Assembly: GCF_003952225.1 (NCBI RefSeq) | Contig: NZ_CP034437.1 | Location: forward strand, 2,848,501 to 2,912,500 | DNA: 64,000 bases | DNA from: Paenibacillus albus | GTDB lineage: Bacteria; Bacillota; Bacilli; Paenibacillales; Paenibacillaceae | Direction of reading: 5' to 3' | Shown: positions 1 to 64,000 of the stretch, piece after piece | Layout of the letters: every line of letters begins with the position of its first letter | Numbering within the stretch: position 1 is the first letter of the stretch | The notes under the pieces: generated by a model | Database searches by the model: none | Seen by the model: the letters and a program-made list of their open reading frames with translations, nothing else | What the model was told of the DNA's origin: nothing | Program-made: the position numbers and the translations under genes

Positions 1-1
1 C

Positions 2-1705
2 ACCTCGCGTGAAATGCAAGAGCAGGTGCTCGACCAGATGGATCTGGAGCGCGAACGCGGCATTACGATAAAGCTGCAAGCCGTACGATTGGGATACAAG
101 GCCGATGACGGCCAAGAATATATCCTTAACTTGATCGATACGCCAGGACACGTCGACTTCACCTATGAAGTTTCGCGAAGCCTTGCCGCATGCGAAGGCG
201 CGCTTCTTGTTGTTGATGCGGCGCAGGGAATTGAGGCGCAGACGCTTGCGAACGTTTACCTCGCGCTTGATAACAACCTGGAAATTATCCCGGTGCTGAA
301 CAAGATCGACCTGCCAAGCGCGGAGCCTGAGCGCGTGAAGCAAGAGATCGAGGATGTTATCGGACTTGATGCTAGTGAAGCGGTGCATGCTTCGGCGAAG
401 GCAGGTATCGGCATTAAGGAGATTTTGGAGCAAGTCGTGACGAAAGTGCCGGCGCCTACTGGCGATCCGGACGAGCCTCTTAAGGCGCTTATCTTCGACT
501 CCCACTACGACCCGTACAAAGGCGTTATCGTGTACGTGCGTGTCCTTGATGGTCATATCAAAGCAGGCAAAAAAATCCGCTTCATGGCGACCGGCGCAGA
601 GTTCGAGGTTATCGAAGTCGGTGCGTTCATGCCGCGCATGGGCATTGTCGGCGAATTGTCTGTCGGCGATGTAGGCTTCGTCGTTGCAGGCATTAAGAAC
701 GTGAAGGATACGCGTGTCGGCGATACGATCACCGATGCGAAGAAGCCAGCACTAGAGGCGCTGCCGGGTTACCGTAAGATCAACCCGATGGTGTTCTGCG
801 GCTTGTATCCGATTGAAACGCAGGATTACAACGATTTGCGCGATGCGCTTGAGAAGCTTGAGCTTAACGATGCATCGCTTCGTTACGAAGCGGAATCATC
901 CACGGCACTTGGCTTCGGCTACCGTTGCGGCTTCCTAGGCCTTCTGCATATGGAGATTATTCAAGAGCGGATCGAACGCGAGTTCAACATTCCGCTTATC
1001 ACGACTGCGCCGAGCGTTGTGTACCGAGTTACGCTGACGAATGGTGATGTGCTTGAAATCGATAACCCATCGAACTATCCGGAAGTCGGCAAGATCGACT
1101 ATGTTGAAGAGCCTTACGTAAAAGCTGCGATTATCGTCCCGAACGACTATGTCGGCGCGATTATGGAGCTTTGCCAAGGTAAACGCGGCGAGTTCGTGAA
1201 CATGGAATATCTGGACACGAACCGCGTTACGATTACGTACGATATGCCGCTGTCTGAAATCGTCTACGATTTCTTCGATCAGCTGAAGTCGAGCACGAAA
1301 GGCTACGCGTCGTTCGATTACGAGTTGGTTGGCTACCGCCAATCGAAGCTCGTGAAGATGGACATCATGCTCAACAACGAGATGGTCGATGCGCTGTCCG
1401 TTATCGTTCACCGCGATCGCGCGTACAACCGCGGACGAATTATTTGCGAGAAGCTCAAGGAGCTTATTCCTCGCCAAATGTTCGAGGTGCCGGTACAAGC
1501 GTCGATCGGTAATAAAGTTATTTCGCGTGAGACGGTTAAAGCGATGCGGAAGAACGTACTTGCCAAGTGTTACGGCGGTGACATCAGCCGTAAACGGAAG
1601 CTGCTTGATAAGCAGAAGGAAGGCAAAAAACGGATGAAGCAGGTCGGCAGCGTCGAGGTTCCGCAGGAAGCTTTCATGGCTGTTCTGAAGATTGATGAAG
1701 ACTAG
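2..1705 (+). CDS. lepA: Elongation factor 4 (LepA), 5'-truncated by window edge
   Basis: Ribosome-binding translational GTPase that back-translocates or rescues stalled ribosomes. The frame is open from base 2 and the start codon lies outside the window. About 35-40 N-terminal residues with the G1 P-loop are missing compared with the usual length of roughly 600. Visible GTPase motifs are the switch region [13 protein letters not shown] (G3) and NKIDLP (G4). EF-G-like domains and the basic LepA-specific C-terminal domain follow ([17 protein letters not shown], ending in AVLKIDED). It is followed by a large inverted repeat and a rho-independent terminator. The LepA C-terminus excludes EF-G and TypA. 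Confidence 0.97.
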
Positions 1706-1724
1706 ATGAATTGTGAAGGGGAAG

Positions 1725-1857
1725 GCCTGCTGCCAGTGATGGATTCCGCTCGCTGTTGAAGTTCTGATTCCTGATGATTTGATAAGACATTAAGAGGTTG
1801 GAATCAGACTTCAAAGGCGACCACTACCGTTGCTCCATTCCATCACTGGCCTCCGGC
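1725..1857. repeat. Long imperfect inverted repeat between lepA and hemW
   Basis: Two nested arms pair across about 130 bp. The outer arms are around 1725-1747 (contains GCCAGTGATGGATTCC) and 1834-1857 (contains CCATTCCATCACTGGC). The inner arms are 1756-1771 (TTGAAGTTCTGATTCC) and 1800-1814 (GGAATCAGACTTCAA). It contains no convincing ORF. It could be a large transcript hairpin, a processed leader or a small non-autonomous palindromic repeat. Confidence 0.6.
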
Positions 1858-1881
1858 CTATCCGCCACAATCTCGTTTTTA

Positions 1882-1909
1882 AAGGGAGCATAAGAGCTCC
1901 CTTGTTTTT
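1882..1909 (+). terminator. Rho-independent terminator after lepA
   Basis: An 8-bp perfect stem AAGGGAGC/GCTCCCTT with a 6-nt loop is followed by GTTTTT. It lies 28 bp before the hemW start codon, so it may also act as an attenuator for hemW, since no clear promoter is visible between the two. Confidence 0.75.
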
Positions 1910-1937
1910 ATTTCAAGGGAGTATTGGAGGTAAGGCA

Positions 1938-3095
1938 ATGTTACAGCACGCGCCTCGGGCGCTTTATATTCATATCCCATTTTGCACGAACAAGTGCCAT
2001 TACTGCGATTTCACCTCTTACGTGCTGAAGGGGCAGCCGGTCGATGCTTATCTGGACGCCTTGGAGCGGGAGATGGCGATGACCGTGGAGCTGCTGCCGC
2101 CGGAGGAGATCCGCACGGTGTTTGTCGGCGGAGGTACGCCGACGGTGTTGACGCCGCTGCAGATGGAGCGATTCCTGGCATCGGTGAAGAAGTACTTCCC
2201 TATTCATCCGGATGCGGAATTCTCGATGGAAGCGAACCCGGGTACGGTTGATATCGATAAGCTGCATGCCATGAAGGCAGGCGGCGTGAACCGAATCAGC
2301 ATGGGTGTGCAGTCTTTCGATAACGGCTTACTCGAGCGCATCGGCCGCATTCATAATGTTGATGACGTATACCGCAGCATTGAGAACGCAAGAATGGCGG
2401 GCTTTAGCAACCTGTCGATCGACCTCATGTTCGGGCTTCCGGGGCAAACGGTTGAACAGCTGACAGACAGCGTCGCTCGTGCACTCAAGCTTGAACTGCC
2501 GCATTATTCGTTGTACGGCTTGAAGGTCGAAGAGAACACGCTGTTCCATGCATTGTATGAGCGAAACCAGCTTCCTCTTCCTTCCGAAGACGATGAGCTT
2601 GCCATGTACATGCATCTGATCGACACACTCAAGGGAGAAGGCTTCCATCATTACGAGATCAGCAATTTTGCCAAGCCTGGCTATGAGAGCAAGCACAACA
2701 TCACATACTGGCGGAACGAGCCGTATTACGGGTTAGGTGCAGGCGCGCACGGCTACGCGAGAGGCGAGCGGCACGTGAACATAAAAGGCGTTCAGCCATT
2801 CATTGATGCTTCATTAAACAGGCTTCCGCGCCTTGAGACGAATCCGGTGCCGGAGCGTGAAGCGATGGAAGATTTCATGATGGTCGGTCTTCGGATGCTA
2901 GAAGGCGTGTGTAATGATGACTTTGGGATGCAATTCCCTGGTCTGACGATTGAAAGCGAGTTTGGCGAGCCGCTTGCGGCGGTACTTGCGCAAGGACTGC
3001 TGGAACGCACAGAAGAGCGCGGCGGCGGTTACCGGTTATCGGAGAAGGGCATTCCGCTCGGGAATGAAGTTTTTGGCGCGTTTATTGGCGAATGA
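1938..3095 (+). CDS. hemW: Radical SAM heme chaperone HemW
   Basis: HemN-like radical SAM protein of 385 aa, now regarded as a heme-binding chaperone rather than coproporphyrinogen oxidase. The [4Fe-4S]/SAM motif CX3CX2C is at C16, C20 and C23 (PFCTNKCHYCDF). FVGGGTPT and the SAM-binding MGVQSFD follow, and a HemW C-terminal domain ends the protein. The ATG at 1938 is chosen because TTGGAGG stands 7-13 bases upstream and the protein then begins just before the radical SAM core. An in-frame ATG at 1830 would run through the terminator and inverted repeat. The lepA-hemW-hrcA order is usual in Bacillales. Confidence 0.93.
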   Translation: MLQHAPRALYIHIPFCTNKCHYCDFTSYVLKGQPVDAYLDALEREMAMTVELLPPEEIRTVFVGGGTPTVLTPLQMERFLASVKKYFPIHPDAEFSMEANPGTVDIDKLHAMKAGGVNRISMGVQSFDNGLLERIGRIHNVDDVYRSIENARMAGFSNLSIDLMFGLPGQTVEQLTDSVARALKLELPHYSLYGLKVEENTLFHALYERNQLPLPSEDDELAMYMHLIDTLKGEGFHHYEISNFAKPGYESKHNITYWRNEPYYGLGAGAHGYARGERHVNIKGVQPFIDASLNRLPRLETNPVPEREAMEDFMMVGLRMLEGVCNDDFGMQFPGLTIESEFGEPLAAVLAQGLLERTEERGGGYRLSEKGIPLGNEVFGAFIGE

Positions 3096-3121
3096 TGTGT
3101 CAATATCGATGCAATTAGTAC

Positions 3122-3156
3122 TTGTGAACCAAACAGTGTTGTTGTATATTTATTCA
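3122..3156 (+). promoter_or_regulatory. Candidate sigma-A promoter overlapped by an ARG box
   Basis: TTGTGA (3122-3127), a 17-bp spacer and TATATT (3145-3150) fit a sigma-A promoter. The -10 lies inside TGTATATTTATTCA (3143-3156). That segment differs at one base from the palindromic ARG box half-site pair TGAAT-N4-ATTCA bound by ArgR/AhrC. The next gene is an ArgA-like acetyltransferase, so arginine repression is a reasonable inference. Confidence 0.5.
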
Positions 3157-3205
3157 TATTGATGCCGGAAATATAATTTCGGAGCTAGAGTGGAGGCGAG
3201 TGCGA

Positions 3206-3676
3206 GTGCAAGCGTTGCAAGCGGTATGCAGAAAGGCGACCGAAGACGATGTTGAAGTGTTAGTCAGTTTGATAGCAGGTTACGCCGAGAAGGGAATCAT
3301 GCTGCCGCGATCACGTGATGTGCTGAAGCGCCAGATTGATACATTCGTTGTAGCTGAAGTTGGAAGCGAGGTTGTCGGCTGCGGTTCTCTGACTCAGCTT
3401 GGCGCCGATCTTGTTGAGATTCGCTCGCTTGGTATTTCGGAAGGCTACAAAGGGCTGGGAATTGGCAGCAAGCTTGTCGATCAATTGATCTACGAAGCAA
3501 GAGAGCAGCAGATCCCGAAGATAATGGCGCTCACCTATGAAGTTCGTTTCTTCGAGAAGAACGGCTTTACGGTTGTGAATAAAGAGATCTTCCCCGAGAA
3601 AGTATGGACCGATTGTATCCACTGCGCGAAACAGCATGCTTGCGATGAGATCGCTGTGCTGAAGATGCTAAATTAA
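3206..3676 (+). CDS. GNAT N-acetyltransferase, ArgA (N-acetylglutamate synthase)-like
   Basis: GCN5-family acetyltransferase of about 156 aa. The acetyl-CoA motif A is EIRSLGISEGYKGLGIGSKL, with V/I-R-S-L and the G-x-G-x-G/A loop near residues 75-95. The end resembles the C-terminal acetyltransferase domain of ArgA (ALTYEVRFFEKNGF, KVWTDCIHC). Short proteins of this kind can make N-acetylglutamate for arginine synthesis. The GTG at 3206 is preferred because GGAGG ends 9 bases upstream; the GTG at 3200 would leave only 3. Another amino-acid substrate is possible, but the upstream ARG box supports an arginine role. Confidence 0.75.
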   Translation: MQALQAVCRKATEDDVEVLVSLIAGYAEKGIMLPRSRDVLKRQIDTFVVAEVGSEVVGCGSLTQLGADLVEIRSLGISEGYKGLGIGSKLVDQLIYEAREQQIPKIMALTYEVRFFEKNGFTVVNKEIFPEKVWTDCIHCAKQHACDEIAVLKMLN

Positions 3677-3700
3677 CGTACACAAAATGTACGTTTTATA
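3675..3700 (+). terminator. Short hairpin terminator after the acetyltransferase gene
   Basis: The stem AACGTAC/GTACGTT has a short A-rich loop and is followed by TTAT. The arm overlaps the stop codon. It is weak alone but backed up by a second hairpin 10 bp downstream. Confidence 0.45.
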
Positions 3701-3710
3701 GATGTCCCGA

Positions 3711-3755
3711 AAATGCCAAACTGACTTGACAATCGATAAGTCGGTTTGGTATTTT
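3711..3755 (+). terminator. Terminator upstream of the hrcA operon
   Basis: Arms 3711-3727 (AAATGCCAAACTGACTT) and 3738-3755 (AAGTCGGTTTGGTATTTTT) pair almost completely and run into T residues. The arms also carry the -35 and -10 of the following promoter, so one sequence serves both elements. Confidence 0.65.
3726..3755 (+). promoter_or_regulatory. Candidate sigma-A promoter of the hrcA-grpE-dnaK operon
   Basis: A perfect -35 TTGACA at 3726-3731 is followed by an 18-bp spacer and TATTTT (3750-3755), a few bases before the CIRCE operator. This arrangement matches other HrcA-controlled dnaK operons. The -35 lies in the terminator's 5' arm and the -10 in its 3' arm. Confidence 0.55.
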
Positions 3756-3766
3756 TGTATTAATGA

Positions 3767-3793
3767 TTAGCACTCAACGATAACGAGTGCTAA
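3767..3793 (+). promoter_or_regulatory. CIRCE operator (HrcA binding site)
   Basis: TTAGCACTC, nine bases, GAGTGCTAA: the consensus controlling inverted repeat of chaperone expression with no mismatch. HrcA bound here represses the operon until heat shock occupies GroEL. Confidence 0.97.
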
Positions 3794-3825
3794 CGATGCA
3801 GCGATAACGAATTGGAGGGACTGCG

Positions 3826-4851
3826 ATGTTAACTGAACGGCAGCGAATGATTCTAAATGTCATCATCGATGATTATATCCGCTCGGCGGAGCCTATAGGT
3901 TCTCGCAGTATTTCGAAACGAAGCGACGTCAGCTTCTCGCCGGCAACGATTCGGAATGAGATGGCCGATTTGGAGGAGCTCGGATTTCTGGAGCAGCCCC
4001 ATACGTCAGCCGGACGAATCCCATCCATTAAAGGTTATCGGTACTACGTTGATCATCTTGTCCGATTGGGCGAGGTGAACGATCAGGATGTACAGAAGGT
4101 TCGTTCCTTCTTCACGGAGAAGATGAACCAGATGGAGCAGATCATTCAGCATGCTGCAAGTATTTTGTCCAATTTGACGAACTATACGAGCATTGTGCTG
4201 GGGCCTGAGACGTTTGCGAATTCGCTGAAGCATTTTCAATTGGTGCCGATCAGCGATGACACGGCGGTGGCGATTATTGTTACGAGCACCGGCCATGTTG
4301 AGAACCGCACCATTTCCATTCCGGCTGATATGAGCATGGATGAAATGCAGCAGGCTGTTAATATTTTGAATGCGAAATTGATCGGCGTGCCGATGGTTAG
4401 GCTGAAGTCGAAGCTGTATTCCGAGGTTGGCCAAGAGCTTGGACGTTATGCGGACCAATGTGAACGGCTGCTTGGGGTATTGGATGATGCGCTGAAGAGT
4501 GAAGACGACCACCGCCTATTCTTGAGCGGTGCGACGAATATGCTGACGCAGCCTGAGTTCAAGGATGTCGACAAAGTGAAGACTGTGCTCGACCTGCTCG
4601 ATGAGACACCCACGATTATGCAGATGTTCAGTTCGCTTCCTAGCGGTATTGCCGTCCGGATTGGGACAGAGAATACTCATGAGGCAATTAACAATTGCAG
4701 CTTGATAACAGCGACATATTCGGCACATGGGCAGCAGCTTGGCACGATAGGCATTCTCGGTCCGACGAGGATGGATTACGGTAAAGTAATTGGCCTGCTC
4801 GATCTCTTGTCGAAGGATATGGCAGTACTGCTCGGCCGATGGTACAAATGA
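3826..4851 (+). CDS. hrcA: Heat-inducible transcription repressor HrcA
   Basis: Represses class I heat-shock genes by binding CIRCE; GroEL keeps it active. The 341-aa length is normal. The N-terminal winged helix (LTERQRMILNVIIDDYIRSAEPIGSR, then PATIRNEMADLEELGFLEQPHTSAGRIPS) is characteristic, and a GAF-like domain follows, ending LLSKDMAVLLGRWYK. The ATG at 3826 follows TTGGAGGGA. It is the first gene of hrcA-grpE-dnaK and is autoregulated through the CIRCE 32 bp upstream. Confidence 0.98.
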   Translation: MLTERQRMILNVIIDDYIRSAEPIGSRSISKRSDVSFSPATIRNEMADLEELGFLEQPHTSAGRIPSIKGYRYYVDHLVRLGEVNDQDVQKVRSFFTEKMNQMEQIIQHAASILSNLTNYTSIVLGPETFANSLKHFQLVPISDDTAVAIIVTSTGHVENRTISIPADMSMDEMQQAVNILNAKLIGVPMVRLKSKLYSEVGQELGRYADQCERLLGVLDDALKSEDDHRLFLSGATNMLTQPEFKDVDKVKTVLDLLDETPTIMQMFSSLPSGIAVRIGTENTHEAINNCSLITATYSAHGQQLGTIGILGPTRMDYGKVIGLLDLLSKDMAVLLGRWYK

Positions 4852-4898
4852 CGAATGTAACGTAAGACAGGGATTATTTTCAGGAGGTGCACGCGCTC

Positions 4899-5471
4899 GT
4901 GTCTGTGAATGAACAGCATACAGATGAAGAACATATCAATGAAGTGAACAATGCTACTGTGGAAGAACAGGAAGTACCAACAGAGGAAACAGCTTCGAAC
5001 GTCGAAGAAGGCAGCGCAGAAGACTCCCGTATCGCCGAGCTCACGAAGCTTGCGGATGAGAATCAGCAGCGTTACCTACGCGCACAAGCGGACTTTGATA
5101 ACTTCCGCCGCCGTACGATGAAAGAGAAGGAAGATCTTGCGCAATACGCATCGATGAAGCTGATCAGCCAGCTGCTTCCGGTTGTCGATAACTTCGGTCG
5201 CGCGGTAGAAGCTGCGAAGAGCGGCGGCGACGTTGAATCGTTCGCTAAAGGCGTAGATATGATCTTCCGCCAATTTGAGCAAGTGCTTGAAGCTGAAGGC
5301 CTCAAAGCAATGGAGGTTGTAGGCGAGCCGTTCAATCCTGATTTCCACCAAGCTATTATGCAAGTGGAGTCCGATGAGCATGAAGAAGGCATCGTCGTAG
5401 AAGAAGTGCAAAAGGGTTATGTGTTGAAGGATAAAGTGCTGCGTCCCGCTATGGTGAAAGTGAGCGGTTAA
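4899..5471 (+). CDS. grpE: Nucleotide exchange factor GrpE
   Basis: DnaK co-chaperone that speeds ADP release. It has about 190 aa. An acidic disordered N-terminus (EEHINEVNNATVEEQEVPTEE) precedes the long dimerising helix (ENQQRYLRAQADFDNFRRRT). The C-terminal beta domain contains the signature GEPFNPDFHQAI and ends KVLRPAMVKVSG. The GTG at 4899 has AGGAGG 11 bases upstream; an upstream in-frame GTG at 4887 overlaps the Shine-Dalgarno itself and is unlikely. It is the second gene of the HrcA-controlled operon. Confidence 0.97.
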   Translation: MSVNEQHTDEEHINEVNNATVEEQEVPTEETASNVEEGSAEDSRIAELTKLADENQQRYLRAQADFDNFRRRTMKEKEDLAQYASMKLISQLLPVVDNFGRAVEAAKSGGDVESFAKGVDMIFRQFEQVLEAEGLKAMEVVGEPFNPDFHQAIMQVESDEHEEGIVVEEVQKGYVLKDKVLRPAMVKVSG

Positions 5472-5531
5472 CGTTCAGTTGCCTATATACTTAATTTTAT
5501 GTAATTGAGACTTAAGGAGGAATTTCTAATT

Positions 5532-7373
5532 ATGAGTAAAGTAATCGGTATTGACCTTGGAACAACAAACTCATGCGTAGCGGTAATGGAAGGCGGCGAA
5601 GCTGTCGTAATTCCTAATCCGGAAGGCAATCGTACAACACCATCTGTTGTAGGCTTTAAGAAAGACGGCGAGCGCGTTGTCGGTGAAGCGGCAAAACGCC
5701 AAGCAATCACGAACCCGGACCGTACGATCAGCTCGATCAAGCGTCACATGGGTACAAACCATAAAGAAGTAATCGACGGCAAAGACTACTCGTCGCAAGA
5801 AATTTCCGCAATCATTCTTCAAAAGCTGAAAGCAGACGCTGAAGCTTACCTGGGTCAAACCGTAACACAAGCGGTTATTACAGTTCCTGCTTACTTCAAC
5901 GACAGCCAGCGTCAAGCGACGAAGGATGCCGGCAAGATCGCAGGTCTTGAAGTGCTTCGTATCGTCAATGAGCCTACAGCAGCAGCGCTTGCATACGGTC
6001 TTGAGAAAACAGAAGATCATACGATTCTCGTTTATGACCTTGGCGGCGGTACGTTCGACGTATCGATCCTTGAGCTCGGCGATGGCTTCTTCGAAGTAAA
6101 AGCAACTAGCGGTGACAACCGTCTGGGCGGCGATGACTTTGACCAAGTCGTAATCGACTATCTGGTAAGTGAATTCAAGAAAGAGCAAGGCGTAGACCTC
6201 TCTAAAGATAAAGCAGCCGTACAACGTCTGAAAGACGCAGCAGAGAAAGCGAAGAAGGAACTGTCCGGTATGGTTACTTCGACGATCTCCCTGCCGTTCA
6301 TCACAATGGCTGACGGCGTACCGCAGCACTTGGAAATGAGCCTGACTCGTGCGAAGTTTGAAGAGCTGTCCGCAGCGCTCGTTGAGCGTACACTTGGACC
6401 GACTCGCCAAGCGCTTAGCGATGCTGGCATGTCCCCAAGCGACATCGACAAAGTCGTTCTTGTTGGCGGATCGACTCGTATCCCTGCTGTTCAAGAAGCC
6501 GTTAAGAAACTGATCGGCAAAGACCCGCACAAAGGCGTTAACCCGGATGAGGTTGTAGCACTTGGTGCAGCAGTTCAAGCGGGCGTACTGACTGGCGATG
6601 TGAAGGACGTTGTATTGCTCGACGTAACTCCGTTGTCCCTCGGTATCGAGACAGCAGGCGGCGTGTTCACGAAGATGATCGACCGCAACACGACGATCCC
6701 TACAAGCAAATCGCAAGTGTACTCCACTTATGCGGACAATCAGCCTAGCGTAGAGATTCACGTGCTGCAAGGCGAGCGTCAAATGGCTGCCGGCAACAAA
6801 ACACTCGGTCGCTTCACGCTTGGTGACATTCCACTGGCGCCGCGCGGCGTACCGCAAATCGAAGTTACTTTCGATATCGATGCGAACGGTATCGTTAACG
6901 TATCGGCCCTAGATAAAGGCACAGGCAAGAGCCAGAAGATTACAATCACTTCCTCCGGCGGCTTGTCCGAAGAAGAAATCGATCGTATGATGAAAGACGC
7001 TGAGCTGAACGCAGAAGAAGATCGCAAGCGTCGTGAGCTTGTTGAAGCGAAGAACAGCGCTGACCAACTCGTGTATACAGTTGACAAGACGATCAAAGAT
7101 CTTGGCGATAAAGTAGACGCAGGCGAAATCGCAAAAGCGAACGAAGCGAAAGAGAAAGTTACTGCAGCGCTGGCAACAGACGATGTAGAACAAATCAAAG
7201 CCGCTTCCGACGAATTGACTGAGATTATGCAGCAGCTGTCGATGAAACTGTATGAGCAAGCAGGAGCCGCAGGTGGCGCTGAAGGCGCAGGTCCTGAAGC
7301 AGGAACTGGCGAAGCTAAAGGCAGAGATAATGTAGTTGACGCTGATTACGAAGTTGTTGACGACAAGAAATAA
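5532..7373 (+). CDS. dnaK: Molecular chaperone DnaK (Hsp70)
   Basis: ATP-driven protein-folding chaperone of 613 aa. Actin-like nucleotide-binding domain motifs are present: [18 protein letters not shown] near the start, [14 protein letters not shown] and [14 protein letters not shown]. The hydrophobic linker [16 protein letters not shown] leads to the substrate-binding domain. A helical lid and a Gly/Ala-rich tail end in [14 protein letters not shown]. The ATG at 5532 follows AAGGAGGA; an in-frame upstream ATG at 5505 lies before this site. A strong terminator follows, so dnaK closes the operon and dnaJ is separate. Confidence 0.99.
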
Positions 7374-7391
7374 GTTAGGCAGTTTCGTGTA

Positions 7392-7435
7392 AACGGTGCG
7401 CCGTCCGAGAAAAATTTGGACGGCGCAGCCGTTTC
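7392..7435 (+). terminator. Terminator between dnaK and dnaJ
   Basis: A long GC-rich stem joins AACGGTGCGCCGTCC to GGACGGCGCAGCCGTT across an A/T-rich loop, followed by TTCTTG. It separates the hrcA operon from dnaJ. Confidence 0.75.
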
Positions 7436-7465
7436 TTGCTATGTCTTGGAATAAGTTGCATTTGC

Positions 7466-7494
7466 TTGATCTTAAGGCATGCATTATTTTATAG
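7466..7494 (+). promoter_or_regulatory. Candidate promoter for dnaJ
   Basis: TTGATC (7466-7471) and TTATAG (7489-7494) are separated by 17 bp, downstream of the dnaK terminator and 88 bp before the dnaJ start. No CIRCE lies here, so dnaJ may escape direct HrcA control. Confidence 0.35.
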
Positions 7495-7581
7495 GGATAT
7501 GTCAGTTGAAGGCTGGCAAAGGCGTTACTGCTCTGGGAGAGAGTAACCAGCGATTATACGGATACAGAAGGGGTGACGGTT

Positions 7582-8715
7582 TTGGCAGACAAGCGTGATT
7601 TTTACGAAGTGCTTGGCGTTGAGAAGAGTGCTTCGGATGATGATATTAAGAAAGCGTACCGCAAGATGGCGCGCCAATACCATCCGGACGTGAATAAAGC
7701 GGCGGATGCAGAGAGCAAGTTCAAAGAAGTGAAGGAAGCGTACGACGTCCTGAGCGATGAAGGGAAACGTTCGCAGTACGACCGTTTCGGTCATGTTGAC
7801 CCGAACCAAGGCTTTGGAGGCGGCGGTGGCGGTGACTTCGGCGGTGGCTTCGGCGATATCTTCGATATGTTCTTCGGCGGTGGCGGCGGTGGTCGCCGTG
7901 ATCCGAATGCGCCTCAGCGCGGCAACGATCTTCAATATACGATGACGATCGAGTTCAAGGAAGCGGTGTTCGGCAAGGAAACGGAGATCACGATTCCTCG
8001 TACCGAGAACTGCGACACGTGCGTGGGTACGGGCGCTAAACCTGGCACGAAGCCTGAGACTTGCTCGACATGCCGTGGAACTGGCCAGCAAGAGGTTGTT
8101 CAGAATACGCCGTTCGGCCGTATGGTGAACCGCCGCGCATGTTCGACATGCAGCGGAACAGGCAAGATCATTAAAGAGAAATGCACAACCTGCCATGGCG
8201 CAGGCAAAGTGAAGAAGCAACGTAAGATTAACGTGAAAATTCCTGCCGGCGTAGATGAAGGCGCTCAAATCCGTCTCAGCGGAGAAGGAGAAAGCGGTAC
8301 ACGTGGGGGCCCATCCGGCGACCTGTATATCGTTATTCGCGTGAAGGCGCATGACTTCTTCGAGCGTGACAACGATGATATCTACTGTGAAGTGCCACTT
8401 AACTTCGCGCAAGCAGCGCTTGGCGACGAGATTGAAATTCCGACGCTGACCGAGAAAGTGAAGCTGAAGATTCCTGCGGGCACACAGACCGGCACGTACT
8501 TCCGCCTGAAAGGCAAAGGCGTACCTCGTCTGCGCGGCTACGGCCAAGGCGATCAGCATGTGAAGGTGACGGTTGTAACGCCAACGAACATGAGCGATGA
8601 GCAGAAGGAATTGCTGCGTCAGTTTGCCGGAGTAGGCGCGCCTGCGGGCGAAGTGCAGCATGAGCACCACGAATCGATCTTCGACAAGATGAAGAAAGCA
8701 TTCCGCGGCGAATAA
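7582..8715 (+). CDS. dnaJ: Chaperone protein DnaJ (Hsp40)
   Basis: Stimulates the DnaK ATPase and delivers substrates. It has about 377 aa. The J-domain has the HPD triad in [10 protein letters not shown] long glycine/phenylalanine region follows ([18 protein letters not shown]). The zinc-binding region has all four repeats: [24 protein letters not shown] and CTTCHGAG. C-terminal substrate-binding domains complete it. The TTG at 7582 gives the usual [12 protein letters not shown] start behind AAGGGGTGA; the GTG at 7573 overlaps that ribosome binding site. It is separated from dnaK by a terminator and about 210 bp. Confidence 0.98.
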
Positions 8716-8800
8716 TCGGCAATGCATCAGCATAAGAACGAAAACATTGGTTTATGCTAACCTTCGTGTTTAACTCTTATTGAACATGGAGGCGTTACCG

Positions 8801-8965
8801 ATGACTAAGAAAAATCAAAATCAAGACCTTGAAAAAGTGAATTTTGCCGAGCTGCCAACAGGTAAGAATGAGGATGTCGAGTTCTCGGAAGAGCTTGCTG
8901 ACGAAGCGGACCGAGTGGCGCAGCAGCGTGCGGCCGAAGCGGACGCGAGAAACGAGAATGCCTAA
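8801..8965 (+). CDS. YfhD-family small protein
   Basis: Very charged 54-residue protein with DVEFSEELADEADRVAQQRAAEADARNENA at its end. This resembles the small YfhD family of Bacillales, for which no biochemical function is established. No membrane segment or signal peptide is present and it is probably mostly disordered or helical. The ATG at 8801 follows GGAGG; an ATG at 8780 lies before the ribosome binding site. It may be cotranscribed with dnaJ and the next small gene. The family assignment comes from memory of the motif. Confidence 0.7.
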   Translation: MTKKNQNQDLEKVNFAELPTGKNEDVEFSEELADEADRVAQQRAAEADARNENA

Positions 8966-8984
8966 GAGGACGTGACGTGACGAG

Positions 8985-9179
8985 ATGACCGCGACAATTC
9001 ACGCAACGTTCCAGGACAGCGGTGACGCGAGGGAAGCACAGGCGAAGCTGCAGTACCTGCGCGTAGAGCAGGTTAACGGCGGTGCTGACGATGCTTCGTT
9101 CACGGCCACGGTTGGCGATGAACTCATCGAACGGGCGATTCATCTGATCGAACAGACCGGTGGAACGGCAATTATTTAA
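8985..9179 (+). CDS. Small hypothetical protein, predicted beta-alpha-beta-beta-alpha-beta fold
   Basis: I do not recognise this 64-residue protein. The pattern reads strand (TIHATF), helix (SGDAREAQAKLQYL), strand (VEQVNG), strand (ASFTATV), helix (ELIERAIHLIEQ) and strand (TAII). That is a ferredoxin-like plait, as seen in small regulatory and YflT-type stress proteins. The start has only a weak ribosome binding site. It sits 19 bp after the YfhD-like gene and ends at a strong terminator, so the two are probably the tail of the dnaJ transcript. Confidence 0.6.
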   Translation: MTATIHATFQDSGDAREAQAKLQYLRVEQVNGGADDASFTATVGDELIERAIHLIEQTGGTAII

Positions 9180-9196
9180 CTTGGAAAATGCAGCAT

Positions 9197-9243
9197 AGAT
9201 GCCTCCCGATGCGAATGTCGCATGTAGGAGGCATCTTTTTTTA
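9197..9243 (+). terminator. Strong rho-independent terminator
   Basis: A ten-bp perfect stem AGATGCCTCC/GGAGGCATCT runs into a run of seven T. It ends the dnaJ-region transcript. Confidence 0.85.
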
Positions 9244-9293
9244 TTGATATACAAGCGCTTACAAATGTGGCACAATAGACGGTGAGTTCAGAT

Positions 9294-9309
9294 TTGTGCA
9301 CGGGCACAA
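9294..9309. promoter_or_regulatory. Operator-like inverted repeat before the cupin gene
   Basis: TTGTGC-ACGG-GCACAA is a perfect 6-bp inverted repeat ending 10 bp before the cupin gene's Shine-Dalgarno. A related GGCACAAT stands at 9269-9276. It could be a repressor site for the cupin/oxidoreductase pair. Confidence 0.35.
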
Positions 9310-9330
9310 TGATTTGAGGAGGCGCAGCGA

Positions 9331-9657
9331 ATGCCGGTTAACTTTTACAAAAACACACAGGTTTATCCCGAATGGAGCGAGCTTAGCCATTACGGTATCA
9401 ACCATCTGAAAGTCGGAGATATCGTCAAGCTGCACTATCACGACGCCAATGAGTATTGGATTATTATTAGCGGCAGAGGCACTTGCACGACTGAAGGCGA
9501 TACTTACGAGATCGGTCCCGGCGACATGGTCCTGACCAAACGCGGCGACGAGCATTCCTTAATCGTTACAGAGGAAATGGTGGCCGTATATATTTACGGA
9601 ATTATGCCGGAGGGCGGAAGAGTCGGCTATTTATTCAAAGGAGTTGACGACGTATAA
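9331..9657 (+). CDS. Cupin domain protein
   Basis: A 108-residue single-domain cupin. Cupin motif 1 is seen in VKLHYHDANEYWIIISGRG, with metal ligands HxH and E, and motif 2 in IGPGDMVLTKRGDEHSL, with the last metal histidine. Such small cupins are sugar-binding or isomerase-like metal proteins. AGGAGG precedes the ATG. Its stop overlaps the start of the next gene (TAATG), so it is translationally coupled to a Gfo/Idh/MocA oxidoreductase. This suggests a shared role in sugar or polyol metabolism; the substrate cannot be read. Confidence 0.85.
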   Translation: MPVNFYKNTQVYPEWSELSHYGINHLKVGDIVKLHYHDANEYWIIISGRGTCTTEGDTYEIGPGDMVLTKRGDEHSLIVTEEMVAVYIYGIMPEGGRVGYLFKGVDDV

Positions 9658-10682
9658 TGACGCTTCGGATCATTCAAGTTGGTCTTGGCATGCACGGCTT
9701 CGGCGTCGCCCAAGCATTCGTCAAGCATTCGCCGGATTTCGAATATGCCGGCGTGGTGGAGATTAATCCTGCTCGGCTGAAGGAATGTGCGGCCGTGCTT
9801 GGCGTGGCGGAAGAAGTCAGCTTCACGGATTACAAGGAAGCTTTTGCAACGCTTACGGCAGATGCAGTCTTCGTTACGGCAGCATCTCCTTATCATTATG
9901 CAATCTGTAAAGCAGCACTGGAGCAAGGGCTGCATGTGCTGGTCGAGAAGCCGTTCGTGCTCAATATTGAAGAGGGCTGCGAGCTCGTTGAACTGGCGAA
10001 GAACAAGCAGCTGATTCTGATGGTCAGTCAGAACTACCGCTATCAGAACCACGTGCTGTCGCTCAAGAACGCAATCGGCGAAGTGGGCAAGCCGCTCTTC
10101 GTGCAAGCGCAGTTCTACTACGATCACTTCGGTAAAGATTACCAGCAGGTCATGGACAACTTCATGCTGCTCGAGATGGCGGTTCACCATATTGATATGA
10201 TTCGATACTTGTTCGAGTCGAACATTCGCACGGTATCGGGGAAGACGTGGAACATTGAAGGAAGCATGTACAATGGCCATCCGAACGTGCAGGCTAGTAT
10301 GGAGCTGGATAACGGTATGCCAGTGTTCTACCTGGGCAGCCTCGTCTCTAAAGGGTTGGCGTCGCCGTGGGAAGGCGAATGGCGCGTTCAATGCCAGGAC
10401 GGCTCCATTCACTTGGGGGATCTTGGACAAGGCTATGGCGTCTATATAGTAGATCAACAACAGAATAAGAGCTATGTCCCCTATGAGGACGGTCCGCTGC
10501 CAGATTCGAAGCAAGGCATTCACAGCGTGCTCGCCGAGTTCGCAGCGCGGATTCAGGATGGCGCTGAGCCAGCCCTGTCCGGTCGAGATAACTTGCACAC
10601 GTTGGCGGCGCTTATCGCATTCGCAGATTCTTCCGCAAGCGGTCTGGTCAAACACCCGGAGAGCTATATCGTCACGAACTAA
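9657..10682 (+). CDS. Gfo/Idh/MocA-family NAD(P)-dependent oxidoreductase
   Basis: A 341-residue sugar or inositol dehydrogenase-type protein. The N-terminal Rossmann fold has IIQVGLGMHGFGVAQAF and the family motif CKAALEQGLHVLVEKPF, whose Lys is catalytic. The central helix MAVHHIDMIRYLF supplies the usual H-x-x-D and a C-terminal alpha/beta domain follows. The ATG overlaps the cupin stop by one base. The substrate is unknown. Confidence 0.9.
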   Translation: MTLRIIQVGLGMHGFGVAQAFVKHSPDFEYAGVVEINPARLKECAAVLGVAEEVSFTDYKEAFATLTADAVFVTAASPYHYAICKAALEQGLHVLVEKPFVLNIEEGCELVELAKNKQLILMVSQNYRYQNHVLSLKNAIGEVGKPLFVQAQFYYDHFGKDYQQVMDNFMLLEMAVHHIDMIRYLFESNIRTVSGKTWNIEGSMYNGHPNVQASMELDNGMPVFYLGSLVSKGLASPWEGEWRVQCQDGSIHLGDLGQGYGVYIVDQQQNKSYVPYEDGPLPDSKQGIHSVLAEFAARIQDGAEPALSGRDNLHTLAALIAFADSSASGLVKHPESYIVTN

Positions 10683-10701
10683 TCGTTTCCTCATACACAT
10701 G

Positions 10702-10742
10702 AACAAGTCTCCGCTCAAGCGATTGCTGCGGAGGCTTGTTTG
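10702..10742 (+). terminator. Terminator after the cupin/oxidoreductase pair
   Basis: Stem AACAAGTCTCCGC/GCGGAGGCTTGTT of 13 bp with one mismatch, followed by a modest T tract. Confidence 0.6.
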
Positions 10743-10760
10743 TGCATGTGGGACCTGCTT

Positions 10761-10789
10761 TTGCTTGGGAGCGCGTAAACGTGTAAAAT
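10761..10789 (+). promoter_or_regulatory. Candidate sigma-A promoter for prmA
   Basis: TTGCTT (10761-10766), a 17-bp spacer and TAAAAT (10784-10789). It follows the preceding terminator and lies 49 bp before the prmA start. Confidence 0.6.
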
Positions 10790-10838
10790 AGAAGCAATAT
10801 ACACCAAACTAGTGTTAAATTCAGGGGGACATATTCAA

Positions 10839-11804
10839 GTGAAATGGCATGAAATTACGATCTCGACAACGGAAGAAGCAATCGAGATGATCTCCAACTT
10901 CTTGCATGAAATGGATGCCGACGGCGTATCCATTGAAGAATCAGGCACACTCAATAAACAAAGAGACACGTCCCTCGGACAGTGGTATGAGCATCCGCTG
11001 AACGATATTCCGGAAGGACATGCGGTCATTAAAGGCTATTTCTCGGAGCTTGATACGGATGTTGAGGCATTAACGACTGCGTTGATTACTCGCATTGATG
11101 AGCTGCGCGAATTCGATATTGAGCCGGGCGAATATACAATTACCAAAGCGATGGTCGACGAAGAAGACTGGGCAAATGCGTGGAAAACATACTTCAAGCC
11201 AATCCGCGTATCCGAACGTTTGACGATTAAACCGACTTGGGAAGAATACATGCCATCGCCAGATGAACGTATTATCGAGCTGGATCCAGGCATGGCATTC
11301 GGTACAGGCACGCATCCGACGACAGCGCTCTGCTTGCGGACACTGGAATCGGTCATCAAAGGCGATGAGGAAGTTATCGACGTGGGCACAGGCTCCGGTA
11401 TTCTCGCCATTGGTGCTATGCTGCTTGGCGCACGCCGCGTGCTGGCGCTTGATCTTGATCCGATCTCGGTTACTTCCGCAACGGAGAATACTCGTCTAAA
11501 CAATTTGCAAGACGATATCCAAGTGTATTTGAGTGACCTGCTTGGCGTCCTGAACAGCGATCAGAAGCTGAATGTTACGGTTCCTGTCGATGTTGTTGTG
11601 GCGAATATTCTGGCAGAGATCATTCTGCTCTTCATTGACGATGTGTACGCTGCGCTGAAGCCAGGCGGCACCTATATCGCATCGGGAATTTGGAAGAACA
11701 AAGAAGAAGCGGTTGAAGAAGGCTTACAGGCAGCTGGGTTTACGATTATCGACCGTCAGCGCGATCAAGATTGGATTGCGTTCGTTGCGAAGAAACCGGA
11801 ATAA
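10839..11804 (+). CDS. prmA: Ribosomal protein L11 methyltransferase PrmA
   Basis: SAM-dependent methyltransferase that trimethylates L11, about 321 aa. An N-terminal substrate-recognition domain (KWHEITISTTEEA) is followed by ELDPGMAFGTGTHPTTALCL, typical of PrmA. The Rossmann methyltransferase motif I is EVIDVGTGSGILAIGAMLLGA, and NPF-like VVANILAEIILLF follows. The GTG at 10839 has AGGGGGAC 8 bases upstream; an ATG at 10812 is in frame but precedes the ribosome binding site. The prmA-S2P-rsmE-mtaB arrangement suggests one operon. Confidence 0.95.
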   Translation: MKWHEITISTTEEAIEMISNFLHEMDADGVSIEESGTLNKQRDTSLGQWYEHPLNDIPEGHAVIKGYFSELDTDVEALTTALITRIDELREFDIEPGEYTITKAMVDEEDWANAWKTYFKPIRVSERLTIKPTWEEYMPSPDERIIELDPGMAFGTGTHPTTALCLRTLESVIKGDEEVIDVGTGSGILAIGAMLLGARRVLALDLDPISVTSATENTRLNNLQDDIQVYLSDLLGVLNSDQKLNVTVPVDVVVANILAEIILLFIDDVYAALKPGGTYIASGIWKNKEEAVEEGLQAAGFTIIDRQRDQDWIAFVAKKPE

Positions 11805-11856
11805 GCGGGGGAATCGGCTTTAGCCGAAGCTTATATCCTTAGGAGGAAGATAATCG

Positions 11857-12597
11857 GTGTCAGATTTGTTATGGTACCCGTTAAACGATTTACCGTTTGT
11901 TTTTCTTGTGATTATGATTGCTTTCACGGCACATGAATTCGCGCATGCGTATTTCGCTTATAAATTTGGCGACCGCACAGCGTACGATGCCGGGCGCGTT
12001 ACATTGAACCCTCGAGCACATCTCGATGTGCTCGGTACGTTTCTTATTCTGACCGCAGGCTTTGGCTGGGCGAAGCCGGTTCCAGTCAATCGGGGACGCT
12101 TCAAGCGCCCTCGGTTGATGGGTATAATCGTCTCTGCGGCTGGTCCAATCAGCAATTTGTTGCTGACCGCAATAGGTGTTTTGGCGATCTATGTGGTATA
12201 CGAGTCGGGGTTAATGGATGCGGCTTCGGTTGGAGTGCGTAGAGCAATTGTTCATTTCTTATACTACTTGATTCAGCTTAACGTCGTGCTATTCATACTG
12301 AATCTAATACCTGTACCGCCGCTGGATGGCTACCGTATCTTGCAAGATATTGTACCGACGGATTTGCGAATACGAATGGACCAGAACGCTCACTGGGGGA
12401 TCTTCATCTTTTTACTTCTTGCGTTCATTCCGCCACTAAGGGCAGCGACTCTTGATCCGCTGTTTTCCTATTCGAATGACATCCTAAGATGGTTTAATTT
12501 GTTTTTCAATCAGTTTTTCGAAAGCAACAGTTGGTTCAGATTCTTGACCGACTTCTATCAGGTTTCACCAACCGATCTCGGCTTGGAAAATGTTTGA
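11857..12597 (+). CDS. Site-2 protease-like membrane metalloprotease (M50 family)
   Basis: A 246-residue polytopic membrane protein. The zinc motif HEFAH is at residues 26-30 within the first membrane segment. NPRAHLDVLGT follows, and later PVPPLDGYRIL supplies the third zinc ligand (Asp). Around five hydrophobic segments are visible. This is the short S2P family without a PDZ domain; its substrate is unknown. The GTG start is preceded by AGGAGGA. It lies between prmA and rsmE with small gaps, as is common in Paenibacillaceae. Confidence 0.88.
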   Translation: MSDLLWYPLNDLPFVFLVIMIAFTAHEFAHAYFAYKFGDRTAYDAGRVTLNPRAHLDVLGTFLILTAGFGWAKPVPVNRGRFKRPRLMGIIVSAAGPISNLLLTAIGVLAIYVVYESGLMDAASVGVRRAIVHFLYYLIQLNVVLFILNLIPVPPLDGYRILQDIVPTDLRIRMDQNAHWGIFIFLLLAFIPPLRAATLDPLFSYSNDILRWFNLFFNQFFESNSWFRFLTDFYQVSPTDLGLENV

Positions 12598-12712
12598 CCT
12601 CCCTAGCAAAGGTGCGCCAAAACGTGTATCATGTAGGTTGGAGTTTTTCGCGGGAGGACCTTCAGTTTCGTCCTCGGATTGCAATTTGGAGTAGAGAGGT
12701 TTGACCCGACCC

Positions 12713-13483
12713 ATGCAACGTTATTTTGTAACGCCTGAGCAGCTGCAGGACAATCGCGTCGTGCTCACAGGTGACGATGCCCATCACGTTGTACGTGTGA
12801 TGCGGATGGAAGCAGGAGATAGCATCATTGTGAGTGACGGACAGTCGCGAGTCGCTGAAGCGGTCATTCGCGTGCTCTCGCCGGGCAATGTAGAGGCCGA
12901 AGTATCGGAGTGGCTGCAGGATAGCAGCGAGCCGCTTTGGTCCATAACCGTCGCACAAAGCTTGCCTAAGGGCGATAAAATGGAAATTGTCATTCAGAAG
13001 GGAACCGAAATCGGCGCAGTCAGCTTCGTGCCGTTCGAGTCTCAGCGGATGATTGTTCAATATGATGGGAAGAAGGAAGCCAAACGTCTGGAGCGTTGGG
13101 GCAAAATCGCAAAGGAAGCGGCGGAGCAGGCACATCGCAGCCGGATTCCAGCCATTGAGGCAGTAGCTTCGTGGAAAGAGCTGATTGCGCTTATCAAGAC
13201 TTACGATTTGGCCTTGTTCTGTTACGAGAAGGAAGGCGGCTGCCTCGGCTTGCGGGATGCAATATCCGCGCAGCGGGCACGTCAAGGCTGGGGCAGCGAG
13301 GAGCGCAGCATACTGCTCATCGTTGGACCTGAAGGCGGCTTCACCGAGCGTGAAGCTGGCGAAGCAGAGGAAGCCGGCGCAGTGGTTGTCGGCTTAGGCA
13401 AGCGAATCTTACGCACGGAAACGGCTGCGATGGTTGGACTCGCCTGCCTCATGTATGAATCCGGAGAAATGGGAGGCGTTTAA
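12713..13483 (+). CDS. rsmE: 16S rRNA (uracil1498-N3)-methyltransferase RsmE
   Basis: SPOUT-class methyltransferase of about 256 aa. The N-terminal PUA-like domain begins MQRYFVTPEQ. Motifs are VAQSLPKGDKMEIVIQKGTEIG, a Ser/Arg-rich stretch QAHRSRIP, and the SPOUT knot LLIVGPEGGFTEREAGEAEEAG with GLGKRILRTETA. The ATG at 12713 is chosen over the TTG at 12701 because AGAGAGGT precedes it at a workable distance and it yields the usual N-terminus. Its end nearly abuts mtaB, whose ribosome binding site lies inside rsmE. Confidence 0.95.
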   Translation: MQRYFVTPEQLQDNRVVLTGDDAHHVVRVMRMEAGDSIIVSDGQSRVAEAVIRVLSPGNVEAEVSEWLQDSSEPLWSITVAQSLPKGDKMEIVIQKGTEIGAVSFVPFESQRMIVQYDGKKEAKRLERWGKIAKEAAEQAHRSRIPAIEAVASWKELIALIKTYDLALFCYEKEGGCLGLRDAISAQRARQGWGSEERSILLIVGPEGGFTEREAGEAEEAGAVVVGLGKRILRTETAAMVGLACLMYESGEMGGV

Positions 13484-13488
13484 CAACT

Positions 13489-14853
13489 ATGCCATCAGTT
13501 GCTTTTTACACACTTGGATGCAAAGTTAACTTTTATGATACAGAAGCAGTTTGGCAGCTGTTTAAGAATGAAGGCTACGAGCAGGTCGACTTCGAAACGA
13601 CGACAGCTGACGTTTATTTGATCAACACTTGTACGGTTACGAATACGGGGGATAAGAAGAGCAGACAGATTATCCGCCGTGCGATTCGTCGCAACCCTGA
13701 TGCAATTATCGCGGTTACAGGCTGCTACGCGCAGACATCGCCTGCCGAGATTCTTGCAATTGAAGGCGTTGACCTTGTTATCGGAACACAGGACCGAGAC
13801 AAGCTGATGACGTACATCTCGGACCTGCACCAAGAGCGCAAACCGGTGAACGCCGTTCGCAACATAATGAAGACGCGGGAGTTCGAGGAGCTCGACGTGC
13901 CTGATTTTGCAGAGCGCACGCGTGCATTCCTGAAGATTCAAGAAGGCTGCAACAACTTCTGTACCTTCTGCATTATTCCATGGTCGCGCGGGTTATCCCG
14001 CAGCCGTGATCCGCAAAGTGTACTGAACCAGGCGCGCCAGCTCGTGGAAGCGGGCTATAAGGAAATCGTCCTGACAGGCATTCATACCGGCGGTTATGGT
14101 GATGATATGGAGAACTACAAATTGTCGGATCTGATTTGGGATCTCGATAAGATCGACGGTCTAGAGCGCATTCGCATCAGCTCCATTGAAGCGAGTCAGA
14201 TCGATGAAGATATGATCGACGTTCTGAACCGTTCGAGCAAAATGTGCCGTCATCTCCATATTCCGCTGCAAGCGGGCGATACCGGTGTGCTGAAGCGTAT
14301 GCGCAGAAAGTACACAACCGAGGAGTTCGCGGAGAAAATCAAGCTGCTGCACGAGGCGATGCCTGGCGTAGCGATTACGACTGACGTTATCGTCGGCTTC
14401 CCAGGCGAGACGGATGAAATGTTCGAGAACGGCTTCAAATTCATGGAAGAAATGAATTTTGCCGAGATGCATGTATTCCCGTATTCCAAGCGTACAGGTA
14501 CGCCTGCAGCGCGTATGGAAGATCAGATTGATGATGAAGTGAAGAACGAGCGCGTTCATAAGCTGATTGATCTCTCCGAGCGGATGCAGCTTGAATATGC
14601 GAAGAAGTATGTCGGTGAAGTGCTAGATATCATTCCGGAGCGCGAGCATAAGGGCTCTGAAGGTTCCGGTCTCATCATGGGCTACTCGGATAACTACATT
14701 CAAGTGGTGTTCGAAGGTTCCGTAGATCTGGTCGGCGAGCTATGCCGTGTGAAAATTACGGAGGCTGGCGTCAACGAGTGCCGAGGTCAGCTCGTACGCG
14801 TCCTTGATGCGAAGACAGCACCTGCTGTTATGCCGCAAGCGTTGCAGGCGTAA
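13489..14853 (+). CDS. mtaB: tRNA t6A37 methylthiotransferase MtaB
   Basis: Radical SAM enzyme converting t6A37 to ms2t6A37 in tRNAs reading ANN codons; 454 aa. The N-terminal UPF0004 domain (FYTLGCKVNFYDTEAV, NTCTVTNTGDKKSRQ, GCYAQTSP) holds three cysteines for the auxiliary cluster. The radical SAM CX3CX2C is C154, C158 and C161 (EGCNNFCTFC). A C-terminal TRAM domain follows. GGGAGG stands upstream within rsmE. The 'GCKVN' start favours MtaB over MiaB and RimO. Confidence 0.95.
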   Translation: MPSVAFYTLGCKVNFYDTEAVWQLFKNEGYEQVDFETTTADVYLINTCTVTNTGDKKSRQIIRRAIRRNPDAIIAVTGCYAQTSPAEILAIEGVDLVIGTQDRDKLMTYISDLHQERKPVNAVRNIMKTREFEELDVPDFAERTRAFLKIQEGCNNFCTFCIIPWSRGLSRSRDPQSVLNQARQLVEAGYKEIVLTGIHTGGYGDDMENYKLSDLIWDLDKIDGLERIRISSIEASQIDEDMIDVLNRSSKMCRHLHIPLQAGDTGVLKRMRRKYTTEEFAEKIKLLHEAMPGVAITTDVIVGFPGETDEMFENGFKFMEEMNFAEMHVFPYSKRTGTPAARMEDQIDDEVKNERVHKLIDLSERMQLEYAKKYVGEVLDIIPEREHKGSEGSGLIMGYSDNYIQVVFEGSVDLVGELCRVKITEAGVNECRGQLVRVLDAKTAPAVMPQALQA

Positions 14854-14942
14854 TTCTCCGAGAAGCAACAGTAAACTTACTGCAGGGATTCTTAAGCTGT
14901 CCACTAATGGGCTGCGTGAGAGTCCTTGCTCTACATACGAAC

Positions 14943-14956
14943 CATTTCATGAAATG
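14943..14956. promoter_or_regulatory. 14-bp perfect palindrome before the Nudix gene
   Basis: CATTTCATGAAATG reads the same on both strands and ends just before the AAAGGGGAACG ribosome binding site. It could be an operator or a small hairpin; there is no other support. Confidence 0.25.
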
Positions 14957-14976
14957 CGTAAAGGGGAACGAACGGG

Positions 14977-15402
14977 ATGAAAGAAATCTCAGCAGGTGGA
15001 GTTGTGTTCCGCAAGCATGAAGGTGCGCTGCAGATTCAGTTGATTCAGGATCGCTATGGCAAAATCTCGTTGCCCAAGGGCAAAATGGAAGCCGGCGAAA
15101 CAGTCGAGCAGACCGCGCTGCGTGAAATTGTAGAAGAGACGGGCATGGAAGGCGTCATTATTGCGCCGATTGACCAGATTAAATACAAATACAATCACGA
15201 ATCTAAAGGGCTTGTAGATAAAGAGGTTCATTATTATCTCGTGGAAGCAGTCGGCGGCAAGCTGCAGGCACAGGTCGAGGAAATTCGCGGTGTGGAATGG
15301 TTCGAGCCATCCGAGGCTTGGAGACGGCAGAAGCAGTCCGGTTATAACAACAATGACCGAATTGTAGCCGGAGCGCTGAGGCTGCTGGGGATTAGTGTGT
15401 AA
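14977..15402 (+). CDS. Nudix hydrolase
   Basis: A 141-residue pyrophosphohydrolase. The full Nudix box runs from G35 to about residue 57: G-x5-E41-x7-R49-E50-I-V-E-E54-x-G56. It begins MKEISAGGVVFRK, as in MutT/ADP-ribose-type members, and LPKGKMEAGE precedes the box. The substrate (oxidised nucleotide, dinucleotide polyphosphate or RNA cap) cannot be told. It is separated from mtaB by 123 bp holding a palindrome, so it may have its own control. Confidence 0.9.
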   Translation: MKEISAGGVVFRKHEGALQIQLIQDRYGKISLPKGKMEAGETVEQTALREIVEETGMEGVIIAPIDQIKYKYNHESKGLVDKEVHYYLVEAVGGKLQAQVEEIRGVEWFEPSEAWRRQKQSGYNNNDRIVAGALRLLGISV

Positions 15403-15474
15403 ATCGTCTCCGGAATGGGAAAAAAGAGCATCTCTGAGGGATTCACATTCGCGTAAATCCGCAGCAAACAGCAA

Positions 15475-15499
15475 AAGAAGATCCCTGAGGGATCTTCTT
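15475..15499 (-). terminator. Terminator, mainly for the minus-strand transporter gene
   Basis: A perfect 10-bp stem AAGAAGATCC/GGATCTTCTT with a 5-nt loop. Read on the minus strand it is followed by TTTTGCTGTTT. It lies between convergent genes and could also stop the Nudix transcript. Confidence 0.7.
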
Positions 15500-15508
15500 C
15501 CCGGCAGC

Positions 15509-16495
15509 TCAAGCCGGAGTAAGCTTCCGCAACCTCGGAAGATAACAGAGCGGCAGCGCGAGCAGTGAGCTGAGCACGTTGAACAGCGTCTGCGCGTGGG
15601 CGATTTGCCCAGCTGGCGATGATGTCAGCCAGGCCGCCGCCACGCCGAGCTCGGCAGCGAAAGGAGCGAACAGCGCGGCGCCGCCGACGTTGAGCAGCAC
15701 ATGCGCCAGCGCGACGAACCGCCCGGCGCGAGTCCCGCCGAGCGCCGCGATGACGGCGGTCACGCAAGTGCCGACGTTCGCGCCGAGCACGATGGCGATT
15801 CCGATCGGAAGAGGCATCGCGCCGGACTGGGCGAGGCCCATGACGATGCCGATGACGGCTGCGCTGCTGTGCATCATGGCGGTGAGCACAATCCCCGCCG
15901 CGATCCCCCACAGCACGCTAACCTCGGCTCGCGCGAGGAACTCGTGGAAGAACTTCGTCGACTGCACGGCAGGGGCGACGGATTGCATGAGCCCGATGCC
16001 AATGAGCAGCAAGGCGAAGCCGCCGAGGACGACGCTTAGACTGCGAACTGGCATTATGAAGCGGCGAAGTCCATTTCTACCTCGGCCGAGCCAATTCTCG
16101 GCTCCAAGTTCGCCAAAGGTGACGGTCGTAAGCCATAATCCAAGCGCAAGCAGTAGAAGCGGCCAGCCAAGCCGGTTTAAGTTCAATCCGATGAGCTCGG
16201 TCGTCAAGCAAGTGCCGATATTGGTGCCAAGAATGAGGCCAAGCGTACGCGGGAATGTAAGCAGTCCGGCGTTGACGAGCCCAATTGCGATAACGGTAAC
16301 GGCTGTGCTGCTCTGCAGTACAGCCGTTGTTGCTGTCCCGACAAGCAAGCCACGAAGCGGCGTTGAAGTAAACCTTTGCAGCACAACATGCAGTCGGTTG
16401 CCAACGGAGCGCTGAAGCGCAAGCTCCATTGCCCGCATGCCGAGCAGGAAGAGAATAAAGCCGAGTGTCATCGGAATGAGGATGGTATTGAGCAT
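15509..16495 (-). CDS. Na/Pi-cotransporter family (PF02690-type) membrane protein
   Basis: Integral membrane protein of about 328 aa with two inverted repeats of the NptA/PNaS type. Signature QSSTAVTVIAIGLVNAG and HSSAAVIGIVMGLAQSG are the paired QSS/HSS motifs, each followed by a GxNxGTC segment (LGTNIGTCLTTEL and LGANVGTCVTAVI). It probably couples sodium to phosphate uptake or efflux; no PhoU domain is attached. The ATG at 16495 is preferred because AAAGGAG stands 10 bases upstream, whereas the one at 16504 leaves one base. The DNA is notably GC-rich. Confidence 0.88.
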   Translation of the reverse strand: MLNTILIPMTLGFILFLLGMRAMELALQRSVGNRLHVVLQRFTSTPLRGLLVGTATTAVLQSSTAVTVIAIGLVNAGLLTFPRTLGLILGTNIGTCLTTELIGLNLNRLGWPLLLLALGLWLTTVTFGELGAENWLGRGRNGLRRFIMPVRSLSVVLGGFALLLIGIGLMQSVAPAVQSTKFFHEFLARAEVSVLWGIAAGIVLTAMMHSSAAVIGIVMGLAQSGAMPLPIGIAIVLGANVGTCVTAVIAALGGTRAGRFVALAHVLLNVGGAALFAPFAAELGVAAAWLTSSPAGQIAHAQTLFNVLSSLLALPLCYLPRLRKLTPA

Positions 16496-16609
16496 TGCGC
16501 TCATTCTCCTTTCGTACCACAGACTGAAGGCTAAATATAAATACATATGCTTGGTGCAGGACGAGCATGACTAGCATCATCAAGCTAGATGCATGAGGAA
16601 AAGGTGGAG

Positions 16610-18031
16610 ATGGAATTGGAACGGGCAAAAGCGATATTACAGCGTGATCGCAAAAAAAGATTGGAAGCCGGTCACCCCTGGGTGTTCGCAAGCGAGATTA
16701 ATCGGGTGGAAGGCGAAGCAACGCCAGGCGATTTGGTTGACCTCGTAACTCATCAAGGACGCTATCTGGCGACAGGTTACTGGAACCCGCGCTCGCAAAT
16801 TACAGTACGCATCGTCTCTTACAAACCTATCGCGTCGATGGACAAAGCGTTCTTCGTTGAACGCTTCAGCCAGTGCGCGCAGCACCGCAGTCGGTTCGTA
16901 GAAGGCAATGATTGCCGTCTGGTGTACGGAGAGGCGGATTTCTTGCCAGGTCTCATCGTTGATCGCTTCGGCGGCGTACTCGTCGTCCAGCTGCTTACAC
17001 TCGGAATGGACGCGCGCCGTGATGAAATCATTGCCGCGCTTGTCGAAGTGTTTGCGCCGCAAGGGATTTATGAGCGCAGCGACGTGTCGGTGCGAGAGCT
17101 GGAAGGGTTGGAGCAGCGGACAGGCGTCCTCTATGGCGATTGCCCGAGAATTGTGGAGATCATCGAGAACGGATTGAAGATGGAAGTCGATATCGTGGAA
17201 GGGCAGAAGACCGGCTATTTCTTCGACCAACGCGAGAACCGGGCTTCAATTGCACCGCTTATGCTCGGCTGGGGTGCGCGCAGCGGCATTAAGCTGGCGC
17301 CGTTGCCAACAGATGGTGCAGCAGAGGCGAAAGCCGCGCAATCGGATGATACCGGCACGCTCGCAACACTAAACGAAGAGAAGCTCGTCCCCGTCAATGC
17401 GAATGGCAAAGTCGTCACGTTCCCGTTCTGGGACGGCGCGACGGTGCTGGAATGTTTTGCGCATACGGGCAGCTTCACGCTACACGCATGTAAGTATGGT
17501 GCGAAGAAGGTAACTTGCTTGGACGTCTCCGAGCATGCAATCGATACGGCTCGCAGCAACGTCATCCGTAATGGGTTCGAAGATCGGGTTGAATTCGTCG
17601 TAGCGGATGCATTCGAGTACCTGCGCAAGCAAGTGAAGGGAATCGAGGAGCGCCATGATCGCGCGGCAGGCAAAAGCGATACATCGAAGCCGTTGAGTGA
17701 TGCTGGCCGCAAGTGGGACGTTGTTATCCTTGATCCGCCAGCTTTCACGAAGTCGAGAAGCGCGATTGAAGGCGCGGTCAGAGGCTACAAGGACATTAAC
17801 TTGCATGGGCTTAAGCTCGTTAATGAAGGCGGCTATCTCGTAACCGCGAGCTGCTCCTATCATATGCGTCCCGACTTGTTCCTTGAGACGATTCAAGCAG
17901 CAGCAATCGACGCAGGCAAGACGATCCGTCTCATTGAATGGCGCGCTGCCGGCAAGGATCATCCGCAGATCGTCGGCGTGAACGAGGGCCATTATTTGAA
18001 GTTTGGCATATTTGAAGTGCGCAGCCGCTAG
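16610..18031 (+). CDS. PUA-domain class I SAM-dependent rRNA methyltransferase (RlmI/RlmK-like)
   Basis: A 473-residue protein. The N-terminal PUA-like RNA-binding domain is LERAKAILQRDRKKRLEAGHPWVFASEI. A middle domain (GLIVDRFGGVLVVQ, GQKTGYFFDQRENR) and a Rossmann methyltransferase with motif I VLECFAHTGSFTLHACKYGA and motif IV LDPPAFTKSR follow. The family makes 5-methylcytosine in 23S rRNA. Length exceeds the usual 390-400 because of two insertions: about 45 residues after NRASIAPLM (Ala/Thr-rich) and about 20 before WDVVILDPP. The start at 16610 follows GAGGAAAAGGTGG; an ATG at 16589 precedes it. Confidence 0.88.
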   Translation: MELERAKAILQRDRKKRLEAGHPWVFASEINRVEGEATPGDLVDLVTHQGRYLATGYWNPRSQITVRIVSYKPIASMDKAFFVERFSQCAQHRSRFVEGNDCRLVYGEADFLPGLIVDRFGGVLVVQLLTLGMDARRDEIIAALVEVFAPQGIYERSDVSVRELEGLEQRTGVLYGDCPRIVEIIENGLKMEVDIVEGQKTGYFFDQRENRASIAPLMLGWGARSGIKLAPLPTDGAAEAKAAQSDDTGTLATLNEEKLVPVNANGKVVTFPFWDGATVLECFAHTGSFTLHACKYGAKKVTCLDVSEHAIDTARSNVIRNGFEDRVEFVVADAFEYLRKQVKGIEERHDRAAGKSDTSKPLSDAGRKWDVVILDPPAFTKSRSAIEGAVRGYKDINLHGLKLVNEGGYLVTASCSYHMRPDLFLETIQAAAIDAGKTIRLIEWRAAGKDHPQIVGVNEGHYLKFGIFEVRSR

Positions 18032-18055
18032 AAAGCGTATCGCATGAAATGAAGA

Positions 18056-18095
18056 AGAAGTGCAGGCTGGTAACAGCGGGTGCACTTCTTTTTTT
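18056..18095 (+). terminator. Terminator after the methyltransferase gene
   Basis: Stem AGAAGTGCA/TGCACTTCT (9 bp perfect) followed by a seven-T run. Confidence 0.85.
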
Positions 18096-18113
18096 GGTGT
18101 TCTCTGATGGAAA

Positions 18114-19253
18114 TCACGCTAAGGGAGACTGGTCATCTCCGATTTCAGGTAGTGGTTGTGAATTTCTTTCGCGAATGGCTTCTTCTGTTCGTGGGACCAG
18201 AAACTCTACGCCAAACTTTGCCGCGCTCGCTTGCACTTCTTCGATGAAAGGACGGAAACTCTTATTGTATTCTTGGAACGCAAGTTCAAAATCGCCGTGG
18301 CATTTGTGGAAAGCATCAGCCAAGGCGGCTGCCCCATCTATTGCCAGCGATCCACCCATGCCAGCAGCCGGAGAGGCGCAGTATCCAGCATCACCAACCA
18401 GCGCTACCCTGCCTTTAGTCCACGATGGCATTTTCATTTGGCACAGCTTGTCAAAGTAAAAGGTTTTCGAGTTCTGCACTTCTTCCAACAATTCCGGCGT
18501 TCGCCAGCCTAGTCCAGCAACCTGATTCAAAATTATGTTCCGCTGCTGTTCTTCGTTTCGGTAGTCGTAAGGAATTTCTGTCTCCGAGTAGAAGCAGAGG
18601 ACAATATCCGTTTTATTGTTGTAGGCGTTTAGAAAGACCGCCTTGCCCGGTTCATTGTACATCTGTGTCGTATTCTCCCGGATCAACAACTTATCCACGA
18701 TCGTGATAGAGAAGTAAGTTTTAAGGAAATGCGAAAACTCCGTTTCCTCACCGAACCAATGTTTTCTGACGGCCGAATGAATGCCATCGCAGCCAAATAC
18801 CAGGTCAAACGAGCGCGTTTGACCTCCTTTGAAAACGACGTCTACAGCGTTACTTTCTTCCGTTAACGATACGATACAATCGCCGAAAATAATCTCGACA
18901 TCGTCTTTGACAGCCTCGAACATGATATTCAATAATACATTTCGCTCAATTTCGTATTCATCTTCTGCTTGCTCCTCACTTTCATTTTGAATGTAGTCCG
19001 ATCTTAAAGTGACATCATCGGAATTTTTGAATTCCATCACTTCCATGGTTATTCGGTTCGATTCGATTTGGTCGAACAGCCCCATGCGTTTCACGATGCC
19101 GATCGTATTTCCGCGAATATTTACTGGTGTGCCGCCTCTTTTGAGACCGTCTGCAATTTCTACAATCGTCACGTTATAACCCAACTTCTTCATCCAGTAG
19201 GCTGTTGAGAGACCGGCGAAGCTCGCTCCGCTAATGAGTATGTTTTTTGTCAT
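18114..19253 (-). CDS. FAD-dependent monooxygenase (aromatic-ring hydroxylase type)
   Basis: A 379-residue group A flavoprotein monooxygenase. The FAD dinucleotide fold begins at the N-terminus (ILISGASFAGLSTAYWMKKLGYNVTIVE). The DG motif is VFGCDGIHSAVR and the GD motif is ALVGDAGYCASPAAGMGGSLAIDGA. Relatives hydroxylate small aromatic or antibiotic substrates (PHBH and TetX-like proteins); the substrate here is unknown. The ATG at 19253 has AGGAGG 7 bases upstream. It stands alone on the minus strand, downstream of the CD3324-family gene but separated by a strong terminator. Confidence 0.88.
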   Translation of the reverse strand: MTKNILISGASFAGLSTAYWMKKLGYNVTIVEIADGLKRGGTPVNIRGNTIGIVKRMGLFDQIESNRITMEVMEFKNSDDVTLRSDYIQNESEEQAEDEYEIERNVLLNIMFEAVKDDVEIIFGDCIVSLTEESNAVDVVFKGGQTRSFDLVFGCDGIHSAVRKHWFGEETEFSHFLKTYFSITIVDKLLIRENTTQMYNEPGKAVFLNAYNNKTDIVLCFYSETEIPYDYRNEEQQRNIILNQVAGLGWRTPELLEEVQNSKTFYFDKLCQMKMPSWTKGRVALVGDAGYCASPAAGMGGSLAIDGAAALADAFHKCHGDFELAFQEYNKSFRPFIEEVQASAAKFGVEFLVPRTEEAIRERNSQPLPEIGDDQSPLA

Positions 19254-19339
19254 ATTCGTTCCTCCTGTGTTGGTCGTATTCGTGTTTCGTGTTCGTTGTA
19301 TAGAATAAAATAGCTTTATGAACTGAATATAAACATAAA

Positions 19340-19388
19340 AAGAGCCTTCCAGCTTAAAGCCATGCGGCTTTGGTCTGGAGGGCTCTTC
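19340..19388 (-). terminator. Terminator after the CD3324-family gene
   Basis: The long stem AGAGCCTTCCAG/CTGGAGGGCTCT encloses a second small stem (AAAGCC/GGCTTT). On the minus strand it is followed by TTTTTATGTTT. Confidence 0.8.
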
Positions 19389-19395
19389 TCTATTG

Positions 19396-19716
19396 TCATA
19401 TACGTGCCTGTGCAGCATCGTATTCGCTTTGTACCTTTATCGCACTTGCGCTTCGCGTCTTCATAATGATCTTCCGGATGCTTTCACTGGACAAATGATA
19501 TTGCCGCTCAAGCTCCTGCACGGAGCTTCCAGTCACATAGTGCTGAAAGATCTCATCATTCCGCCGCTTGATCATAATGCGGGATCCACTCTTCTCTCCC
19601 CATGCGGCACGTTCGTTGTGCGGCTTCGGGATATACAGCAGCTCCCCTTGGATGTAGCTTTGGAGCTCTTTCAGCAGATTAGGGGGAAGCACATCTTTTC
19701 CATTTTTGTAGTTCAA
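19396..19716 (-). CDS. CD3324-family (Mor-like HTH) DNA-binding protein; att-site target
   Basis: A 106-residue protein. MNYKNGKDVLPPNLLKELQ and the YIQGELLYIPKPH segment are typical of the CD3324 family. A C-terminal helix-turn-helix follows (IFQHYVTGSSVQELERQYHLSSESIRKIIMK), suggesting a small transcription regulator. The start codon is TTG at 19716 with GGAGG 6 bases upstream. Start codon and ribosome binding site lie inside a 21-bp repeat also found at 28515-28535, which I read as the attachment site of the adjacent element. The coding frame is intact, but its upstream leader is element-derived. Family assignment is from motif memory. Confidence 0.75.
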   Translation of the reverse strand: MNYKNGKDVLPPNLLKELQSYIQGELLYIPKPHNERAAWGEKSGSRIMIKRRNDEIFQHYVTGSSVQELERQYHLSSESIRKIIMKTRSASAIKVQSEYDAAQARI

Positions 19717-19727
19717 GGTATACCTCC
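19707..19727. repeat. Left attachment-site core (attL-like)
   Basis: A 21-bp segment (begins TGTAGTTCAAGGTATACC, ends CTCC) repeated in the same orientation at 28515-28535 with one mismatch. It covers the Shine-Dalgarno and start codon of the CD3324-family gene. The integrase gene lies 729 bp inside. Confidence 0.65.
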
Positions 19728-19735
19728 GTTGGAGG
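19723..19735 (-). promoter_or_regulatory. Shine-Dalgarno-sequestering hairpin of the CD3324-family gene
   Basis: In the minus-strand transcript CCUCC-AAC-GGAGG forms a 5-bp GC-rich stem (6 with a G-U pair). It pairs the ribosome binding site with an anti-Shine-Dalgarno just outside the att core. The equivalent position beside the right repeat has no CCTCC, so this occlusion comes from the element. Confidence 0.5.
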
Positions 19736-19751
19736 CTGAAATTCCTTGCTA

Positions 19752-19826
19752 TTACTGGGCCTCAGCCTCAATTTTGTTTGCTTGACCTATAACTTGACCA
19801 ATGAAAATAATTTGACCTTTGTTCAA
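19752..19826 (-). CDS. Putative 24-residue upstream ORF in the element-derived leader
   Basis: TTG at 19826 has AGGAG 10 bases upstream and encodes a peptide starting NKGQIIFIGQVIGQANK, ending EAEAQ before a TAA. A GTG at 19835 would add three residues but lies one base from the ribosome binding site. Three GGTCAA repeats in this stretch encode its Gly-Gln pairs. It ends 36 bp before the CD3324-family start, just upstream of the hairpin, so ribosome movement could alter the structure. Translation is unproven. Confidence 0.35.
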   Translation of the reverse strand: MNKGQIIFIGQVIGQANKIEAEAQ

Positions 19827-19928
19827 TTCAATCACGCTCCTTTCACTTCTTACCTTTCATGATACGAAGATTTACAGAAACTGTCTATGGAATCTTCGAT
19901 TATAACGGACTTTTCCCTTGCGTTGCGC

Positions 19929-19959
19929 AAAAAGAGCGCCCACTTAAATGGACGCCCTC
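19929..19959 (-). terminator. Probable terminator for the small membrane protein gene
   Basis: An imperfect hairpin pairs GAGGGCG and GCGCTC arms on the minus strand and is followed by TTTTTG. Mismatches make it only moderately convincing. Confidence 0.45.
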
Positions 19960-19995
19960 GGGTTTTAACGGTGTTAATGGTCGGCGGGCACTGTT

Positions 19996-20376
19996 TCAGG
20001 CGGCGCTTGTAATTTTGGAATCAGGCGAGGCATTTTTGCGCTTGCCTTCTTTGGCCGCCTCCATCATGAGAAATACGACGGCCAGAACGTTGATGATAAA
20101 GCCAGCGGCCGGAATCACCCAAACAACCGACGCGATAATGCCCATAATATGCCCGAGCTTCTTGCCGCCCGCCTTGATTGCGAATACGAGGCCGACAACG
20201 TGAACCGAGGCAAATAGCGCTGTCAAGATCGAGAACGTAACGAGAGGGCCGTTTGCTATGCTACCCGTCTCCATGCCTGCGTAGATTGCCAAGAATCCAA
20301 TCAATGAGAATAAAGAGCCAATCGTGGCATTTAGGCTGCCTGTTATCCATTTGTAGATCATGCTTGTTGTTTTCAT
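19996..20376 (-). CDS. Small four-helix membrane protein in the element
   Basis: A 126-residue protein with about four hydrophobic segments: GSLFSLIGFLAIYAGM, LVTFSILTALFASVHVVGLVFAI, IMGIIASVVWVIPAAG and IINVLAVVFLMM. It has a Lys-rich cytoplasmic tail. The layout recalls DUF4064-type proteins, but I am unsure. The ATG at 20376 has AAGGAG 8 bases upstream; a GTG at 20382 is only 2 bases away. It lies between attL and the integrase, a usual place for accessory 'moron' genes. The role is unknown. Confidence 0.65.
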   Translation of the reverse strand: MKTTSMIYKWITGSLNATIGSLFSLIGFLAIYAGMETGSIANGPLVTFSILTALFASVHVVGLVFAIKAGGKKLGHIMGIIASVVWVIPAAGFIINVLAVVFLMMEAAKEGKRKNASPDSKITSAA

Positions 20377-20455
20377 TGTCACTTCTCCTTTGTGTGTGTT
20401 TTGGCCGCCGTAGCGGCCTCGTGTTGGTTTTTAAAGAGAACATGCGTGGTTTGGT

Positions 20456-21583
20456 TTACAGATTGAGTTTATAACGCTCTTCCATCTTGTCGGCAAGCGT
20501 GCGCTGGCTGGACGGCAGAGCGTGCGCATATACACCCATGGTGATGGACGGCGAGCTATGGCCCGCCCGCTGGCTCACGACCGCGACCGCTTCGCCGGAG
20601 AGTAGGAGATCGGTTAAATGACTGTGCCGCATGGCGTGCATGACGATGAGCGGTAGTCCAGCGGCCTCGACGTCCCGCACGAACGTATTGCGGGCGCTGG
20701 CATTGTGCATGATCTTGCCGCGCTCTGTGGCGACCACCAGCCCGAGCGGGTTAGGCTTCTGCTTGAGCTTGTAGCGCTTGAGGTAACGGGCCAGCGTCTC
20801 GGACATGGTGACGGCGCGGTTCTTGCCCGTCTTCGTTTCCTCTTGGAGAAAGATCGTGTTTTCGGTGCGAGCCGTTGTCTTGCTCACGGTTATGGTCTGC
20901 TCGTCAAAGTTGACGTCGTCCCATGTCAAGCTCGTGACTTCACCAAAGCGCAGGCCCGTGAGAAGGGCGATCATATAGAGCGGGTGGAGGCGGCTGTCTT
21001 TGCTGGATTCAAGAAAGTGAAGGAATTGCTCCGCGCTCCAAATGGCTCTTGGCTTCGGCTTATAGCTCGGCTTCTTGACTTTGTCACAGGGATTGCTGGG
21101 CCGCATCTCGAAGTCAACGGCTTGCTTCATACACTTGCTGAGAAACATGCCGACGCCGCGCACGGTGCCAGCGCCTAGCGGTGCTCTGCCTTTCTCTTCG
21201 TCGCCTTCGAGCAAATCGTTGTAAAAGTTGTTTATGTCCTTCGGCGTGATCTTCTGGACTTTCATGCCGCCGATATGCTCCACAATGTACTTCAAGAATC
21301 CGCGCTGTCTGAGAAGCGTGCCTGACTTTAAGTTATGCTTGAATGTCTTCTCAAGGCATTCCGTGCAGAACTCGGCCAGCGTATCCTTGCGCACCTCTGC
21401 AACAGCTAGGCCGCGTGCAAGGTCGGTCTGGAAGGCCGCCGCATGCTTCTGTGCTTCTTTCTTAGTCGCAAAGCCTCGGCGCGTCGTGTGCTTCTGCTTG
21501 CCGTTTGCGTCGGTGCCCGTCACTAGCTTATAGAGCCACATCTTGCCTTCTTTCTTCGTGTCGTATTGCTGGAATGATGCCAT
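20456..21583 (-). CDS. int: Tyrosine-type site-specific integrase
   Basis: A 375-residue phage-type recombinase. An N-terminal arm-binding domain (MWLYKLVTGTDANGKQKHT, FATKKEAQKHA) and a core-binding SAM-like domain precede the catalytic domain. The catalytic residues are R212 (LTGLRFGE), a Lys near 251-254, H316 and R319 (HAMRHSHLT), H342 (AGHSSPSIT) and the nucleophile Y352 (VYAHAL). The ATG follows GGGGAGGA. It is nearest to the left repeat and should catalyse integration there, with the AlpA-like protein directing excision. Confidence 0.95.
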   Translation of the reverse strand: MASFQQYDTKKEGKMWLYKLVTGTDANGKQKHTTRRGFATKKEAQKHAAAFQTDLARGLAVAEVRKDTLAEFCTECLEKTFKHNLKSGTLLRQRGFLKYIVEHIGGMKVQKITPKDINNFYNDLLEGDEEKGRAPLGAGTVRGVGMFLSKCMKQAVDFEMRPSNPCDKVKKPSYKPKPRAIWSAEQFLHFLESSKDSRLHPLYMIALLTGLRFGEVTSLTWDDVNFDEQTITVSKTTARTENTIFLQEETKTGKNRAVTMSETLARYLKRYKLKQKPNPLGLVVATERGKIMHNASARNTFVRDVEAAGLPLIVMHAMRHSHLTDLLLSGEAVAVVSQRAGHSSPSITMGVYAHALPSSQRTLADKMEERYKLNL

Positions 21584-21662
21584 TACTTTGTTCCTCCCCG
21601 TTGTCTATGTAGGCTTTTCTACCGCCTTAAGGAGCGCTGTTAGGCGCTCCGCATGTTCATGG

Positions 21663-21914
21663 CTATTCTGACGTCTTACTGTATTGTGTAACTGCAATCC
21701 ATTTTTTCGATTTACTTGCCCGAATTGTAACTTCCTTACCCGTTTGGCTGGCCTGCAAGATCGCAATAGCTAACTTTACGGCGTCTTCTGCGCTTACCTT
21801 AAATCCGACTGAATCGGAATCTTCTTTTGTATTTGGGTATACCGTGAGCGCTTCGGCGTATCGGTCTTCGTTATAAAGATCGACTATTTGCGCATGATGA
21901 ATTGTCTTTCCCAT
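21663..21914 (-). CDS. Small hypothetical protein of the element
   Basis: I do not recognise this 83-residue protein. It has no membrane segment. The middle SAEDAVKLAIAILQAS is helical and is followed by a basic strand-rich end (KEVTIRASKSKKWIAVTQYS), perhaps a nucleic-acid-binding face. The ATG follows GGGGGAAG at a normal distance. It lies just upstream of int in the same orientation and could be a regulator or part of the int transcript. Confidence 0.55.
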   Translation of the reverse strand: MGKTIHHAQIVDLYNEDRYAEALTVYPNTKEDSDSVGFKVSAEDAVKLAIAILQASQTGKEVTIRASKSKKWIAVTQYSKTSE

Positions 21915-22014
21915 AATGTAACTTCCCCCTAGTTAAGTGCGGTGTGTTCTTGCTATATATCCATTGTAAGAAAGGAAATGGGGGGCTGTCATTGGTCAAA
22001 ATATGGGTCGGAAA

Positions 22015-22062
22015 TTAAAAAAGGAGCCAAGAACCCAGCAATAACACGGGATTCTGGCTCTT
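22015..22062 (-). terminator. Terminator after the TerS-like gene
   Basis: Arms GAGCCAAGAACCC (22024-22036) and GGGATTCTGGCTC (22048-22060) pair well. On the minus strand the hairpin is followed by CTTTTTTAATTT. Confidence 0.75.
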
Positions 22063-22082
22063 ATTTTGATGTTTATAGTCAA

Positions 22083-22610
22083 CTACAAAGTAGGAATTTC
22101 AAGGTGAGACTTGTCGAAAACGGGCTTGGCGTGCGAGCGTATATACAACTGTTCGAGAAGTTCGGCGCATTCGGGGTCGTCCATCAAACGTTGCTCGATT
22201 GCGGCCACTTGTTCCTCTTCGACTTGCCATTGAACCTCGGTGCTCGTAACGTTCGCGTCAACCTGTGTCCGTTTGCCCCATTTGAAAGGGTGGCGGCGTT
22301 CCAGATACCACGCGGCGGCCTGCCATTGGGTTTTCCCAGCATGCCGGATAACGCCCAACGCGTTCTGCTCGGCCTCGGCGGTTGCCCGTTCAACGGCGGC
22401 ATGGAAGGCCATGTAAAGCTCGTCCTCGCCGCGAGCGCCTGCTTTTAGCCACTTGTACACGGTATTCCGATCAACGCCGCACAAGGCCGCCGCTGGCTCG
22501 ATGTAGTGGCCCTCACGCAGAAGCTTGCACATCTTGGCTTGCACATCCACATTAAGCTCGTTCTTGTACAGCTTCGGCGGCCGTCCGCGTCGTTTTGGTT
22601 GCTCTGACAT
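22083..22610 (-). CDS. Small terminase subunit-like HTH protein
   Basis: A 175-residue protein. It begins with an AT-hook-like RRGRPPKL and an HTH (MCKLLREGHYIEPAAALCGVDRNTVYKWL). It continues with an EQNALGVIRHAGKTQWQAAAWYLERRHPFKWGK stretch typical of phage small-terminase-like proteins, then an acidic tail. TerS recognises DNA for packaging; in phage satellites a private TerS redirects the helper phage's large terminase to satellite DNA. No large terminase is present here. It could instead be another DNA-binding regulator. Confidence 0.7.
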   Translation of the reverse strand: MSEQPKRRGRPPKLYKNELNVDVQAKMCKLLREGHYIEPAAALCGVDRNTVYKWLKAGARGEDELYMAFHAAVERATAEAEQNALGVIRHAGKTQWQAAAWYLERRHPFKWGKRTQVDANVTSTEVQWQVEEEQVAAIEQRLMDDPECAELLEQLYIRSHAKPVFDKSHLEIPTL

Positions 22611-22691
22611 AGTCGATTCCTCCTTTCACAAAAAATGAATGCGCTTTTAGTATGATGCGAAACGATCGCTTGTTACTCGCATTTTCCCGTT

Positions 22692-22960
22692 GCTACTGCT
22701 CTACCGCTCTAAACGTCCAGCAGTAGCGTAGAGCGGTACGAGCCTTAGAGCCGCAAGGGTTTGAGCCTACTGCTCTACTGCAGTAGCCATATAGAGTAAA
22801 TAAGTAAAAAACGTGTTTTTTATTTATATATATATATATTTATTAAATATTATCTTTGGCTCGTACAGCAGTAGAGCAGTAGCGAAAAAGCCAGGCGTAC
22901 CAAGGCTTCGTACCGCTCTAGGTATCAAAAGAGCGGTAAACAGCAGTAGAGCAGTAGCGA
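22692..22960. other. Iteron-flanked AT-rich segment, probable replication origin
   Basis: The 375-bp gap between the TerS-like and primase-like genes has no ORF. The 20-bp unit CAGCAGTAGAGCAGTAGCGA occurs exactly at 22866-22885 and 22941-22960. Related inverted or variant copies are at 22692-22711, 22718-22738 and 22767-22786. A second motif, TACCGCTCT/AGAGCGGTA, occurs at 22702, 22730, 22911 and 22930. Between the two iteron groups is an A/T tract (22800-22855) with alternating TA, suited to duplex opening. The neighbouring DUF3987 gene makes a satellite origin likely. Confidence 0.7.
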
Positions 22961-22985
22961 GTAAAGAAAAAAAGCGCCGGAGGAA

Positions 22986-24527
22986 TCACCATCCTCTAGC
23001 GCTCGCCATTTCTTCATACACTTCGCCTGTGTCCTGCTCGATTTGTTGGTCAAAGAGCATAAATCCCTCTCGCATACGCTTTCTGTCCTTAAAGGGGATT
23101 TTCACATACATGCCCCAGCCTTCCGCGATCAGTTCGCCCAGTACGGGCATAACTTTCTTCTTCGGCACGTTCAAGGCGTCGTACAAATCTTTAATCGCCA
23201 TTGTCGTACCCTTGGCACTGCCGTTTGCACTAATGGTCTCTTGTCCTTCTGTGCCGCGATCTCGAATGTGGAGCATGGCCTTCTTCTTTACCGCGTCGTC
23301 GTCGCTGACACGCACCGCTTTATGCACAAACTCCGCATGGCTCTTGAAATATTGCACAAGATGGAGCGCCATATTCATTGTCTCCGCATCCAGCGTGTCC
23401 TCTTGAACGGCTTCACCGCTGTACAGCCGGATATAATGCAGAATAAGCGCCAGCCGTCCAGTGTAGCCGATAAGCTTGCCGTACACGCCGCGCATAAACG
23501 CGGGCACATCTGGCTCTTGCATCAAGGAAAGGAGATTACCTTCGTAGTAATTGAAAATCATAGCTGCTTCGCGATTTAGTTTAATAATCTTCGCCAGCGG
23601 CTTGCCGTTCTCGTCTTTGCCTTCAAAATTCATCTTGTACATAGATTCGAATAGGTGCGAATAGTACGACTTGGCTTCCGGCGTTACAACTGGCGTATCA
23701 TCGACTTGAACCATTTCTGCTTTTGGTTCCCTCGGATATAGGAGAAGAAAACGGTCGATTTCGCCATCTAACGGCCTGTTTTTGTAGCGTTCAGTCAACT
23801 TGTCCGGCGTAATGTTGCCGATTAGCGTTAGAAAGCACTCTTTGCGTCGAGTTCGCTTGTCCTTGCGTCCTCTTGGTTGCAGAACGCCGCTGTGCGCGGA
23901 CATGTAGAATTGAGCATCGCCGCCTTTACCGCCTTTGTATTGCCCTTGTGAATCGAATAAACTGGTTAACTCGTCGTGGACGCCTATTACGCCGCGCGGG
24001 TTCTCGATAAAAATGTCATAAAGCGCTTCGGTAGTAATGTCGCTGACTTCTAAAATCGTTTCTGTCGGCGCGACTGGCTCTTCTGCGGCCACGGGCTTCG
24101 GTTCCTTCTTCGGGTTACGCTTGTTCCATTCAAGCGCTTCCTCGCGCTCTTTCATCTGGATGCTGTACGCTTTCAGCTTATCTTGATAAACGCGCTCGTT
24201 GTACTCGTCGGTGCTCCATACTGGTTTCATCGTGAATTTCATAAGTGGCGTTTTCTTCGTCGAAGGTGGTGCCACGATACCTATGAACAAGTTCGCTTGC
24301 TCCTGCCAATCTTGACGGAGTTCAAGTTTACGGGTAGCCCCGATGCCAATGCTACAAGAAGCCAAAGCGCCTGCAAGAACGTAGTCTGGTGGACACCGTA
24401 ACGCCTTCGATACAGTTGCAACGAATTTCGCCAACTTCTTCGGCATGGCGGTGATAGGTAACGGCATTCGTTCGGCGGTATACAATATGTCGTCTTCAGT
24501 TAACTTGATTGGTGGTATACTACTCAT
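22986..24527 (-). CDS. DUF3987 family primase/helicase-like replication protein
   Basis: A 513-residue protein of the phage/plasmid DUF3987 family. A modified Walker A is at residues 83-94 (GIVAPPSTKKTP) and an acidic Walker-B-like segment is in GVIGVHDELTSLF. GNITPDKLTERYKNRPLDGEIDRFLLLYP follows and a C-terminal winged-helix region ends the protein. Such proteins act at phage or satellite origins as helicase/primase-type replicators. A long charged linker (KKEPKPVAAEEP) splits the ATPase. The start codon has only weak AGGTAA upstream. The iteron region lies directly beyond its 3' end. Confidence 0.82.
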   Translation of the reverse strand: MSSIPPIKLTEDDILYTAERMPLPITAMPKKLAKFVATVSKALRCPPDYVLAGALASCSIGIGATRKLELRQDWQEQANLFIGIVAPPSTKKTPLMKFTMKPVWSTDEYNERVYQDKLKAYSIQMKEREEALEWNKRNPKKEPKPVAAEEPVAPTETILEVSDITTEALYDIFIENPRGVIGVHDELTSLFDSQGQYKGGKGGDAQFYMSAHSGVLQPRGRKDKRTRRKECFLTLIGNITPDKLTERYKNRPLDGEIDRFLLLYPREPKAEMVQVDDTPVVTPEAKSYYSHLFESMYKMNFEGKDENGKPLAKIIKLNREAAMIFNYYEGNLLSLMQEPDVPAFMRGVYGKLIGYTGRLALILHYIRLYSGEAVQEDTLDAETMNMALHLVQYFKSHAEFVHKAVRVSDDDAVKKKAMLHIRDRGTEGQETISANGSAKGTTMAIKDLYDALNVPKKKVMPVLGELIAEGWGMYVKIPFKDRKRMREGFMLFDQQIEQDTGEVYEEMASARGW

Positions 24528-24656
24528 AAGCGGCTGTTACCTTGGGAGAGAGGTTTGGCGGCTTTTTTGTTGTGCACATAAACATTGTCCAAGATCATCC
24601 TTACTTCGAGTTATTTTGCAACGTTTGCCACCTCTCTTTTTGTCCCTCCGGGTTTC

Positions 24657-24869
24657 CTACGCTTCCTTCCGATTATCCCGAAATGTTTCGAGCCAAGCGT
24701 AATAGTCCGCTTTCGTGACGCGCCTTGCCGCGCCGATCTTATATGTCGGCAATTGGCCGGAAGTCATAAACTCGTACACGGTGCGCCGAGTCAGGTGCAA
24801 ATGCTCGGAGATCATTTCGGCTGTGAGAAAATCACAATCCTCGATATTTCGCTTCACCTTATTTCCCAT
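24657..24869 (-). CDS. AlpA/excisionase-type HTH protein
   Basis: A 70-residue DNA-binding protein of the helix-turn-helix 17/MerR-like type: LTAEMISEHLHLTRRTVYEFMTSGQLPTYKIGAARRVTKADYYAWLE. Such proteins act as excisionases or activators of integrase in satellites and prophages. GAAAGGA stands upstream of the ATG. It is the first gene of the leftward replication block, with a candidate promoter at 24946-24974. Confidence 0.82.
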   Translation of the reverse strand: MGNKVKRNIEDCDFLTAEMISEHLHLTRRTVYEFMTSGQLPTYKIGAARRVTKADYYAWLETFRDNRKEA

Positions 24870-24902
24870 AGTCTCAAATCCTTTCTCTTAAGATCATTAA
24901 CA

Positions 24903-24916
24903 GGACACAGTGTACC
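24903..24916. promoter_or_regulatory. Near-palindromic operator candidate
   Basis: GGACACAGTGTACC matches its reverse complement at 12 of 14 positions. It lies between the candidate -10 and the start of the AlpA/Xis-like gene, where a repressor could act. Confidence 0.3.
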
Positions 24917-24945
24917 CAGAAAAACAGACTCTTGTATAATGAAAC

Positions 24946-24974
24946 ATTTTATGATATAGAGACAGAAGTGATAA
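24946..24974 (-). promoter_or_regulatory. Candidate leftward promoter for xis-primase block
   Basis: On the minus strand TTATCA, a 17-bp spacer and TAAAAT. The -35 matches 4 of 6 and the -10 matches 5 of 6. Confidence 0.4.
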
Positions 24975-25017
24975 AAAATATTTTTTGAGGCATATAGAAT
25001 GATAATTAATTTTTATA

Positions 25018-25029
25018 TTGACTGTGACA
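25018..25029 (+). repeat. 12-bp repeat shared with 26123-26134
   Basis: TTGACTGTGACA occurs here and again at 26123-26134, both in intergenic regions of the element and both followed by A-rich sequence. It is a candidate binding site for an element-encoded regulator. Confidence 0.35.
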
Positions 25030-25197
25030 TAGTACAAAAAGTGTGGTGACGGCATGGATAAACCCGATATTTAACTACCCAATGAAAAGGTTGGCAAAGC
25101 AATTCAAACAGCGATACAAAAAACTGAGTTAAGTTAGAAAAAGTTCCACTAAACCGTCTTGGGTTGGTTTTTACTTGCTCGTTCTCACCAGATACAT

Positions 25198-25229
25198 GAA
25201 AAACTCCGTCCTGAGTGACAGGACGGAGT
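25198..25229 (-). terminator. Terminator after the 25237 gene
   Basis: A perfect 10-bp stem ACTCCGTCCT/AGGACGGAGT with a 7-nt loop. On the minus strand it is followed by TTTTTCATG. Confidence 0.85.
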
Positions 25230-25236
25230 GCGAAGA

Positions 25237-25791
25237 TTAATTCATTGATTGAGTTACTGATGTGTTTGTCGGTGGTTTTTCTGGTGCGTGATCGGTAACG
25301 TTTTTTACATATGCTCCTATTACAGCGCCAATTAAGACGGACAACAAAATCTTAGCGACATCCCACCAAAAGGCTTTTCGTCGGCTCCAAGCAGCCTCTT
25401 TCATAATCAGCAACTTCACTTCGATTGTAGCTATAAGGTCGTCAATTTCATCCTGTACATATTCTTCAAAATTATGTTCACCGATGTTGTACACGTTTAT
25501 TTTCTTGAGATACTCTTTAAGCTTTTCGTACTCTTTAGGTACGAAATCCAGAATCATCCCATTTACTAATTCTATTTTCTTAAATTTCATGTTCGTATCC
25601 GAGAGTTGATCTAATAACTGAGTAAGTTCTTTTTTTAGATCGGTAGTTAAGGCACTGAAACAACCTGTAACAGCAAAGGAGCTTCGTGCAACTCCACGCC
25701 CATTTAGTTCTGCAAGTGTATTTCTTGGAGCGCTTTGTGATCTACGCGAAATAGTCGAAAGTGATTTTTTTATCAATAAATGAAATTTCAT
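25237..25791 (-). CDS. Hypothetical C-terminally membrane-anchored protein of the element
   Basis: I do not recognise this 184-residue protein. A basic Ser/Arg-rich N-terminus (LIKKSLSTISRRSQS) is followed by a helical, charged middle (ELTQLLDQLSD, PKEYEKLKEYLKKI, EEYVQDEIDDLIATIEVKLLI). One membrane segment near the end (AKILLSVLIGAVIGAYV) precedes a short Pro/Thr tail. The form suggests a tail-anchored membrane protein, as in some phage-exclusion or signalling proteins; the function is not inferable. GGGGGG precedes the ATG. It has its own terminator and stands alone, like many accessory genes. Confidence 0.6.
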   Translation of the reverse strand: MKFHLLIKKSLSTISRRSQSAPRNTLAELNGRGVARSSFAVTGCFSALTTDLKKELTQLLDQLSDTNMKFKKIELVNGMILDFVPKEYEKLKEYLKKINVYNIGEHNFEEYVQDEIDDLIATIEVKLLIMKEAAWSRRKAFWWDVAKILLSVLIGAVIGAYVKNVTDHAPEKPPTNTSVTQSMN

Positions 25792-25867
25792 GGAATCCCC
25801 CCAGGAATTTCAATTCGATACTTGGTGGAGAAATCCCTTTACACGAAGAGATGCTTACGTATATAAG

Positions 25868-26017
25868 TTATTCAAACTTCTCGCCGCGAGCTTGAGCCTT
25901 GCCTCGTTCCAGTCCGGAGCGATATATCTCGGGATTGCTGTATAAAAGCTTTGTCATTTCCGTAAGCGAAAGAATGATGGTCGCTTTCGGCAAGTGTAAT
26001 TCAATCCAGATGGCCAT
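25868..26017 (-). CDS. Small hypothetical protein (49 aa) of the element
   Basis: It starts MAIWIELHLPKATIILSLTE and ends with a basic RGKAQARGEKFE tail. AGAAGG stands before the ATG at 26017. The upstream part of the longer frame (to 26095) lacks a ribosome binding site. Unknown function; it is the last leftward gene before the divergent capsid unit. Confidence 0.5.
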   Translation of the reverse strand: MAIWIELHLPKATIILSLTEMTKLLYSNPEIYRSGLERGKAQARGEKFE

Positions 26018-26085
26018 TATAAAACCTTCTTTCACGGGTAAAATAGGGGTACTCCTAGTGATATTGAATTTCAAGAACATGCGTA

Positions 26086-26118
26086 GAAGGGGCACCGATT
26101 TGCGGCGGTGTCTCTTTT
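26086..26118 (+). terminator. Terminator-like hairpin in the divergent region
   Basis: GGGGCACCG pairs with CGGTGTCTC (one G-U), followed by TTTTATTTTT. Confidence 0.5.
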
Positions 26119-26220
26119 ATTTTTGACTGTGACAGGGCAAAATAAGCCCAAGCCATTTCCTCTTGCCAAGGGCTGGCCTCCTGATTTCGAAACATACTCA
26201 GCAATGTCATAGTCAGTGCA

Positions 26221-26257
26221 AGAAGGGCGCTCACTCACCCGAGGCGCTCTTTTTGTT
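26221..26257 (+). terminator. Terminator-like hairpin in capsid leader
   Basis: AGAAGGGCGC pairs with GCGCTCTTTTT through GC and A-T pairs, then TTTTGTTTTG. It lies 163 bp before the capsid ATG and may gate transcription into it. Confidence 0.6.
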
Positions 26258-26419
26258 TTGTCTAAATATGACCATACTAGAAATGTACAAGCCGAGGCTT
26301 TGCGCACTCATTCATAGAGCCGTTATAGAGGCATTCACTTGTACCGACAGGTTTTAGGCACTCATACCCCCCGTGAGCCGCCATTAGTCGCACCCTATAA
26401 CAAGGAGTGCGAAAGCACC

Positions 26420-27472
26420 ATGACAATTTCAAACGAACAATATCAAGATATTCTTAACGGTTTTAAGAGCATTAATGGCATCGTTGAGGTGCAAAACGCT
26501 CGCATGAAGGACTTCGAGACGAAAGCAGGCCGTCCGGCGTTGTACGGCGCTAGCTCTTCGGAATCCATCGGCGCTCAATTCGTGAAGTCTGACGCGTTTA
26601 AGCGCTATGTCCAATCGGGGCAAAGTGTCTCTGACCTCGTGAACATGAGCCGCAAAGACCTTTTAAGCTCGCTGAGTTCGCGCACGGGCTACCAACCGGA
26701 TATTGTGAGCACGGCAGGCGGTATGCCGCTGACAATCCGTGACCTGATTCCTAGCCGTCCCGTTGACGCGGGTTCGGTAACGTACATGGTTCACACGGCT
26801 ACGACGAACAACGCCGCTTTCGTGCCGGAGAAGGCGCTTAAGCCGGAAAGCACCATGACGCTCGAAGAGAAAACCGCGCAAGTGCTGACGCTGGCCCACT
26901 GGGTAACAGTATCGAACCAAGCGCTGGCCGATCTGAACGGCGTTCAAGCCCTGATCGACAACGAGCTTGTCGCTGGCCTGCGAGGCGTGGAAGAACTCGC
27001 GCTCTTGTTCGGTTCCGGCACAACGGGCAATCTGCAAGGCATCATGAACGCGGGCATTGAAGAAGGCGAAGTGACGACGGGCGCAACAATTGACCGTATT
27101 CGCCGCGCTATTACGCAAGTAGCCATGAACGGCGGCAACCCAAACGGCATCGTCCTCCACCCGTATACGTGGGAAGAGATCGAGCTATCGAAAGACCTTG
27201 AAGGCCGCTATCTCATGATTGAGGCTTCGACAGGGGCGACACAGCGCTTGTTCCGCGTTCCCGTTGTCGTAACGCCTGCTATGACAGAGCCAAGTTTCCT
27301 CGTTGGTGATTTTGGCGGCGCGACGATCTTCGACCGCGAGCAAATCGGCATTCAAGTGTCGGAGCACCACCAAGACTACTTTACGAAGAACTTGCGGGCC
27401 ATTCGGGCCGAGAGCCGCTTGGCCTTCGCTGTACGCCGTCCGAACGTGTTCGTCAAAGGTACAACGATTTAA
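26420..27472 (+). CDS. HK97-fold phage major capsid protein (lone capsid gene)
   Basis: A 350-residue protein of the HK97 gp5 family. A short helical delta-like N-terminus (about 60 residues) is followed by TAGGMPLTIRDLIPSRPVDAGSVTYMVH, FVPEKALKPESTMTLEE, LAHWVTVSNQALAD, a VEELALLFGSGTTGNLQGIM segment and VVVTPAMTEPSFLVGDF, all usual for this fold. The ATG at 26420 has AAGGAG upstream. No prohead protease, portal or large terminase lies beside it, which is abnormal for a prophage structural module. In a satellite, a private capsid protein might remodel helper-phage heads; that is inference. Confidence 0.88.
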   Translation: MTISNEQYQDILNGFKSINGIVEVQNARMKDFETKAGRPALYGASSSESIGAQFVKSDAFKRYVQSGQSVSDLVNMSRKDLLSSLSSRTGYQPDIVSTAGGMPLTIRDLIPSRPVDAGSVTYMVHTATTNNAAFVPEKALKPESTMTLEEKTAQVLTLAHWVTVSNQALADLNGVQALIDNELVAGLRGVEELALLFGSGTTGNLQGIMNAGIEEGEVTTGATIDRIRRAITQVAMNGGNPNGIVLHPYTWEEIELSKDLEGRYLMIEASTGATQRLFRVPVVVTPAMTEPSFLVGDFGGATIFDREQIGIQVSEHHQDYFTKNLRAIRAESRLAFAVRRPNVFVKGTTI

Positions 27473-27478
27473 GGCATT

Positions 27479-27498
27479 GAAGCCCCTACGGGGGCTTC
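27479..27498 (+). terminator. Hairpin between capsid gene and next ORF
   Basis: A perfect 8-bp stem GAAGCCCC-TACG-GGGGCTTC, followed by only two T residues. It may be an mRNA stabiliser or weak terminator. Confidence 0.45.
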
Positions 27499-27521
27499 TT
27501 GACGTTTAAGGGAGTGAGTTT

Positions 27522-27791
27522 ATGTTGAGTGAAATGTTGAAATCGCACATGAAAGAGATGAAGACCGTAAATGCGGAGCTTTATTATTCCATCATGGACG
27601 GCATTATTGACCGTGTCATAGAGATACACGGGCTTAAGTATGAGCCGGAGGCCGGACACTTTACGAGGCCGGAAAATGGCGGTTTTGTCCCGCTGACGAC
27701 GGTGGAGTTCAATAATCTCGTCGAGGCTGAGTTGTGGCGCATTTTCCCGCAGGAGAGCGCGGGCGTTCGCGTGGTGCGGTTCGTGGATTAA
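27522..27791 (+). CDS. Hypothetical protein downstream of the capsid gene
   Basis: An unrecognised 89-residue soluble protein. A helical N-terminus (EMLKSHMKEMKTVNAELYYSIMDGIIDRVIEIHG) precedes a small mixed region ending SAGVRVVRFVD. AAGGGAGTGAG precedes the ATG. It is probably cotranscribed with the capsid gene. Head-decoration, connector or scaffold roles are possible from position only. Confidence 0.6.
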   Translation: MLSEMLKSHMKEMKTVNAELYYSIMDGIIDRVIEIHGLKYEPEAGHFTRPENGGFVPLTTVEFNNLVEAELWRIFPQESAGVRVVRFVD

Positions 27792-27843
27792 AACAAAAAA
27801 GCCCCCGCAGATGAGGTGACGGGAACTTAATTGACGCCCGCGA

Positions 27844-28107
27844 ATGCGAATAAGTGGACGATGTTTAGAGTTTTACAGGATGGACGACGACCCCATTCCA
27901 TTTCCTATTTTCCCCGAGAATAACGATGGCAATTCGTGCAAGGTTAAAGCTGTATGCCTATTAATTGGGGGCGATCTTGTGAAGGTGACAGACGAACAGG
28001 TTCGGAAACTGGGTAAGCTCATTCGGAAAGACCCTGAGACGGCCGCTAGGGCACTTGTAAGGCTTTCGAACGAGCTGGGCTTGTACAACCCACGCCGCGA
28101 GGTGTAA
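27844..28107 (+). CDS. Small hypothetical protein of the element
   Basis: An 87-residue frame with no recognised domain. The second half KVTDEQVRKLGKLIRKDPETAARALVRLSNELGLYN is strongly helical and basic. The start is uncertain: ATG 27844 and ATG 27880 lack good ribosome binding sites, while GTG 27979 has GGGGGC nearby and would give 42 residues covering just the helical part. The same frame continues past its stop for 37 codons and again for 38, so it may be the remains of a longer gene. Confidence 0.45.
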   Translation: MRISGRCLEFYRMDDDPIPFPIFPENNDGNSCKVKAVCLLIGGDLVKVTDEQVRKLGKLIRKDPETAARALVRLSNELGLYNPRREV

Positions 28108-28459
28108 ACGCAGAAAAAACCCCGTACGACCTCAACGCGAGAGGGCTGGGAGCTTTCTTGGAAAGAGATAGCCGTAACCGCCGAAGCGGTCTTGTTCACA
28201 GTGAACGTAAACGGGGGCTGAGTCCTATTTACGGTTCTTATAGCGTTGCCTACTGGCCGCGTTTTAGTCACGGTCGTGCGCTCGGGCGGTGGTGCCGCAG
28301 AACGGGCGGGTGGTCGGGCGGGTACTTATTATGCTTGATGCCTGACGACCATTTCGTGACCAATTTTATGACCTAGTAATGTGTTCATACGAGGTATATT
28401 GGAGTGCATGATAGCACAGTTATTTGAGTGGTAGAATTATGAGGCATATAGCATAAATA
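28108..28459. other. Right end of the element without clear genes
   Basis: No ORF with a ribosome binding site is visible. It contains a hairpin ACCGC-CGAA-GCGGT (28177-28190), a palindrome (28194-28206) and two stop-delimited stretches in the frame of the preceding gene. It is probably degenerate phage sequence. Confidence 0.5.
28194..28206. promoter_or_regulatory. 13-bp palindrome GTTCACAGTGAAC
   Basis: A perfect inverted repeat of 6 bp around one base. It is a dyad typical of small repressor operators, in the non-coding right end of the element. Confidence 0.3.
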
Positions 28460-28582
28460 CTAGGTTTTTAACGAGGTTTTGTTGGAGGTGCGAGCGAGGG
28501 TGATTTTGGTGGAATGTAGTTCAAGGTAAACCTCCTTGTTCATATCGCCTGCTGCAACATCATCGAAAGTCGAGATTACCAT
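28460..28582 (-). CDS. Small ORF spanning the right att repeat
   Basis: ATG at 28582 has GAGGAGG upstream at ideal spacing and encodes 40 residues starting MVISTFDDVAAGDMNKEVY. Its frame crosses the attR-like repeat, so its last part is element sequence. In the rebuilt empty site its first 22 residues would join a short end (LQKWKRCASP) and overlap the TTG start of the CD3324-family gene. It would then be an upstream ORF of that gene. No known family. Confidence 0.45.
   Translation of the reverse strand: MVISTFDDVAAGDMNKEVYLELHSTKITLARTSNKTSLKT
28515..28535. repeat. Right attachment-site core (attR-like)
   Basis: It matches 19707-19727 at 20 of 21 positions, differing only at an A/T in the middle. 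On the minus strand it reads GGAGG then TTTACC then TTGAACTAC, keeping the ribosome binding site and start codon of the target gene. Confidence 0.65.
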
Positions 28583-28621
28583 GTCGTACACCTCCTCTAA
28601 TTGAGATAAAAATAGAAAAAA

Positions 28622-28645
28622 CACGATCACACTGGCGAAATCGTG
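28622..28645 (-). terminator. T-tailed hairpin (attenuator-like) in the stranded leader
   Basis: On the minus strand CACGAT pairs with ATCGTG and is followed by TTTTTTCTATTTTT. It lies immediately after the candidate promoter and before the 40-residue ORF, so it may attenuate that transcript. Confidence 0.5.
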
Positions 28646-28657
28646 CTTCATGCTTAC

Positions 28658-28687
28658 AGTATAATTGAAAACGGTTTAATCCGTCAT
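28658..28687 (-). promoter_or_regulatory. Candidate stranded native promoter of the CD3324-family gene
   Basis: On the minus strand ATGACG, an 18-bp spacer and TATACT; the -10 matches 5 of 6. In the rebuilt empty site it would read through the 40-residue ORF into the CD3324-family gene. Confidence 0.4.
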
Positions 28688-28703
28688 CCTTTTTTTGGTA
28701 GAT

Positions 28704-28727
28704 GAGGGAGGCATCTCAGCCTCCCTC
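28704..28727. repeat. GC-rich perfect hairpin
   Basis: GAGGGAGGC-ATCTCA-GCCTCCCTC is a 9-bp perfect stem with no T tract on either side. It lies between the mini-ORF and the candidate promoter. Confidence 0.5.
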
Positions 28728-28745
28728 TGAAGATGACTTCCGCTG

Positions 28746-28787
28746 TTAGGCGAAAGCCACCTCGTTTTGGTTGATCAATTGGATCAT
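28746..28787 (-). CDS. Putative 13-codon mini-ORF
   Basis: AAAGGAG overlaps an ATG (MIQLINQNEVAFA). A TTG three codons later has a 9-base spacing and gives MINQNEVAFA. It resembles a leader peptide ahead of hairpins; translation is unproven. Confidence 0.2.
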   Translation of the reverse strand: MIQLINQNEVAFA

Positions 28788-29012
28788 CTCCTTTCGCGAA
28801 GATTCGTCGGGCCCGACATCTATATTAAGCCATATCAAGCGAACAACCAGCAAGCGAAAGAACGGCTATAATCATTTGTTACTCTGGCTAATCTCACCAT
28901 TGCACTATTTACCTTGTAAAAATAAGAACAAATGTTTGCTTTATAGGATGAAATGAGTGGATGGCCTATGGTAGAATAATAGAATCGAATAGAAGAGAGA
29001 GGCGGGCAGGTC

Positions 29013-32000
29013 ATGACGCTACGTTTTGTAATCGGCCGCTCAGGCTCAGGGAAGACGCACCATTGTCTAGAAGAGATTAGACAGCAGGTGCTGGCGCAGC
29101 CGGAAGGACCGCCTATCGTTATATTAGTGCCGGAGCAGGCAACATTCCAAACGGAATACGAGCTTCTGAATCATTCGGAGCTTAAAGGCAGCATAAGGGC
29201 GCAAGCGCTCAGCTTCCGGCGTCTGTCATTCCGCATCATGCAGGAGACCGGCGGCACGGCTCTCATTCCAATTAGCGAGAACGGCAAGAACATGCTGCTG
29301 TACAAAATCGTTCATCGTCTCGAGGAGCAGCTGCAGCTGTTCCAAGGCTCACATACGCAGCATGGTTTCATTGAACGGCTGGGCGAGCTGATGACGGAGC
29401 TCAAGCGCTATGGCATCGACGCCACGCAGCTATCGGACTATGCGGTCAATCGGCTCCCGCAGAAGAGCAGTTCGCTGCTGGGGCGCAAGCTGAACGATCT
29501 TCTGAAAATATCCGAGCACCTCGAACAGGAGCTGGAAGGGCTCTATGTCGATGCGGAGGATTATTTGAGCTGGCTCATTCGGGGCTATCATCAAGCGCCG
29601 TCGATGGCCGATACGCAAGTTTGGGTGGATGGATTCCACGGCTTTACCCCGAAAGAATTTGATGCGCTCGCATCACTGATGAAGCATAGCAAAGCGATGA
29701 CGATTACGCTGTGCCTCGATAAGCTCTACGAGCTGGGGGAGCAGCCGCACGAGCTGGATTTGTTCCGTCCGACGGCAGAGACGTATATGAAGCTGAGAGA
29801 TTTAGCCATTGCAAACGGCGTGACGATAGAAGAGCCGCTGTTCTTGGACGGAACGCCGTACCGCTTTCGGGAGAATCCCATGCTGGCGCATGTGGAACGG
29901 AACTACGGAGGACGGGGGAAGCTTACTCTGACTGAAGACGAGCTGCGCCATGGCGGAGTATCGCTTCATGCTGCGGCAGGCCGCAGAGCGGAAATAGAGG
30001 CGGTTGCGAGAGATATCGTGCGCAGAGTGCGTGATGAAGGCGCAAGATACCGCGATCTCGCAGTTATGGTGCGCAATGCGCCGGATTATAACGACTATAT
30101 CAAGGCGGTATTCGCCGATTATGAAATACCGTATTTTCTCGATCAGAAGAACGCAGCGCTGCACCATCCTTTTGTCGAATTCATACGTTCGGCATTGGAG
30201 ATCGCGGTACATGGCTGGAGATTCGAGGCCGTATTCCGCTGCATCAAGACAGAGCTGCTCATTCCGGAGGATGGCAGCTTGACGCGTGAGAGCTTCGACT
30301 TGCTTGAGAATTACGCGCTTGCGACGGGGATGAACGGCAACCGCTGGACGACACTGAGCCAATGGAAGCCATTAACAAGAGACACGCTCGAAGGCGATCC
30401 AATTGGTGCGGGCGAGAAGGAACTGCGCGAGTTCGAGGTTATTATGGCCGCGAGAGAAGCAGTCATACCTGTTATACGAAAGTTTGCGCGCGAGCTTAAG
30501 AAGGCAAGCTCCGTGAGGCAAATGTGTGAGGCAGTGTACCGTCTGTTCATCGCTATCGAAGCGCCGGATCGGCTGGAGCGATGGAGCCGCAAAGCAATTG
30601 CTAACGGCAATCCGCTAAAGGCGAGAGAGCATCGCCAGCTGTGGGACGGCGTGATGGATCTGCTAGATCAGCTGACGGAGATGACAGGAACGGAAGCGAT
30701 GCCGGTAGAGCTGTTCGCAGGCATGGTGGAGACCGGACTTGAGAGCTTGAAGCTCGCATCCGTACCGCCTTCGCTTGACCAAGTATTGATCGGCAGTATG
30801 GACCGAACGCGATCTGGACAAGTGTCGGTTTGTTATTTGCTAGGCGCGAACGACGGAGTCATGCCGCAGCGCATGCAGGAAGACGGCGTGCTGACGGAAG
30901 CCGAGCGCGAGACGCTTGAATACGGTGGTCTTGTCATGGCACCAGGCGTACGCCGGAAGCTGCTCGATGAGCGTTTCATGATCTACGGCTCGTTGACGAC
31001 GCCAAATAAGCATCTTTGGATTAGCTGGCCGTTGGCGGATGAGGAAGGGAAGAGCCTGCATCCATCTGAAGTCATTCGGCATTTGAAGAATCTATTCCCA
31101 GGCTTACAGGAGGAAGGTGTAGCAGGCGAGCCGGTTCCGAGCATGCCAGAGCTCGAGCAGCAAGCCTTCATGGCGCATTCGGAGCGGACGCTGTCTTACC
31201 TGATTACGCAGCTTCGCAGCTGGAAGCACGGCGGCGAGATCGCTCCAATCTGGTGGGAAGCTTACAACTGGTTCGCTGTCCGTCCGCAGTGGCAGGACAA
31301 GCTGCAGCGACTCGTTGCATCGCTCCAATATAGGAATGAAGAAGTAACTCTGTCGAATGAGACAGCGGATTTGCTCTATGGACGGCTGCTTCGCGGCAGC
31401 GTGTCGCGGATGGAACGCTTCGTATCATGTCCGTTTCAGCATTTTGCCATACACGGCTTGCGCCTGAGAGAGAGAGCGCTGTATAAGCTCGCAGCTCCTG
31501 ACATTGGTCAGCTCTTCCATGCTGCGCTGAGCCGGCTTACGGAGTCGCTTGGCGATCAGTTCGGCGCGTACACGCCGGAGCAGCTGCGTCAGCTGTCCGC
31601 TGAAGTCGTTGGAGAGTTGGCCCAGCGCCTGCAATCGCAAATTCTGTACAGCAGCAGCCGTCATCAATATGTGGCGCGCAAGCTGCGCGACATTATTAGC
31701 CAGGCGGCGATTATTCTCGGCGAGCATGCCCGGCGTGCGCAGTTTAAGCCGGTTGGTCTCGAAATCGGCTTCGGTCCGGAAGGGCCGCTGCCTCCGGTTA
31801 CGATTCCGCTGTCGGGCGGAAGAACACTTGAGATGGTCGGCCGAATTGACCGTGTCGATGCTGCCCAGACGACGGACGGCCTACTGCTGCGAGTCATCGA
31901 CTACAAGTCCAGCGCGAAGCAGCTGCGGCTAGAAGAGGTTGCCTATGGGATGGCGCTCCAAATGCTGACGTATCTGGACGTCTTGCTGACGCATGCGCCG

Positions 32001-32567
32001 GAATGGCTCGGTCAGCCAGCCAAGGCGGCTGGTGCACTGTACTTCCATGTGCATAATCCGATGCTGTCTTCATCGAACGGCATGCTGCCGGCGAAGGCGC
32101 AAACGGAAATCTTGAAGCGGTTCAAGCTGAAAGGGCTTGTGCTTGCGGATGAAGAGACCGTTCGAATGATGGATAATTCGCTGGCTACCGGTTATTCCGA
32201 GCTGCTTCCGCTTGCACTCAAGCGCGACGGAGGCTTCTACAGCAGCTCCTCTGTCGTTTCGGATGAGCAGTGGGGAACGCTGCGCAAGTCGGTGCGGGGA
32301 ACGCTGCGCCGAATCGGCGAGCGAATTGCGGGCGGCGACGTATCTATCGCACCATATCGACTTGGCGGGAAGACGCCTTGCCAATTCTGCGCCTATAAGC
32401 CAGTATGCCATTTTGATCCGTTGATAGAAGGCAACTGCTATACGAAGCTAAACAAGCCGGGCAAAGACGAAGTGTGGGGGCTGCTCGCGTCAGCAGACGA
32501 TGAGGAGCATGCGTCCAGCGAGCAACCGGAACAGAATGTGAATGAGAAGGAGGAGCGTGAACAATGA
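29013..32567 (+). CDS. addB: ATP-dependent helicase/nuclease subunit AddB
   Basis: Half of the AddAB double-strand-break resection enzyme; 1184 aa. Walker A GRSGSGKTH is at the N-terminus. A RecB-family nuclease domain lies near residues 940-980 (GRIDRVD, VIDYKSS). Four cysteines of the Fe-S cluster are C806 (RFVSCPFQHF) and C1123, C1126 and C1132 (CQFCAYKPVC), spaced as in Bacillus AddB. The ATG is at 29013. Its stop overlaps addA by ATGA, so the subunits are translationally coupled. Confidence 0.97.
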   Translation: MTLRFVIGRSGSGKTHHCLEEIRQQVLAQPEGPPIVILVPEQATFQTEYELLNHSELKGSIRAQALSFRRLSFRIMQETGGTALIPISENGKNMLLYKIVHRLEEQLQLFQGSHTQHGFIERLGELMTELKRYGIDATQLSDYAVNRLPQKSSSLLGRKLNDLLKISEHLEQELEGLYVDAEDYLSWLIRGYHQAPSMADTQVWVDGFHGFTPKEFDALASLMKHSKAMTITLCLDKLYELGEQPHELDLFRPTAETYMKLRDLAIANGVTIEEPLFLDGTPYRFRENPMLAHVERNYGGRGKLTLTEDELRHGGVSLHAAAGRRAEIEAVARDIVRRVRDEGARYRDLAVMVRNAPDYNDYIKAVFADYEIPYFLDQKNAALHHPFVEFIRSALEIAVHGWRFEAVFRCIKTELLIPEDGSLTRESFDLLENYALATGMNGNRWTTLSQWKPLTRDTLEGDPIGAGEKELREFEVIMAAREAVIPVIRKFARELKKASSVRQMCEAVYRLFIAIEAPDRLERWSRKAIANGNPLKAREHRQLWDGVMDLLDQLTEMTGTEAMPVELFAGMVETGLESLKLASVPPSLDQVLIGSMDRTRSGQVSVCYLLGANDGVMPQRMQEDGVLTEAERETLEYGGLVMAPGVRRKLLDERFMIYGSLTTPNKHLWISWPLADEEGKSLHPSEVIRHLKNLFPGLQEEGVAGEPVPSMPELEQQAFMAHSERTLSYLITQLRSWKHGGEIAPIWWEAYNWFAVRPQWQDKLQRLVASLQYRNEEVTLSNETADLLYGRLLRGSVSRMERFVSCPFQHFAIHGLRLRERALYKLAAPDIGQLFHAALSRLTESLGDQFGAYTPEQLRQLSAEVVGELAQRLQSQILYSSSRHQYVARKLRDIISQAAIILGEHARRAQFKPVGLEIGFGPEGPLPPVTIPLSGGRTLEMVGRIDRVDAAQTTDGLLLRVIDYKSSAKQLRLEEVAYGMALQMLTYLDVLLTHAPEWLGQPAKAAGALYFHVHNPMLSSSNGMLPAKAQTEILKRFKLKGLVLADEETVRMMDNSLATGYSELLPLALKRDGGFYSSSSVVSDEQWGTLRKSVRGTLRRIGERIAGGDVSIAPYRLGGKTPCQFCAYKPVCHFDPLIEGNCYTKLNKPGKDEVWGLLASADDEEHASSEQPEQNVNEKEEREQ

Positions 32568-35500
32568 CCACGTCAGCGATAGCTGCAATACCGCCAAAAC
32601 CGATTGGCAGCACTTGGACGGACGATCAATGGCGAGCCATTGTAACGAGCGGAAGCAACATTCTTGTTGCTGCTGCTGCAGGCTCCGGCAAAACTGCAGT
32701 ACTCGTCGAACGAATCATCCGCAAAATCTCTGCGGATACCGATGTCGACAGGCTGCTCGTAGCGACTTTCACCAAAGCGGCTGCCGCCGAGATGAAAGAG
32801 CGGATTCGAATCGCGCTTGAGAAGGAGCTCGACAAGAATCCGGGCTCCGATCATCTGCGCAGGCAGCTTGCGCTTATGGGACGAGCGTCCATTACGACGC
32901 TCCATTCCTTCTGCCTTGATGTTATCCGGCATTATTATTCGCTGATCGGACTCGATCCTGGCTTTCGCATTGCGAACGAGACGGAAGCGGAATTGCTGCG
33001 GATGGACGTGCTCGATGCGTTATTCGAGGAACGTTACGAAGCCATAGATAGTGAAGAAGGACAAGCCTTCTACGAGCTGGTCGAACGATTCGGCGGTGAA
33101 CGAGGAGATGAGCCTCTGTATGCGCTGGTCATGAAGCTCTACAACTTCTCGCAGAGTCATCCTTGGCCGAAGGCATGGCTGCAAGACACGGCTGCAGCAT
33201 TCCGCGTGAGAGATGCCGAGGAGCTTGGGCGTACGGAGTGGGTGCAGAGCATTGCGGCTGCTGTCAATATGTCGCTGCAAGGCGCGCAGAGCTTGCTTGA
33301 ACAGGCGATGGACATTACTCGTCTTCCGGCAGGCCCTGACGCTTACGCTGAGACTTTTCAGGATGATCTGAATGTCATTCATGCACTGCAGCGCAAGGTG
33401 CAACATGAGCCATGGGAAACATGGCACGATGCGTTCACGACGGCAAGCTTCGGCAAGCTGAAGAGCCAGCGCGGAGATGCCTGCGACAAAGGGCTGCAGG
33501 AGCAGGCGAAGGAGCTTCGTGACTCCGTGAAGAAGCTCATTGCGGATATGACCGACGAGCTGTTCACACGCACGCCGGAGCAGTTCGCTGACGAGCTGCT
33601 AGAGATGGCGCCGCTCATGGAGACGCTCTTCGGGCTGGCAGACGAATTCGGCACACGTTTCGAAGCTGCTAAGCTCGAGAAGGGGCTTATCGACTTTGGC
33701 GATATGGAGCACTATTGCTTGAGGATTTTGCGAGACGGCTCATCAACGCCTGCAGAGATGGTCCCATCGGCAGCTGCGCTTGAATACCAGCAGCAGTTCC
33801 AAGAGGTGCTGCTTGATGAATATCAGGATACGAACATGGTGCAGGAAGCGATTGTTTCGTTAATCGCGAGGCCTGGCAAAGGCAACCGGTTCATGGTTGG
33901 CGACGTGAAGCAAAGCATCTATCGGTTCCGCTTGGCGGAGCCGGGCTTGTTTCTACGCAAATACAAAACTTATTTGACTTCGGACGATATGCAAAGCGCA
34001 GATGCAGTTGACAGCGATAGCGGTATGGATAGTGAACTAGAATACGGCGTTCGTATTGATCTGGCTCGTAACTTCCGCAGCCGGCAAGAGGTAGTCGACG
34101 GTGTTAACAATGTTTTCCGTGCAATCATGCGCGAGAAGGCAGCGGAGATGGACTACGATGAGCGGGCTGAGCTTGTATGCGGCGCGTCTTATCCGGTCGC
34201 AAGCGATGGCGGGTCACCGGAGCGATATGCGGTGGAGTTCGCGGTTCTCGATAAGGGCGGCAAAAGCTCAGGCGAAGCCGACGTAGAAGCGGAAGAGAAC
34301 AGTGACAGCGAGGGCAGCACTGATGCGGAGCCGGTTGAGGATTTGCAGACGGTGCAGCTGGAGGCGCGGTGGATTGCTAGCCAGATTCTAAGATTGAAAG
34401 GGATGCAGGCAGGCGAAGACGCTGCTAGCGAAGAGCCTTTTCAAGTTTTTGATGGCAAAAAGGGGCGGAAGCGTCCGCTTGCATGGCGCGACATCGTGAT
34501 CCTGCTGAGAGCTGATAAGCAATGGGCTCCTACTATTATCGAGGAGCTGCAGCAGCATGGAATTCCGGCATACGCAGAGCTTAGCAGCGGTTACTTCGAA
34601 GCGACCGAAGTAGAGACGATGCTTTCGCTGCTGCGTGTCATAGACAACCCTTATCAAGATATTCCGCTTGCGGGGACGCTTCGTTCGCCGCTCGTCGGAT
34701 TAACGGGCGAAGAGCTGGCTCTTATCCGCATTGCAGGCGGACGAGTCGCTTATTACGAGGCGGTTCGCCTCGCGGCAGATGATCCGTCGATTCCGGAATC
34801 GACTCAGCGTAAGCTGGTTCAATTCCTCGAAGCGCTGGAAACATGGCGGGAAGAGGCTCGGCTTGGAGCGCTTGCCGATCTGCTATGGCGCATCTACCGG
34901 GAAACAGGCTATTACGATCTTGTCGGGGGAATGACTGGCGGCTTGCAGCGACAAGCGAACCTGCGCGCACTGCATGACCGTACGCGTCAATACGAAGCGA
35001 CGACGCTGCGCGGCTTGTTCCGTTTCCTGCGATTTATCGACCGGATGCGGGAGAGCGGCGGCGATCTCGGCACGGCTAGGGCGCTCGGCGAACAAGAAGA
35101 CGTCGTTCGAATCATGTCCATTCACAAGAGCAAGGGGCTTGAGTTCCCGGTCGTGTTCGCGGCAGGGCTTGGCAAGCAATTTAACAAGCGCGATCTGACG
35201 AGCCAATTCTTGATGCATAAGCAGCTCGGCTTTGGACCTCGCTATGTCGATACAGAGCTGCGCGTAAGCTATCCGACGCTGCCGTATCTTGCCATTCGCC
35301 AACGGCTTGGCATGGAGACGCTTGCTGAAGAGATGCGGATTCTGTATGTGGCGCTGACAAGGCCGAAGGAAAAAATGTTCCTTGTCGGAACCGTTGCCGA
35401 TGCCGAAAAGCAGCTGCAGCGGTGGGCGTCCGCGCTTGATCGCGAGGGTCAGCTGCCGGACTTCCGCATTGCCGGAGCATCCAAGTTTATCGATTGGCTC

Positions 35501-36775
35501 GGACCGCTGGCGATGGAAGCGGGCATTCCGATTGTGGTGGAGCAAGCAGATTCGGAGCAGCAAGTTGAGCCGCTTGAGAACGTGGAAGCGATAGATGCGG
35601 AGGTGGCGCAGCAGCCTGAGATTGAAGATGAGCTTAGCCGTCTGCGTGCATTCAAAGATTGGAAGACAGCAGTTGTTCCCGCATCAGTGCTGGGCCTTGA
35701 GGCCGCAGCCGGTGCGGCTGAGGATAACGAAGCTATGGATGCTTTTACGGAGCGAATGCAGGCGGTTCAATCTCTTGTTCCGCTGCCGACGTCGAGTGAA
35801 GCTGCGACCGAGATTGATAGAAGGCTTAGCTGGCGTTATCCGTACGCGGCAGCTACGACGACGGCGGCGAAGAGCTCCGTAACCGAGATGAAGCGGCTGC
35901 ATGCCGAATTCGGCGGGGATGAAGAACTGCTATTATTGCGGGAGATCGCGGAAGCTGCCGAAGCGGCGAGTGTTGAATTCGTTGCAGGCGCGGATGTGCT
36001 GGAAGAGCTGGAAGTGCAACAAGAGCATGAAAAGCTGCCTCATGGCGAGGTTGTTCAGTTGGATCTGTTTGCGATGGCGGAGGATGAAGGTCAGATGGAG
36101 CTCTTCTTCGAAGAAGAGGCAGCTAGCCTTACGCATGAAGAGAAGCCGCTTACTGAGGAAACAAGGAAGTTTGAAGCTTCCGCAACTAAGTCAGGCGGTG
36201 GCGAGTACACGTTCCGACTACGCCGTCCAAAGTTCATGGAAGAAAATTCGATGACTGCAGCGGAGCGGGGAACCGTGAGTCACTTGGTCATGCAGCATAT
36301 TCCGATTACAGGTGATGTGTCGGAAGAAACGGTGCGAGAGACCGTTGCTAGATTGCGGGAATTGTCGATGCTGTCTAAGCAGCAGGCAGAAGCGGTGGAT
36401 ATCGCGGGCTCGGCGGCATTTTTCGCAAGTGGTGTTGGCAAGAGGCTGCTAGAGGCACAGTGGGTAAGGCGCGAGACGCCATTCAGCTGTACATTCCCGG
36501 CATCTCGGGTGTATCCGGGCTGGGACGAGTCCATGGATGAAGAACCGATCCTAATTCAAGGGGTCATTGACTGTTTGTTCGAAGATGAGCAGGGCTTGGT
36601 GCTGCTTGATTATAAAACTGACCGGATCCAGATGAAGCAATGGGAGCAGGCGGCTGAACGCCACCGCTTCCAGCTGACGCTGTATGCAGAAGCGATAGAG
36701 TCTGTCATTGGCAGGAAAATAAATGAATGTTATGTGTTCTTCTTCGATGGGGGACGAGCGGTAAAATTGTTTTAA
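32564..36775 (+). CDS. addA: ATP-dependent helicase/nuclease subunit AddA
   Basis: UvrD/Rep-type helicase with a C-terminal RecB nuclease; 1403 aa against about 1230 in Bacillus. Walker A is AAAGSGKT (residues 37-44). TFTKAAAAEMKERI (motif Ia), LLDEYQDTN (motif II), SIHKSKGLEFPVVF (motif V) and YVALTRPKEK (motif VI) follow. The nuclease has GVIDCLFED and LLDYKTDRI. Extra length comes from acidic insertions near residues 565-595 (GEADVEAEENSDSEGSTDAE) and around 1150-1210. With AddB it recognises Chi-like sequences and prepares ends for RecA. Confidence 0.97.
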   Translation: MTTSAIAAIPPKPIGSTWTDDQWRAIVTSGSNILVAAAAGSGKTAVLVERIIRKISADTDVDRLLVATFTKAAAAEMKERIRIALEKELDKNPGSDHLRRQLALMGRASITTLHSFCLDVIRHYYSLIGLDPGFRIANETEAELLRMDVLDALFEERYEAIDSEEGQAFYELVERFGGERGDEPLYALVMKLYNFSQSHPWPKAWLQDTAAAFRVRDAEELGRTEWVQSIAAAVNMSLQGAQSLLEQAMDITRLPAGPDAYAETFQDDLNVIHALQRKVQHEPWETWHDAFTTASFGKLKSQRGDACDKGLQEQAKELRDSVKKLIADMTDELFTRTPEQFADELLEMAPLMETLFGLADEFGTRFEAAKLEKGLIDFGDMEHYCLRILRDGSSTPAEMVPSAAALEYQQQFQEVLLDEYQDTNMVQEAIVSLIARPGKGNRFMVGDVKQSIYRFRLAEPGLFLRKYKTYLTSDDMQSADAVDSDSGMDSELEYGVRIDLARNFRSRQEVVDGVNNVFRAIMREKAAEMDYDERAELVCGASYPVASDGGSPERYAVEFAVLDKGGKSSGEADVEAEENSDSEGSTDAEPVEDLQTVQLEARWIASQILRLKGMQAGEDAASEEPFQVFDGKKGRKRPLAWRDIVILLRADKQWAPTIIEELQQHGIPAYAELSSGYFEATEVETMLSLLRVIDNPYQDIPLAGTLRSPLVGLTGEELALIRIAGGRVAYYEAVRLAADDPSIPESTQRKLVQFLEALETWREEARLGALADLLWRIYRETGYYDLVGGMTGGLQRQANLRALHDRTRQYEATTLRGLFRFLRFIDRMRESGGDLGTARALGEQEDVVRIMSIHKSKGLEFPVVFAAGLGKQFNKRDLTSQFLMHKQLGFGPRYVDTELRVSYPTLPYLAIRQRLGMETLAEEMRILYVALTRPKEKMFLVGTVADAEKQLQRWASALDREGQLPDFRIAGASKFIDWLGPLAMEAGIPIVVEQADSEQQVEPLENVEAIDAEVAQQPEIEDELSRLRAFKDWKTAVVPASVLGLEAAAGAAEDNEAMDAFTERMQAVQSLVPLPTSSEAATEIDRRLSWRYPYAAATTTAAKSSVTEMKRLHAEFGGDEELLLLREIAEAAEAASVEFVAGADVLEELEVQQEHEKLPHGEVVQLDLFAMAEDEGQMELFFEEEAASLTHEEKPLTEETRKFEASATKSGGGEYTFRLRRPKFMEENSMTAAERGTVSHLVMQHIPITGDVSEETVRETVARLRELSMLSKQQAEAVDIAGSAAFFASGVGKRLLEAQWVRRETPFSCTFPASRVYPGWDESMDEEPILIQGVIDCLFEDEQGLVLLDYKTDRIQMKQWEQAAERHRFQLTLYAEAIESVIGRKINECYVFFFDGGRAVKLF

Positions 36776-36795
36776 CGAGGGGAAGGAAACGGGCA

Positions 36796-38022
36796 ATGCG
36801 GATACTGCATACGGCAGACTGGCACTTCGGGCGTTCACTTGAAGGCCGCAGCCGACTAGAGGAGCAGGAGGCTTTTGTCGATGAGCTGGCTCAGCTCGTT
36901 CGCGATGAACAGATTGATCTCGTCATGCTCGCAGGAGATGTCTATGATTCTGTCAATCCGCCGGCAGCGTCGGAGCAGTTGTTTTATGAGGCGGTAGCTC
37001 GCTTGGCGGATAATGGCAAGAGAACGATTGCGGTCATTGCCGGCAATCATGATCATCCGGAGCGGGTGTCGGCTTCTGCGCCTCTAGCGGCACGGAGCGG
37101 CATTCAGCTTGTCGGCATGCCGACTGCGCAGCCGATGATCATCGACGTTGCGAGAACCGGGGAGCAGGCCGTCATTGCGGCGCTGCCCTATCCGTCTGAA
37201 TCGCGTCTTCGCGAATTGTTAAGCGAAGCGACAGATGAAGGCGTGCTCCGATCCGCATATTCGGAGCGAGTAGGTCGGCTGATGATGCAGCTTGGCGCTG
37301 CGTTCCGACCGGATACGGTGAACCTGGCGATGAGCCATATCTATGTGCTAGGCGGTCTGGAAACTGATTCCGAGCGTCCGATTCAAATCGGAGGCGCGTA
37401 TACAGTGGATCCGTCAGCGCTGCAGATCGGCGCTCAATATGTGGCGCTTGGGCACTTGCACCGGCCGCAGCGGGTAGCTGGCGACGAGACGATGCGCTAC
37501 AGCGGATCGCCCCTTGCTTACAGCTTCTCGGAAGCGGGACAAGCGAAGTCGGTCACGGTGTTTGATGCGGAGCCGGGAAAGCTGATCGTGCCGCAGGAGA
37601 TTCTGCTAAGCTCCGGCAGGCCGCTTGTGAGATGGTCGGCCAAAGGAGGCATTAGCGAGGTCTACAGCTGGATTGAAGAAGGGCGTGATTCACGCGCTTG
37701 GATTGATCTCGATGTATGGATGACCGAGGCAATGACCTTGCAGCATGTACAGCAGCTGCGTAAGCTTCATGAAGGACTCGTTCATATTCGCCCTGTTTAT
37801 CCAGAACAGGCGGAGGCGCTCGAAGCGGATCATCGCACTCGCGAGCAGCTGCCTGCGGAAGAGCTGTTTCGCCGCTTCTTCTCCCGTCAAACGGGCGGAG
37901 GAGAGCCGGATGCGGAGACGGTGCAATTGTTTCTCGAGTTGATTGCCGAGGATGAGGAAGATACGATGCCTGTTTCTTCGGATGAATTGCTCGAGCAGCA
38001 GGTTGGAGGGGATCGCGAATGA
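36796..38022 (+). CDS. sbcD: Exonuclease SbcCD nuclease subunit SbcD (Mre11-type)
   Basis: Metallophosphoesterase of about 408 aa. Phosphodiesterase motifs are ILHTADWHFG, LAGDVYD, VIAGNHDHPER, MSHIYVLGG and LGHLHRPQ. It forms a complex with SbcC that opens hairpins and protein-blocked ends. The ATG at 36796 has GGAAGGA about 10 bases upstream; the frame extends to 36727, inside addA, without a start signal. It lies 20 bp after addA and overlaps sbcC by 4 bp. Confidence 0.95.
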   Translation: MRILHTADWHFGRSLEGRSRLEEQEAFVDELAQLVRDEQIDLVMLAGDVYDSVNPPAASEQLFYEAVARLADNGKRTIAVIAGNHDHPERVSASAPLAARSGIQLVGMPTAQPMIIDVARTGEQAVIAALPYPSESRLRELLSEATDEGVLRSAYSERVGRLMMQLGAAFRPDTVNLAMSHIYVLGGLETDSERPIQIGGAYTVDPSALQIGAQYVALGHLHRPQRVAGDETMRYSGSPLAYSFSEAGQAKSVTVFDAEPGKLIVPQEILLSSGRPLVRWSAKGGISEVYSWIEEGRDSRAWIDLDVWMTEAMTLQHVQQLRKLHEGLVHIRPVYPEQAEALEADHRTREQLPAEELFRRFFSRQTGGGEPDAETVQLFLELIAEDEEDTMPVSSDELLEQQVGGDRE

Positions 38023-41000
38023 AACCGATTTTGCTGCGATTAAGCGGCTTGCAGAGTTATCGGGAGGCTCAAGAGGTCGACTTCGAAAGGCTCACTGAAG
38101 CAGGCGTGTTCGGGATATTCGGACCGACGGGAAGCGGCAAGTCCAGTATTCTTGATGCGGTGACGCTTGCTCTCTACGGCAAGGTCGAGCGTGCGGCGAA
38201 CGGCACGCAGGGCATTATGAATCAGGCGGAGAAGACGCTTTCCGTCGCTTTCACATTCGAGCTGGCTGGCGGAGGCGAGAAGATCCGATATCGCGTCGAA
38301 CGGCAGTTTAAACGAAGCGGAGATGTGACCGTTAGCAACACAGTCAGCCGGTTCGTGGAATTGACTGAAGCGGGCGATGTTGTCATCGCGGATAAGCTTG
38401 CGGATGTGACCCGCTGCGTCGAGGCGCATATTGGGCTCAATATGCAGGACTTCACGCGCGCTGTCGTTCTTCCGCAAGGGAAATTCGCGGAGTTTCTGTC
38501 GCTCACGGGCAAGGACCGTCGCTCGATGCTCCAGCGGCTGTTCCGGCTGGAGCGGTTCGGCGACGGTCTGGCGCTGAAGCTGAGCCAGCGCATGAAAGCG
38601 GCGGAAGCCGCGCTTAATGAGGCGGCGGCCGAGCAGCATGGCCTCGGCGACGCCTCTGCCGAAGCGGTGGCCGCCGCGGAGGCTCGTTACCGCGAAGCGG
38701 CAGCTGCCGCGGCAGCAGCGCGCGCAGCGCTCGCGGATGCGGAGCGGCTGCACGCGGAGCAGCTGCATGTGCGCGAGCGCTTGACCGCGCTGCGCAGCAA
38801 GGAGGCGCGGCAAGCGGAGCTGCTCGCCGAGGCGCCGCGCATTGCGGCGCTCGAGCGCGAGCTTGCGCGCCTAGCGGCGGCGGAGCGGCTGGCGCCGGCG
38901 CTCGCTGCCGCAGGCACGGCTGCCGCGGCGCTGCGCGCTGCCGCGGCACGCCGCGAAGCAGCCGGGCTGGCGCACGCTGCCCGGCAGGAAGCAGCCACGG
39001 CCGCAGCCGCCGAATGGACGGCGGCGGCCGCCGAGGCCGCGGCTGGCGAGCCGCGCCTTGCGCTGCGGCTCGGCCAGCTAGCGGAAGCGCTGCGGCTGGA
39101 GGGCGAAGCCGCTGCGCTTGCGAAGAGCGCTGCCGAAGGCGAGCTGCGCACTCGCACAGCGGCACAGCGGCGCGACAGCTTTGGCGCGGAAGCGGCCAAA
39201 GCGCAGGATCAGCTCAGCCGCGCCACGGCCAAGCAGGCGGAGCTGCGCCAAGAGCTGAAGGGGGCGGAACTGACCGCCGCCGATCGTGAGAAGCGCGAGA
39301 AGCTTGGCAAGCAGCTGCAGCGGCACCAGCATTTGCTTGCTGCCACAGCGGAAGCACAGAGAGAGAGTGAACTTGCTTCGCAGCAGCTGGAGCGCTCAAT
39401 GGGACTTCACGGGACGGTACGTCTGGAGATGGAGCAGGCGGAAGCAGCTGTCCGCGGACAGCTGGAGCAGCTGACTCCAGTCTGTGCCGAGCTGTCGGAG
39501 ATCGGCAGTCATTTAACCGCAATGGGCAGCATGCTGCCGGAGTGGATTGAACGGACACGCGCTGAGCAGCGCGAACAAGAAAGGCAAACGCTGGCTGCAC
39601 AGCTGGCAGCAGGACTTGTCGACGGCGAACCATGCCCGGTTTGCGGTTCCTGCACGCACCACGGCGCACATGTTCAAGCGCGTCAAGGAGAAGCGGATAC
39701 AGGAGCAAGCCAAATATCGGCTTGGGAACAAGTGCAGCAGCAGGTCCAACTAGCGCAGCTGCGGCTGACGCCGCTGCAAGCGAAGGCGGATTCGGCGAGA
39801 GAACGTCTCGTGGAAGCCATTCGCATGGATGAGACGGCTGAGTCTTCAATTGGCTGGACACGGTTTGAACCTGTAAGTGAAGCAGCCGTCGCAGCAGCGG
39901 ATTCTGAGGTGCCAAGCACCGTTGGATCAGAACCAGATGCCTCTTCCGATTATTACTCGAACGCAGTGGAGCAAGTCGACCTCTTTGGCTATTCATTCGA
40001 TAGCCCAGAAGAGGAGACCGAGTTAACTGTCTCTGATGATTCTATCGCTGTTCCTTCGCAAGCCGCAGCTCTCACTTCAAGCGAAGCGCTGCTTGCCACA
40101 CAGCAGGCGCTTGCAGCTCTGTCCGAGCAAATCGCTGTACAGGAAGCTTGGCTGCAATCGGCAGAGCGAAACTTTACGAGCAGCCGTAATCGGCTAGCCG
40201 AAGCCACGCGAAAGCACGAGCAAGCTGCGAGTGAGCTTCGTACGCAATTTGCGCTTTCGAACCGCGCTTCCGAGCAGCGGAAGCAAGCCGATACGCAATT
40301 AGCAGAGGAGCAGGCGAAGTGGCAGCAGCAATTCGGCGATGAACTTGCTCCTGAACAAGCTGAAGAGTTGCTTGAGCAGCTTGCAAGCCGCGAGAACAGC
40401 TCGGAAGAGCTGCGTTCGAGATTAGAGAAGAGCGTTGCCTACATCGAAGAGAAGACGCTCACTATGCAAGAAAGCACGAAGCAGGCGCAAGCTGCCGAGC
40501 TGGAAGCCGCTACGCTGGCTGAGAAGCTTGCAGGTCAACAGCAGCAGCTTCAGGAGAAGCAGGTACAGCTGCGTCTAATGACAGATGGTATTCCGGCTGC
40601 ACAATTAATTGCAGCGGCTGAACAGGAATTAACTAATCTGCGTAGCTCACTCAAGCAGCTAACTGAACGTAATGAAGTTGCACAAGCAGCTCTACAAGAA
40701 GCGTTAGTGAGTCAGAGCAGGGATCAAGAGGCGGAGCGCGCTGCTGCTAGCCGTCACGAGGAAACGAGTGCCGAATGGACGGAGCAGCTTGAACGTTCGC
40801 CGTTTGAGAGCAGCGAGGAAGTTGCGAACTTGCAGCCCCGTCTCACGGAGCAGAGCAAGCTGTCTGAACAAGCATCGAAGTTCCATGAAGCAAGCAATCA
40901 AATTGCCGCTCAGATCGAGCTGCTGCGTGACCAGCTTGGCGGACGCAGCCAGACCGATGAAGAATGGGAAGCGGCAGTCCAGCTGCTTGCTAGCTGCCGT

Positions 41001-41630
41001 GAAGAGAACGAGCTGCAGCTAGGCTTGTCAGCCAAAGCTGAGCGTGACCAAGAAGAGCTCAAGCAGAAGCAAGAGCGATGGAACGCGCTTGAAGCAAAGC
41101 GGACCCAAATGGATCAGCTCACGGGTCGGTTGAAGTCGCTTCAAACGGTATTTCGCGGCAACGCATTTGTTGAATACGTGGCCGAGGAGCAGCTTGTGCA
41201 GGTGTGCAGAGCCGCTTCCGAGCGGCTGGGCTTCTTGACGAAGCGCCGATACGCGCTGGAAGTAGATTCCGGTGGCGGCTTCGTTATCCGCGATGACGCG
41301 GGAGGCGGTATTCGCCGGCCTGTATCGACATTGTCTGGAGGCGAAACTTTCCTTGCTTCGCTTGCGCTTGCTCTTGCGCTCTCCGGTCAAATTCAACTGC
41401 GCGGCAAATATCCGCTGCAGTTCTTCTTCCTCGACGAAGGCTTCGGAACGCTCGACCCGGAGCTGCTAGATACGGTCATTACGGCGCTAGAGCGGCTCCA
41501 TAACGAGACGCTGGCGGTTGGAGTTATCAGCCACGTGCCTGAGCTGCGTGCGAGATTGCCGCGACGGCTGATCGTAACGGCATCTGAGCCTGCTGGGCGA
41601 GGCAGTACAGTTGCGCTTGAGACGATGTGA
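38019..41630 (+). CDS. sbcC: Exonuclease SbcCD ATPase subunit SbcC (Rad50-type)
   Basis: SMC-like ATPase of 1203 aa. Walker A is at residues 35-42 (GPTGSGKS). Two very long coiled coils flank the zinc hook, whose cysteines are C539 and C542 (CPVC). The ABC signature STLSGGETF and Walker B FFLDEGFGTLD are near the end. The first coiled coil (bases about 38600-39250) is exceptionally Ala-rich and GC-rich, creating long false ORFs on the other strand. ATGA overlap with sbcD indicates coupling. Confidence 0.96.
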   Translation: MKPILLRLSGLQSYREAQEVDFERLTEAGVFGIFGPTGSGKSSILDAVTLALYGKVERAANGTQGIMNQAEKTLSVAFTFELAGGGEKIRYRVERQFKRSGDVTVSNTVSRFVELTEAGDVVIADKLADVTRCVEAHIGLNMQDFTRAVVLPQGKFAEFLSLTGKDRRSMLQRLFRLERFGDGLALKLSQRMKAAEAALNEAAAEQHGLGDASAEAVAAAEARYREAAAAAAAARAALADAERLHAEQLHVRERLTALRSKEARQAELLAEAPRIAALERELARLAAAERLAPALAAAGTAAAALRAAAARREAAGLAHAARQEAATAAAAEWTAAAAEAAAGEPRLALRLGQLAEALRLEGEAAALAKSAAEGELRTRTAAQRRDSFGAEAAKAQDQLSRATAKQAELRQELKGAELTAADREKREKLGKQLQRHQHLLAATAEAQRESELASQQLERSMGLHGTVRLEMEQAEAAVRGQLEQLTPVCAELSEIGSHLTAMGSMLPEWIERTRAEQREQERQTLAAQLAAGLVDGEPCPVCGSCTHHGAHVQARQGEADTGASQISAWEQVQQQVQLAQLRLTPLQAKADSARERLVEAIRMDETAESSIGWTRFEPVSEAAVAAADSEVPSTVGSEPDASSDYYSNAVEQVDLFGYSFDSPEEETELTVSDDSIAVPSQAAALTSSEALLATQQALAALSEQIAVQEAWLQSAERNFTSSRNRLAEATRKHEQAASELRTQFALSNRASEQRKQADTQLAEEQAKWQQQFGDELAPEQAEELLEQLASRENSSEELRSRLEKSVAYIEEKTLTMQESTKQAQAAELEAATLAEKLAGQQQQLQEKQVQLRLMTDGIPAAQLIAAAEQELTNLRSSLKQLTERNEVAQAALQEALVSQSRDQEAERAAASRHEETSAEWTEQLERSPFESSEEVANLQPRLTEQSKLSEQASKFHEASNQIAAQIELLRDQLGGRSQTDEEWEAAVQLLASCREENELQLGLSAKAERDQEELKQKQERWNALEAKRTQMDQLTGRLKSLQTVFRGNAFVEYVAEEQLVQVCRAASERLGFLTKRRYALEVDSGGGFVIRDDAGGGIRRPVSTLSGGETFLASLALALALSGQIQLRGKYPLQFFFLDEGFGTLDPELLDTVITALERLHNETLAVGVISHVPELRARLPRRLIVTASEPAGRGSTVALETM

Positions 41631-41718
41631 CGGTTCTGTTAACTTTGCGCTTTTGCCTTCAGTCAGCCTTGCAAACCATCCCCGAAAAGGCTAACTTAGT
41701 AGGGAGATTATTGAATTC

Positions 41719-42357
41719 ATGTTGGTTAGCTTGGAGGAACTTGACTTGGAAGAGCAACAAAAGAAACGTCCGATATTTACGCCTGTCATTCTGCTCTTGC
41801 TGACGATGAGCTTAATGGGCAACGTCGTTTTGTATACGAAGAAGATTCAGAACGATCAAGACACGAAAGTGGCGCGTGGTAATACAATTATTCAGTCTGG
41901 CAATGAAACGAAGGGACACTTCAAATTGATTGCCGACACGGCGCAGCACATGCTGGACAAGCAAGACGTTCCATCTCGACTAGCGGACAAGAGCAAGCTG
42001 CTTGCAGCTTTTCAAACCGCTCCGCAAGTGATTCAGTTTATCAAGGAAGCAGAAATTTCAAAGGGTCAATCGTTCCAAGCAGACAAGCAGGATGCCTCAG
42101 CTTTCATGAAGCAGGCGCAAACGAGACTTACGAACCTTGGCAATCATGAGGGTCCTCTGAAGGCGAATGAAACGGAATTCTTGCAAGGCCTAATTAAGAC
42201 TTATCAAGCCTGCGCCGAGACCATGCAGCCGTTCGACCATGATACCTGGTCACAGACGAATGCATTAACTATCCTGGTGGATAAAGAGTGGGTCGCAATG
42301 GCCGAGAAGCTTCAGCAGACGTTGCATGATTCACCTGTTTTAAACTTAAGCAAATAA
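41719..42357 (+). CDS. Hypothetical single-pass membrane protein
   Basis: A 212-residue protein of no recognised family. An acidic N-terminus (SLEELDLEEQQKKRP) and one membrane helix at about residues 19-40 (IFTPVILLLLTMSLMGNVVLY) precede a mostly helical extracytoplasmic region of about 170 residues. AGGGAGA stands about 11 bases before the ATG. It is 88 bp after sbcC and ends at a bidirectional terminator facing gerAC. Confidence 0.65.
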   Translation: MLVSLEELDLEEQQKKRPIFTPVILLLLTMSLMGNVVLYTKKIQNDQDTKVARGNTIIQSGNETKGHFKLIADTAQHMLDKQDVPSRLADKSKLLAAFQTAPQVIQFIKEAEISKGQSFQADKQDASAFMKQAQTRLTNLGNHEGPLKANETEFLQGLIKTYQACAETMQPFDHDTWSQTNALTILVDKEWVAMAEKLQQTLHDSPVLNLSK

Positions 42358-42414
42358 GAGGCTGTTCCCTCAATCCCAGTCGAAGGGCTGAGAGAGGGAA
42401 CAACCTCTTTTTTA
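42357..42414. terminator. Bidirectional terminator between convergent genes
   Basis: AGAGGCTGTTCCCTC pairs with GAGGGAACAACCTCT, followed by TTTTTTA on the plus strand and TTATTTG on the minus. Confidence 0.8.
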
Positions 42415-42422
42415 TTGGCGCA

Positions 42423-43604
42423 CTAATTCTTAATCCCCTTCGATACGATCTTCACTTTAATAATCGGTTCAAATTCCGTTTGCGGATAAACCGTGTTCCA
42501 GTCCATCTTGTTCCATGTACCGCGATGGAAAGCCATCAGATCGCGTCCAATGCCGAGGGGATCCGAATTCGCTTGCTTTAGCATTCCGGTCGCCTGCTTC
42601 GCCTCTGCAGTCAGCATAGCCGACAGCCGGTTCTCGAGATCGTCTATCGTTTGTTTATCTGCCATGCTATTCTTGCCGTATTCAATCAGCGCCGCTTCCA
42701 ACTGCAATCGAATGCGAACATGGACCTTCCGGCTGTTCTCCAGCCAAACCTTCTTCGAACGGTTCATGGATACGACATTAATGGAAGCATACTGAGAGTG
42801 GTTTTCCACATTCATCTTCCCTTCGTTCTCGCTATCCGCATCGTTCTCGCTGTTACCTTCGTTCTTGCCCATCCCATCATTCGATATATTTCTGGTGATC
42901 ACGCAAGTGCCGCCAAGCTTGCCTTCCAGCAAGAGAAGCAGCGTCGATTGGTCCGGATTCAGTGAATAGCCGGTAAACCGGCGATTGTTCATAAGCGCGA
43001 TGCCGTCAATTTCTGCTCTGTTGCCGACCCGTTTCAGGATCGGAAGGGCACTGTCACGCCCTGGGTCGTAAAAGATAGGGAAGATTTTATGCAGCGTTAC
43101 ATTAGGGATGCTTGTCTCGTAACGGGCGCTGATGATGAGTTTTCGTAAATATTCTCCAGCCGTTGCCGAGCCGATCCGCTCCAGATCGATCAAGCTGCTC
43201 GCTTTGCCTCTTACGATAGCTACCATGGATAACATGGGGTCGCTCGAGCTACGAAATGTGGCATCAAGCAGCGAAGCCAGATCAGTGCGCGCAAGCTTGT
43301 CGCTAATGAGCATCACTTGATTTTTGGATGTGCCAATGGGGCCTGCCAGTTGTGTACCGACCTTTTGATATAGTGCTTCCTCCATCGTAGGGCCAGATGC
43401 AGTGATCACCTCGTGTGTGGGTGCGGTCCGCTCTTTGCTTCCTGGCGATTGAATGGTTACGGTAGTGACGATTTCGTTCTTCTCGTTCAGATCCAGCGCT
43501 GTTGCATAGATAAGCTGCAGGTTTTTTAGCTCATTATGATAGTTGCATCCAGAGAGAAGTACGGTGGCCGCGATGAGCAAACTTAACAGCGCAGTTCGTT
43601 TCAT
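42423..43604 (-). CDS. Ger(x)C-family spore germination lipoprotein
   Basis: C subunit of a GerA-type germinant receptor; 393 aa. A lipoprotein signal peptide (MKRTALLSLLIAATVLLSGC, lipobox LSGC) is followed by NYHNELKNLQLIYATALD, typical of GerAC. It ends in the domain with HRGTWNKMDWNTVYPQTEFEPIIKVKI. An acidic N/E-rich insert (NEGNSENDADSENEGK) is unusual. The ATG at 43604 overlaps the gerAB stop (ATGA). It is expected in the spore inner membrane, made in the forespore. Confidence 0.92.
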   Translation of the reverse strand: MKRTALLSLLIAATVLLSGCNYHNELKNLQLIYATALDLNEKNEIVTTVTIQSPGSKERTAPTHEVITASGPTMEEALYQKVGTQLAGPIGTSKNQVMLISDKLARTDLASLLDATFRSSSDPMLSMVAIVRGKASSLIDLERIGSATAGEYLRKLIISARYETSIPNVTLHKIFPIFYDPGRDSALPILKRVGNRAEIDGIALMNNRRFTGYSLNPDQSTLLLLLEGKLGGTCVITRNISNDGMGKNEGNSENDADSENEGKMNVENHSQYASINVVSMNRSKKVWLENSRKVHVRIRLQLEAALIEYGKNSMADKQTIDDLENRLSAMLTAEAKQATGMLKQANSDPLGIGRDLMAFHRGTWNKMDWNTVYPQTEFEPIIKVKIVSKGIKN

Positions 43605-44671
43605 GCCGGTTTTCCTTCCTTCTTGCCCGTCATCCATGCAACTAATAGCAGCGCAACAGGTAAGCTAATAATGATGAAGCATTCGAACTCGAGTACCCTA
43701 GAGAGATGTGTAAGAAACGCTTCCGATTTCCAGAAAAAGCCCATTGCACAGACGGGCGGGGTGATACAGTAGATGGCGATCCGATGCTTGTTGAGGTGGA
43801 ATAAGGAGCTAATGCTGCGGCCAGTTGCGTACACATAGCTCGTTAATGTCGCAGTCACTTTGACTAACCACACGGATAGAAACAAGAGGTCGATACGTTC
43901 CAGAAATGGCAGAGATATTCCATTCAAGTAATAGGGAACAGGTTGAGGCACCTCGTCGAGCGCTTCCGGGCTGAAATTGAGCGAGCAGGCAAGCACCACG
44001 AGCAAATAGAAGAAAGTAGCTGCGCCATTCGCCCAGAGCGTTGGCGCTACGAGGCTTTTGCCCTCCAATTTCACATCGGAGCTGACGAGAAGCAGCAGCT
44101 CGAAGCCAAGGAATGACAATACCGAACTCTTCATCCCGAGCAGAAGCGCCTTCCAGCCCTCATCGCCAATTGGAAGGAGGTAGCGGTAGTCGAAATTATC
44201 CGGCCCAAGGAACATCAGCAGCAGCAAGAATGGGATCAGGATCGTGATCAACGTATGATAGCGCGCAATAATCCGTATGCTTTCGGGAGCGAAATAGAGC
44301 AGGATAATGGCGTTTACAAGCATGACATACAGCGGATTAGTGAAGGGCAGCACCCATAGCCGGACGAAAATCACTTCGAGCAGCATGATGATGCACGAGG
44401 AGAGCGCAAAGTGGATGATATATAGGATTGTCACTAAATAACCGAGCCATTTGCCGAGCAAGAGCGGTGCGTATTCGAACAGATTTCGACCGGGAAATCT
44501 GTTGCTTAGCGCGATATAAGCGAATATCAGCAGCTGAATGACGACGCCTGCCAGAATGATGGAGATCCATCCTTCGGTGTCTGCTGATTTATGAAGCTCA
44601 TATGGAAATGCAATCACTCCGATGCCGACCTGTGTTTGCAATATGAAACCAAACAATTGAAAACGCGACAT
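43601..44671 (-). CDS. GerAB-type spore germination permease subunit
   Basis: B subunit of a germinant receptor; about 356 aa, ten membrane segments, APC-superfamily fold. It begins MSRFQLFGFILQTQVGIGVIAFPYEL, as usual for GerAB, which binds the small-molecule germinant. The ATG at 44671 has GGAGAGG 5 bases upstream; the longer frame to 44740 has none. It lies 20 bp after gerAA and overlaps gerAC. Confidence 0.92.
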   Translation of the reverse strand: MSRFQLFGFILQTQVGIGVIAFPYELHKSADTEGWISIILAGVVIQLLIFAYIALSNRFPGRNLFEYAPLLLGKWLGYLVTILYIIHFALSSCIIMLLEVIFVRLWVLPFTNPLYVMLVNAIILLYFAPESIRIIARYHTLITILIPFLLLLMFLGPDNFDYRYLLPIGDEGWKALLLGMKSSVLSFLGFELLLLVSSDVKLEGKSLVAPTLWANGAATFFYLLVVLACSLNFSPEALDEVPQPVPYYLNGISLPFLERIDLLFLSVWLVKVTATLTSYVYATGRSISSLFHLNKHRIAIYCITPPVCAMGFFWKSEAFLTHLSRVLEFECFIIISLPVALLLVAWMTGKKEGKPA

Positions 44672-44691
44672 AATAACCTCTCCTGCTTGGT

Positions 44692-46095
44692 TCACCCTCG
44701 GCGGAACAGCTTCCTTGGCAATTGAAGAATTGCGGGCCACAGACGTTTTGGTTCCAAAGGGGTGAGCGGATAGAAATAAGGGACGCCATAGGTTTCGAGC
44801 TTCGTTAAATGCATGAACAGCAGGCTGAAGCTGAACGCGATGCCGACAAACCCGAGCAATACGGCAGCGAACATAACTGGTATACTAACAAGCCGCAGTG
44901 CAAGACGCATCTCATGCGATGGAATGCTGAAGGACGCGACAGCCGTGAGAGCGATGACGACGATCATCGTCGTGGATACGAGATTCGCGTTGACGACTTC
45001 TGTCCCAATTACGAGACCGCCTACGATGGAGAGTGTTGAGGCGATCGCTTTAGGCAGCCGCAGGGCCGCTTCACGCAGCAGCTCGAGCACGGTTATCATG
45101 AACAGTGCTTCGATGAGCGGATTGAAAGGAATATTCTCCAATGACGCTTTGAGCGAGAACACAAGGTCTATAGGCAGCACTTCAAAATGATTGGATACGA
45201 TGGCGATATAGATAGACGGTAAAGCGACGGTTATCAGTACGCTGATATACCTCAGGAATCGGAAGAAGGAGCCATTCCACCAGCGCAGCACGAAGTCATC
45301 CGGCACTTGGAAGAACATGAAGAACGTCGCTGGCAAAATAAAGGCAGATGCATTGCCGTCCGCCAGAACGACAATGCGACCCTCCATCAGATGAGAGACG
45401 GTCGTATCGGGACGCTCGGTGCTGAGCATCTGTGGGAATAATGACCACCTGCTCGTCTCGAGAATATCCGCAATTTGGCCCTCAGACTTCACATATTTAG
45501 CGGTGACGGCTTCAATTCGAGTGGAGATCTGTTCTACGACAGCGTCATCAGCTAGTCCGGAGATATACAGAAGCGAGACATGATAAGGGCTCTTCGTCCC
45601 AAGCACGAAGCTGCGCTCGGTTAGGTCAGGCGTTTCTAGCCGCCTACGGATCAATTGGCGATTGGCAAACAAATCATCGACAAAGCCCTCATGAGAGCCG
45701 CGAATCGTCTGCTCGTTCTGAGGTACAGAACCACTGTCGCCTGCACTTACACTTACATCTGCAAGTACGGTTTGCTCCAATCCTTCGAGAAGAATAGCGC
45801 ATTTCCCCTGCAGCAAAGCAGCCGCCGCCAGTTCGATCGTGTCTACTCGTTCTATACTCAGAACAGGCAGCACATCCTCGAAGCGGTCGGAAATCGCAGT
45901 CAATAGCGGCTTAAGCACCTGCGACTGCAAGCTGGACTTATTCGTGAACGCAACATGGTAGAGAATGCAGCCGTTCTTGTCCAGCAGCCGAAACGGGCGC
46001 AGCTGAATGTCGGATTCCGATTCGAAAACGGCCTTCAATGCATGGATGGCGGACTCCAAGTCAGCAGGGATTGGCGAAGCTCCAAGTTGTTTCAA
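44692..46095 (-). CDS. GerAA-type spore germination receptor subunit
   Basis: A subunit of a germinant receptor; about 467 aa. A hydrophilic N-terminal domain is followed by GerA membrane motifs: MEGRIVVLADGNASAFILPATFFMFFQ, LPIDLVFSLKASLENIPFNPLIEALFMITVLELLREA and the C-terminal FYPLTP. The TTG at 46095 is chosen because GGAGGG stands 10 bases upstream and the product matches the usual start of the family. A TTG at 46149 is in frame with a poor site. A TGAATA/CATACTG pair at 46138-46164 (minus) looks like a forespore promoter but with a short 14-base spacer. Confidence 0.9.
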   Translation of the reverse strand: MKQLGASPIPADLESAIHALKAVFESESDIQLRPFRLLDKNGCILYHVAFTNKSSLQSQVLKPLLTAISDRFEDVLPVLSIERVDTIELAAAALLQGKCAILLEGLEQTVLADVSVSAGDSGSVPQNEQTIRGSHEGFVDDLFANRQLIRRRLETPDLTERSFVLGTKSPYHVSLLYISGLADDAVVEQISTRIEAVTAKYVKSEGQIADILETSRWSLFPQMLSTERPDTTVSHLMEGRIVVLADGNASAFILPATFFMFFQVPDDFVLRWWNGSFFRFLRYISVLITVALPSIYIAIVSNHFEVLPIDLVFSLKASLENIPFNPLIEALFMITVLELLREAALRLPKAIASTLSIVGGLVIGTEVVNANLVSTTMIVVIALTAVASFSIPSHEMRLALRLVSIPVMFAAVLLGFVGIAFSFSLLFMHLTKLETYGVPYFYPLTPLEPKRLWPAILQLPRKLFRRG

Positions 46096-46187
46096 AAACC
46101 GTAATCCCTCCAAGCATGCAAATATGCGTATCAAGCCCAGTATGTGCAACCTTTACTATATTCATCCAAATATAAGTAGTGTACATG

Positions 46188-46226
46188 CGAAAAAAAGCCC
46201 TTCCCGGTTTGAACAACGGGAAGGGC
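46188..46226 (-). terminator. Terminator after the FAD oxidoreductase gene
   Basis: A 10-bp stem GCCCTTCCCG/CGGGAAGGGC, followed on the minus strand by TTTTTTTCG. Confidence 0.85.
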
Positions 46227-46240
46227 AACGCACGGTAAAT

Positions 46241-47560
46241 TTATGAATGAATGGCTTTCTTCGCTTCTGCGATCAGCAGGGACGCGGCTTTGCGTCCGCT
46301 TGAGAATGCGCGCTCTGCCAGCTCGCCTTTCCCTTCGCAGCCGTCGCCGCAGAAGAAGAACGGCATGCTCTCAATCCGATTCGGCAGCAGCCGGTTGCCG
46401 GCGATGTTCTTCACGCTCTGCACCATCGCTTTCTTCGACACGCGCTTTACCGCGACGGCTTCGCGCCACCCTGGATAATGGCGATCGAACAGCGATTCCA
46501 TTTGCTGCGTTTTCTCATCCAGATAGGCTTTGCGGTCGGTATCGCCGCCGCTGCTCTCATCGCTAAGGTAGGCGATGCCTTGCAGCAGCTGCCCGCCTTC
46601 CGGAACGAGCGTATGATCGGTCGCCGATACGTCGGAGATGAACAGCTTGTGGTTCATGTCGCTTATATAGCTAAACGGCCGTGCAACGACGTGGTTAAGG
46701 CCGATATCATAAACCATAACCTCTGTTGCCGTATTGTGCTCGTATGGCGCGAGGAAGGGCTCCCAAGGCGTCCCGCGAAGCAGCTTCGTCACCTGCTGAA
46801 CAGGCATCGCAAACACGACTCGGTCGAATTCTTCTTCACGTGCTTTCGTCTTGAGCCAGTATTTGCCCTGCTCATAGCGGATTCCGTCAACACCTTCTTG
46901 GAGGGCGATGGACCAGCGTTCAGAATGAACGACTTTGTCTCTTAGCTGATTCGTAATGACGGCCCAGCTGCCCAGAACGTAGTTGACCGGACGATGCGAG
47001 AGGAACAGGTTATGGTAGTAATCGCTGATGACTGCGCCAGGAACGCGCCTCGCATCCTCAGGCGTAATGAAGAAATTGCTGCATACGAGATGCTCCCATA
47101 GTTCCTTTACATCCTCGGCTGCGCCGGACTCGGCCAAATAGTCGCCAAGTGTATCGTAATGTTTAATTTGATGGATGTTTGCAATGATAGCCGTAATTTC
47201 TCCGACAAAACGAACCTTCTGCATCGTCGTCAGAATATCGGTCTTCACGAGGTTAACAAAGTCCATCGGAGCTGGCGTTAGATGCTCGCCTTTCTCGTAC
47301 ATGACCTTGCGCTTATCGACTTGCTTGCTGCTGAATTGCAGTGCTAGCTCGCGTTCCATGTCGGATAATGTGTGCCTGTCCAGGCCGTAGATGGCATGCG
47401 CGCCGTAATTGAGCGTGAAGCCCGACTTCTCATACGTAAATGCCCGTCCGCCAAGCTGCGGACTTCGCTCGAATAGAACACCTCGGAAGCCAGGCTGCTC
47501 TGACAGATAAGCGGCTGCGGTCAAGCCCGCCAGTCCGCCGCCGATAATGGCCACTTTCAT
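46241..47560 (-). CDS. FAD-dependent oxidoreductase (amine oxidase/phytoene desaturase-like)
   Basis: A 439-residue flavoprotein. The N-terminal FAD fold is MKVAIIGGGLAGLTAAAYLSE, followed by the second-glycine/Arg motif RSPQLGGRAFTYE and the C-terminal FAD contact FFFCGDGCEGKGELAERAFSSG. The architecture matches the NAD(P)/FAD amine-oxidase-like superfamily with desaturases and protoporphyrinogen oxidase; the exact substrate is not readable. The ATG is preceded by GAGGGGAGAG. It is monocistronic, between the ger operon and the HAD gene. Confidence 0.85.
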   Translation of the reverse strand: MKVAIIGGGLAGLTAAAYLSEQPGFRGVLFERSPQLGGRAFTYEKSGFTLNYGAHAIYGLDRHTLSDMERELALQFSSKQVDKRKVMYEKGEHLTPAPMDFVNLVKTDILTTMQKVRFVGEITAIIANIHQIKHYDTLGDYLAESGAAEDVKELWEHLVCSNFFITPEDARRVPGAVISDYYHNLFLSHRPVNYVLGSWAVITNQLRDKVVHSERWSIALQEGVDGIRYEQGKYWLKTKAREEEFDRVVFAMPVQQVTKLLRGTPWEPFLAPYEHNTATEVMVYDIGLNHVVARPFSYISDMNHKLFISDVSATDHTLVPEGGQLLQGIAYLSDESSGGDTDRKAYLDEKTQQMESLFDRHYPGWREAVAVKRVSKKAMVQSVKNIAGNRLLPNRIESMPFFFCGDGCEGKGELAERAFSSGRKAASLLIAEAKKAIHS

Positions 47561-47766
47561 TTTCGAACTCTCCCCTCATATCTATCCCAATTATACGCAT
47601 GACCAAAATGTCAATCCATCTCATTAATGGCTGATAGTCTGATCAATTCGGCATCGGTTTGTCGAATTTTGTTCCATCCAGGTAAGCAGGAATCCGCTTC
47701 CATTTATTGAACTGATATAAATTCAATATTAACTATCCCAGAATAAGGAAGGCGAGGAAGCTCAAC

Positions 47767-48303
47767 ATGGAGAACAAGAAACTGATCATTTTCCTAGACA
47801 GCGGAGACACAATTGTTGATGAATCGACTGAAATCAGAGATGAAGAGGGGATTGTCATTAGCGCGGACCTGATCCCTGGAGCGGATGTCATGGTGAAGAC
47901 GCTATATGAGAGAGGGTATACGCTTGCTCTGGTAGCAGACGGTGATGCGCAGTCATTTAAGAACGTATTTAAACAGAATGACCTGTACGAGTATTTTACG
48001 ACGATGATTTATTCCGAAACGATCAAGGCCAGCAAGCCAAGTCCTCGCATGTTCAAAGCGGCGATTGGGGCGCTGGACCTTAGCGATTCCGATTGCTCCC
48101 GAATCATAATGGTTGGCAACAATTTGAGCCGCGACGTAAAAGGTGCGAATGCGCTTGGCATAACGAGTGTGTTCCAAAGCTGGACGACACGCTATCCGCA
48201 TACGCCTGCAGATGAAACGGAGCGGCCGGCTTACACGATTCGCGAGCCTCTCGAACTGCTCGATTTGGTTGAACAATTGAATCGCGAGCTTGCATATAAC
48301 TAA
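47767..48303 (+). CDS. HAD-superfamily hydrolase-like protein
   Basis: A 178-residue HAD fold protein. Motif I is IIFLDSGDTIVDE, with D-x-G-D-T where most have D-x-D-G-T. Motif II is in LALVADGD, the Lys motif in SKPSPRMF, and motif IV reads VGNNLSRDVKGA, with Asn where the first metal Asp is usual. These variants suggest altered or weak phosphatase activity. GGCGAGG lies upstream of the ATG. A YjjG- or PGP-like nucleotide phosphatase is possible. Confidence 0.82.
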   Translation: MENKKLIIFLDSGDTIVDESTEIRDEEGIVISADLIPGADVMVKTLYERGYTLALVADGDAQSFKNVFKQNDLYEYFTTMIYSETIKASKPSPRMFKAAIGALDLSDSDCSRIIMVGNNLSRDVKGANALGITSVFQSWTTRYPHTPADETERPAYTIREPLELLDLVEQLNRELAYN

Positions 48304-48426
48304 GACAGAACAGCATTCATAGCTTCCAAATTCTTTGCTGTATAAACGCCCATTTTGCAGCTGGCTAGGCGCCATTTGCCTACGGGCGAATATCATGGTA
48401 ACAGAATGAAGGAGGTCATGAACAGC

Positions 48427-48942
48427 ATGGAGAAGAAGGTTACGACTTCCCCGGTCGGAAAGGCGTCTAATCAGCCAATGCCTTCCAAAAAATCGAATGC
48501 TTCCAAAGGATGGAACATATCGAAAGGCTGGAATGGATCAAAAGGTGCGAATGCATCGAAAGGCTCGAACGCATCCAATGGCGGAAATGCTTCGAAGGGC
48601 GAGAAGAAGCATGAGAATAAGCCGATGGTCATGGAGAAGCACGAAAAGCATCACACTCATCATGAAATGAAGCAAAAATGCCATGAGCATATGCATCGGT
48701 ACGTACTTGTACACACGCATGACGGCTGGTGCTGCGATGGTATTGTTGAACATATTGACGATGAATACGTATGCCTCGCTGTGCCATGCGGCGGCAATGT
48801 AGAGCAGCACGGGCGCGCGTTCTTCCCGCAGCCGCCGTTTTTCCCGATCTATCCATACCCGTTCTTCCCGCGCAGACGGTTCGTTCGGCAAGTATTCCCG
48901 CTCACGACGCTGCTCGGATTATCGCTTCTGCCCTATTATTAA
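48427..48942 (+). CDS. Repeat-containing, histidine-rich coat-like protein
   Basis: A 171-residue protein in four parts. First come a Ser/Lys-rich start and six tandem hexapeptides of form N-x-S-K-G-x (residues 24-59). A His-rich segment follows (HEKHHTHHEMKQKCHEHMH). A small strand-rich domain VLVHTHDGWCCDGIVEHIDDEYVCLAVP resembles an Sm/SH3-like barrel. It ends in an aromatic/proline tail (FFPQPPFFPIYPYPFF) with LLGLSLLPYY. Such tails occur in spore-coat and exosporium proteins of Paenibacillaceae, so a coat role is inferred. The start at 48427 has AAGGAGG 11 bases upstream. Confidence 0.65.
   Translation: MEKKVTTSPVGKASNQPMPSKKSNASKGWNISKGWNGSKGANASKGSNASNGGNASKGEKKHENKPMVMEKHEKHHTHHEMKQKCHEHMHRYVLVHTHDGWCCDGIVEHIDDEYVCLAVPCGGNVEQHGRAFFPQPPFFPIYPYPFFPRRRFVRQVFPLTTLLGLSLLPYY
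48496..48603 (+). repeat. Six 18-bp tandem coding repeats (N-x-S-K-G-x)
   Basis: Units NASKGW, NISKGW, NGSKGA, NASKGS, NASNGG and NASKGE. Codons differ between units (aac/aat, tcc/tcg/tca), so the peptide rather than the DNA is conserved, though copy number may still vary among strains. Confidence 0.85.
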
Positions 48943-48982
48943 TCTAGTGATTATCGGCTGTATTCCCTCCGCCGATGTAAAG

Positions 48983-49005
48983 AGCCGACCTTGTGTCGGC
49001 TTTTT
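48983..49005 (+). terminator. Rho-independent terminator
   Basis: AGCCGAC-CTTGT-GTCGGCT followed by TTTT. It ends the coat-like gene transcript and shows that the signalling gene must start further downstream. Confidence 0.85.
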
Positions 49006-49119
49006 GCATTCAATTGGGCATGCTTCGTGGCATCATCTGGCATTATTTTTGCTGAATTTTGTCATAATTTCGTTTATGATGAGTATGAAGTTTATCACAT
49101 TCACGAAAGAGGGACATTG

Positions 49120-51567
49120 GTGCATCATCACTTGCATGGCTCTTATGACCTGCTGTTGGTCTTATTCTCTTATTTGGTTGCGACAGTTGCTTCGTATACG
49201 GTGTTAGATTTAATTGGGAGAATCAGTACGTCTAGCGGGATGCAGCGCTGGGGTTGGGTTGCTTTCGGCGCGGTCGGAATGGGGCTTGGCGTATGGTCGA
49301 TGCATTTTGTCGGCATGCTCGCATTCTCGCTGAGTACTCCCGTTGCTTATAATTTGGAAATGGTCATCCTCTCAGTGGTGGTCATTATTGCAGCAGCGTT
49401 TATCGCCCTTATCATTGTCGGCCAGAGCAAGCTGACAATACCCCGCTTGATTACAGGCGGTATGCTGCTCGCTACGGGGATCTCGGTCATGCATTATACC
49501 GGGATGGCTGCCATGCAAATTAATATTACATATGACCCGTTATTCTTCTCGCTGTCGATTGTAATTGCGATCATCGCTTCGAACGTGGCTTTATGGCTGT
49601 CTTTCTTCCTGCATCAGGGAAAGGAACGGAATAAGATATGGGTGAAGCTTGTAAGCAGCTTCATTATGGGAGCTGCGGTAGCAGGAATGCACTATACCGG
49701 GATGCATGCCGCGCAGTTCGAAATGCGGGCGGAGTCAGACATGGTGCACGGCGTCATGCTGGACCAAACGTTCCTGCCTTATCTGATCGCAGGTGCAACG
49801 CTATTCACGCTGGGGTTATCGATCTTTGGCATCTACATCTCCAATCGCCTGTCCAAGAAGGACTCGGAAATTCTACAGAACGAGCGCTGGTATAAGTCGC
49901 TGTTCGAGAACAATCAAGACGGCATTATTTCTATTGACAACGATCTTAATATTATCGACTACAACATGGCTATCACCGAGCTTACCGGGCTTCCCGGAAG
50001 TTGGTTTCGAGGTAACTCGATCATCAATCTGCTGCCTTTCGTTGTGGAGGAAGAGTTGGAACGTACTCGCGAGATGCTGTATAAGTCTTTACACGGTGAG
50101 ATGCAGAACTATCCATCCGCTATCATTCACCAGCTCGGTCATCGGGTTGATATAAACGTTGTGAATGTACCTGTCAACGTGAACGGGCAGATCGTCGGCA
50201 GTTATATAATCGCCAAGGACGTAACCGAAGAGAAGGCCGCGAAGGAGCAGATTCAGCATCTGGCGTTTCACGATGAATTGACAGGCCTGCCTAACCGTCG
50301 TTGGTTCAATCAGGGGCTCGCGCAGAAGATTGAGAGCGGAAGCGGACGCTTTACGGTGATGGTCATGGATATGGATCGCTTCAAGCTAATCAATGATTCG
50401 CTTGGACATACGTATGGAGACTTGTTCTTGCAGGAAGTGAGCAGGCGCATTCAAACGTGCATCCGTGATTTCGACATGACGCTCTCCCGAATGGGCGGCG
50501 ATGAATTCACGCTGCTCTGTGACGGCATCTATGGGGAAGAAGAGATAACTGAGATTACGGTGCGAATTATTGAGGCGGTCGCGGTGCCATATCGCCTGAA
50601 AGAGAATGACTTCTACGTCACGACCAGTATCGGCATCGCGGTATATCCCGAGCATGGGTCAGATGCGGTGCAATTGCTCCAAAACGCCGATACCGCGATG
50701 TATGAAGTGAAGAAGAACGGGAAGAACGGCTATCAGTACTATACAAAAGAATTGCATGCGCTATTGCAGGAGAAGATCCAGCTGGAAGGCGATTTGCGGC
50801 AGGCGCTCACGCAGGGCCAGCTGTTCCTTGATTACCAGCCGCAAGCCGATGCAGGCACGAATCAGATTATCGGCGTCGAAGCGCTCGTCCGCTGGCAGCA
50901 CCCGACGAAGGGCATTCTGTCTCCCGGTGTGTTCATTCCGATAGCTGAAGAAACGGCGATGATTTATGAGCTGGGCACTTGGGTGCTGAGGGAAGCCTGC
51001 AGGCAAATGAAAGCATGGCATGACGCGGGAGGACCGTTAATTACGGTATCAGTCAACCTCTCATCCCAGCAGTTCCATCAAGCGAATTTAACGACATATA
51101 TTAAAGATATTTTGGAAGAAACGAAACTTGAGTCGCGCTACTTGGAGCTCGAAATTACGGAGAGCATGATGATGGATCCGAAAGTATCGAGCAGCATTCT
51201 GAATGAATTGTCGGAGTCCGGCATTCGCATAAGTCTGGATGACTTCGGAACGGGTTACAGCTCGCTCAGCTATCTCAAGCTGCTGCCTATCCATAAGCTG
51301 AAGATCGACCGTTCGTTTATTCGCGACATTACCCAGAATGTGAACGACAAAGCGATCGTAGCGACGATTATTTCCATGGCGAAGCATTTGAACATGGACG
51401 TCATCGCGGAAGGCATCGAGACGAAGGAGCAGCTCGACATACTGGTGGACAACGATTGCAGCGAAATTCAAGGTTATTACTACAGCCGGCCGCTGTCCGC
51501 GAGTGATGTGGAAGCAATGTTCTTGAGCGACAGAAAGCTGCAGCCGCTGCAATCAGACCGTGCGTAG
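49120..51567 (+). CDS. MHYT-PAS-GGDEF-EAL cyclic-di-GMP signalling protein
   Basis: Membrane sensor of about 815 aa. Seven-helix MHYT domain with three motif copies (MHFVGMLAF, MHYTGMAAM, MHYTGMHAA) thought to sense a diatomic gas through copper. A PAS domain follows (KSLFENNQDGIISIDNDLNIIDYN). The diguanylate cyclase has intact RMGGDEF. The phosphodiesterase has intact EALVRWQ, DDFGTGYSSL and EGIET. Both catalytic domains look active. GTG 49120 gives the usual HHHLHGSYD start behind AGAGGGA; the frame to 48991 enters the terminator. Confidence 0.92.
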   Translation: MHHHLHGSYDLLLVLFSYLVATVASYTVLDLIGRISTSSGMQRWGWVAFGAVGMGLGVWSMHFVGMLAFSLSTPVAYNLEMVILSVVVIIAAAFIALIIVGQSKLTIPRLITGGMLLATGISVMHYTGMAAMQINITYDPLFFSLSIVIAIIASNVALWLSFFLHQGKERNKIWVKLVSSFIMGAAVAGMHYTGMHAAQFEMRAESDMVHGVMLDQTFLPYLIAGATLFTLGLSIFGIYISNRLSKKDSEILQNERWYKSLFENNQDGIISIDNDLNIIDYNMAITELTGLPGSWFRGNSIINLLPFVVEEELERTREMLYKSLHGEMQNYPSAIIHQLGHRVDINVVNVPVNVNGQIVGSYIIAKDVTEEKAAKEQIQHLAFHDELTGLPNRRWFNQGLAQKIESGSGRFTVMVMDMDRFKLINDSLGHTYGDLFLQEVSRRIQTCIRDFDMTLSRMGGDEFTLLCDGIYGEEEITEITVRIIEAVAVPYRLKENDFYVTTSIGIAVYPEHGSDAVQLLQNADTAMYEVKKNGKNGYQYYTKELHALLQEKIQLEGDLRQALTQGQLFLDYQPQADAGTNQIIGVEALVRWQHPTKGILSPGVFIPIAEETAMIYELGTWVLREACRQMKAWHDAGGPLITVSVNLSSQQFHQANLTTYIKDILEETKLESRYLELEITESMMMDPKVSSSILNELSESGIRISLDDFGTGYSSLSYLKLLPIHKLKIDRSFIRDITQNVNDKAIVATIISMAKHLNMDVIAEGIETKEQLDILVDNDCSEIQGYYYSRPLSASDVEAMFLSDRKLQPLQSDRA

Positions 51568-51677
51568 CGAGCGAATAGCTGAATTCTGACGAGATGGACT
51601 TGTCCTCCTATTTTCGCTATTATTGAGACTAGGATGTATTCGCGATTTACAATTTAAAGGGAGAGGAGGAGAAGAGA

Positions 51678-52016
51678 ATGGATTGTATTTTTTGTAAAAT
51701 TATTGAAGGCAGCATTCCATCCAAAAAAGTGTTTGAGAACGAGCATGTCGTTGCTTTCCACGACATACAGCCTGCAGCACCGGTACATATTCTTCTCATC
51801 CCGAAGAAGCATATCGCCACGATGAATGATGTAACCGACGCAGATGATACGCTGATGGCGGAGCTGTTCCGAGCTGCGCGTCATGTAGCTGCAGAGCTAG
51901 GCGTTGCAGAATCCGGCTACCGACTTGTAAATAACTGTAATTCAGACGGCGGACAAATTGTTTACCACCTGCATATTCACCTCCTTGGCGGGGAGAAATT
52001 AAAGGGGCTTGGTTAA
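51678..52016 (+). CDS. HIT-family (histidine triad) nucleotide-binding protein
   Basis: A 112-residue Hint-type purine-nucleotide phosphoramidase. It starts MDCIFCKIIEGSIPSKKVFE, with two Cys of the optional zinc site, contains HDIQPAAPVHILLIPKKH, and has the catalytic HLHIHLLGG triad (HxHxH) near the end. GGGAGAGGAGGAG precedes the ATG. It lies upstream of rpsU, which has its own strong promoter. Confidence 0.94.
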   Translation: MDCIFCKIIEGSIPSKKVFENEHVVAFHDIQPAAPVHILLIPKKHIATMNDVTDADDTLMAELFRAARHVAAELGVAESGYRLVNNCNSDGGQIVYHLHIHLLGGEKLKGLG

Positions 52017-52089
52017 GTTTTTTGCCGCTTTATTACTCGGTTTAGTGGGCTGTTCAGGGGTATGTATAAAAATAGCATGTCCATTTAAG

Positions 52090-52118
52090 TTGACACTGCC
52101 TACCTTAAACCATATAAT
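52090..52118 (+). promoter_or_regulatory. Consensus sigma-A promoter of rpsU
   Basis: TTGACA (52090-52095), exactly 17 bp and TATAAT (52113-52118): both hexamers are perfect. It lies 61 bp before the rpsU start codon. Confidence 0.9.
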
Positions 52119-52179
52119 TAAATTTGATGAACCGTGTTAACTTTTACTGGACGGTCTGATTCGGAGGGAGGGAAAACTG

Positions 52180-52353
52180 GTGTCTGAAACAAAAGTTCGC
52201 AAAAACGAGACAATCGATGCTGCACTCCGCCGCTTCAAACGTACCATCGCAAAGGATGGCGTATTGGCCGAGGTGAAGAAACGCAAGCATTACGAGAAGC
52301 CTAGCGTAAAGCGTAAGTTGAAGTCCGAGGCTGCGCGTAAGAGAAAGTTTTAG
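52180..52353 (+). CDS. rpsU: 30S ribosomal protein S21
   Basis: A 57-residue basic protein beginning [20 protein letters not shown] and ending in a Lys/Arg-rich tail (AARKRKF), the normal S21 length and sequence. The GTG start is preceded by GGAGGGAGGG. S21 binds the 16S rRNA 3' region and helps base pairing with mRNA. The yqeY ribosome binding site overlaps its stop (TAGGAGG), so the two are cotranscribed. Confidence 0.96.
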
Positions 52354-52368
52354 GAGGATCCTTCCACA

Positions 52369-52812
52369 ATGAACCTTAGCGAACGATTGAACGACGATAT
52401 GAAGCAAGCGATGAAGAGCCAAGAGAAGTTCAAGCTCACCACGATTCGGATGATTCGTTCGTCCATTAAGAATCAAGAGATCGAACTGAAACGTCCGCTT
52501 GAAGACGCTGAACTGCTTGATATCTTAAGTCGGGAGATCAAACAACGTAAAGATTCCCTCCAAGAGTTTCAGAAAGCCGGCCGCGATGATCTTGCGAAAG
52601 ACGTCGCAGCAGAAATTGAAATTATTAGTGTATACCTGCCTCAGCAGCTGACCGAAGAAGAGATCAAGTTGATTGTTCAGCAGACCATCCAGGAGACCGG
52701 TGCTTCTTCCAAAGCCGACATGGGGAAAGTCATGAGTGCACTTTTGCCTAAAACAAAAGGGCGGGCTGACGGTAAACTAGTAAACACATTTGTGCAGCAA
52801 TTTCTGCAATAA
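52369..52812 (+). CDS. GatB/YqeY domain-containing protein
   Basis: A 147-residue YqeY protein. It starts NLSERLNDDMKQAMKSQEKFKLTTIRMIRSSI and ends with the GatB-like tail domain (ADMGKVMSALLPKTKGRADGKLVNTFVQQFL). That domain resembles the tRNA-binding end of GatB, but YqeY lacks amidotransferase parts; its role is probably in tRNA metabolism. It is cotranscribed with rpsU and followed by a terminator. Confidence 0.93.
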   Translation: MNLSERLNDDMKQAMKSQEKFKLTTIRMIRSSIKNQEIELKRPLEDAELLDILSREIKQRKDSLQEFQKAGRDDLAKDVAAEIEIISVYLPQQLTEEEIKLIVQQTIQETGASSKADMGKVMSALLPKTKGRADGKLVNTFVQQFLQ

Positions 52813-52827
52813 CATAGGCTGACAGCC

Positions 52828-52859
52828 AAACACTCCTCGCCTAGCGGGGGGTGTTTTTT
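52828..52859 (+). terminator. Terminator after yqeY
   Basis: AACACTCCTCGC pairs with GCGGGGGGTGTT (one mismatch), followed by TTTT. Confidence 0.8.
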
Positions 52860-52871
52860 CGTTATATCGTA

Positions 52872-52900
52872 TTGACCATTTGCGCATATTAGCCCACAAT
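52872..52900 (+). promoter_or_regulatory. Candidate promoter for the MATE gene
   Basis: TTGACC, a 17-bp spacer and CACAAT; matches 5/6 and 4/6. It is 36 bp before the start codon. Confidence 0.5.
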
Positions 52901-52935
52901 TAGTGCTAACCTAACGAAACGAGGCTTCTTGCACA

Positions 52936-54282
52936 ATGCTACGTAATTGGAAAGAAATTTTAGTACTTGCCATCCCGTCGCTCGTTTCATTCGCCAGCAT
53001 GACGATGACAGGTACGATCAATCTCATTGTTGTCGGTCAGCTAGGCGCACTTATCATTGCAATTGTAGGCGTTTCCAACATCATCATGTATAACGCGTTC
53101 GCGCTGTTCTCGGGCATTGGTCACACGCTCAATTACCTTGTTGCTCAGAATAACGGGGCAGGCGATATGCGCAAAGGCATCCAGCGAACTTACATTGCTT
53201 TGTATATGTGCATTGCGTTTGGGCTTGTAATCGCGCTCGTCGGCTGGATAGGCGCAGGCGATATTCTCAGGTGGACCGGTGGTTCAAAGGAGCTTGTCAG
53301 CACCGGCAGCTTCTATCTCGAGCTAAGGTTCTACGGAATGGCATTTGGCATTATTAATTTTGCGTTCCATGGCTTCTTGCGCGGTATAGGCGCTACGAAG
53401 ATGTCGATGGTCGTATCGCTCATCACGAATGTACCGATCATTCTGCTCACGTATACGCTCACATTCGGTGAATGGGGCTTCCCGGAACTGGGGTTAACCG
53501 GTGCGGGTATCGCAGTTATATTCGGTGAAGGGCTGCAGACGCTAATCTGCGCGTTTATTTTCTTCGTCTTGCTGCACAAAAAGTATCAAACACGCAGCCG
53601 AGTTGCGTTCTCGCTCAGCTGGCTTGAGACGAAGTTAATCTCCACTGAGAGCGGTAAGCTCGGCATTCAAGAATTTTCCCTTAGCTTATCCATGTACATC
53701 TTCACTGCATTCGTTGCCCGGCTTAGTGACAAAGCGCTCGCGGCTAACGAAGTGGCGCTAAGCATCATGTCGTTTGGCTTCATGCCGGCATTCGCCTTCG
53801 GCTCGACGGCAACGATTCTTGTTGGACAGTTTGTGGGTAAAGGCACGCCGCTGCTTGGCCGCAGCGCCGGTACGAATACCGCTATCCTCGGCTCGATGTT
53901 CCTGATTGTGCTTGGCACGATAGAGCTTATTTTTGCAAATCAGATTACACATCTGTATACGAATGACAAAGAAGTGTATGAGCTGGCTGCATATCTGATT
54001 AAAGTATCCGCTTACTTGCAGCTGTTTGACGGACTGCTGAACTTCTTCGCCGGCGGTCTGCGCGGCATTGGCGATACGACCTTCCTGTTGCGCGTATCGT
54101 TTATCGTCAGCTGGTTCGTCTTTGTCCCGCTCGCGTATGTATTTATCTTCGTATTCCATTGGGGCAGCATGGGGGCGTGGCTCGCGCTGTATACGTTCCT
54201 GACCATATTTGGGATATCGGTTATGATCCGGTTTTACCGTACGGACTGGACAGCGGTGCGTCTGAAGGAAGCGGCTCATTGA
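52936..54282 (+). CDS. MATE-family efflux transporter
   Basis: A 448-residue polytopic protein with about twelve membrane segments in two halves. The starts are LAIPSLVSFASMTMTGTINLIVVGQLG and, in the second half, IQEFSLSLSMYIFTAFVARLSDKALAANEVALSIM. GFLRGIGATKMSM and GGLRGIGDTTFLL mark the pseudo-repeat. It probably exports cationic drugs or metabolites in exchange for Na+ or H+. GAGG lies 11 bases before the ATG. Monocistronic between terminator and nfeD. Confidence 0.92.
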   Translation: MLRNWKEILVLAIPSLVSFASMTMTGTINLIVVGQLGALIIAIVGVSNIIMYNAFALFSGIGHTLNYLVAQNNGAGDMRKGIQRTYIALYMCIAFGLVIALVGWIGAGDILRWTGGSKELVSTGSFYLELRFYGMAFGIINFAFHGFLRGIGATKMSMVVSLITNVPIILLTYTLTFGEWGFPELGLTGAGIAVIFGEGLQTLICAFIFFVLLHKKYQTRSRVAFSLSWLETKLISTESGKLGIQEFSLSLSMYIFTAFVARLSDKALAANEVALSIMSFGFMPAFAFGSTATILVGQFVGKGTPLLGRSAGTNTAILGSMFLIVLGTIELIFANQITHLYTNDKEVYELAAYLIKVSAYLQLFDGLLNFFAGGLRGIGDTTFLLRVSFIVSWFVFVPLAYVFIFVFHWGSMGAWLALYTFLTIFGISVMIRFYRTDWTAVRLKEAAH

Positions 54283-54366
54283 TAAAACGAAACGCCTTGC
54301 TGTCTTGGACGTATGTGTAGCATAGACGCAAATGAAGTCTTTTGTTATCCATTGAGGGGGCTATTC

Positions 54367-55740
54367 ATGCGAATGATGAATCGATTGCGTATGCTTATCC
54401 TGCTGCCGATTGCTTTGCTGCTGCTCAGCTCGCTATTAGCTGCCGCACCGGCGGCTGTTGCAGCTGAGGAGGCTGGCGGGGTGCTTGGCTCCACCGTTTA
54501 TGTGGTGGAAGCGAACGATACGGTAGATCCGAGCCTGGAGCATTTCCTGGAGCGGGCGTACAAGGAAGCGGAGGATGCGAAGGCGGCGCGTGTGCTGCTC
54601 GTGCTGAACACGCTTGGCGGACGTGTTGACAGTGCGCTTAGCATTGGCGAGCTGATTCGCAAGAGCAGCGTTCCGACGACTGTTTACATTCAAGGCAAAG
54701 CGGTTTCAGCCGGTACCTATATCGCGCTGAATGCGCAGCAGATCGCCATGCAGCCGGGAAGCACGATGGGCGCTGCCGCTGTGGTGGATGAGAGTGGTAC
54801 GCTAATTACGAATCCGAAGACCGTATCCTTCTGGACGGAAGAGATGAAGTCGGCGGCGCTGCTGCATGACCGCGATCCGAACATTGCGGCTGCAATGGTC
54901 AATACGGATTTGACGCTGGAGCTGAAGGACCTCGGCAGAACGAAGGAGAAGGGCGACGTTCTAACGCTGTCTGCTGCAGATGCGGTGAAAGTCGGATATG
55001 CCGAATATACCGCGGCAAGCGAAGAGGAAGCGCTCGCCGGCTTGAAGCTGTCACAGCCGAATGTCGTGCATTTTCAAGCGAGTGTCATGGAGCGGATTGC
55101 CCAGTTTCTGACGATTCCGGCTATCATGACGCTGCTGCTCATAATCGGCATCGCGGGCATCGCCATTGAACTCATGGTGCCAGGCTTCGGGATTCCTGGT
55201 ATTGTCGGTCTCCTTGCATTCGCGCTTTACTTCTTCGGCCATTATATCGCCGGATTCGCAGGCCTTGAAGATGTCGTTCTGTTCGTCATCGGGATTCTGC
55301 TGCTCGTCTCGGAGCTATTCGTTCCAAGCTTCGGCATACTTGGCATTTTAGGAGCGGCGTCGCTGGTAGCCGGTGTGCTGATGGCGGCTCCGAATCCGAA
55401 GTCTGCTGGATTGTCTTTACTTGCTGCTTTTATCGTGTCGGCGGTTATCGTATTTATAGTCGCTAAACGATTCGCGCATCGCGGCGTGTGGAACAAGTTC
55501 ATTCTGAAGGATGCGTTAACGACGGAAGAAGGTTATGTTTCTACGGCCAACAAGTCCTCGTATCTCGGCATGAAGGGGACGACAATTACGCCGCTGAGAC
55601 CTGCCGGAACCGTCCGGATCGGCGATGCTCGCGTCGATGTCGTTACTGCGGGTGAGTTCATCCCGACAGGCGTGGGCGTCATCGTTATTAAAGTCGAAGG
55701 CACTCGCGTCGTCGTCGAACAGGAAACCGCTGTACAATAA
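54367..55740 (+). CDS. NfeD-family membrane serine protease-like protein (NfeD1b)
   Basis: About 457 aa. Signal peptide (LIPLALLLLSSLL-type core, ending AAPAAVAAEE), ClpP-like protease domain with LLVLNTLGGRVDSALSIGELI and the catalytic Ser in GKAVSAGTYIAL, four membrane segments, and a C-terminal OB-fold (MKGTTITPLRPAGTVRIGDARVDV). Long NfeD proteins cleave stomatin-like partners; the flotillin gene floA follows 21 bp later, matching this pairing. The ATG at 54367 follows GAGGGGG. Confidence 0.93.
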   Translation: MRMMNRLRMLILLPIALLLLSSLLAAAPAAVAAEEAGGVLGSTVYVVEANDTVDPSLEHFLERAYKEAEDAKAARVLLVLNTLGGRVDSALSIGELIRKSSVPTTVYIQGKAVSAGTYIALNAQQIAMQPGSTMGAAAVVDESGTLITNPKTVSFWTEEMKSAALLHDRDPNIAAAMVNTDLTLELKDLGRTKEKGDVLTLSAADAVKVGYAEYTAASEEEALAGLKLSQPNVVHFQASVMERIAQFLTIPAIMTLLLIIGIAGIAIELMVPGFGIPGIVGLLAFALYFFGHYIAGFAGLEDVVLFVIGILLLVSELFVPSFGILGILGAASLVAGVLMAAPNPKSAGLSLLAAFIVSAVIVFIVAKRFAHRGVWNKFILKDALTTEEGYVSTANKSSYLGMKGTTITPLRPAGTVRIGDARVDVVTAGEFIPTGVGVIVIKVEGTRVVVEQETAVQ

Positions 55741-55761
55741 ACAAGTGGAGGGATTTTCGTT

Positions 55762-56745
55762 ATGGACTTAGATCCAACAGTAACCGTTGTCATTATCGTA
55801 GTACTGGCTGTAATCGCATTATCGGTGTTCCTTAGCTTCTTCCCGATTATGCTCTGGATTTCGGCATTAGCATCCGGCGTTCGCGTCGGCATTATTACTC
55901 TCGTTGCGATGAGGCTGCGCCGCGTCGTACCAAGCCGCATCGTTAACCCGCTCATCAAGGCGACGAAGGCCGGTCTTGGGCTGACGATCAATCAGCTTGA
56001 GAGTCACTTCCTCGCGGGCGGTAACGTGGACCGCGTCGTCAACTCATTAATTGCAGCACAGCGTGCGAACATTGAATTGGAATTTGAACGCGCTGCAGCA
56101 ATCGACCTTGCAGGTCGTGACGTGCTGCTGGCCGTTCAGATGAGCGTTAACCCGCGCGTCATTGAGACCCCAATAGTCGCAGCTGTAGCGAAGAACGGTA
56201 TTGAAGTGAAGGTTAAGGCACGTGTAACGGTTCGCGCGAACATTGACCGACTGGTCGGCGGCGCAGGTGAAGAAACGATCATCGCTCGTGTCGGTGAAGG
56301 TATCGTCACGACGGTCGGCTCCTCGGATTCGCATAAGGATGTATTGGAAAATCCGGATATGATCTCCCGCACGGTGCTTGGCAAGGGTCTGGACGCGGGT
56401 ACGGCATTTGAGATTCTGTCAATTGATATTGCCGACGTTGACGTAGGCAAGAACATCGGTGCGCATCTGCAGACCGAGCAAGCTGAGGCGGATAAGCGGA
56501 TTGCGCAAGCGAAGGCCGAAGAGCGCCGCGCGATGGCGGTCGCTCAGGAGCAGGAGATGAAGGCGCGCGTTGTCGAGATGAGAGCGCGAGTGGTTGAATC
56601 CGAGTCGCAAGTACCGCTTGCGATGGCCGAAGCGCTGAAGTCTGGCAAGATCGGCGTTCTCGATTATATGAACTTCAAGAACATTGAAGCAGATACTTCG
56701 ATGCGCAATTCTATTGGAGGCGGCACTCCGGAGAAGAATGAATAG
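55762..56745 (+). CDS. floA: Flotillin-like protein FloA
   Basis: Membrane-microdomain scaffold of 327 aa. An N-terminal membrane hairpin ([34 protein letters not shown]) precedes a PHB/SPFH domain ([38 protein letters not shown]) and an Ala/Glu coiled coil ([30 protein letters not shown]). It organises signalling and secretion proteins. It lies in an operon with nfeD upstream and the following membrane protein gene. TGGAGGGA precedes the ATG. Confidence 0.95.
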
Positions 56746-56778
56746 CACGTATCTTAATCGTAAGGAGGAGGTGTCCGA

Positions 56779-57339
56779 GTGAAGTCGCTTATTGAACTCC
56801 TCTTCTCAAACATTTACATCGTGGTCATCTTCGTCGGCTTTGTTCTGACGATGATCAACAAGGCAAGAGGCAAGCAAAATCCGACGAATCGGATGCCGTC
56901 CTTCGGCGGCGAGCAGGCTAGACGGCAGCAGCAAGAAGGTGCTCCTGTCGAGGTGCGCGAGAAGAACGCGCAGCAGTCGGAACGCCGCCAAGAGCAGTCT
57001 GCACGGCCTGCTCAACTGCGGCCCATGTCGCCTCCCGCAGCGGTAGATACGCCTGCAGGAGTATATAAGACGCAGATGAAGCCGCGAGGCGAGATGATCC
57101 CTTCGCAGCCGGAGACGGAGCCTGGCACGCTTCAGCGGGCGTTAGCGGCCGAGCGGCCAGCCGCTGAGACGGGCGGCAGGCAGGCTGGCGCGAAGCGTCA
57201 GCAGGAAGCTCAGCTGCCTCAGCGCACGCAAGGCGGCACGGCATTCCGCACGCCGCAAGGTGAGGAGCTGCGCCGAGCCTTCGTTATGGCGGAGGTGCTT
57301 GGTCCTCCGCGCTCGAAACGCTCGCTGCGGCGGATGTAA
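56779..57339 (+). CDS. Hypothetical single-pass membrane protein with disordered tail
   Basis: A 186-residue protein with GTG start behind AAGGAGGAGG. One membrane helix (residues about 11-25, IYIVVIFVGFVLTMI) is followed by a Gln/Arg/Pro/Ala-rich disordered region to the end, closing with FVMAEVLGPPRSKRSLRR. That ending is typical of a conserved gene after floA in Paenibacillaceae. Function unknown; the context suggests membrane-microdomain association. It ends at a strong terminator. Confidence 0.7.
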   Translation: MKSLIELLFSNIYIVVIFVGFVLTMINKARGKQNPTNRMPSFGGEQARRQQQEGAPVEVREKNAQQSERRQEQSARPAQLRPMSPPAAVDTPAGVYKTQMKPRGEMIPSQPETEPGTLQRALAAERPAAETGGRQAGAKRQQEAQLPQRTQGGTAFRTPQGEELRRAFVMAEVLGPPRSKRSLRRM

Positions 57340-57353
57340 TTCTATTAGCAGAG

Positions 57354-57388
57354 CAAAGCACCACGCTTTCACAGCGTGGTGCTTTTTT
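57354..57388. terminator. Bidirectional terminator
   Basis: AAAGCACCACGCT pairs with AGCGTGGTGCTTT, with T residues beyond on the plus strand and TTTGCTC on the minus. It lies between convergent genes. Confidence 0.85.
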
Positions 57389-57396
57389 GTGCATGT

Positions 57397-57699
57397 TCAA
57401 ATGTGATAGTAGCCCGTCGCGATCCACACGCCATGCATGCCTAGCACGACTGCGTAAAGGGAGCAGGTGATGTACATTAAGCTTCGCAGCAGCTTTGTAA
57501 CCTTCTTGGGCGGGATAAGAAACAGCAGAAGAAGTGGAAGCATGACTTTGAAGAGAAGGAACGCAAGGGGGCTCTGGTGATAGAGCCAATCCATGAACGG
57601 ATTGGCTTCTTGAATGATTCCAGAACGCAGCCCGAGATCGGTTAGGACGGCATCGCTTGCGCTCGCAATGAGTATGAATGTGATTAAGAAGATCCGCAA
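57397..57699 (-). CDS. DUF5658-family membrane protein
   Basis: A 100-residue protein. The motif DAVLTDLGLRSGIIQEANPFMDWLY is the hallmark of this family (T-D-x-x, G-x-x-x-E-A-N-P). Three further membrane segments follow. The TTG at 57699 is chosen because GAGGTGA stands 8 bases upstream; the frame to 57732 is open but lacks a good site. Function unknown. It is transcribed against the surrounding genes. Confidence 0.78.
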   Translation of the reverse strand: MRIFLITFILIASASDAVLTDLGLRSGIIQEANPFMDWLYHQSPLAFLLFKVMLPLLLLFLIPPKKVTKLLRSLMYITCSLYAVVLGMHGVWIATGYYHI

Positions 57700-57798
57700 C
57701 TTACGTGTCACCTCATATCGTTCGTGATACAATATGTTTCATTATATACAAATTGTATCAAATATACAAAAACGATACTCGATGGAGCAGTTGAACTC

Positions 57799-57827
57799 TC
57801 ATATTTCCTGCGACCTGCGCATATTTT
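57799..57827 (+). promoter_or_regulatory. Sigma-E-like promoter of yqfC-yqfD
   Basis: TCATATT (57799-57805), 14 bases and CATATTTT (57820-57827) fit the mother-cell sigma-E pattern (-35 kmATATT, -10 CATACAmT) with 5 of 8 in the -10. In Bacillus subtilis yqfC-yqfD is a sigma-E operon. Confidence 0.55.
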
Positions 57828-57858
57828 GGTACAGTACGGGAAGGGGGCCTCTGCCGGC

Positions 57859-58137
57859 ATGAGCCGTTTCAATCGCAAACTTCGTAAAATGGCTGCCGAT
57901 CTGCTCGATTTGCCGCAGGATGTCGTGATGGATTTGCCCCGGCTAACGATGATCGGCGACCGCCAACTTTACATTGAGAATCATCGCGGCGTGCTGCATT
58001 TCTCAAGCGATAAGCTGCGTCTCGCGCTGAGCAAGGGCGAAATAGAGGTAACGGGCAGTGATCTCGTTATACGTACGATATGGACAGAAGAAGTCGTCAT
58101 AGAAGGCTTTATTAAAAATATAGAAGTACGCGAGTAA
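57859..58137 (+). CDS. yqfC: Sporulation protein YqfC
   Basis: A 92-residue member of the YabP/YqfC family. It runs NRKLRKMAADLLDLPQDVVMDLPRLTMIGDRQLYIENHRGVLHFSSDKLRL and then GEIEVTGSDLVIRTIWTEEVVIEG. It is made in the mother cell during sporulation and works near SpoIVA/YqfD-type proteins. The ATG at 57859 has AAGGGGG at a rather long 13-base spacing. The sigma-E-like promoter is 32 bp upstream. Confidence 0.93.
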   Translation: MSRFNRKLRKMAADLLDLPQDVVMDLPRLTMIGDRQLYIENHRGVLHFSSDKLRLALSKGEIEVTGSDLVIRTIWTEEVVIEGFIKNIEVRE

Positions 58138-58233
58138 TGCGAGGGGAGCAGCGCTTCTAGGCGGAAGCCGCGCTTCCTTAAGCGTGTGCCGGACAAGCTG
58201 CAACGCCAGAACAACCGTTAGGGGGCATGAACG

Positions 58234-59436
58234 ATGAGTGCGACGAATGTGACGTGGATGCAATGGCTCCGCGGATATATCACCGTCCGGGTGCGTGGGG
58301 AAGGATCAGAGAGACTCGTTAACACTGCGCTGTCGAAAGGACTATCGCTTTGGTCTATCAGGCGGACAAGCAAGGGGGAGCTTGACTGCTATTTGTTAGT
58401 GACGGATTTCTTCCGGCTTCGTCCGATTTTGAAAGAGACAGGCTGCCGCGTCCATGTAACTTCGCGACAAGGGCTGCCGTTCTGGGTGCGCCGCGCGCAG
58501 AAGCGCGTTTTTTTTGCAGCGGGGCTCATTCTGTTCTTTATCGGGATGTACTTGCTCTCCTCGCTCATCTGGTCCATCGATGTGAAGGGCAACGATCGGC
58601 TGTCGGAGGAGCAAATCTTGCAGGTGGCCAAGCAGGAAGGGTTGTACCCGTTCCAGTGGTCGTTCCGGCTCGATGATGTGACTGTACTGTCGAAGAAAAT
58701 GGCGCAGAAGCTCCCAGGTGCGGCATGGGTCGGCGTTCAGAAGCATGGTACGCGCATTACGATTCAAGTCGTAGAATCTTCTGTACCGGATAAGAAGCCG
58801 CCGCTCGATCCACGGCATCTTGTCGCTTCGACCGACGCGGTCGTGACGAAGGTGCTGGCTGAGACCGGCAGGCCCGTCGTGAAACGCAATATGCGCGTCA
58901 AACAGGGCGATGTGCTCATCTCAGGCATGCTCGGGGACGAAACGCACGGGAAAGCGGTCGTTGCGAAAGGCGTCGTGAGGGGTATTGTATGGCATGAATA
59001 TGACATCGTTTCGCCGCTCACTCGGCAGACGAAAGTATATACGGGCGAGAAGAAAGTCGTATGGTATGCGGTAGTTGCAGGCCGAGCGATGAAGGTAAGT
59101 GGTTATGGCGGCAGTCCCTTCGCGATGTACGAAAGCGTGAAGCAAGAGGAGCAGGCTGCGTGGCGGACGATGAAGATGCCTTTTGGAAGAATGAAAGAGA
59201 CGATACTGGAAGTGAAGCTGCAGAGCCAAACGGTCAGTGTCGAGGAGGCCAAAGCGGAGGGAATCGAACAGGCAAAAGCAGATGTGCTGGCTAAAGTCGG
59301 CCCGGAAGCTCAGGTGCTTGGCGAAAACATTTTGCATGAAAAGACGGACAATGGTAAAGTTTATATGAAAGTGCTTTTTGAGGTGGATCAATCGATTGTG
59401 AAAGAGAGACCGATAGTTCAGATGCAAGGGGATTGA
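58234..59436 (+). CDS. yqfD: Sporulation protein YqfD
   Basis: A 400-residue SpoIV-type membrane protein. An N-terminal cytoplasmic domain (WLRGYITVRVRGEGSERLVNTAL) is followed by one membrane segment (FFAAGLILFFIGMYLLSSLIW) and SIDVKGNDRLSEEQIL. A long extracytoplasmic beta-rich domain includes GDVLISGMLGDETHGKAVVAKGVVRGIVW. Normal length for the family. AGGGGGCATG precedes the ATG. It follows yqfC by 96 bp and precedes phoH, as in Bacillus. Confidence 0.95.
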   Translation: MSATNVTWMQWLRGYITVRVRGEGSERLVNTALSKGLSLWSIRRTSKGELDCYLLVTDFFRLRPILKETGCRVHVTSRQGLPFWVRRAQKRVFFAAGLILFFIGMYLLSSLIWSIDVKGNDRLSEEQILQVAKQEGLYPFQWSFRLDDVTVLSKKMAQKLPGAAWVGVQKHGTRITIQVVESSVPDKKPPLDPRHLVASTDAVVTKVLAETGRPVVKRNMRVKQGDVLISGMLGDETHGKAVVAKGVVRGIVWHEYDIVSPLTRQTKVYTGEKKVVWYAVVAGRAMKVSGYGGSPFAMYESVKQEEQAAWRTMKMPFGRMKETILEVKLQSQTVSVEEAKAEGIEQAKADVLAKVGPEAQVLGENILHEKTDNGKVYMKVLFEVDQSIVKERPIVQMQGD

Positions 59437-59442
59437 GTATTT

Positions 59443-60414
59443 TTGCAAAATGAATTCAAAGTAGCCAAGATTCCACTTGCAAACGCAGCGGAGGGGCTGG
59501 CACTATTTGGCCCGCAGGATAAGTATTTACGGCTCGTTCAGCAGCAAACGTCAGCAGACATTGCTTCCCGTGAAGCGGAAATTACGATCTCGGGTCCCAG
59601 CGCCGAGGTTGATTCTATCGAACAGCTCTATAGCGTGCTCCAGCAGCTCGTGCGAGGCGGTTACACACCGTCCGAACGCGATATAGCGTATGCGCTTGAT
59701 CTTTCGCGTACACTGCAGGCAGACCAGTTGCTAGATTTGTTCAAGGCCGAAATTACGACAACGTTTCGCGGCAAACCGATTCGGGTAAAAACGATTGGTC
59801 AGCGCCACTACGTGAAAACGATCAAGCGGATGGATGTTGTGTTCGGAATCGGCCCGGCCGGTACGGGCAAAACGTATCTCGCGGTAGTTCTCGCGGTAGC
59901 TGCGCTGAAGGAAGGCTCTGTCAAACGGATCGTGCTGACGCGCCCTGCGGTTGAAGCGGGCGAGAACCTTGGCTTCCTGCCAGGTGATCTGCAAGAGAAG
60001 GTAGATCCTTACTTAAGACCGCTGTACGATGCGCTCCATGACGTACTCGGCCCGGATCAAACGACCAAAGCCTTTGAACGCGGACTTATTGAAGTAGCAC
60101 CGCTCGCTTACATGCGGGGCCGGACGCTCGAGGATTCATTTATTATTTTGGACGAAGCACAGAATACGACACCGGAGCAGATGAAAATGTTCCTGACACG
60201 TCTCGGTTTTGGCTCGAAGATGGTCATCACAGGGGACGTTACCCAGATTGACTTGCCGCGCGGCAAGCGTTCAGGACTTATCGAAGCACAGCGCATCCTA
60301 GCGGACATTCCGGAGATTGGCTTCATCATATTCACGGAGCAGGATGTCGTCCGTCACTCGCTCGTTCAGAAGATTATAACGGCATATAATGTGGACGCAG
60401 AGAAGCAGGTCTAA
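59443..60414 (+). CDS. phoH: PhoH-like ATPase
   Basis: A 323-residue PhoH family protein with TTG start. An N-terminal KH-like segment precedes the ATPase. Walker A FGIGPAGTGKTYLAVVLAV begins near residue 137, and Walker B SFIILDEAQNTTPEQMKMFLTRLGFGSKMVITGD with QIDLPRGKRSGL follows. PhoH is linked to RNA metabolism and ybeY. AAGGGGA stands 10 bases upstream. It begins 6 bp after yqfD ends. Confidence 0.95.
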   Translation: MQNEFKVAKIPLANAAEGLALFGPQDKYLRLVQQQTSADIASREAEITISGPSAEVDSIEQLYSVLQQLVRGGYTPSERDIAYALDLSRTLQADQLLDLFKAEITTTFRGKPIRVKTIGQRHYVKTIKRMDVVFGIGPAGTGKTYLAVVLAVAALKEGSVKRIVLTRPAVEAGENLGFLPGDLQEKVDPYLRPLYDALHDVLGPDQTTKAFERGLIEVAPLAYMRGRTLEDSFIILDEAQNTTPEQMKMFLTRLGFGSKMVITGDVTQIDLPRGKRSGLIEAQRILADIPEIGFIIFTEQDVVRHSLVQKIITAYNVDAEKQV

Positions 60415-60785
60415 ACATAGGCTGTAAGCCTATAAAAAAGTGGCCGCAGGTCACCCACTCAAAGTTAGCCTTGTGACCGAAGGTCACAAAAGCGATTCCC
60501 ACCACGAATGTTACTGATATCGACAAAAAGTAACATTCTTCCTCTCCGTCTTGGCAGGCATCACGCGGTGTAAGAACGCCGCATGAAAGTGTGTCCGCGC
60601 CAGCGGACGAAAACGTTCCCTCGTCGAAGTAAGGTCGAAGACGGCCCAGGCGAAGGCACGGTATTTCCGGGTCCAGGGACGGGAGTCCCTGGGGTCCCCC
60701 TTTCAAAGGGGATTTAGGGGATACGAAAGTGTCCTTGGGGATATGTAATTTGGGGGATTGTTCTAGGTTTGGGAGGATAAATAAG
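60415..60785. repeat. Hairpin-rich intergenic region between phoH and yqfF
   Basis: 371 bp without a gene. At least six inverted repeats: TAGGCT/AGCCTA (60419-60433), TTGTGACC/GGTCACAA (60471-60489), GAATGTTACT/AGTAACATTC (about 60507-60540), GTCCGC/GCGGAC (60590-60605), CCAGGGAC/GTCCCTGG (60673-60692) and CCCCTTT/AAAGGGG (60698-60711). The last part looks like a dispersed intergenic repeat of Paenibacillus. A 110-codon minus frame here overlaps phoH and is judged spurious. None of the hairpins has a proper T tail. Confidence 0.65.
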
Positions 60786-63032
60786 ATGATGAATCAAGGA
60801 ACCACCCTAGATGAATCGAAGTCATCGGGATGGAATGGATGGAAGCACAGTGCCGCTGTAAGATGGGTGCTAATGCTTCTGTTTGTTTTGTTGTTTTATT
60901 TTTCTTTGGCACCTCATGTGCTCCCGGAGACTTACAACATCGAGCTTGGCAAGCCAAGCGACCGCGACATTGAAGCGCCGATGGAGATTAAGGATGAGAA
61001 GGCAACCCTTCAAGCACAGGAACAAGCCGCTGAGCAGGTGGAGCCGATCTATTCCATCGTTGCGCTGCGGAGCGAAGTGCTGCTGGAGCAAATTTTTGCC
61101 CGCATGGAACAATTGAACCAGGACGATCAAGTGACGCTGGAGAACAAGGTGTCGATCTATCGAACCGAAATTCCGCAGCTGTACACGGATTATGTGGATC
61201 AGTTCGTGCGGAATAACAAAGGCAATGGTACATATAACGATACGCTTCTGGATGAGATGGCAGCTGCCGTTAAAACGCAAGCTTACCGGATTCCGGAGGA
61301 AACGTACTATAAGCTTCCGTCGCTGTCGCCGATTCAGCTCGGTGATATGCAGCAGGTCGCGGTATCCATCGTTCATAAGCTTATGGGCGATACGCTTCGC
61401 GAAGCTGAGACCGCGCGTACGAAAGTCGCAGAGCTTGTGAATGCCAGCTCCCTTAGCGAGCGCAAGACAAGAGAAATTGTACAAGAGCTTGCCAGGTACG
61501 CTATTATGCCGAACAAGTTTTTGGACAAACAAGCGACGAACGATGCAAGGGTCGCTGCGAAGGAGAATACACCGCCTGTTGTCATCAAACAAGGCGATAT
61601 TATTGTTCATAAAGGCGAGATCGTATCCAAAGAAATGTACGACCGCTTATCTTCAATTGGGCTGCTTCAGACGAAGAAGACGTATTGGCCGCAGCTTGGT
61701 TTGCTCTTGTTATCGGTTCTGTTCACGATTGTGATTTACAGTTACTTGGAGAAGGCGGCAGGCTTATCAGGCGGAACGCGGACAAAGTACAGCAATACGC
61801 AGCTTGTTATGCTGCTGTTGATCTATGTGCTTAACATTGTGGCGATGCAAATCATCGATTTAACACAGACGCAGTCGATGCCGTATGTCGGCTATCTGGC
61901 GCCTACCGCAATGGGAGCGATGCTGATCGTGCTGCTGCTGGACATTCAGCTTGCCGTTGTAAGCTCCTTCTTGTTTGCGATTATGGGCAGCGTTATTTTT
62001 AACATGGACTCCGGTCGTACGTTTGATTTCAATTATGGCTTTACGACTGCTGTTATTTCGTTCGCTGCGATCTTCGCCATTCACCGGGCCAGCCAGCGTT
62101 CGACGATTCTGAAAGCAGGCATTATGGTCAGCTTGTTTGGTTCAGCCTCCGTATTGGCGATACTGCTGCTAGGGGAGCTGCCAGATAAGAATGAGATTAT
62201 CATGACGGTGGCGTTTGCTTTCGCGAGCGGACTGCTGACGGCGATTCTTGTTGTCGGATTGATGCCGTTCTTCGAAGTGACTTTCGGCATATTGTCTGCG
62301 CTGAAGCTTGTCGAGCTGTCGAGTCCGAACCATCCGCTGCTGCGCAAGCTTCTGACAGAGACGCCGGGGACCTACCATCACAGCGTTATGGTCGGCAACT
62401 TATCCGAATCCGCAGCAGAAGCAATTGGGGCGAACGGCTTGTTATGCCGCGTTGGTTCCTTCTATCACGATATTGGGAAGACGAAGCGGCCGAGCTATTT
62501 TATTGAGAATCAGACGAATATTGAGAATCCGCATGATTCGATTGAGCCGAAGCTAAGCAAATCGATTATCATTGCGCATGCTAGAGATGGAGTCGAGATG
62601 CTTCGCGCTCACAAGCTGCCGAGGCCGATACGAGACATTGCAGAGCAGCATCACGGTACGACATTCCTGAAGTATTTTTATCACAAAGCGTATAAATTGG
62701 CGGAAGAAGCGGGCATAGAGCCGGATTTCACTGAGGATGACTTCCGTTATCCAGGTCCGAAGGCGCAGTCGAAGGAAGCGGCGATTGTCGGTATTGCTGA
62801 CTGTGTCGAAGCGGCCGTTCGAAGCCTCCGCAGTCCAACGGTGGATCAGATTGAATCGATGATCAACAAGATTATCAAGAGCCGATTGGACGATGATCAA
62901 TTTAACGAATGCGATATTACGCTTAAGGAACTTGAGAAGATCGCGCAGACGCTGAAAGAGACCGTCATCGGTATCTTCCACTCGCGCATTGAATATCCGG
63001 AAGACGTTAAACAAAAGGAGCGGCTAGCATGA
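60786..63032 (+). CDS. 7TMR-HD family phosphohydrolase (PgpH/YqfF, c-di-AMP phosphodiesterase)
   Basis: About 748 aa. One N-terminal membrane helix, a large extracellular domain (residues 50-300), seven membrane segments (about 310-480) and a cytoplasmic HD domain. The HD domain has TPGTYHHSVMVGNLSESAAEAIG, FYHDIGKTKRP and AEQHHGTTFLKYF metal motifs. PgpH hydrolyses c-di-AMP, a messenger of osmotic and cell-wall homeostasis. The ATG at 60786 has GGGAGGA 8 bases upstream; the frame to 60729 lies in the hairpin region. It overlaps ybeY by 4 bp. Confidence 0.93.
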   Translation: MMNQGTTLDESKSSGWNGWKHSAAVRWVLMLLFVLLFYFSLAPHVLPETYNIELGKPSDRDIEAPMEIKDEKATLQAQEQAAEQVEPIYSIVALRSEVLLEQIFARMEQLNQDDQVTLENKVSIYRTEIPQLYTDYVDQFVRNNKGNGTYNDTLLDEMAAAVKTQAYRIPEETYYKLPSLSPIQLGDMQQVAVSIVHKLMGDTLREAETARTKVAELVNASSLSERKTREIVQELARYAIMPNKFLDKQATNDARVAAKENTPPVVIKQGDIIVHKGEIVSKEMYDRLSSIGLLQTKKTYWPQLGLLLLSVLFTIVIYSYLEKAAGLSGGTRTKYSNTQLVMLLLIYVLNIVAMQIIDLTQTQSMPYVGYLAPTAMGAMLIVLLLDIQLAVVSSFLFAIMGSVIFNMDSGRTFDFNYGFTTAVISFAAIFAIHRASQRSTILKAGIMVSLFGSASVLAILLLGELPDKNEIIMTVAFAFASGLLTAILVVGLMPFFEVTFGILSALKLVELSSPNHPLLRKLLTETPGTYHHSVMVGNLSESAAEAIGANGLLCRVGSFYHDIGKTKRPSYFIENQTNIENPHDSIEPKLSKSIIIAHARDGVEMLRAHKLPRPIRDIAEQHHGTTFLKYFYHKAYKLAEEAGIEPDFTEDDFRYPGPKAQSKEAAIVGIADCVEAAVRSLRSPTVDQIESMINKIIKSRLDDDQFNECDITLKELEKIAQTLKETVIGIFHSRIEYPEDVKQKERLA

Positions 63033-63526
63033 GCTTGCAATTAGGATGGATCAACGATCAAGATAAAATCGAAATTTCCGAAGACTTTATCGGCGTGCTG
63101 GATAAGCTGCTTCAGCTCGCAGCAGAGGCTGAGGGAATCACTGAGGGTGAAGTGACGCTCACATTCGTCGACGACGAAGAAATTCACCAGCTGAACCGCG
63201 AGTATCGGAACATTGACCGGCCGACTGACGTCTTGTCGTTCTCGATGCAGGAAGAGACGGATGAAGAGCTGGAGATCATTTATGAAGTGGAAAACGAGAA
63301 CGAGCAAATCCCGTTTGAAGGCATGCTTGGAGACATTATTATTTCGGCTGAACGGGCTAAACTACAAAGTGAAGAATACGGACATTCCTTGGAACGCGAG
63401 CTAGCCTTCCTGTTCGTCCACGGCTTCCTTCATCTGATCGGCTACGATCATCAGGATGAGGCGAGCGAAGCGGTCATGACAGAGAAGCAAGAAGCGGCAT
63501 TGCTCCAAGTTGGCCTTACTCGCTAA
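63029..63526 (+). CDS. ybeY: Endoribonuclease YbeY (rRNA maturation)
   Basis: A 165-residue zinc-dependent RNase involved in 16S rRNA 3' maturation. The zinc site H-x3-H-x5-H is HGFLHLIGYDH near residues 130-140. RPTDVLSFSM and LGDIIISAERA are present as usual. ATGA overlap with the pgpH gene and TAATG overlap with dgkA show tight coupling. Confidence 0.96.
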   Translation: MSLQLGWINDQDKIEISEDFIGVLDKLLQLAAEAEGITEGEVTLTFVDDEEIHQLNREYRNIDRPTDVLSFSMQEETDEELEIIYEVENENEQIPFEGMLGDIIISAERAKLQSEEYGHSLERELAFLFVHGFLHLIGYDHQDEASEAVMTEKQEAALLQVGLTR

Positions 63527-63876
63527 TGAGTAAGCTGCTCCGCAGTTTTTCCTATGCATTCGCTGGAATTGGAGCAGGCATTCGCACGCAAGCGAATATG
63601 CGCATTCATATCTGTGCTGCGATCATCGTTAATGCAGCGGGGATCTTGGTGCATTTGGAGCGATTCGAGTGGCTGGTGATCATTCTCATGCAAGCTGCCG
63701 TGATGGCGGCCGAGCTTGTGAACACCGCTGTCGAACATGTCGTTGACCTGGCTAGTCCCGAGCAGCATCCGCTTGCGAAAGCTGCCAAGGATACAGCGGC
63801 CGGTGCCGTGCTCATATTGGCGATTGCAGCCGTTATCATTGGCTTGATCGTATTTGTTCCGCACTTATGGCCTTAA
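63526..63876 (+). CDS. dgkA: Diacylglycerol/undecaprenol kinase
   Basis: A 116-residue integral membrane kinase of the DgkA family. Three hydrophobic helices; the active-site signature EHVVDLASPEQHPLAKAAKDTAAGAVLI with E, K, D and the preceding AAELVNTAVE. In Bacillales the homologue phosphorylates undecaprenol for cell-wall lipid recycling. It overlaps ybeY by one base. Confidence 0.93.
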   Translation: MSKLLRSFSYAFAGIGAGIRTQANMRIHICAAIIVNAAGILVHLERFEWLVIILMQAAVMAAELVNTAVEHVVDLASPEQHPLAKAAKDTAAGAVLILAIAAVIIGLIVFVPHLWP

Positions 63877-63902
63877 TGAGAAGGAGTGTCACCTGAGATA
63901 CC

Positions 63903-64000
63903 ATGAACAATCAATCGAATGAACTTTCACCAGAGTGGCAGCAGCTGCTACAGCAAGCTTTGGAGGCAATGAAGCGCGCGTACGTGCCATATTCGAACTT
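63903..64000 (+). CDS. cdd: Cytidine deaminase, N-terminal part (cut by window end)
   Basis: The last 98 bases encode MNNQSNELSPEWQQLLQQAL followed by EAMKRAYVPYSN, the usual cytidine deaminase start (A-Y-x-P-Y-S). The zinc motifs lie beyond the window. An in-frame stop upstream makes 63903 the first possible ATG; AAGGAG is about 15 bases away, rather far. The position after dgkA is conserved in Bacillales. Confidence 0.85.
   Translation, partial: MNNQSNELSPEWQQLLQQALEAMKRAYVPYSN

Follow-up and report, generated by a model that had tools for sequence, protein, structure and literature searches.

A compact integrated element with a single HK97-type capsid gene in Paenibacillus albus, probably a helper-dependent phage satellite

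Lone capsid genes have been described in several phage satellites. Such a gene is present in 21 of 29 reference Gram-negative PICIs (PMC10111431), and SaPIbov5 encodes Ccm, a protein of 355 aa with a delta-domain of residues 1-87 (compared with 1-128 in phi12 CP), which forms the pentamers of small procapsids (PMC8569155). The idea that delta-domain length correlates with head size is cited in PMC5052747. Deletion of the capsid gene of EcCICFT073 gave no relief of helper interference, as described in PMC6092414, which counts against head resizing. An earlier note on the DNA analyzed here, made from the sequence alone, singled out its lone capsid gene; such a gene is no anomaly in a satellite, given how common it is in Gram-negative PICIs and the size-switching role of Ccm in SaPIbov5 (PMC10111431, PMC5052747, PMC8569155).

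The window is a 64-kb stretch of the Paenibacillus albus genome. Positions 19707-28535 form a discrete integrated element of 8.8 kb with precise bounds and its own integrase and attachment site. We consider it probably a helper-dependent phage satellite and, less surely, its capsid protein to be one that resizes helper heads. The features of the locus are listed below, with the supporting evidence in parentheses.

19396-19716, minus strand: target gene, CD3324-family (Mor-like) protein (NF040785 112 bits, cut-off 65; PF08765 8.8e-09)
19707-19727, no strand: attachment repeat, integrase end (direct repeat; comparison with relatives' sites)
19996-20382, minus strand: small hydrophobic protein, probably membrane, between integrase and attachment site; possible accessory gene (ORF; weak PHROG matches only; hydrophobicity by eye)
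20456-21583, minus strand: tyrosine integrase (PF00589 4.7e-25, Arm-DNA-bind_4, Phage_int_SAM_3; phrog_1 1.1e-69)
21663-21914, minus strand: 83-aa protein, no match (Pfam/PHROG and further profile scans)
22083-22610, minus strand: small terminase subunit, TerS (phrog_4102 1.7e-32; genomic context of homologues)
22694-22956, no strand: putative replication origin, just 3' of the replicator gene (iterons and AT tract; anatomy as described for PICI origins in PMC6092414)
22986-24527, minus strand: DUF3987 replication protein, primase/helicase-type (PF13148 2.1e-55; phrog_2373 5.6e-37)
24657-24869, minus strand: AlpA/excisionase-type HTH protein, HTH_17 (PF12728 7.6e-08; TIGR01764 30.4 bits, cut-off 28.8; phrog_66 8.9e-08)
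25237-25791, minus strand: 184-aa protein whose C-terminal part looks hydrophobic by eye (faint resemblance to SLATT, NF033634 0.0025, below cut-off)
26083-26120, plus strand: terminator-like hairpin upstream of the capsid gene (terminator scan)
26420-27472, plus strand: major capsid protein, HK97 gp5 type, 350 aa from the ATG at 26420 (PF05065 2.7e-48; TIGR01554 149.8 bits, cut-off 27.5)
27522-27791, plus strand: 89-aa protein downstream of the capsid gene, no match (Pfam/PHROG and further profile scans)
27844-28107, plus strand: 87-aa protein, no match (Pfam/PHROG and further profile scans)
28515-28535, no strand: attachment repeat, capsid end (direct repeat; comparison with relatives' sites)

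The near-identical end repeats reported earlier were confirmed: the two 21-bp copies (19707-19727 and 28515-28535) agree at 20 of 21 positions and lie 8,808 bp apart. On the minus strand, the copy at 19707-19727 reads GGAGGTATACC-TTG-AACTACA and comprises the ribosome-binding site and start codon of the target gene. The integrase element sits exactly at this point, and the empty site is present in relatives; insertion keeps the coding sequence of the CD3324-family gene and displaces its normal upstream DNA. Among 21 other genomes of the genus, 13 carry a single copy of the 21-bp site and eight have none detectable; two copies occur solely in the Paenibacillus albus genome. At the mismatch position, the integrase-end repeat has A where all 13 related single-copy sites have T, and the capsid-end repeat has the same T, as would be predicted if integration left the host base in one copy and the element base in the other. 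When the flanks are joined without the element, they align unbroken to locus L006 over 1,365 bp (91.6%) and to L007 over 1,370 bp (82.8%), and another 12 loci align across the junction at 68-77%. Thus, an empty-site homologue matching the 21-bp join, to which the earlier note had pinned its reading, exists in relatives, and the searches made returned no instance of the same locus within a full prophage.

Profile matches support every gene assignment proposed earlier (integrase, AlpA/Xis-like HTH, DUF3987, TerS-like protein and one HK97-type capsid). For TerS, genomic context adds to this: in Methanobacterium virus PhiF3, a homologue is encoded directly before genes annotated as TerL and portal, and in L035, L045 and L046 others precede TerL- or portal-like ORFs named by eye. 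The order alpA-rep-origin-terS-int runs along the minus strand with int last, and the capsid gene occupies the plus strand, where the hairpin at 26083-26120 would insulate it as a separate unit. A second terminator-like hairpin of 11 pairs follows the 184-aa gene (25229-25203, minus strand). The number of terminator-like sites in the region is not above chance (12 versus a shuffle mean of 11.6), and promoter- and terminator-like sites in general do not stand out clearly from shuffled sequence. The element does not look like a textbook example of the Gram-positive PICIs with which the earlier note compared it: none of the identified genes is recognisable as an Stl-type repressor, though one of the several ORFs without a match may encode a novel repressor. 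No Rfam RNA reached the gathering score. PADLOC matches, which were weak HTH or methyltransferase similarities, were rejected as defence systems, and a 12-bp sequence common to the alpA and capsid upstream regions (repeat D5) was dropped as no better than chance by estimate. Two spore-germination proteins encoded in the window score above their cut-offs, indicating that the host is likely an endospore former (Bacillota).

The putative origin matches the description of PICI origins in PMC6092414, with two sets of iterons flanking an AT-rich region immediately 3' of the replicator. Across the 64 kb, eight of nine GTAGAGCRGTA sites (at most one mismatch) fall at 22694-22956. They form two groups of four, separated by an AT tract (22785-22863; 85% AT) in which the 60 bp with the highest AT content in the window are found. 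The iteron-flanked tract noticed earlier is real: positions 22640-22985 contain 50 identical 10-mer pairs, whereas 500 dinucleotide shuffles gave 0.55 on average and never more than 6.

Searches of all six frames of the element with home-built HMMs (E<=1e-3) detected no portal, TerL, protease or tape measure. The same models found portal, TerL and protease in five of five control prophages, and tape measure in four of five; three controls were close to the training proteins (portal 82-100% identical) and two less so (60-64%). Two phage fragments, at 37% and about 22%, were recovered as well. For TerL2, an additional TerL model built from 4 contigs, no match was obtained anywhere, so this model had no positive control. 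PHROG scans revealed no connectors and nothing recognisable in the leftover ORFs. The element therefore lacks the genes of an autonomous virion, as judged with controls partly close to the training set. Of the absences claimed earlier, those of portal, TerL and protease are borne out by HMM, as is that of tail genes with respect to the tape measure; for lysis genes, none was recognised in PHROG and Pfam scans, the only means by which they were sought.

The capsid gene looks intact. The structure model of its product has an N-terminal helix like a delta-domain, and its PDB matches at ranks 1-34 show 30-41% identity and an HK97-type fold. The delta-domain is predicted at about residues 1-79 and the mature part at about 80-350. 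At about 79-83 residues (79 in one alignment, 83 in another; counted from the ATG at 26420, with a TTG at 26339 also possible), the delta-domain is short relative to the 103-152 residues of 13 phage and prophage homologues, rather than to a helper's own capsid protein. Counted to a fixed anchor, 103 residues precede it here, compared with at least 131 in all 13 annotated proteins and in 75 uncut IMG/VR proteins (75 of 80, omitting L154, which has a frame break, and four cut by contig ends). The short delta region of L154 itself was rejected as the product of that frame break in a decayed prophage. The lysine at HK97 position 103, nearly invariant, is kept, as are the equivalents of HK97 K169/N356/E363, which we take to be the cross-link residues. 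HK97 is a very well understood capsid system. With that knowledge available, and the cleavage lysine and cross-link residues kept, this protein suits a test of the proposed relation between delta-domain length and head size (PMC5052747). Like Ccm, it combines an HK97 fold and a shortened delta-domain (given the ATG start) with the absence of portal and protease genes. Because the delta-domain is short as in Ccm (87 versus 128 residues in the helper), we infer that the protein may resize helper heads. The lone capsid proteins L078 and L079 have delta regions of 114 and 112 residues, which are not short; thus, shortening is no rule for the lone-capsid type.

If the element is a satellite, the AlpA-type protein would trigger or direct excision, DUF3987 acting at the iteron origin would copy the excised circle into concatemers, and TerS would make the helper's large terminase package satellite DNA, with tail, portal, protease and lysis functions supplied by the helper. 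Less surely, the short-delta capsid protein, otherwise complete in its mature fold, may co-assemble with the helper capsid protein in helper heads (in pentamers, on the Ccm precedent) and may bias assembly toward small heads, favouring the 8.8-kb genome and excluding that of the helper. The satellite reading of the earlier note stands in that the searches made returned no full prophage with this locus, and empty sites exist; the self-replication and TerS-directed packaging that it proposed fit the parts, as judged from homology and anatomy. Several observations count against a capsid-resizing satellite. The capsid gene faces the other way from the rest of the element. In the phage collection, the closest counterparts of the capsid protein come mostly from phages of Proteobacteria (Marinomonas phage P12026, 38.8%). 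The genome lacks PF04860 portal and PF03354 TerL genes, and its sole PF05065 capsid gene is that of the element, so no resident HK97-type helper is visible. In addition, no Stl-like repressor was recognised, and relatives sharing the gene set were not found.

The search of other genomes proposed in the earlier note did not recover the same gene set: capsid, TerS and DUF3987 searches of family genomes found it nowhere else. Counting this genome, TerS occurs in 3 of 388, DUF3987 in 3 of 382 and the capsid in 10 of 394, the other nine at 25-34% identity. No close relatives of the element were found among viral contigs (capsid protein and DUF3987 queries) or genome contigs (capsid protein and TerS alignment queries), and TerS and capsid matches in phages and plasmids are all below 60% identity. 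In the annotated neighbourhoods examined, capsid matches adjoin a portal or protease gene or are annotated just as coat protein; L086, which carries no annotation, was left out. L062 and L063, small phage records from faeces that carry a DUF3987-like gene, were rejected as relatives, as no capsid gene was recognised among their ORFs by eye. Three other compact (8-9 kb) lone-capsid elements do occur in related genomes of the same class: a bounded element of 9.1 kb within the genus, a circle of 8.73 kb within the family and, elsewhere in the class, a bounded 8.2-kb element with a protease-capsid fusion. We tentatively suggest, while doubting it ourselves, that Bacillota harbour a recurrent, convergently built class of 8-9 kb capsid-swapping satellites. 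In these, one capsid gene would be combined with replicators of unrelated kinds, and the resulting helper heads would be of mixed composition and reduced size, suited to a genome roughly half as large as a typical 15-kb PICI. A capsid family of the L078/L079 type confined to small elements was rejected: all five IMG/VR matches lie on contigs of 8.1 kb or less, but a portal gene is present on two of them (L181, L185), which are fragments of ordinary phages.

Other explanations must be weighed against a head-resizing satellite. The capsid gene may be cargo, a captured late gene dispensable for transfer in a satellite whose concatemers enter normal helper heads. The capsid genes of Gram-negative PICIs are reported to be dispensable in this way (PMC10111431), EcCICFT073 DNA is packaged at phage size (PMC6092414), and the gene here is separate from the integrase-replicator block and on the other strand. 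Yet its frame, mature fold, cleavage lysine and three cross-link residues have been kept, though close relatives were not found, and the specific change sits in the domain thought to set head size; we judge cargo unlikely, though a serious contender. Quite improbable is a remnant of a once complete prophage that lost most late genes. Decay can leave an integrase and a few phage genes, and the gene set was not found again in any relative, but the ends are exact, all identified genes are open and the origin is intact. Moreover, neither scraps of portal, TerL, protease or tape-measure genes (HMM, six frames) nor PHROG matches in leftover ORFs were recognisable; TerS lies between origin and integrase, with the capsid gene on the other strand and no head-module synteny; and the pattern is repeated in other compact elements.

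It is very unlikely that the satellite builds a whole shell from its own capsid protein, borrowing only portal, protease and tail, even though the HK97-type fold and all the presumed cross-linking residues are kept. The element has no portal or protease of its own, unlike the capsid-forming PICIs described in PMC10690885, and the short delta-domain, together with the reported inability of Ccm to form shells alone (PMC5052747, PMC8569155), favours mixed shells. We give hardly any weight to the idea that the protein has been domesticated to form an encapsulin-like compartment, or acts as a decoy poisoning helper heads, with the integrative element itself going unpackaged: the protein scores 76.4 bits against the family-3 encapsulin model NF041188, far under the curated cut-off of 180, and passes the phage capsid model (149.8 versus 27.5); it retains the delta-domain-like helix, and a TerS gene makes little sense without packaging.

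The gene arrangement matches none of the satellite families tested. In content, the integrase, AlpA-type HTH, DUF3987, iteron origin and capsid gene are closer to Gram-negative PICIs and PICMIs than to Gram-positive PICIs. Gram-negative PICIs such as EcCICFT073 and PmCI172 likewise have an integrase, an AlpA-type regulator, a replicator with an iteron/AT origin 3' of it, their own attachment site, often a lone capsid gene and sometimes TerS (PMC6092414, PMC10111431). They are, however, unidirectional with int first, whereas here int is last and the capsid gene divergent; the replicator here is DUF3987, the host is probably a Gram-positive endospore former, and the element measures 8.8 kb rather than 10-20 kb. 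The PICMIs of Vibrionaceae are very small elements modelled as an integrase, an HTH_17-type AlpA (PF12728/PF05930) and a DUF3987/DUF5906 primase (PMC10803314), all of which are present here, but they integrate at fis rather than at the start of a CD3324 gene and are described as having no capsid remodelling genes, whereas the element has TerS and a capsid gene. SaPIbov5 likewise encodes one capsid homologue of HK97 fold whose delta-domain is shortened; however, Ccm is distantly related to the capsid protein of its helper (19-23% identity; PMC5052747, PMC8569155), whereas the protein here is HK97 gp5-like, and SaPIbov5 uses a cos site where the element carries TerS.

Capsid-forming PICIs and the Mulch/Flayer satellites also encode a capsid protein and TerS but carry a head module with portal and TerL (PMC10690885), neither of which was detected here; nor were the protease and connectors that accompany the capsid gene in capsid-forming PICIs. 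The pCD630-type plasmids of Clostridioides difficile are likewise small replicons with one phage capsid gene; pCD630 itself (7,881 bp) also has a helicase gene. They differ in being described as plasmids (PMC6807378), in having no integrase annotated in the two maps examined, and in a capsid of an L078/L079-like subfamily; they may belong to the 8-9 kb lone-capsid class proposed above. We have not found the combination of a DUF3987 replicator, PICI-type origin, TerS and short-delta HK97 gp5-type capsid described in the literature. Small lone-capsid elements and plasmids fall between the definitions of PICIs and capsid-forming PICIs, and small lone-capsid satellites may be under-counted for that reason. 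If the satellite reading is correct, the lone-capsid strategy of Gram-negative PICIs and SaPIbov5 extends to another bacterial group.

The element at window positions 19707-28535 is well supported as a phage satellite, and the original observation on it is confirmed. We infer packaging and head-resizing roles for its proteins, and it may divert packaging as the earlier note proposed. The genes concerned, with the gene at the integration site, are the following:

19396-19716, minus: target gene, CD3324 family (112 bits, cut-off 65)
19996-20382, minus: small hydrophobic protein
20456-21583, minus: integrase
21663-21914, minus: 83-aa protein
22083-22610, minus: small terminase, TerS (phrog_4102, 1.7e-32)
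22986-24527, minus: DUF3987 replicator
24657-24869, minus: AlpA/excisionase-type HTH protein
25237-25791, minus: 184-aa protein, between the two gene blocks
26420-27472, plus: capsid protein
27522-27791, plus: small protein without matches
27844-28107, plus: small protein without matches

The near-identical repeats described earlier were recovered as 21-bp direct repeats at the element ends, matching at 20/21 positions and separated by 8,808 bp. Read on the minus strand, the repeat is GGAGGT(A/T)TACCTTGAACTACA, which takes in the ribosome-binding site of the CD3324 gene together with its TTG start and first codons; the integrase therefore targets the start of this gene, whose own ribosome-binding site and start have been swapped for a near copy by the incoming element end. 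With the flanks joined in script, unbroken alignments were obtained to two loci of the same genus, L006 (1,365 bp, 91.6%) and L007 (1,370 bp, 82.8%), and the junction was spanned in 12 further loci at 68-77% (30 loci compared; the junction alignment took in 13 relatives). In a pattern search of 22 genus genomes (<=1 mismatch), the 21-bp site occurred twice in the element's own genome, a single 6.63-Mb contig, and once in each of 13 others, while eight genomes gave no match; an empty-site homologue matching the join does exist. The variable repeat position is T in all 13 single-copy relatives; in the own genome it is T in the capsid-end copy and A in the integrase-end copy, as expected if strand exchange fell within the 14 bases 3' of this position and the A is element-derived.

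A short overlapping ORF, also present in L006 and L007, begins within the displaced CD3324 leader (28536-28651, minus), and the insertion parts it from the CD3324 gene. Adjoining the target gene is a lower-GC FAD-dependent monooxygenase gene (18114-19418), for whose product the nearest models, an FAD-binding domain and tetracycline destructase, both score far below cut-offs. Because the left flank matches L006 solely near the CD3324 gene and then again past the monooxygenase gene, the latter may be another insertion. Elsewhere in the window two spore-germination proteins exceed their cut-offs; the host is thus probably an endospore-forming member of the Bacillota.

The gene set named in the earlier note is present: integrase, AlpA-type HTH, DUF3987 replicator, TerS and one HK97-type capsid. 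In transcription order, the minus-strand block runs from the AlpA-type HTH gene through the DUF3987 gene, the origin region, TerS, the 83-aa protein and the integrase to the hydrophobic protein. TerS was assigned on its phrog_4102 match and because one homologue directly precedes the annotated TerL and portal genes in Methanobacterium virus PhiF3 and others precede TerL/portal-like ORFs (named by eye) in three IMG/VR contigs (L035, L045 and L046). Just 3' of the replicator, positions 22694-22956 hold eight of the nine GTAGAGCRGTA sites in the 64-kb window (<=1 mismatch), four on either side of an 85% AT tract that includes the window's most AT-rich 60 bp; the origin region contains 50 identical 10-mer pairs, whereas 500 shuffles averaged 0.55 and never exceeded 6, which bears out the iteron-flanked AT tract reported previously. 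PMC6092414 describes this layout for PICI origins, with iteron sets on both sides of an AT-rich stretch 3' of the replicator gene. Separately, a 32-bp sequence lies upstream of both divergent gene blocks (25010-25041 and 26115-26146; 75% identical, sharing TTGACTGTGACA); the pair, by itself not above chance, is possibly a common operator.

The reported lack of portal, protease and large terminase genes also held. Using HMMs built from prophages (E<=1e-3), no portal, TerL, protease or tape measure was found in the element; the same models recovered portal, TerL and protease in 5/5 control prophages and tape measure in 4/5, the exception being L199, whose locus stops at a contig end. These controls are partly dependent (portal identity with a training protein is 100, 97, 82, 64 and 60%); detection nonetheless extended to two phage fragments, one at 37% and one at about 22% identity. 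A second TerL model had zero matches in any target and was hence uninformative. PHROG scans of the leftover ORFs found nothing recognisable. Because the own genome carries no second PF05065 capsid, no PF04860 portal and no PF03354 TerL, no resident HK97-type helper is visible in these families.

With 149.8 bits against a cut-off of 27.5, the capsid protein passes the model for HK97-type major capsids, and its AlphaFold model (mean pLDDT 80.3, alignment of 40 sequences) best matches the D3, phiXacJX1 and HK97 heads, the top three at 41, 36 and 38% identity. Its top-ranked phage homologues are mostly from Proteobacteria phages (P12026, 38.8%), with two Microcystis phages within the first 30 matches, and all 978 matching records are <60% identical. 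No near kin were found among sampled relatives: at E<=1e-3, and with the own genome included in each count, the protein has matches in 10 of the 394 genomes sampled from the family, where the other matches are 25-34% identical, and in 6 of the 348 from the class, where they are 23-29% identical.

The predicted delta-domain of this protein is short. HK97 gp5 has 385 aa and its solved mature chains 282, giving a delta-domain of 103 residues; the window capsid has 79 residues up to the K103 column in the gp5 alignment (83 in a larger one), compared with 103-152 in 13 phage/prophage proteins (12 related records, of which L090 and L098 are near-duplicates, plus HK97). The lysine at K103 is nearly invariant across the alignment, and equivalents of K169, N356 and E363, which we take to be the HK97 cross-link residues, are all present. 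Ahead of the LTIRDL anchor the window protein has 103 residues versus 131-185 in the 13 proteins; the range is 131-433 in 75 uncut IMG/VR homologues, upper limits since starts were taken as the longest possible (80 examined, four dropped for ends at contig edges and one for a broken gene). Upstream, the reading frame stays open as far as TTG 26339, which has AGAGG, a plausible Shine-Dalgarno sequence, 7 bases ahead of it; this start would add 27 residues and bring the length before the anchor to 130, barely under 131. In the model of this long form, residues 1-31 are low-confidence coil and the first helix begins at residue 32. AAGGAG sits 12 bases before ATG 26420, which is the better start.

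The HK97 head is T=7, and DNA content is taken to scale as T to the power 1.5. Scaled from the 39.7-kb HK97 genome, a T=4 head would hold about 17 kb and a T=3 head about 11 kb; a T=3-sized head would then take one copy of an 8.8-kb genome, or a T=4 head two.

Capsid context was read in 13 loci, part of all weak capsid matches. Ten (L080, L081, L083-L085 and L198-L202, several sharing one genome) carry the capsid within a head module whose portal, protease and TerL genes were named by eye; the other three have a lone capsid:

L078:1504-10609 (genome G001, same genus): element with 44-bp exact repeats 9,062 bp apart
L079:1-8825 (G244, same family): contig of 8,825 bp, terminal repeat of 95 bp
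L082:2802-11007 (G488, same class): element with 27-bp exact repeats 8,179 bp apart

L078 encodes an integrase, loaders of DnaD and DnaC type, and an HTH protein whose gene is paired with that of the capsid; of two further proteins, one has weak similarity to activators of phage transcription (phrog_248, 0.00085) and the other is Nudix-like, below cut-offs. L079, given its terminal repeat, is probably an 8,730-bp circle; it carries an HTH protein and the capsid, with no integrase recognised on the contig, and may represent a satellite in excised or extrachromosomal form. L082 has an integrase, a prim-pol, a DUF5906/D5-type helicase and a capsid fused in a single ORF with a ClpP-type prohead protease. 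By HMM, none of the three has portal, TerL or tape measure, and L082 alone has a protease. Capsid identity is 61% between L078 and L079, 43-46% between these and L082, and 24-27% to the window protein; judged by sequence, the three belong to a subfamily other than the window's, and in L078 and L079 the delta region is not short.

Capsid genes of this second type also occur in 16 Clostridioides difficile records among plasmid matches (ten of 5.8-8.3 kb, five of 15.7-16.1 kb, each with two capsid copies, and one of 150 kb). The two records opened, L179 and L180 (7.9 and 8.3 kb), have one phage capsid gene, and L183, an IMG/VR contig, is a replicon of about 7.3 kb whose single phage capsid gene is accompanied by a protease gene; in these three, the HMMs detected neither portal nor TerL nor tape measure. 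The portion of PMC10993401 drawn on describes particle-protected extrachromosomal non-phage elements that match C. difficile plasmid families; since these, by its account, lack capsid genes, such protection is only a hint for the capsid-bearing plasmids.

Our search of the open-licence literature turned up no description of this kind of element in Paenibacillus. In the sections drawn on of PMC8569155, PMC5052747 and PMC6893505, Ccm of SaPIbov5 (355 aa, with delta 1-87 where the helper's protein has 1-128) is the sole satellite protein of the small heads, forming pentamers while the helper protein forms hexamers, and is unable to form shells alone. Lone capsid genes occur in 21/29 reference Gram-negative PICIs and are reported dispensable for transfer (PMC10111431, in part); of two PICIs encoding capsid homologues, PmCI172 makes small heads, yet EcCICFT073 is packaged at phage size (excerpts of PMC6092414). 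The element has features in common with Gram-negative PICIs, PICMIs and SaPIbov5. As for Gram-positive PICIs, no Stl-type repressor was recognised among its identified genes, though one of the several ORFs lacking matches could encode a novel repressor. With PICMIs, as far as the extracts from PMC10803314 go, it shares the integrase, PF12728 AlpA and DUF3987, but departs from their defining site and host; it likewise departs from the defining gene order of Gram-negative PICIs and, unlike capsid-forming PICIs, is without their defining head module.
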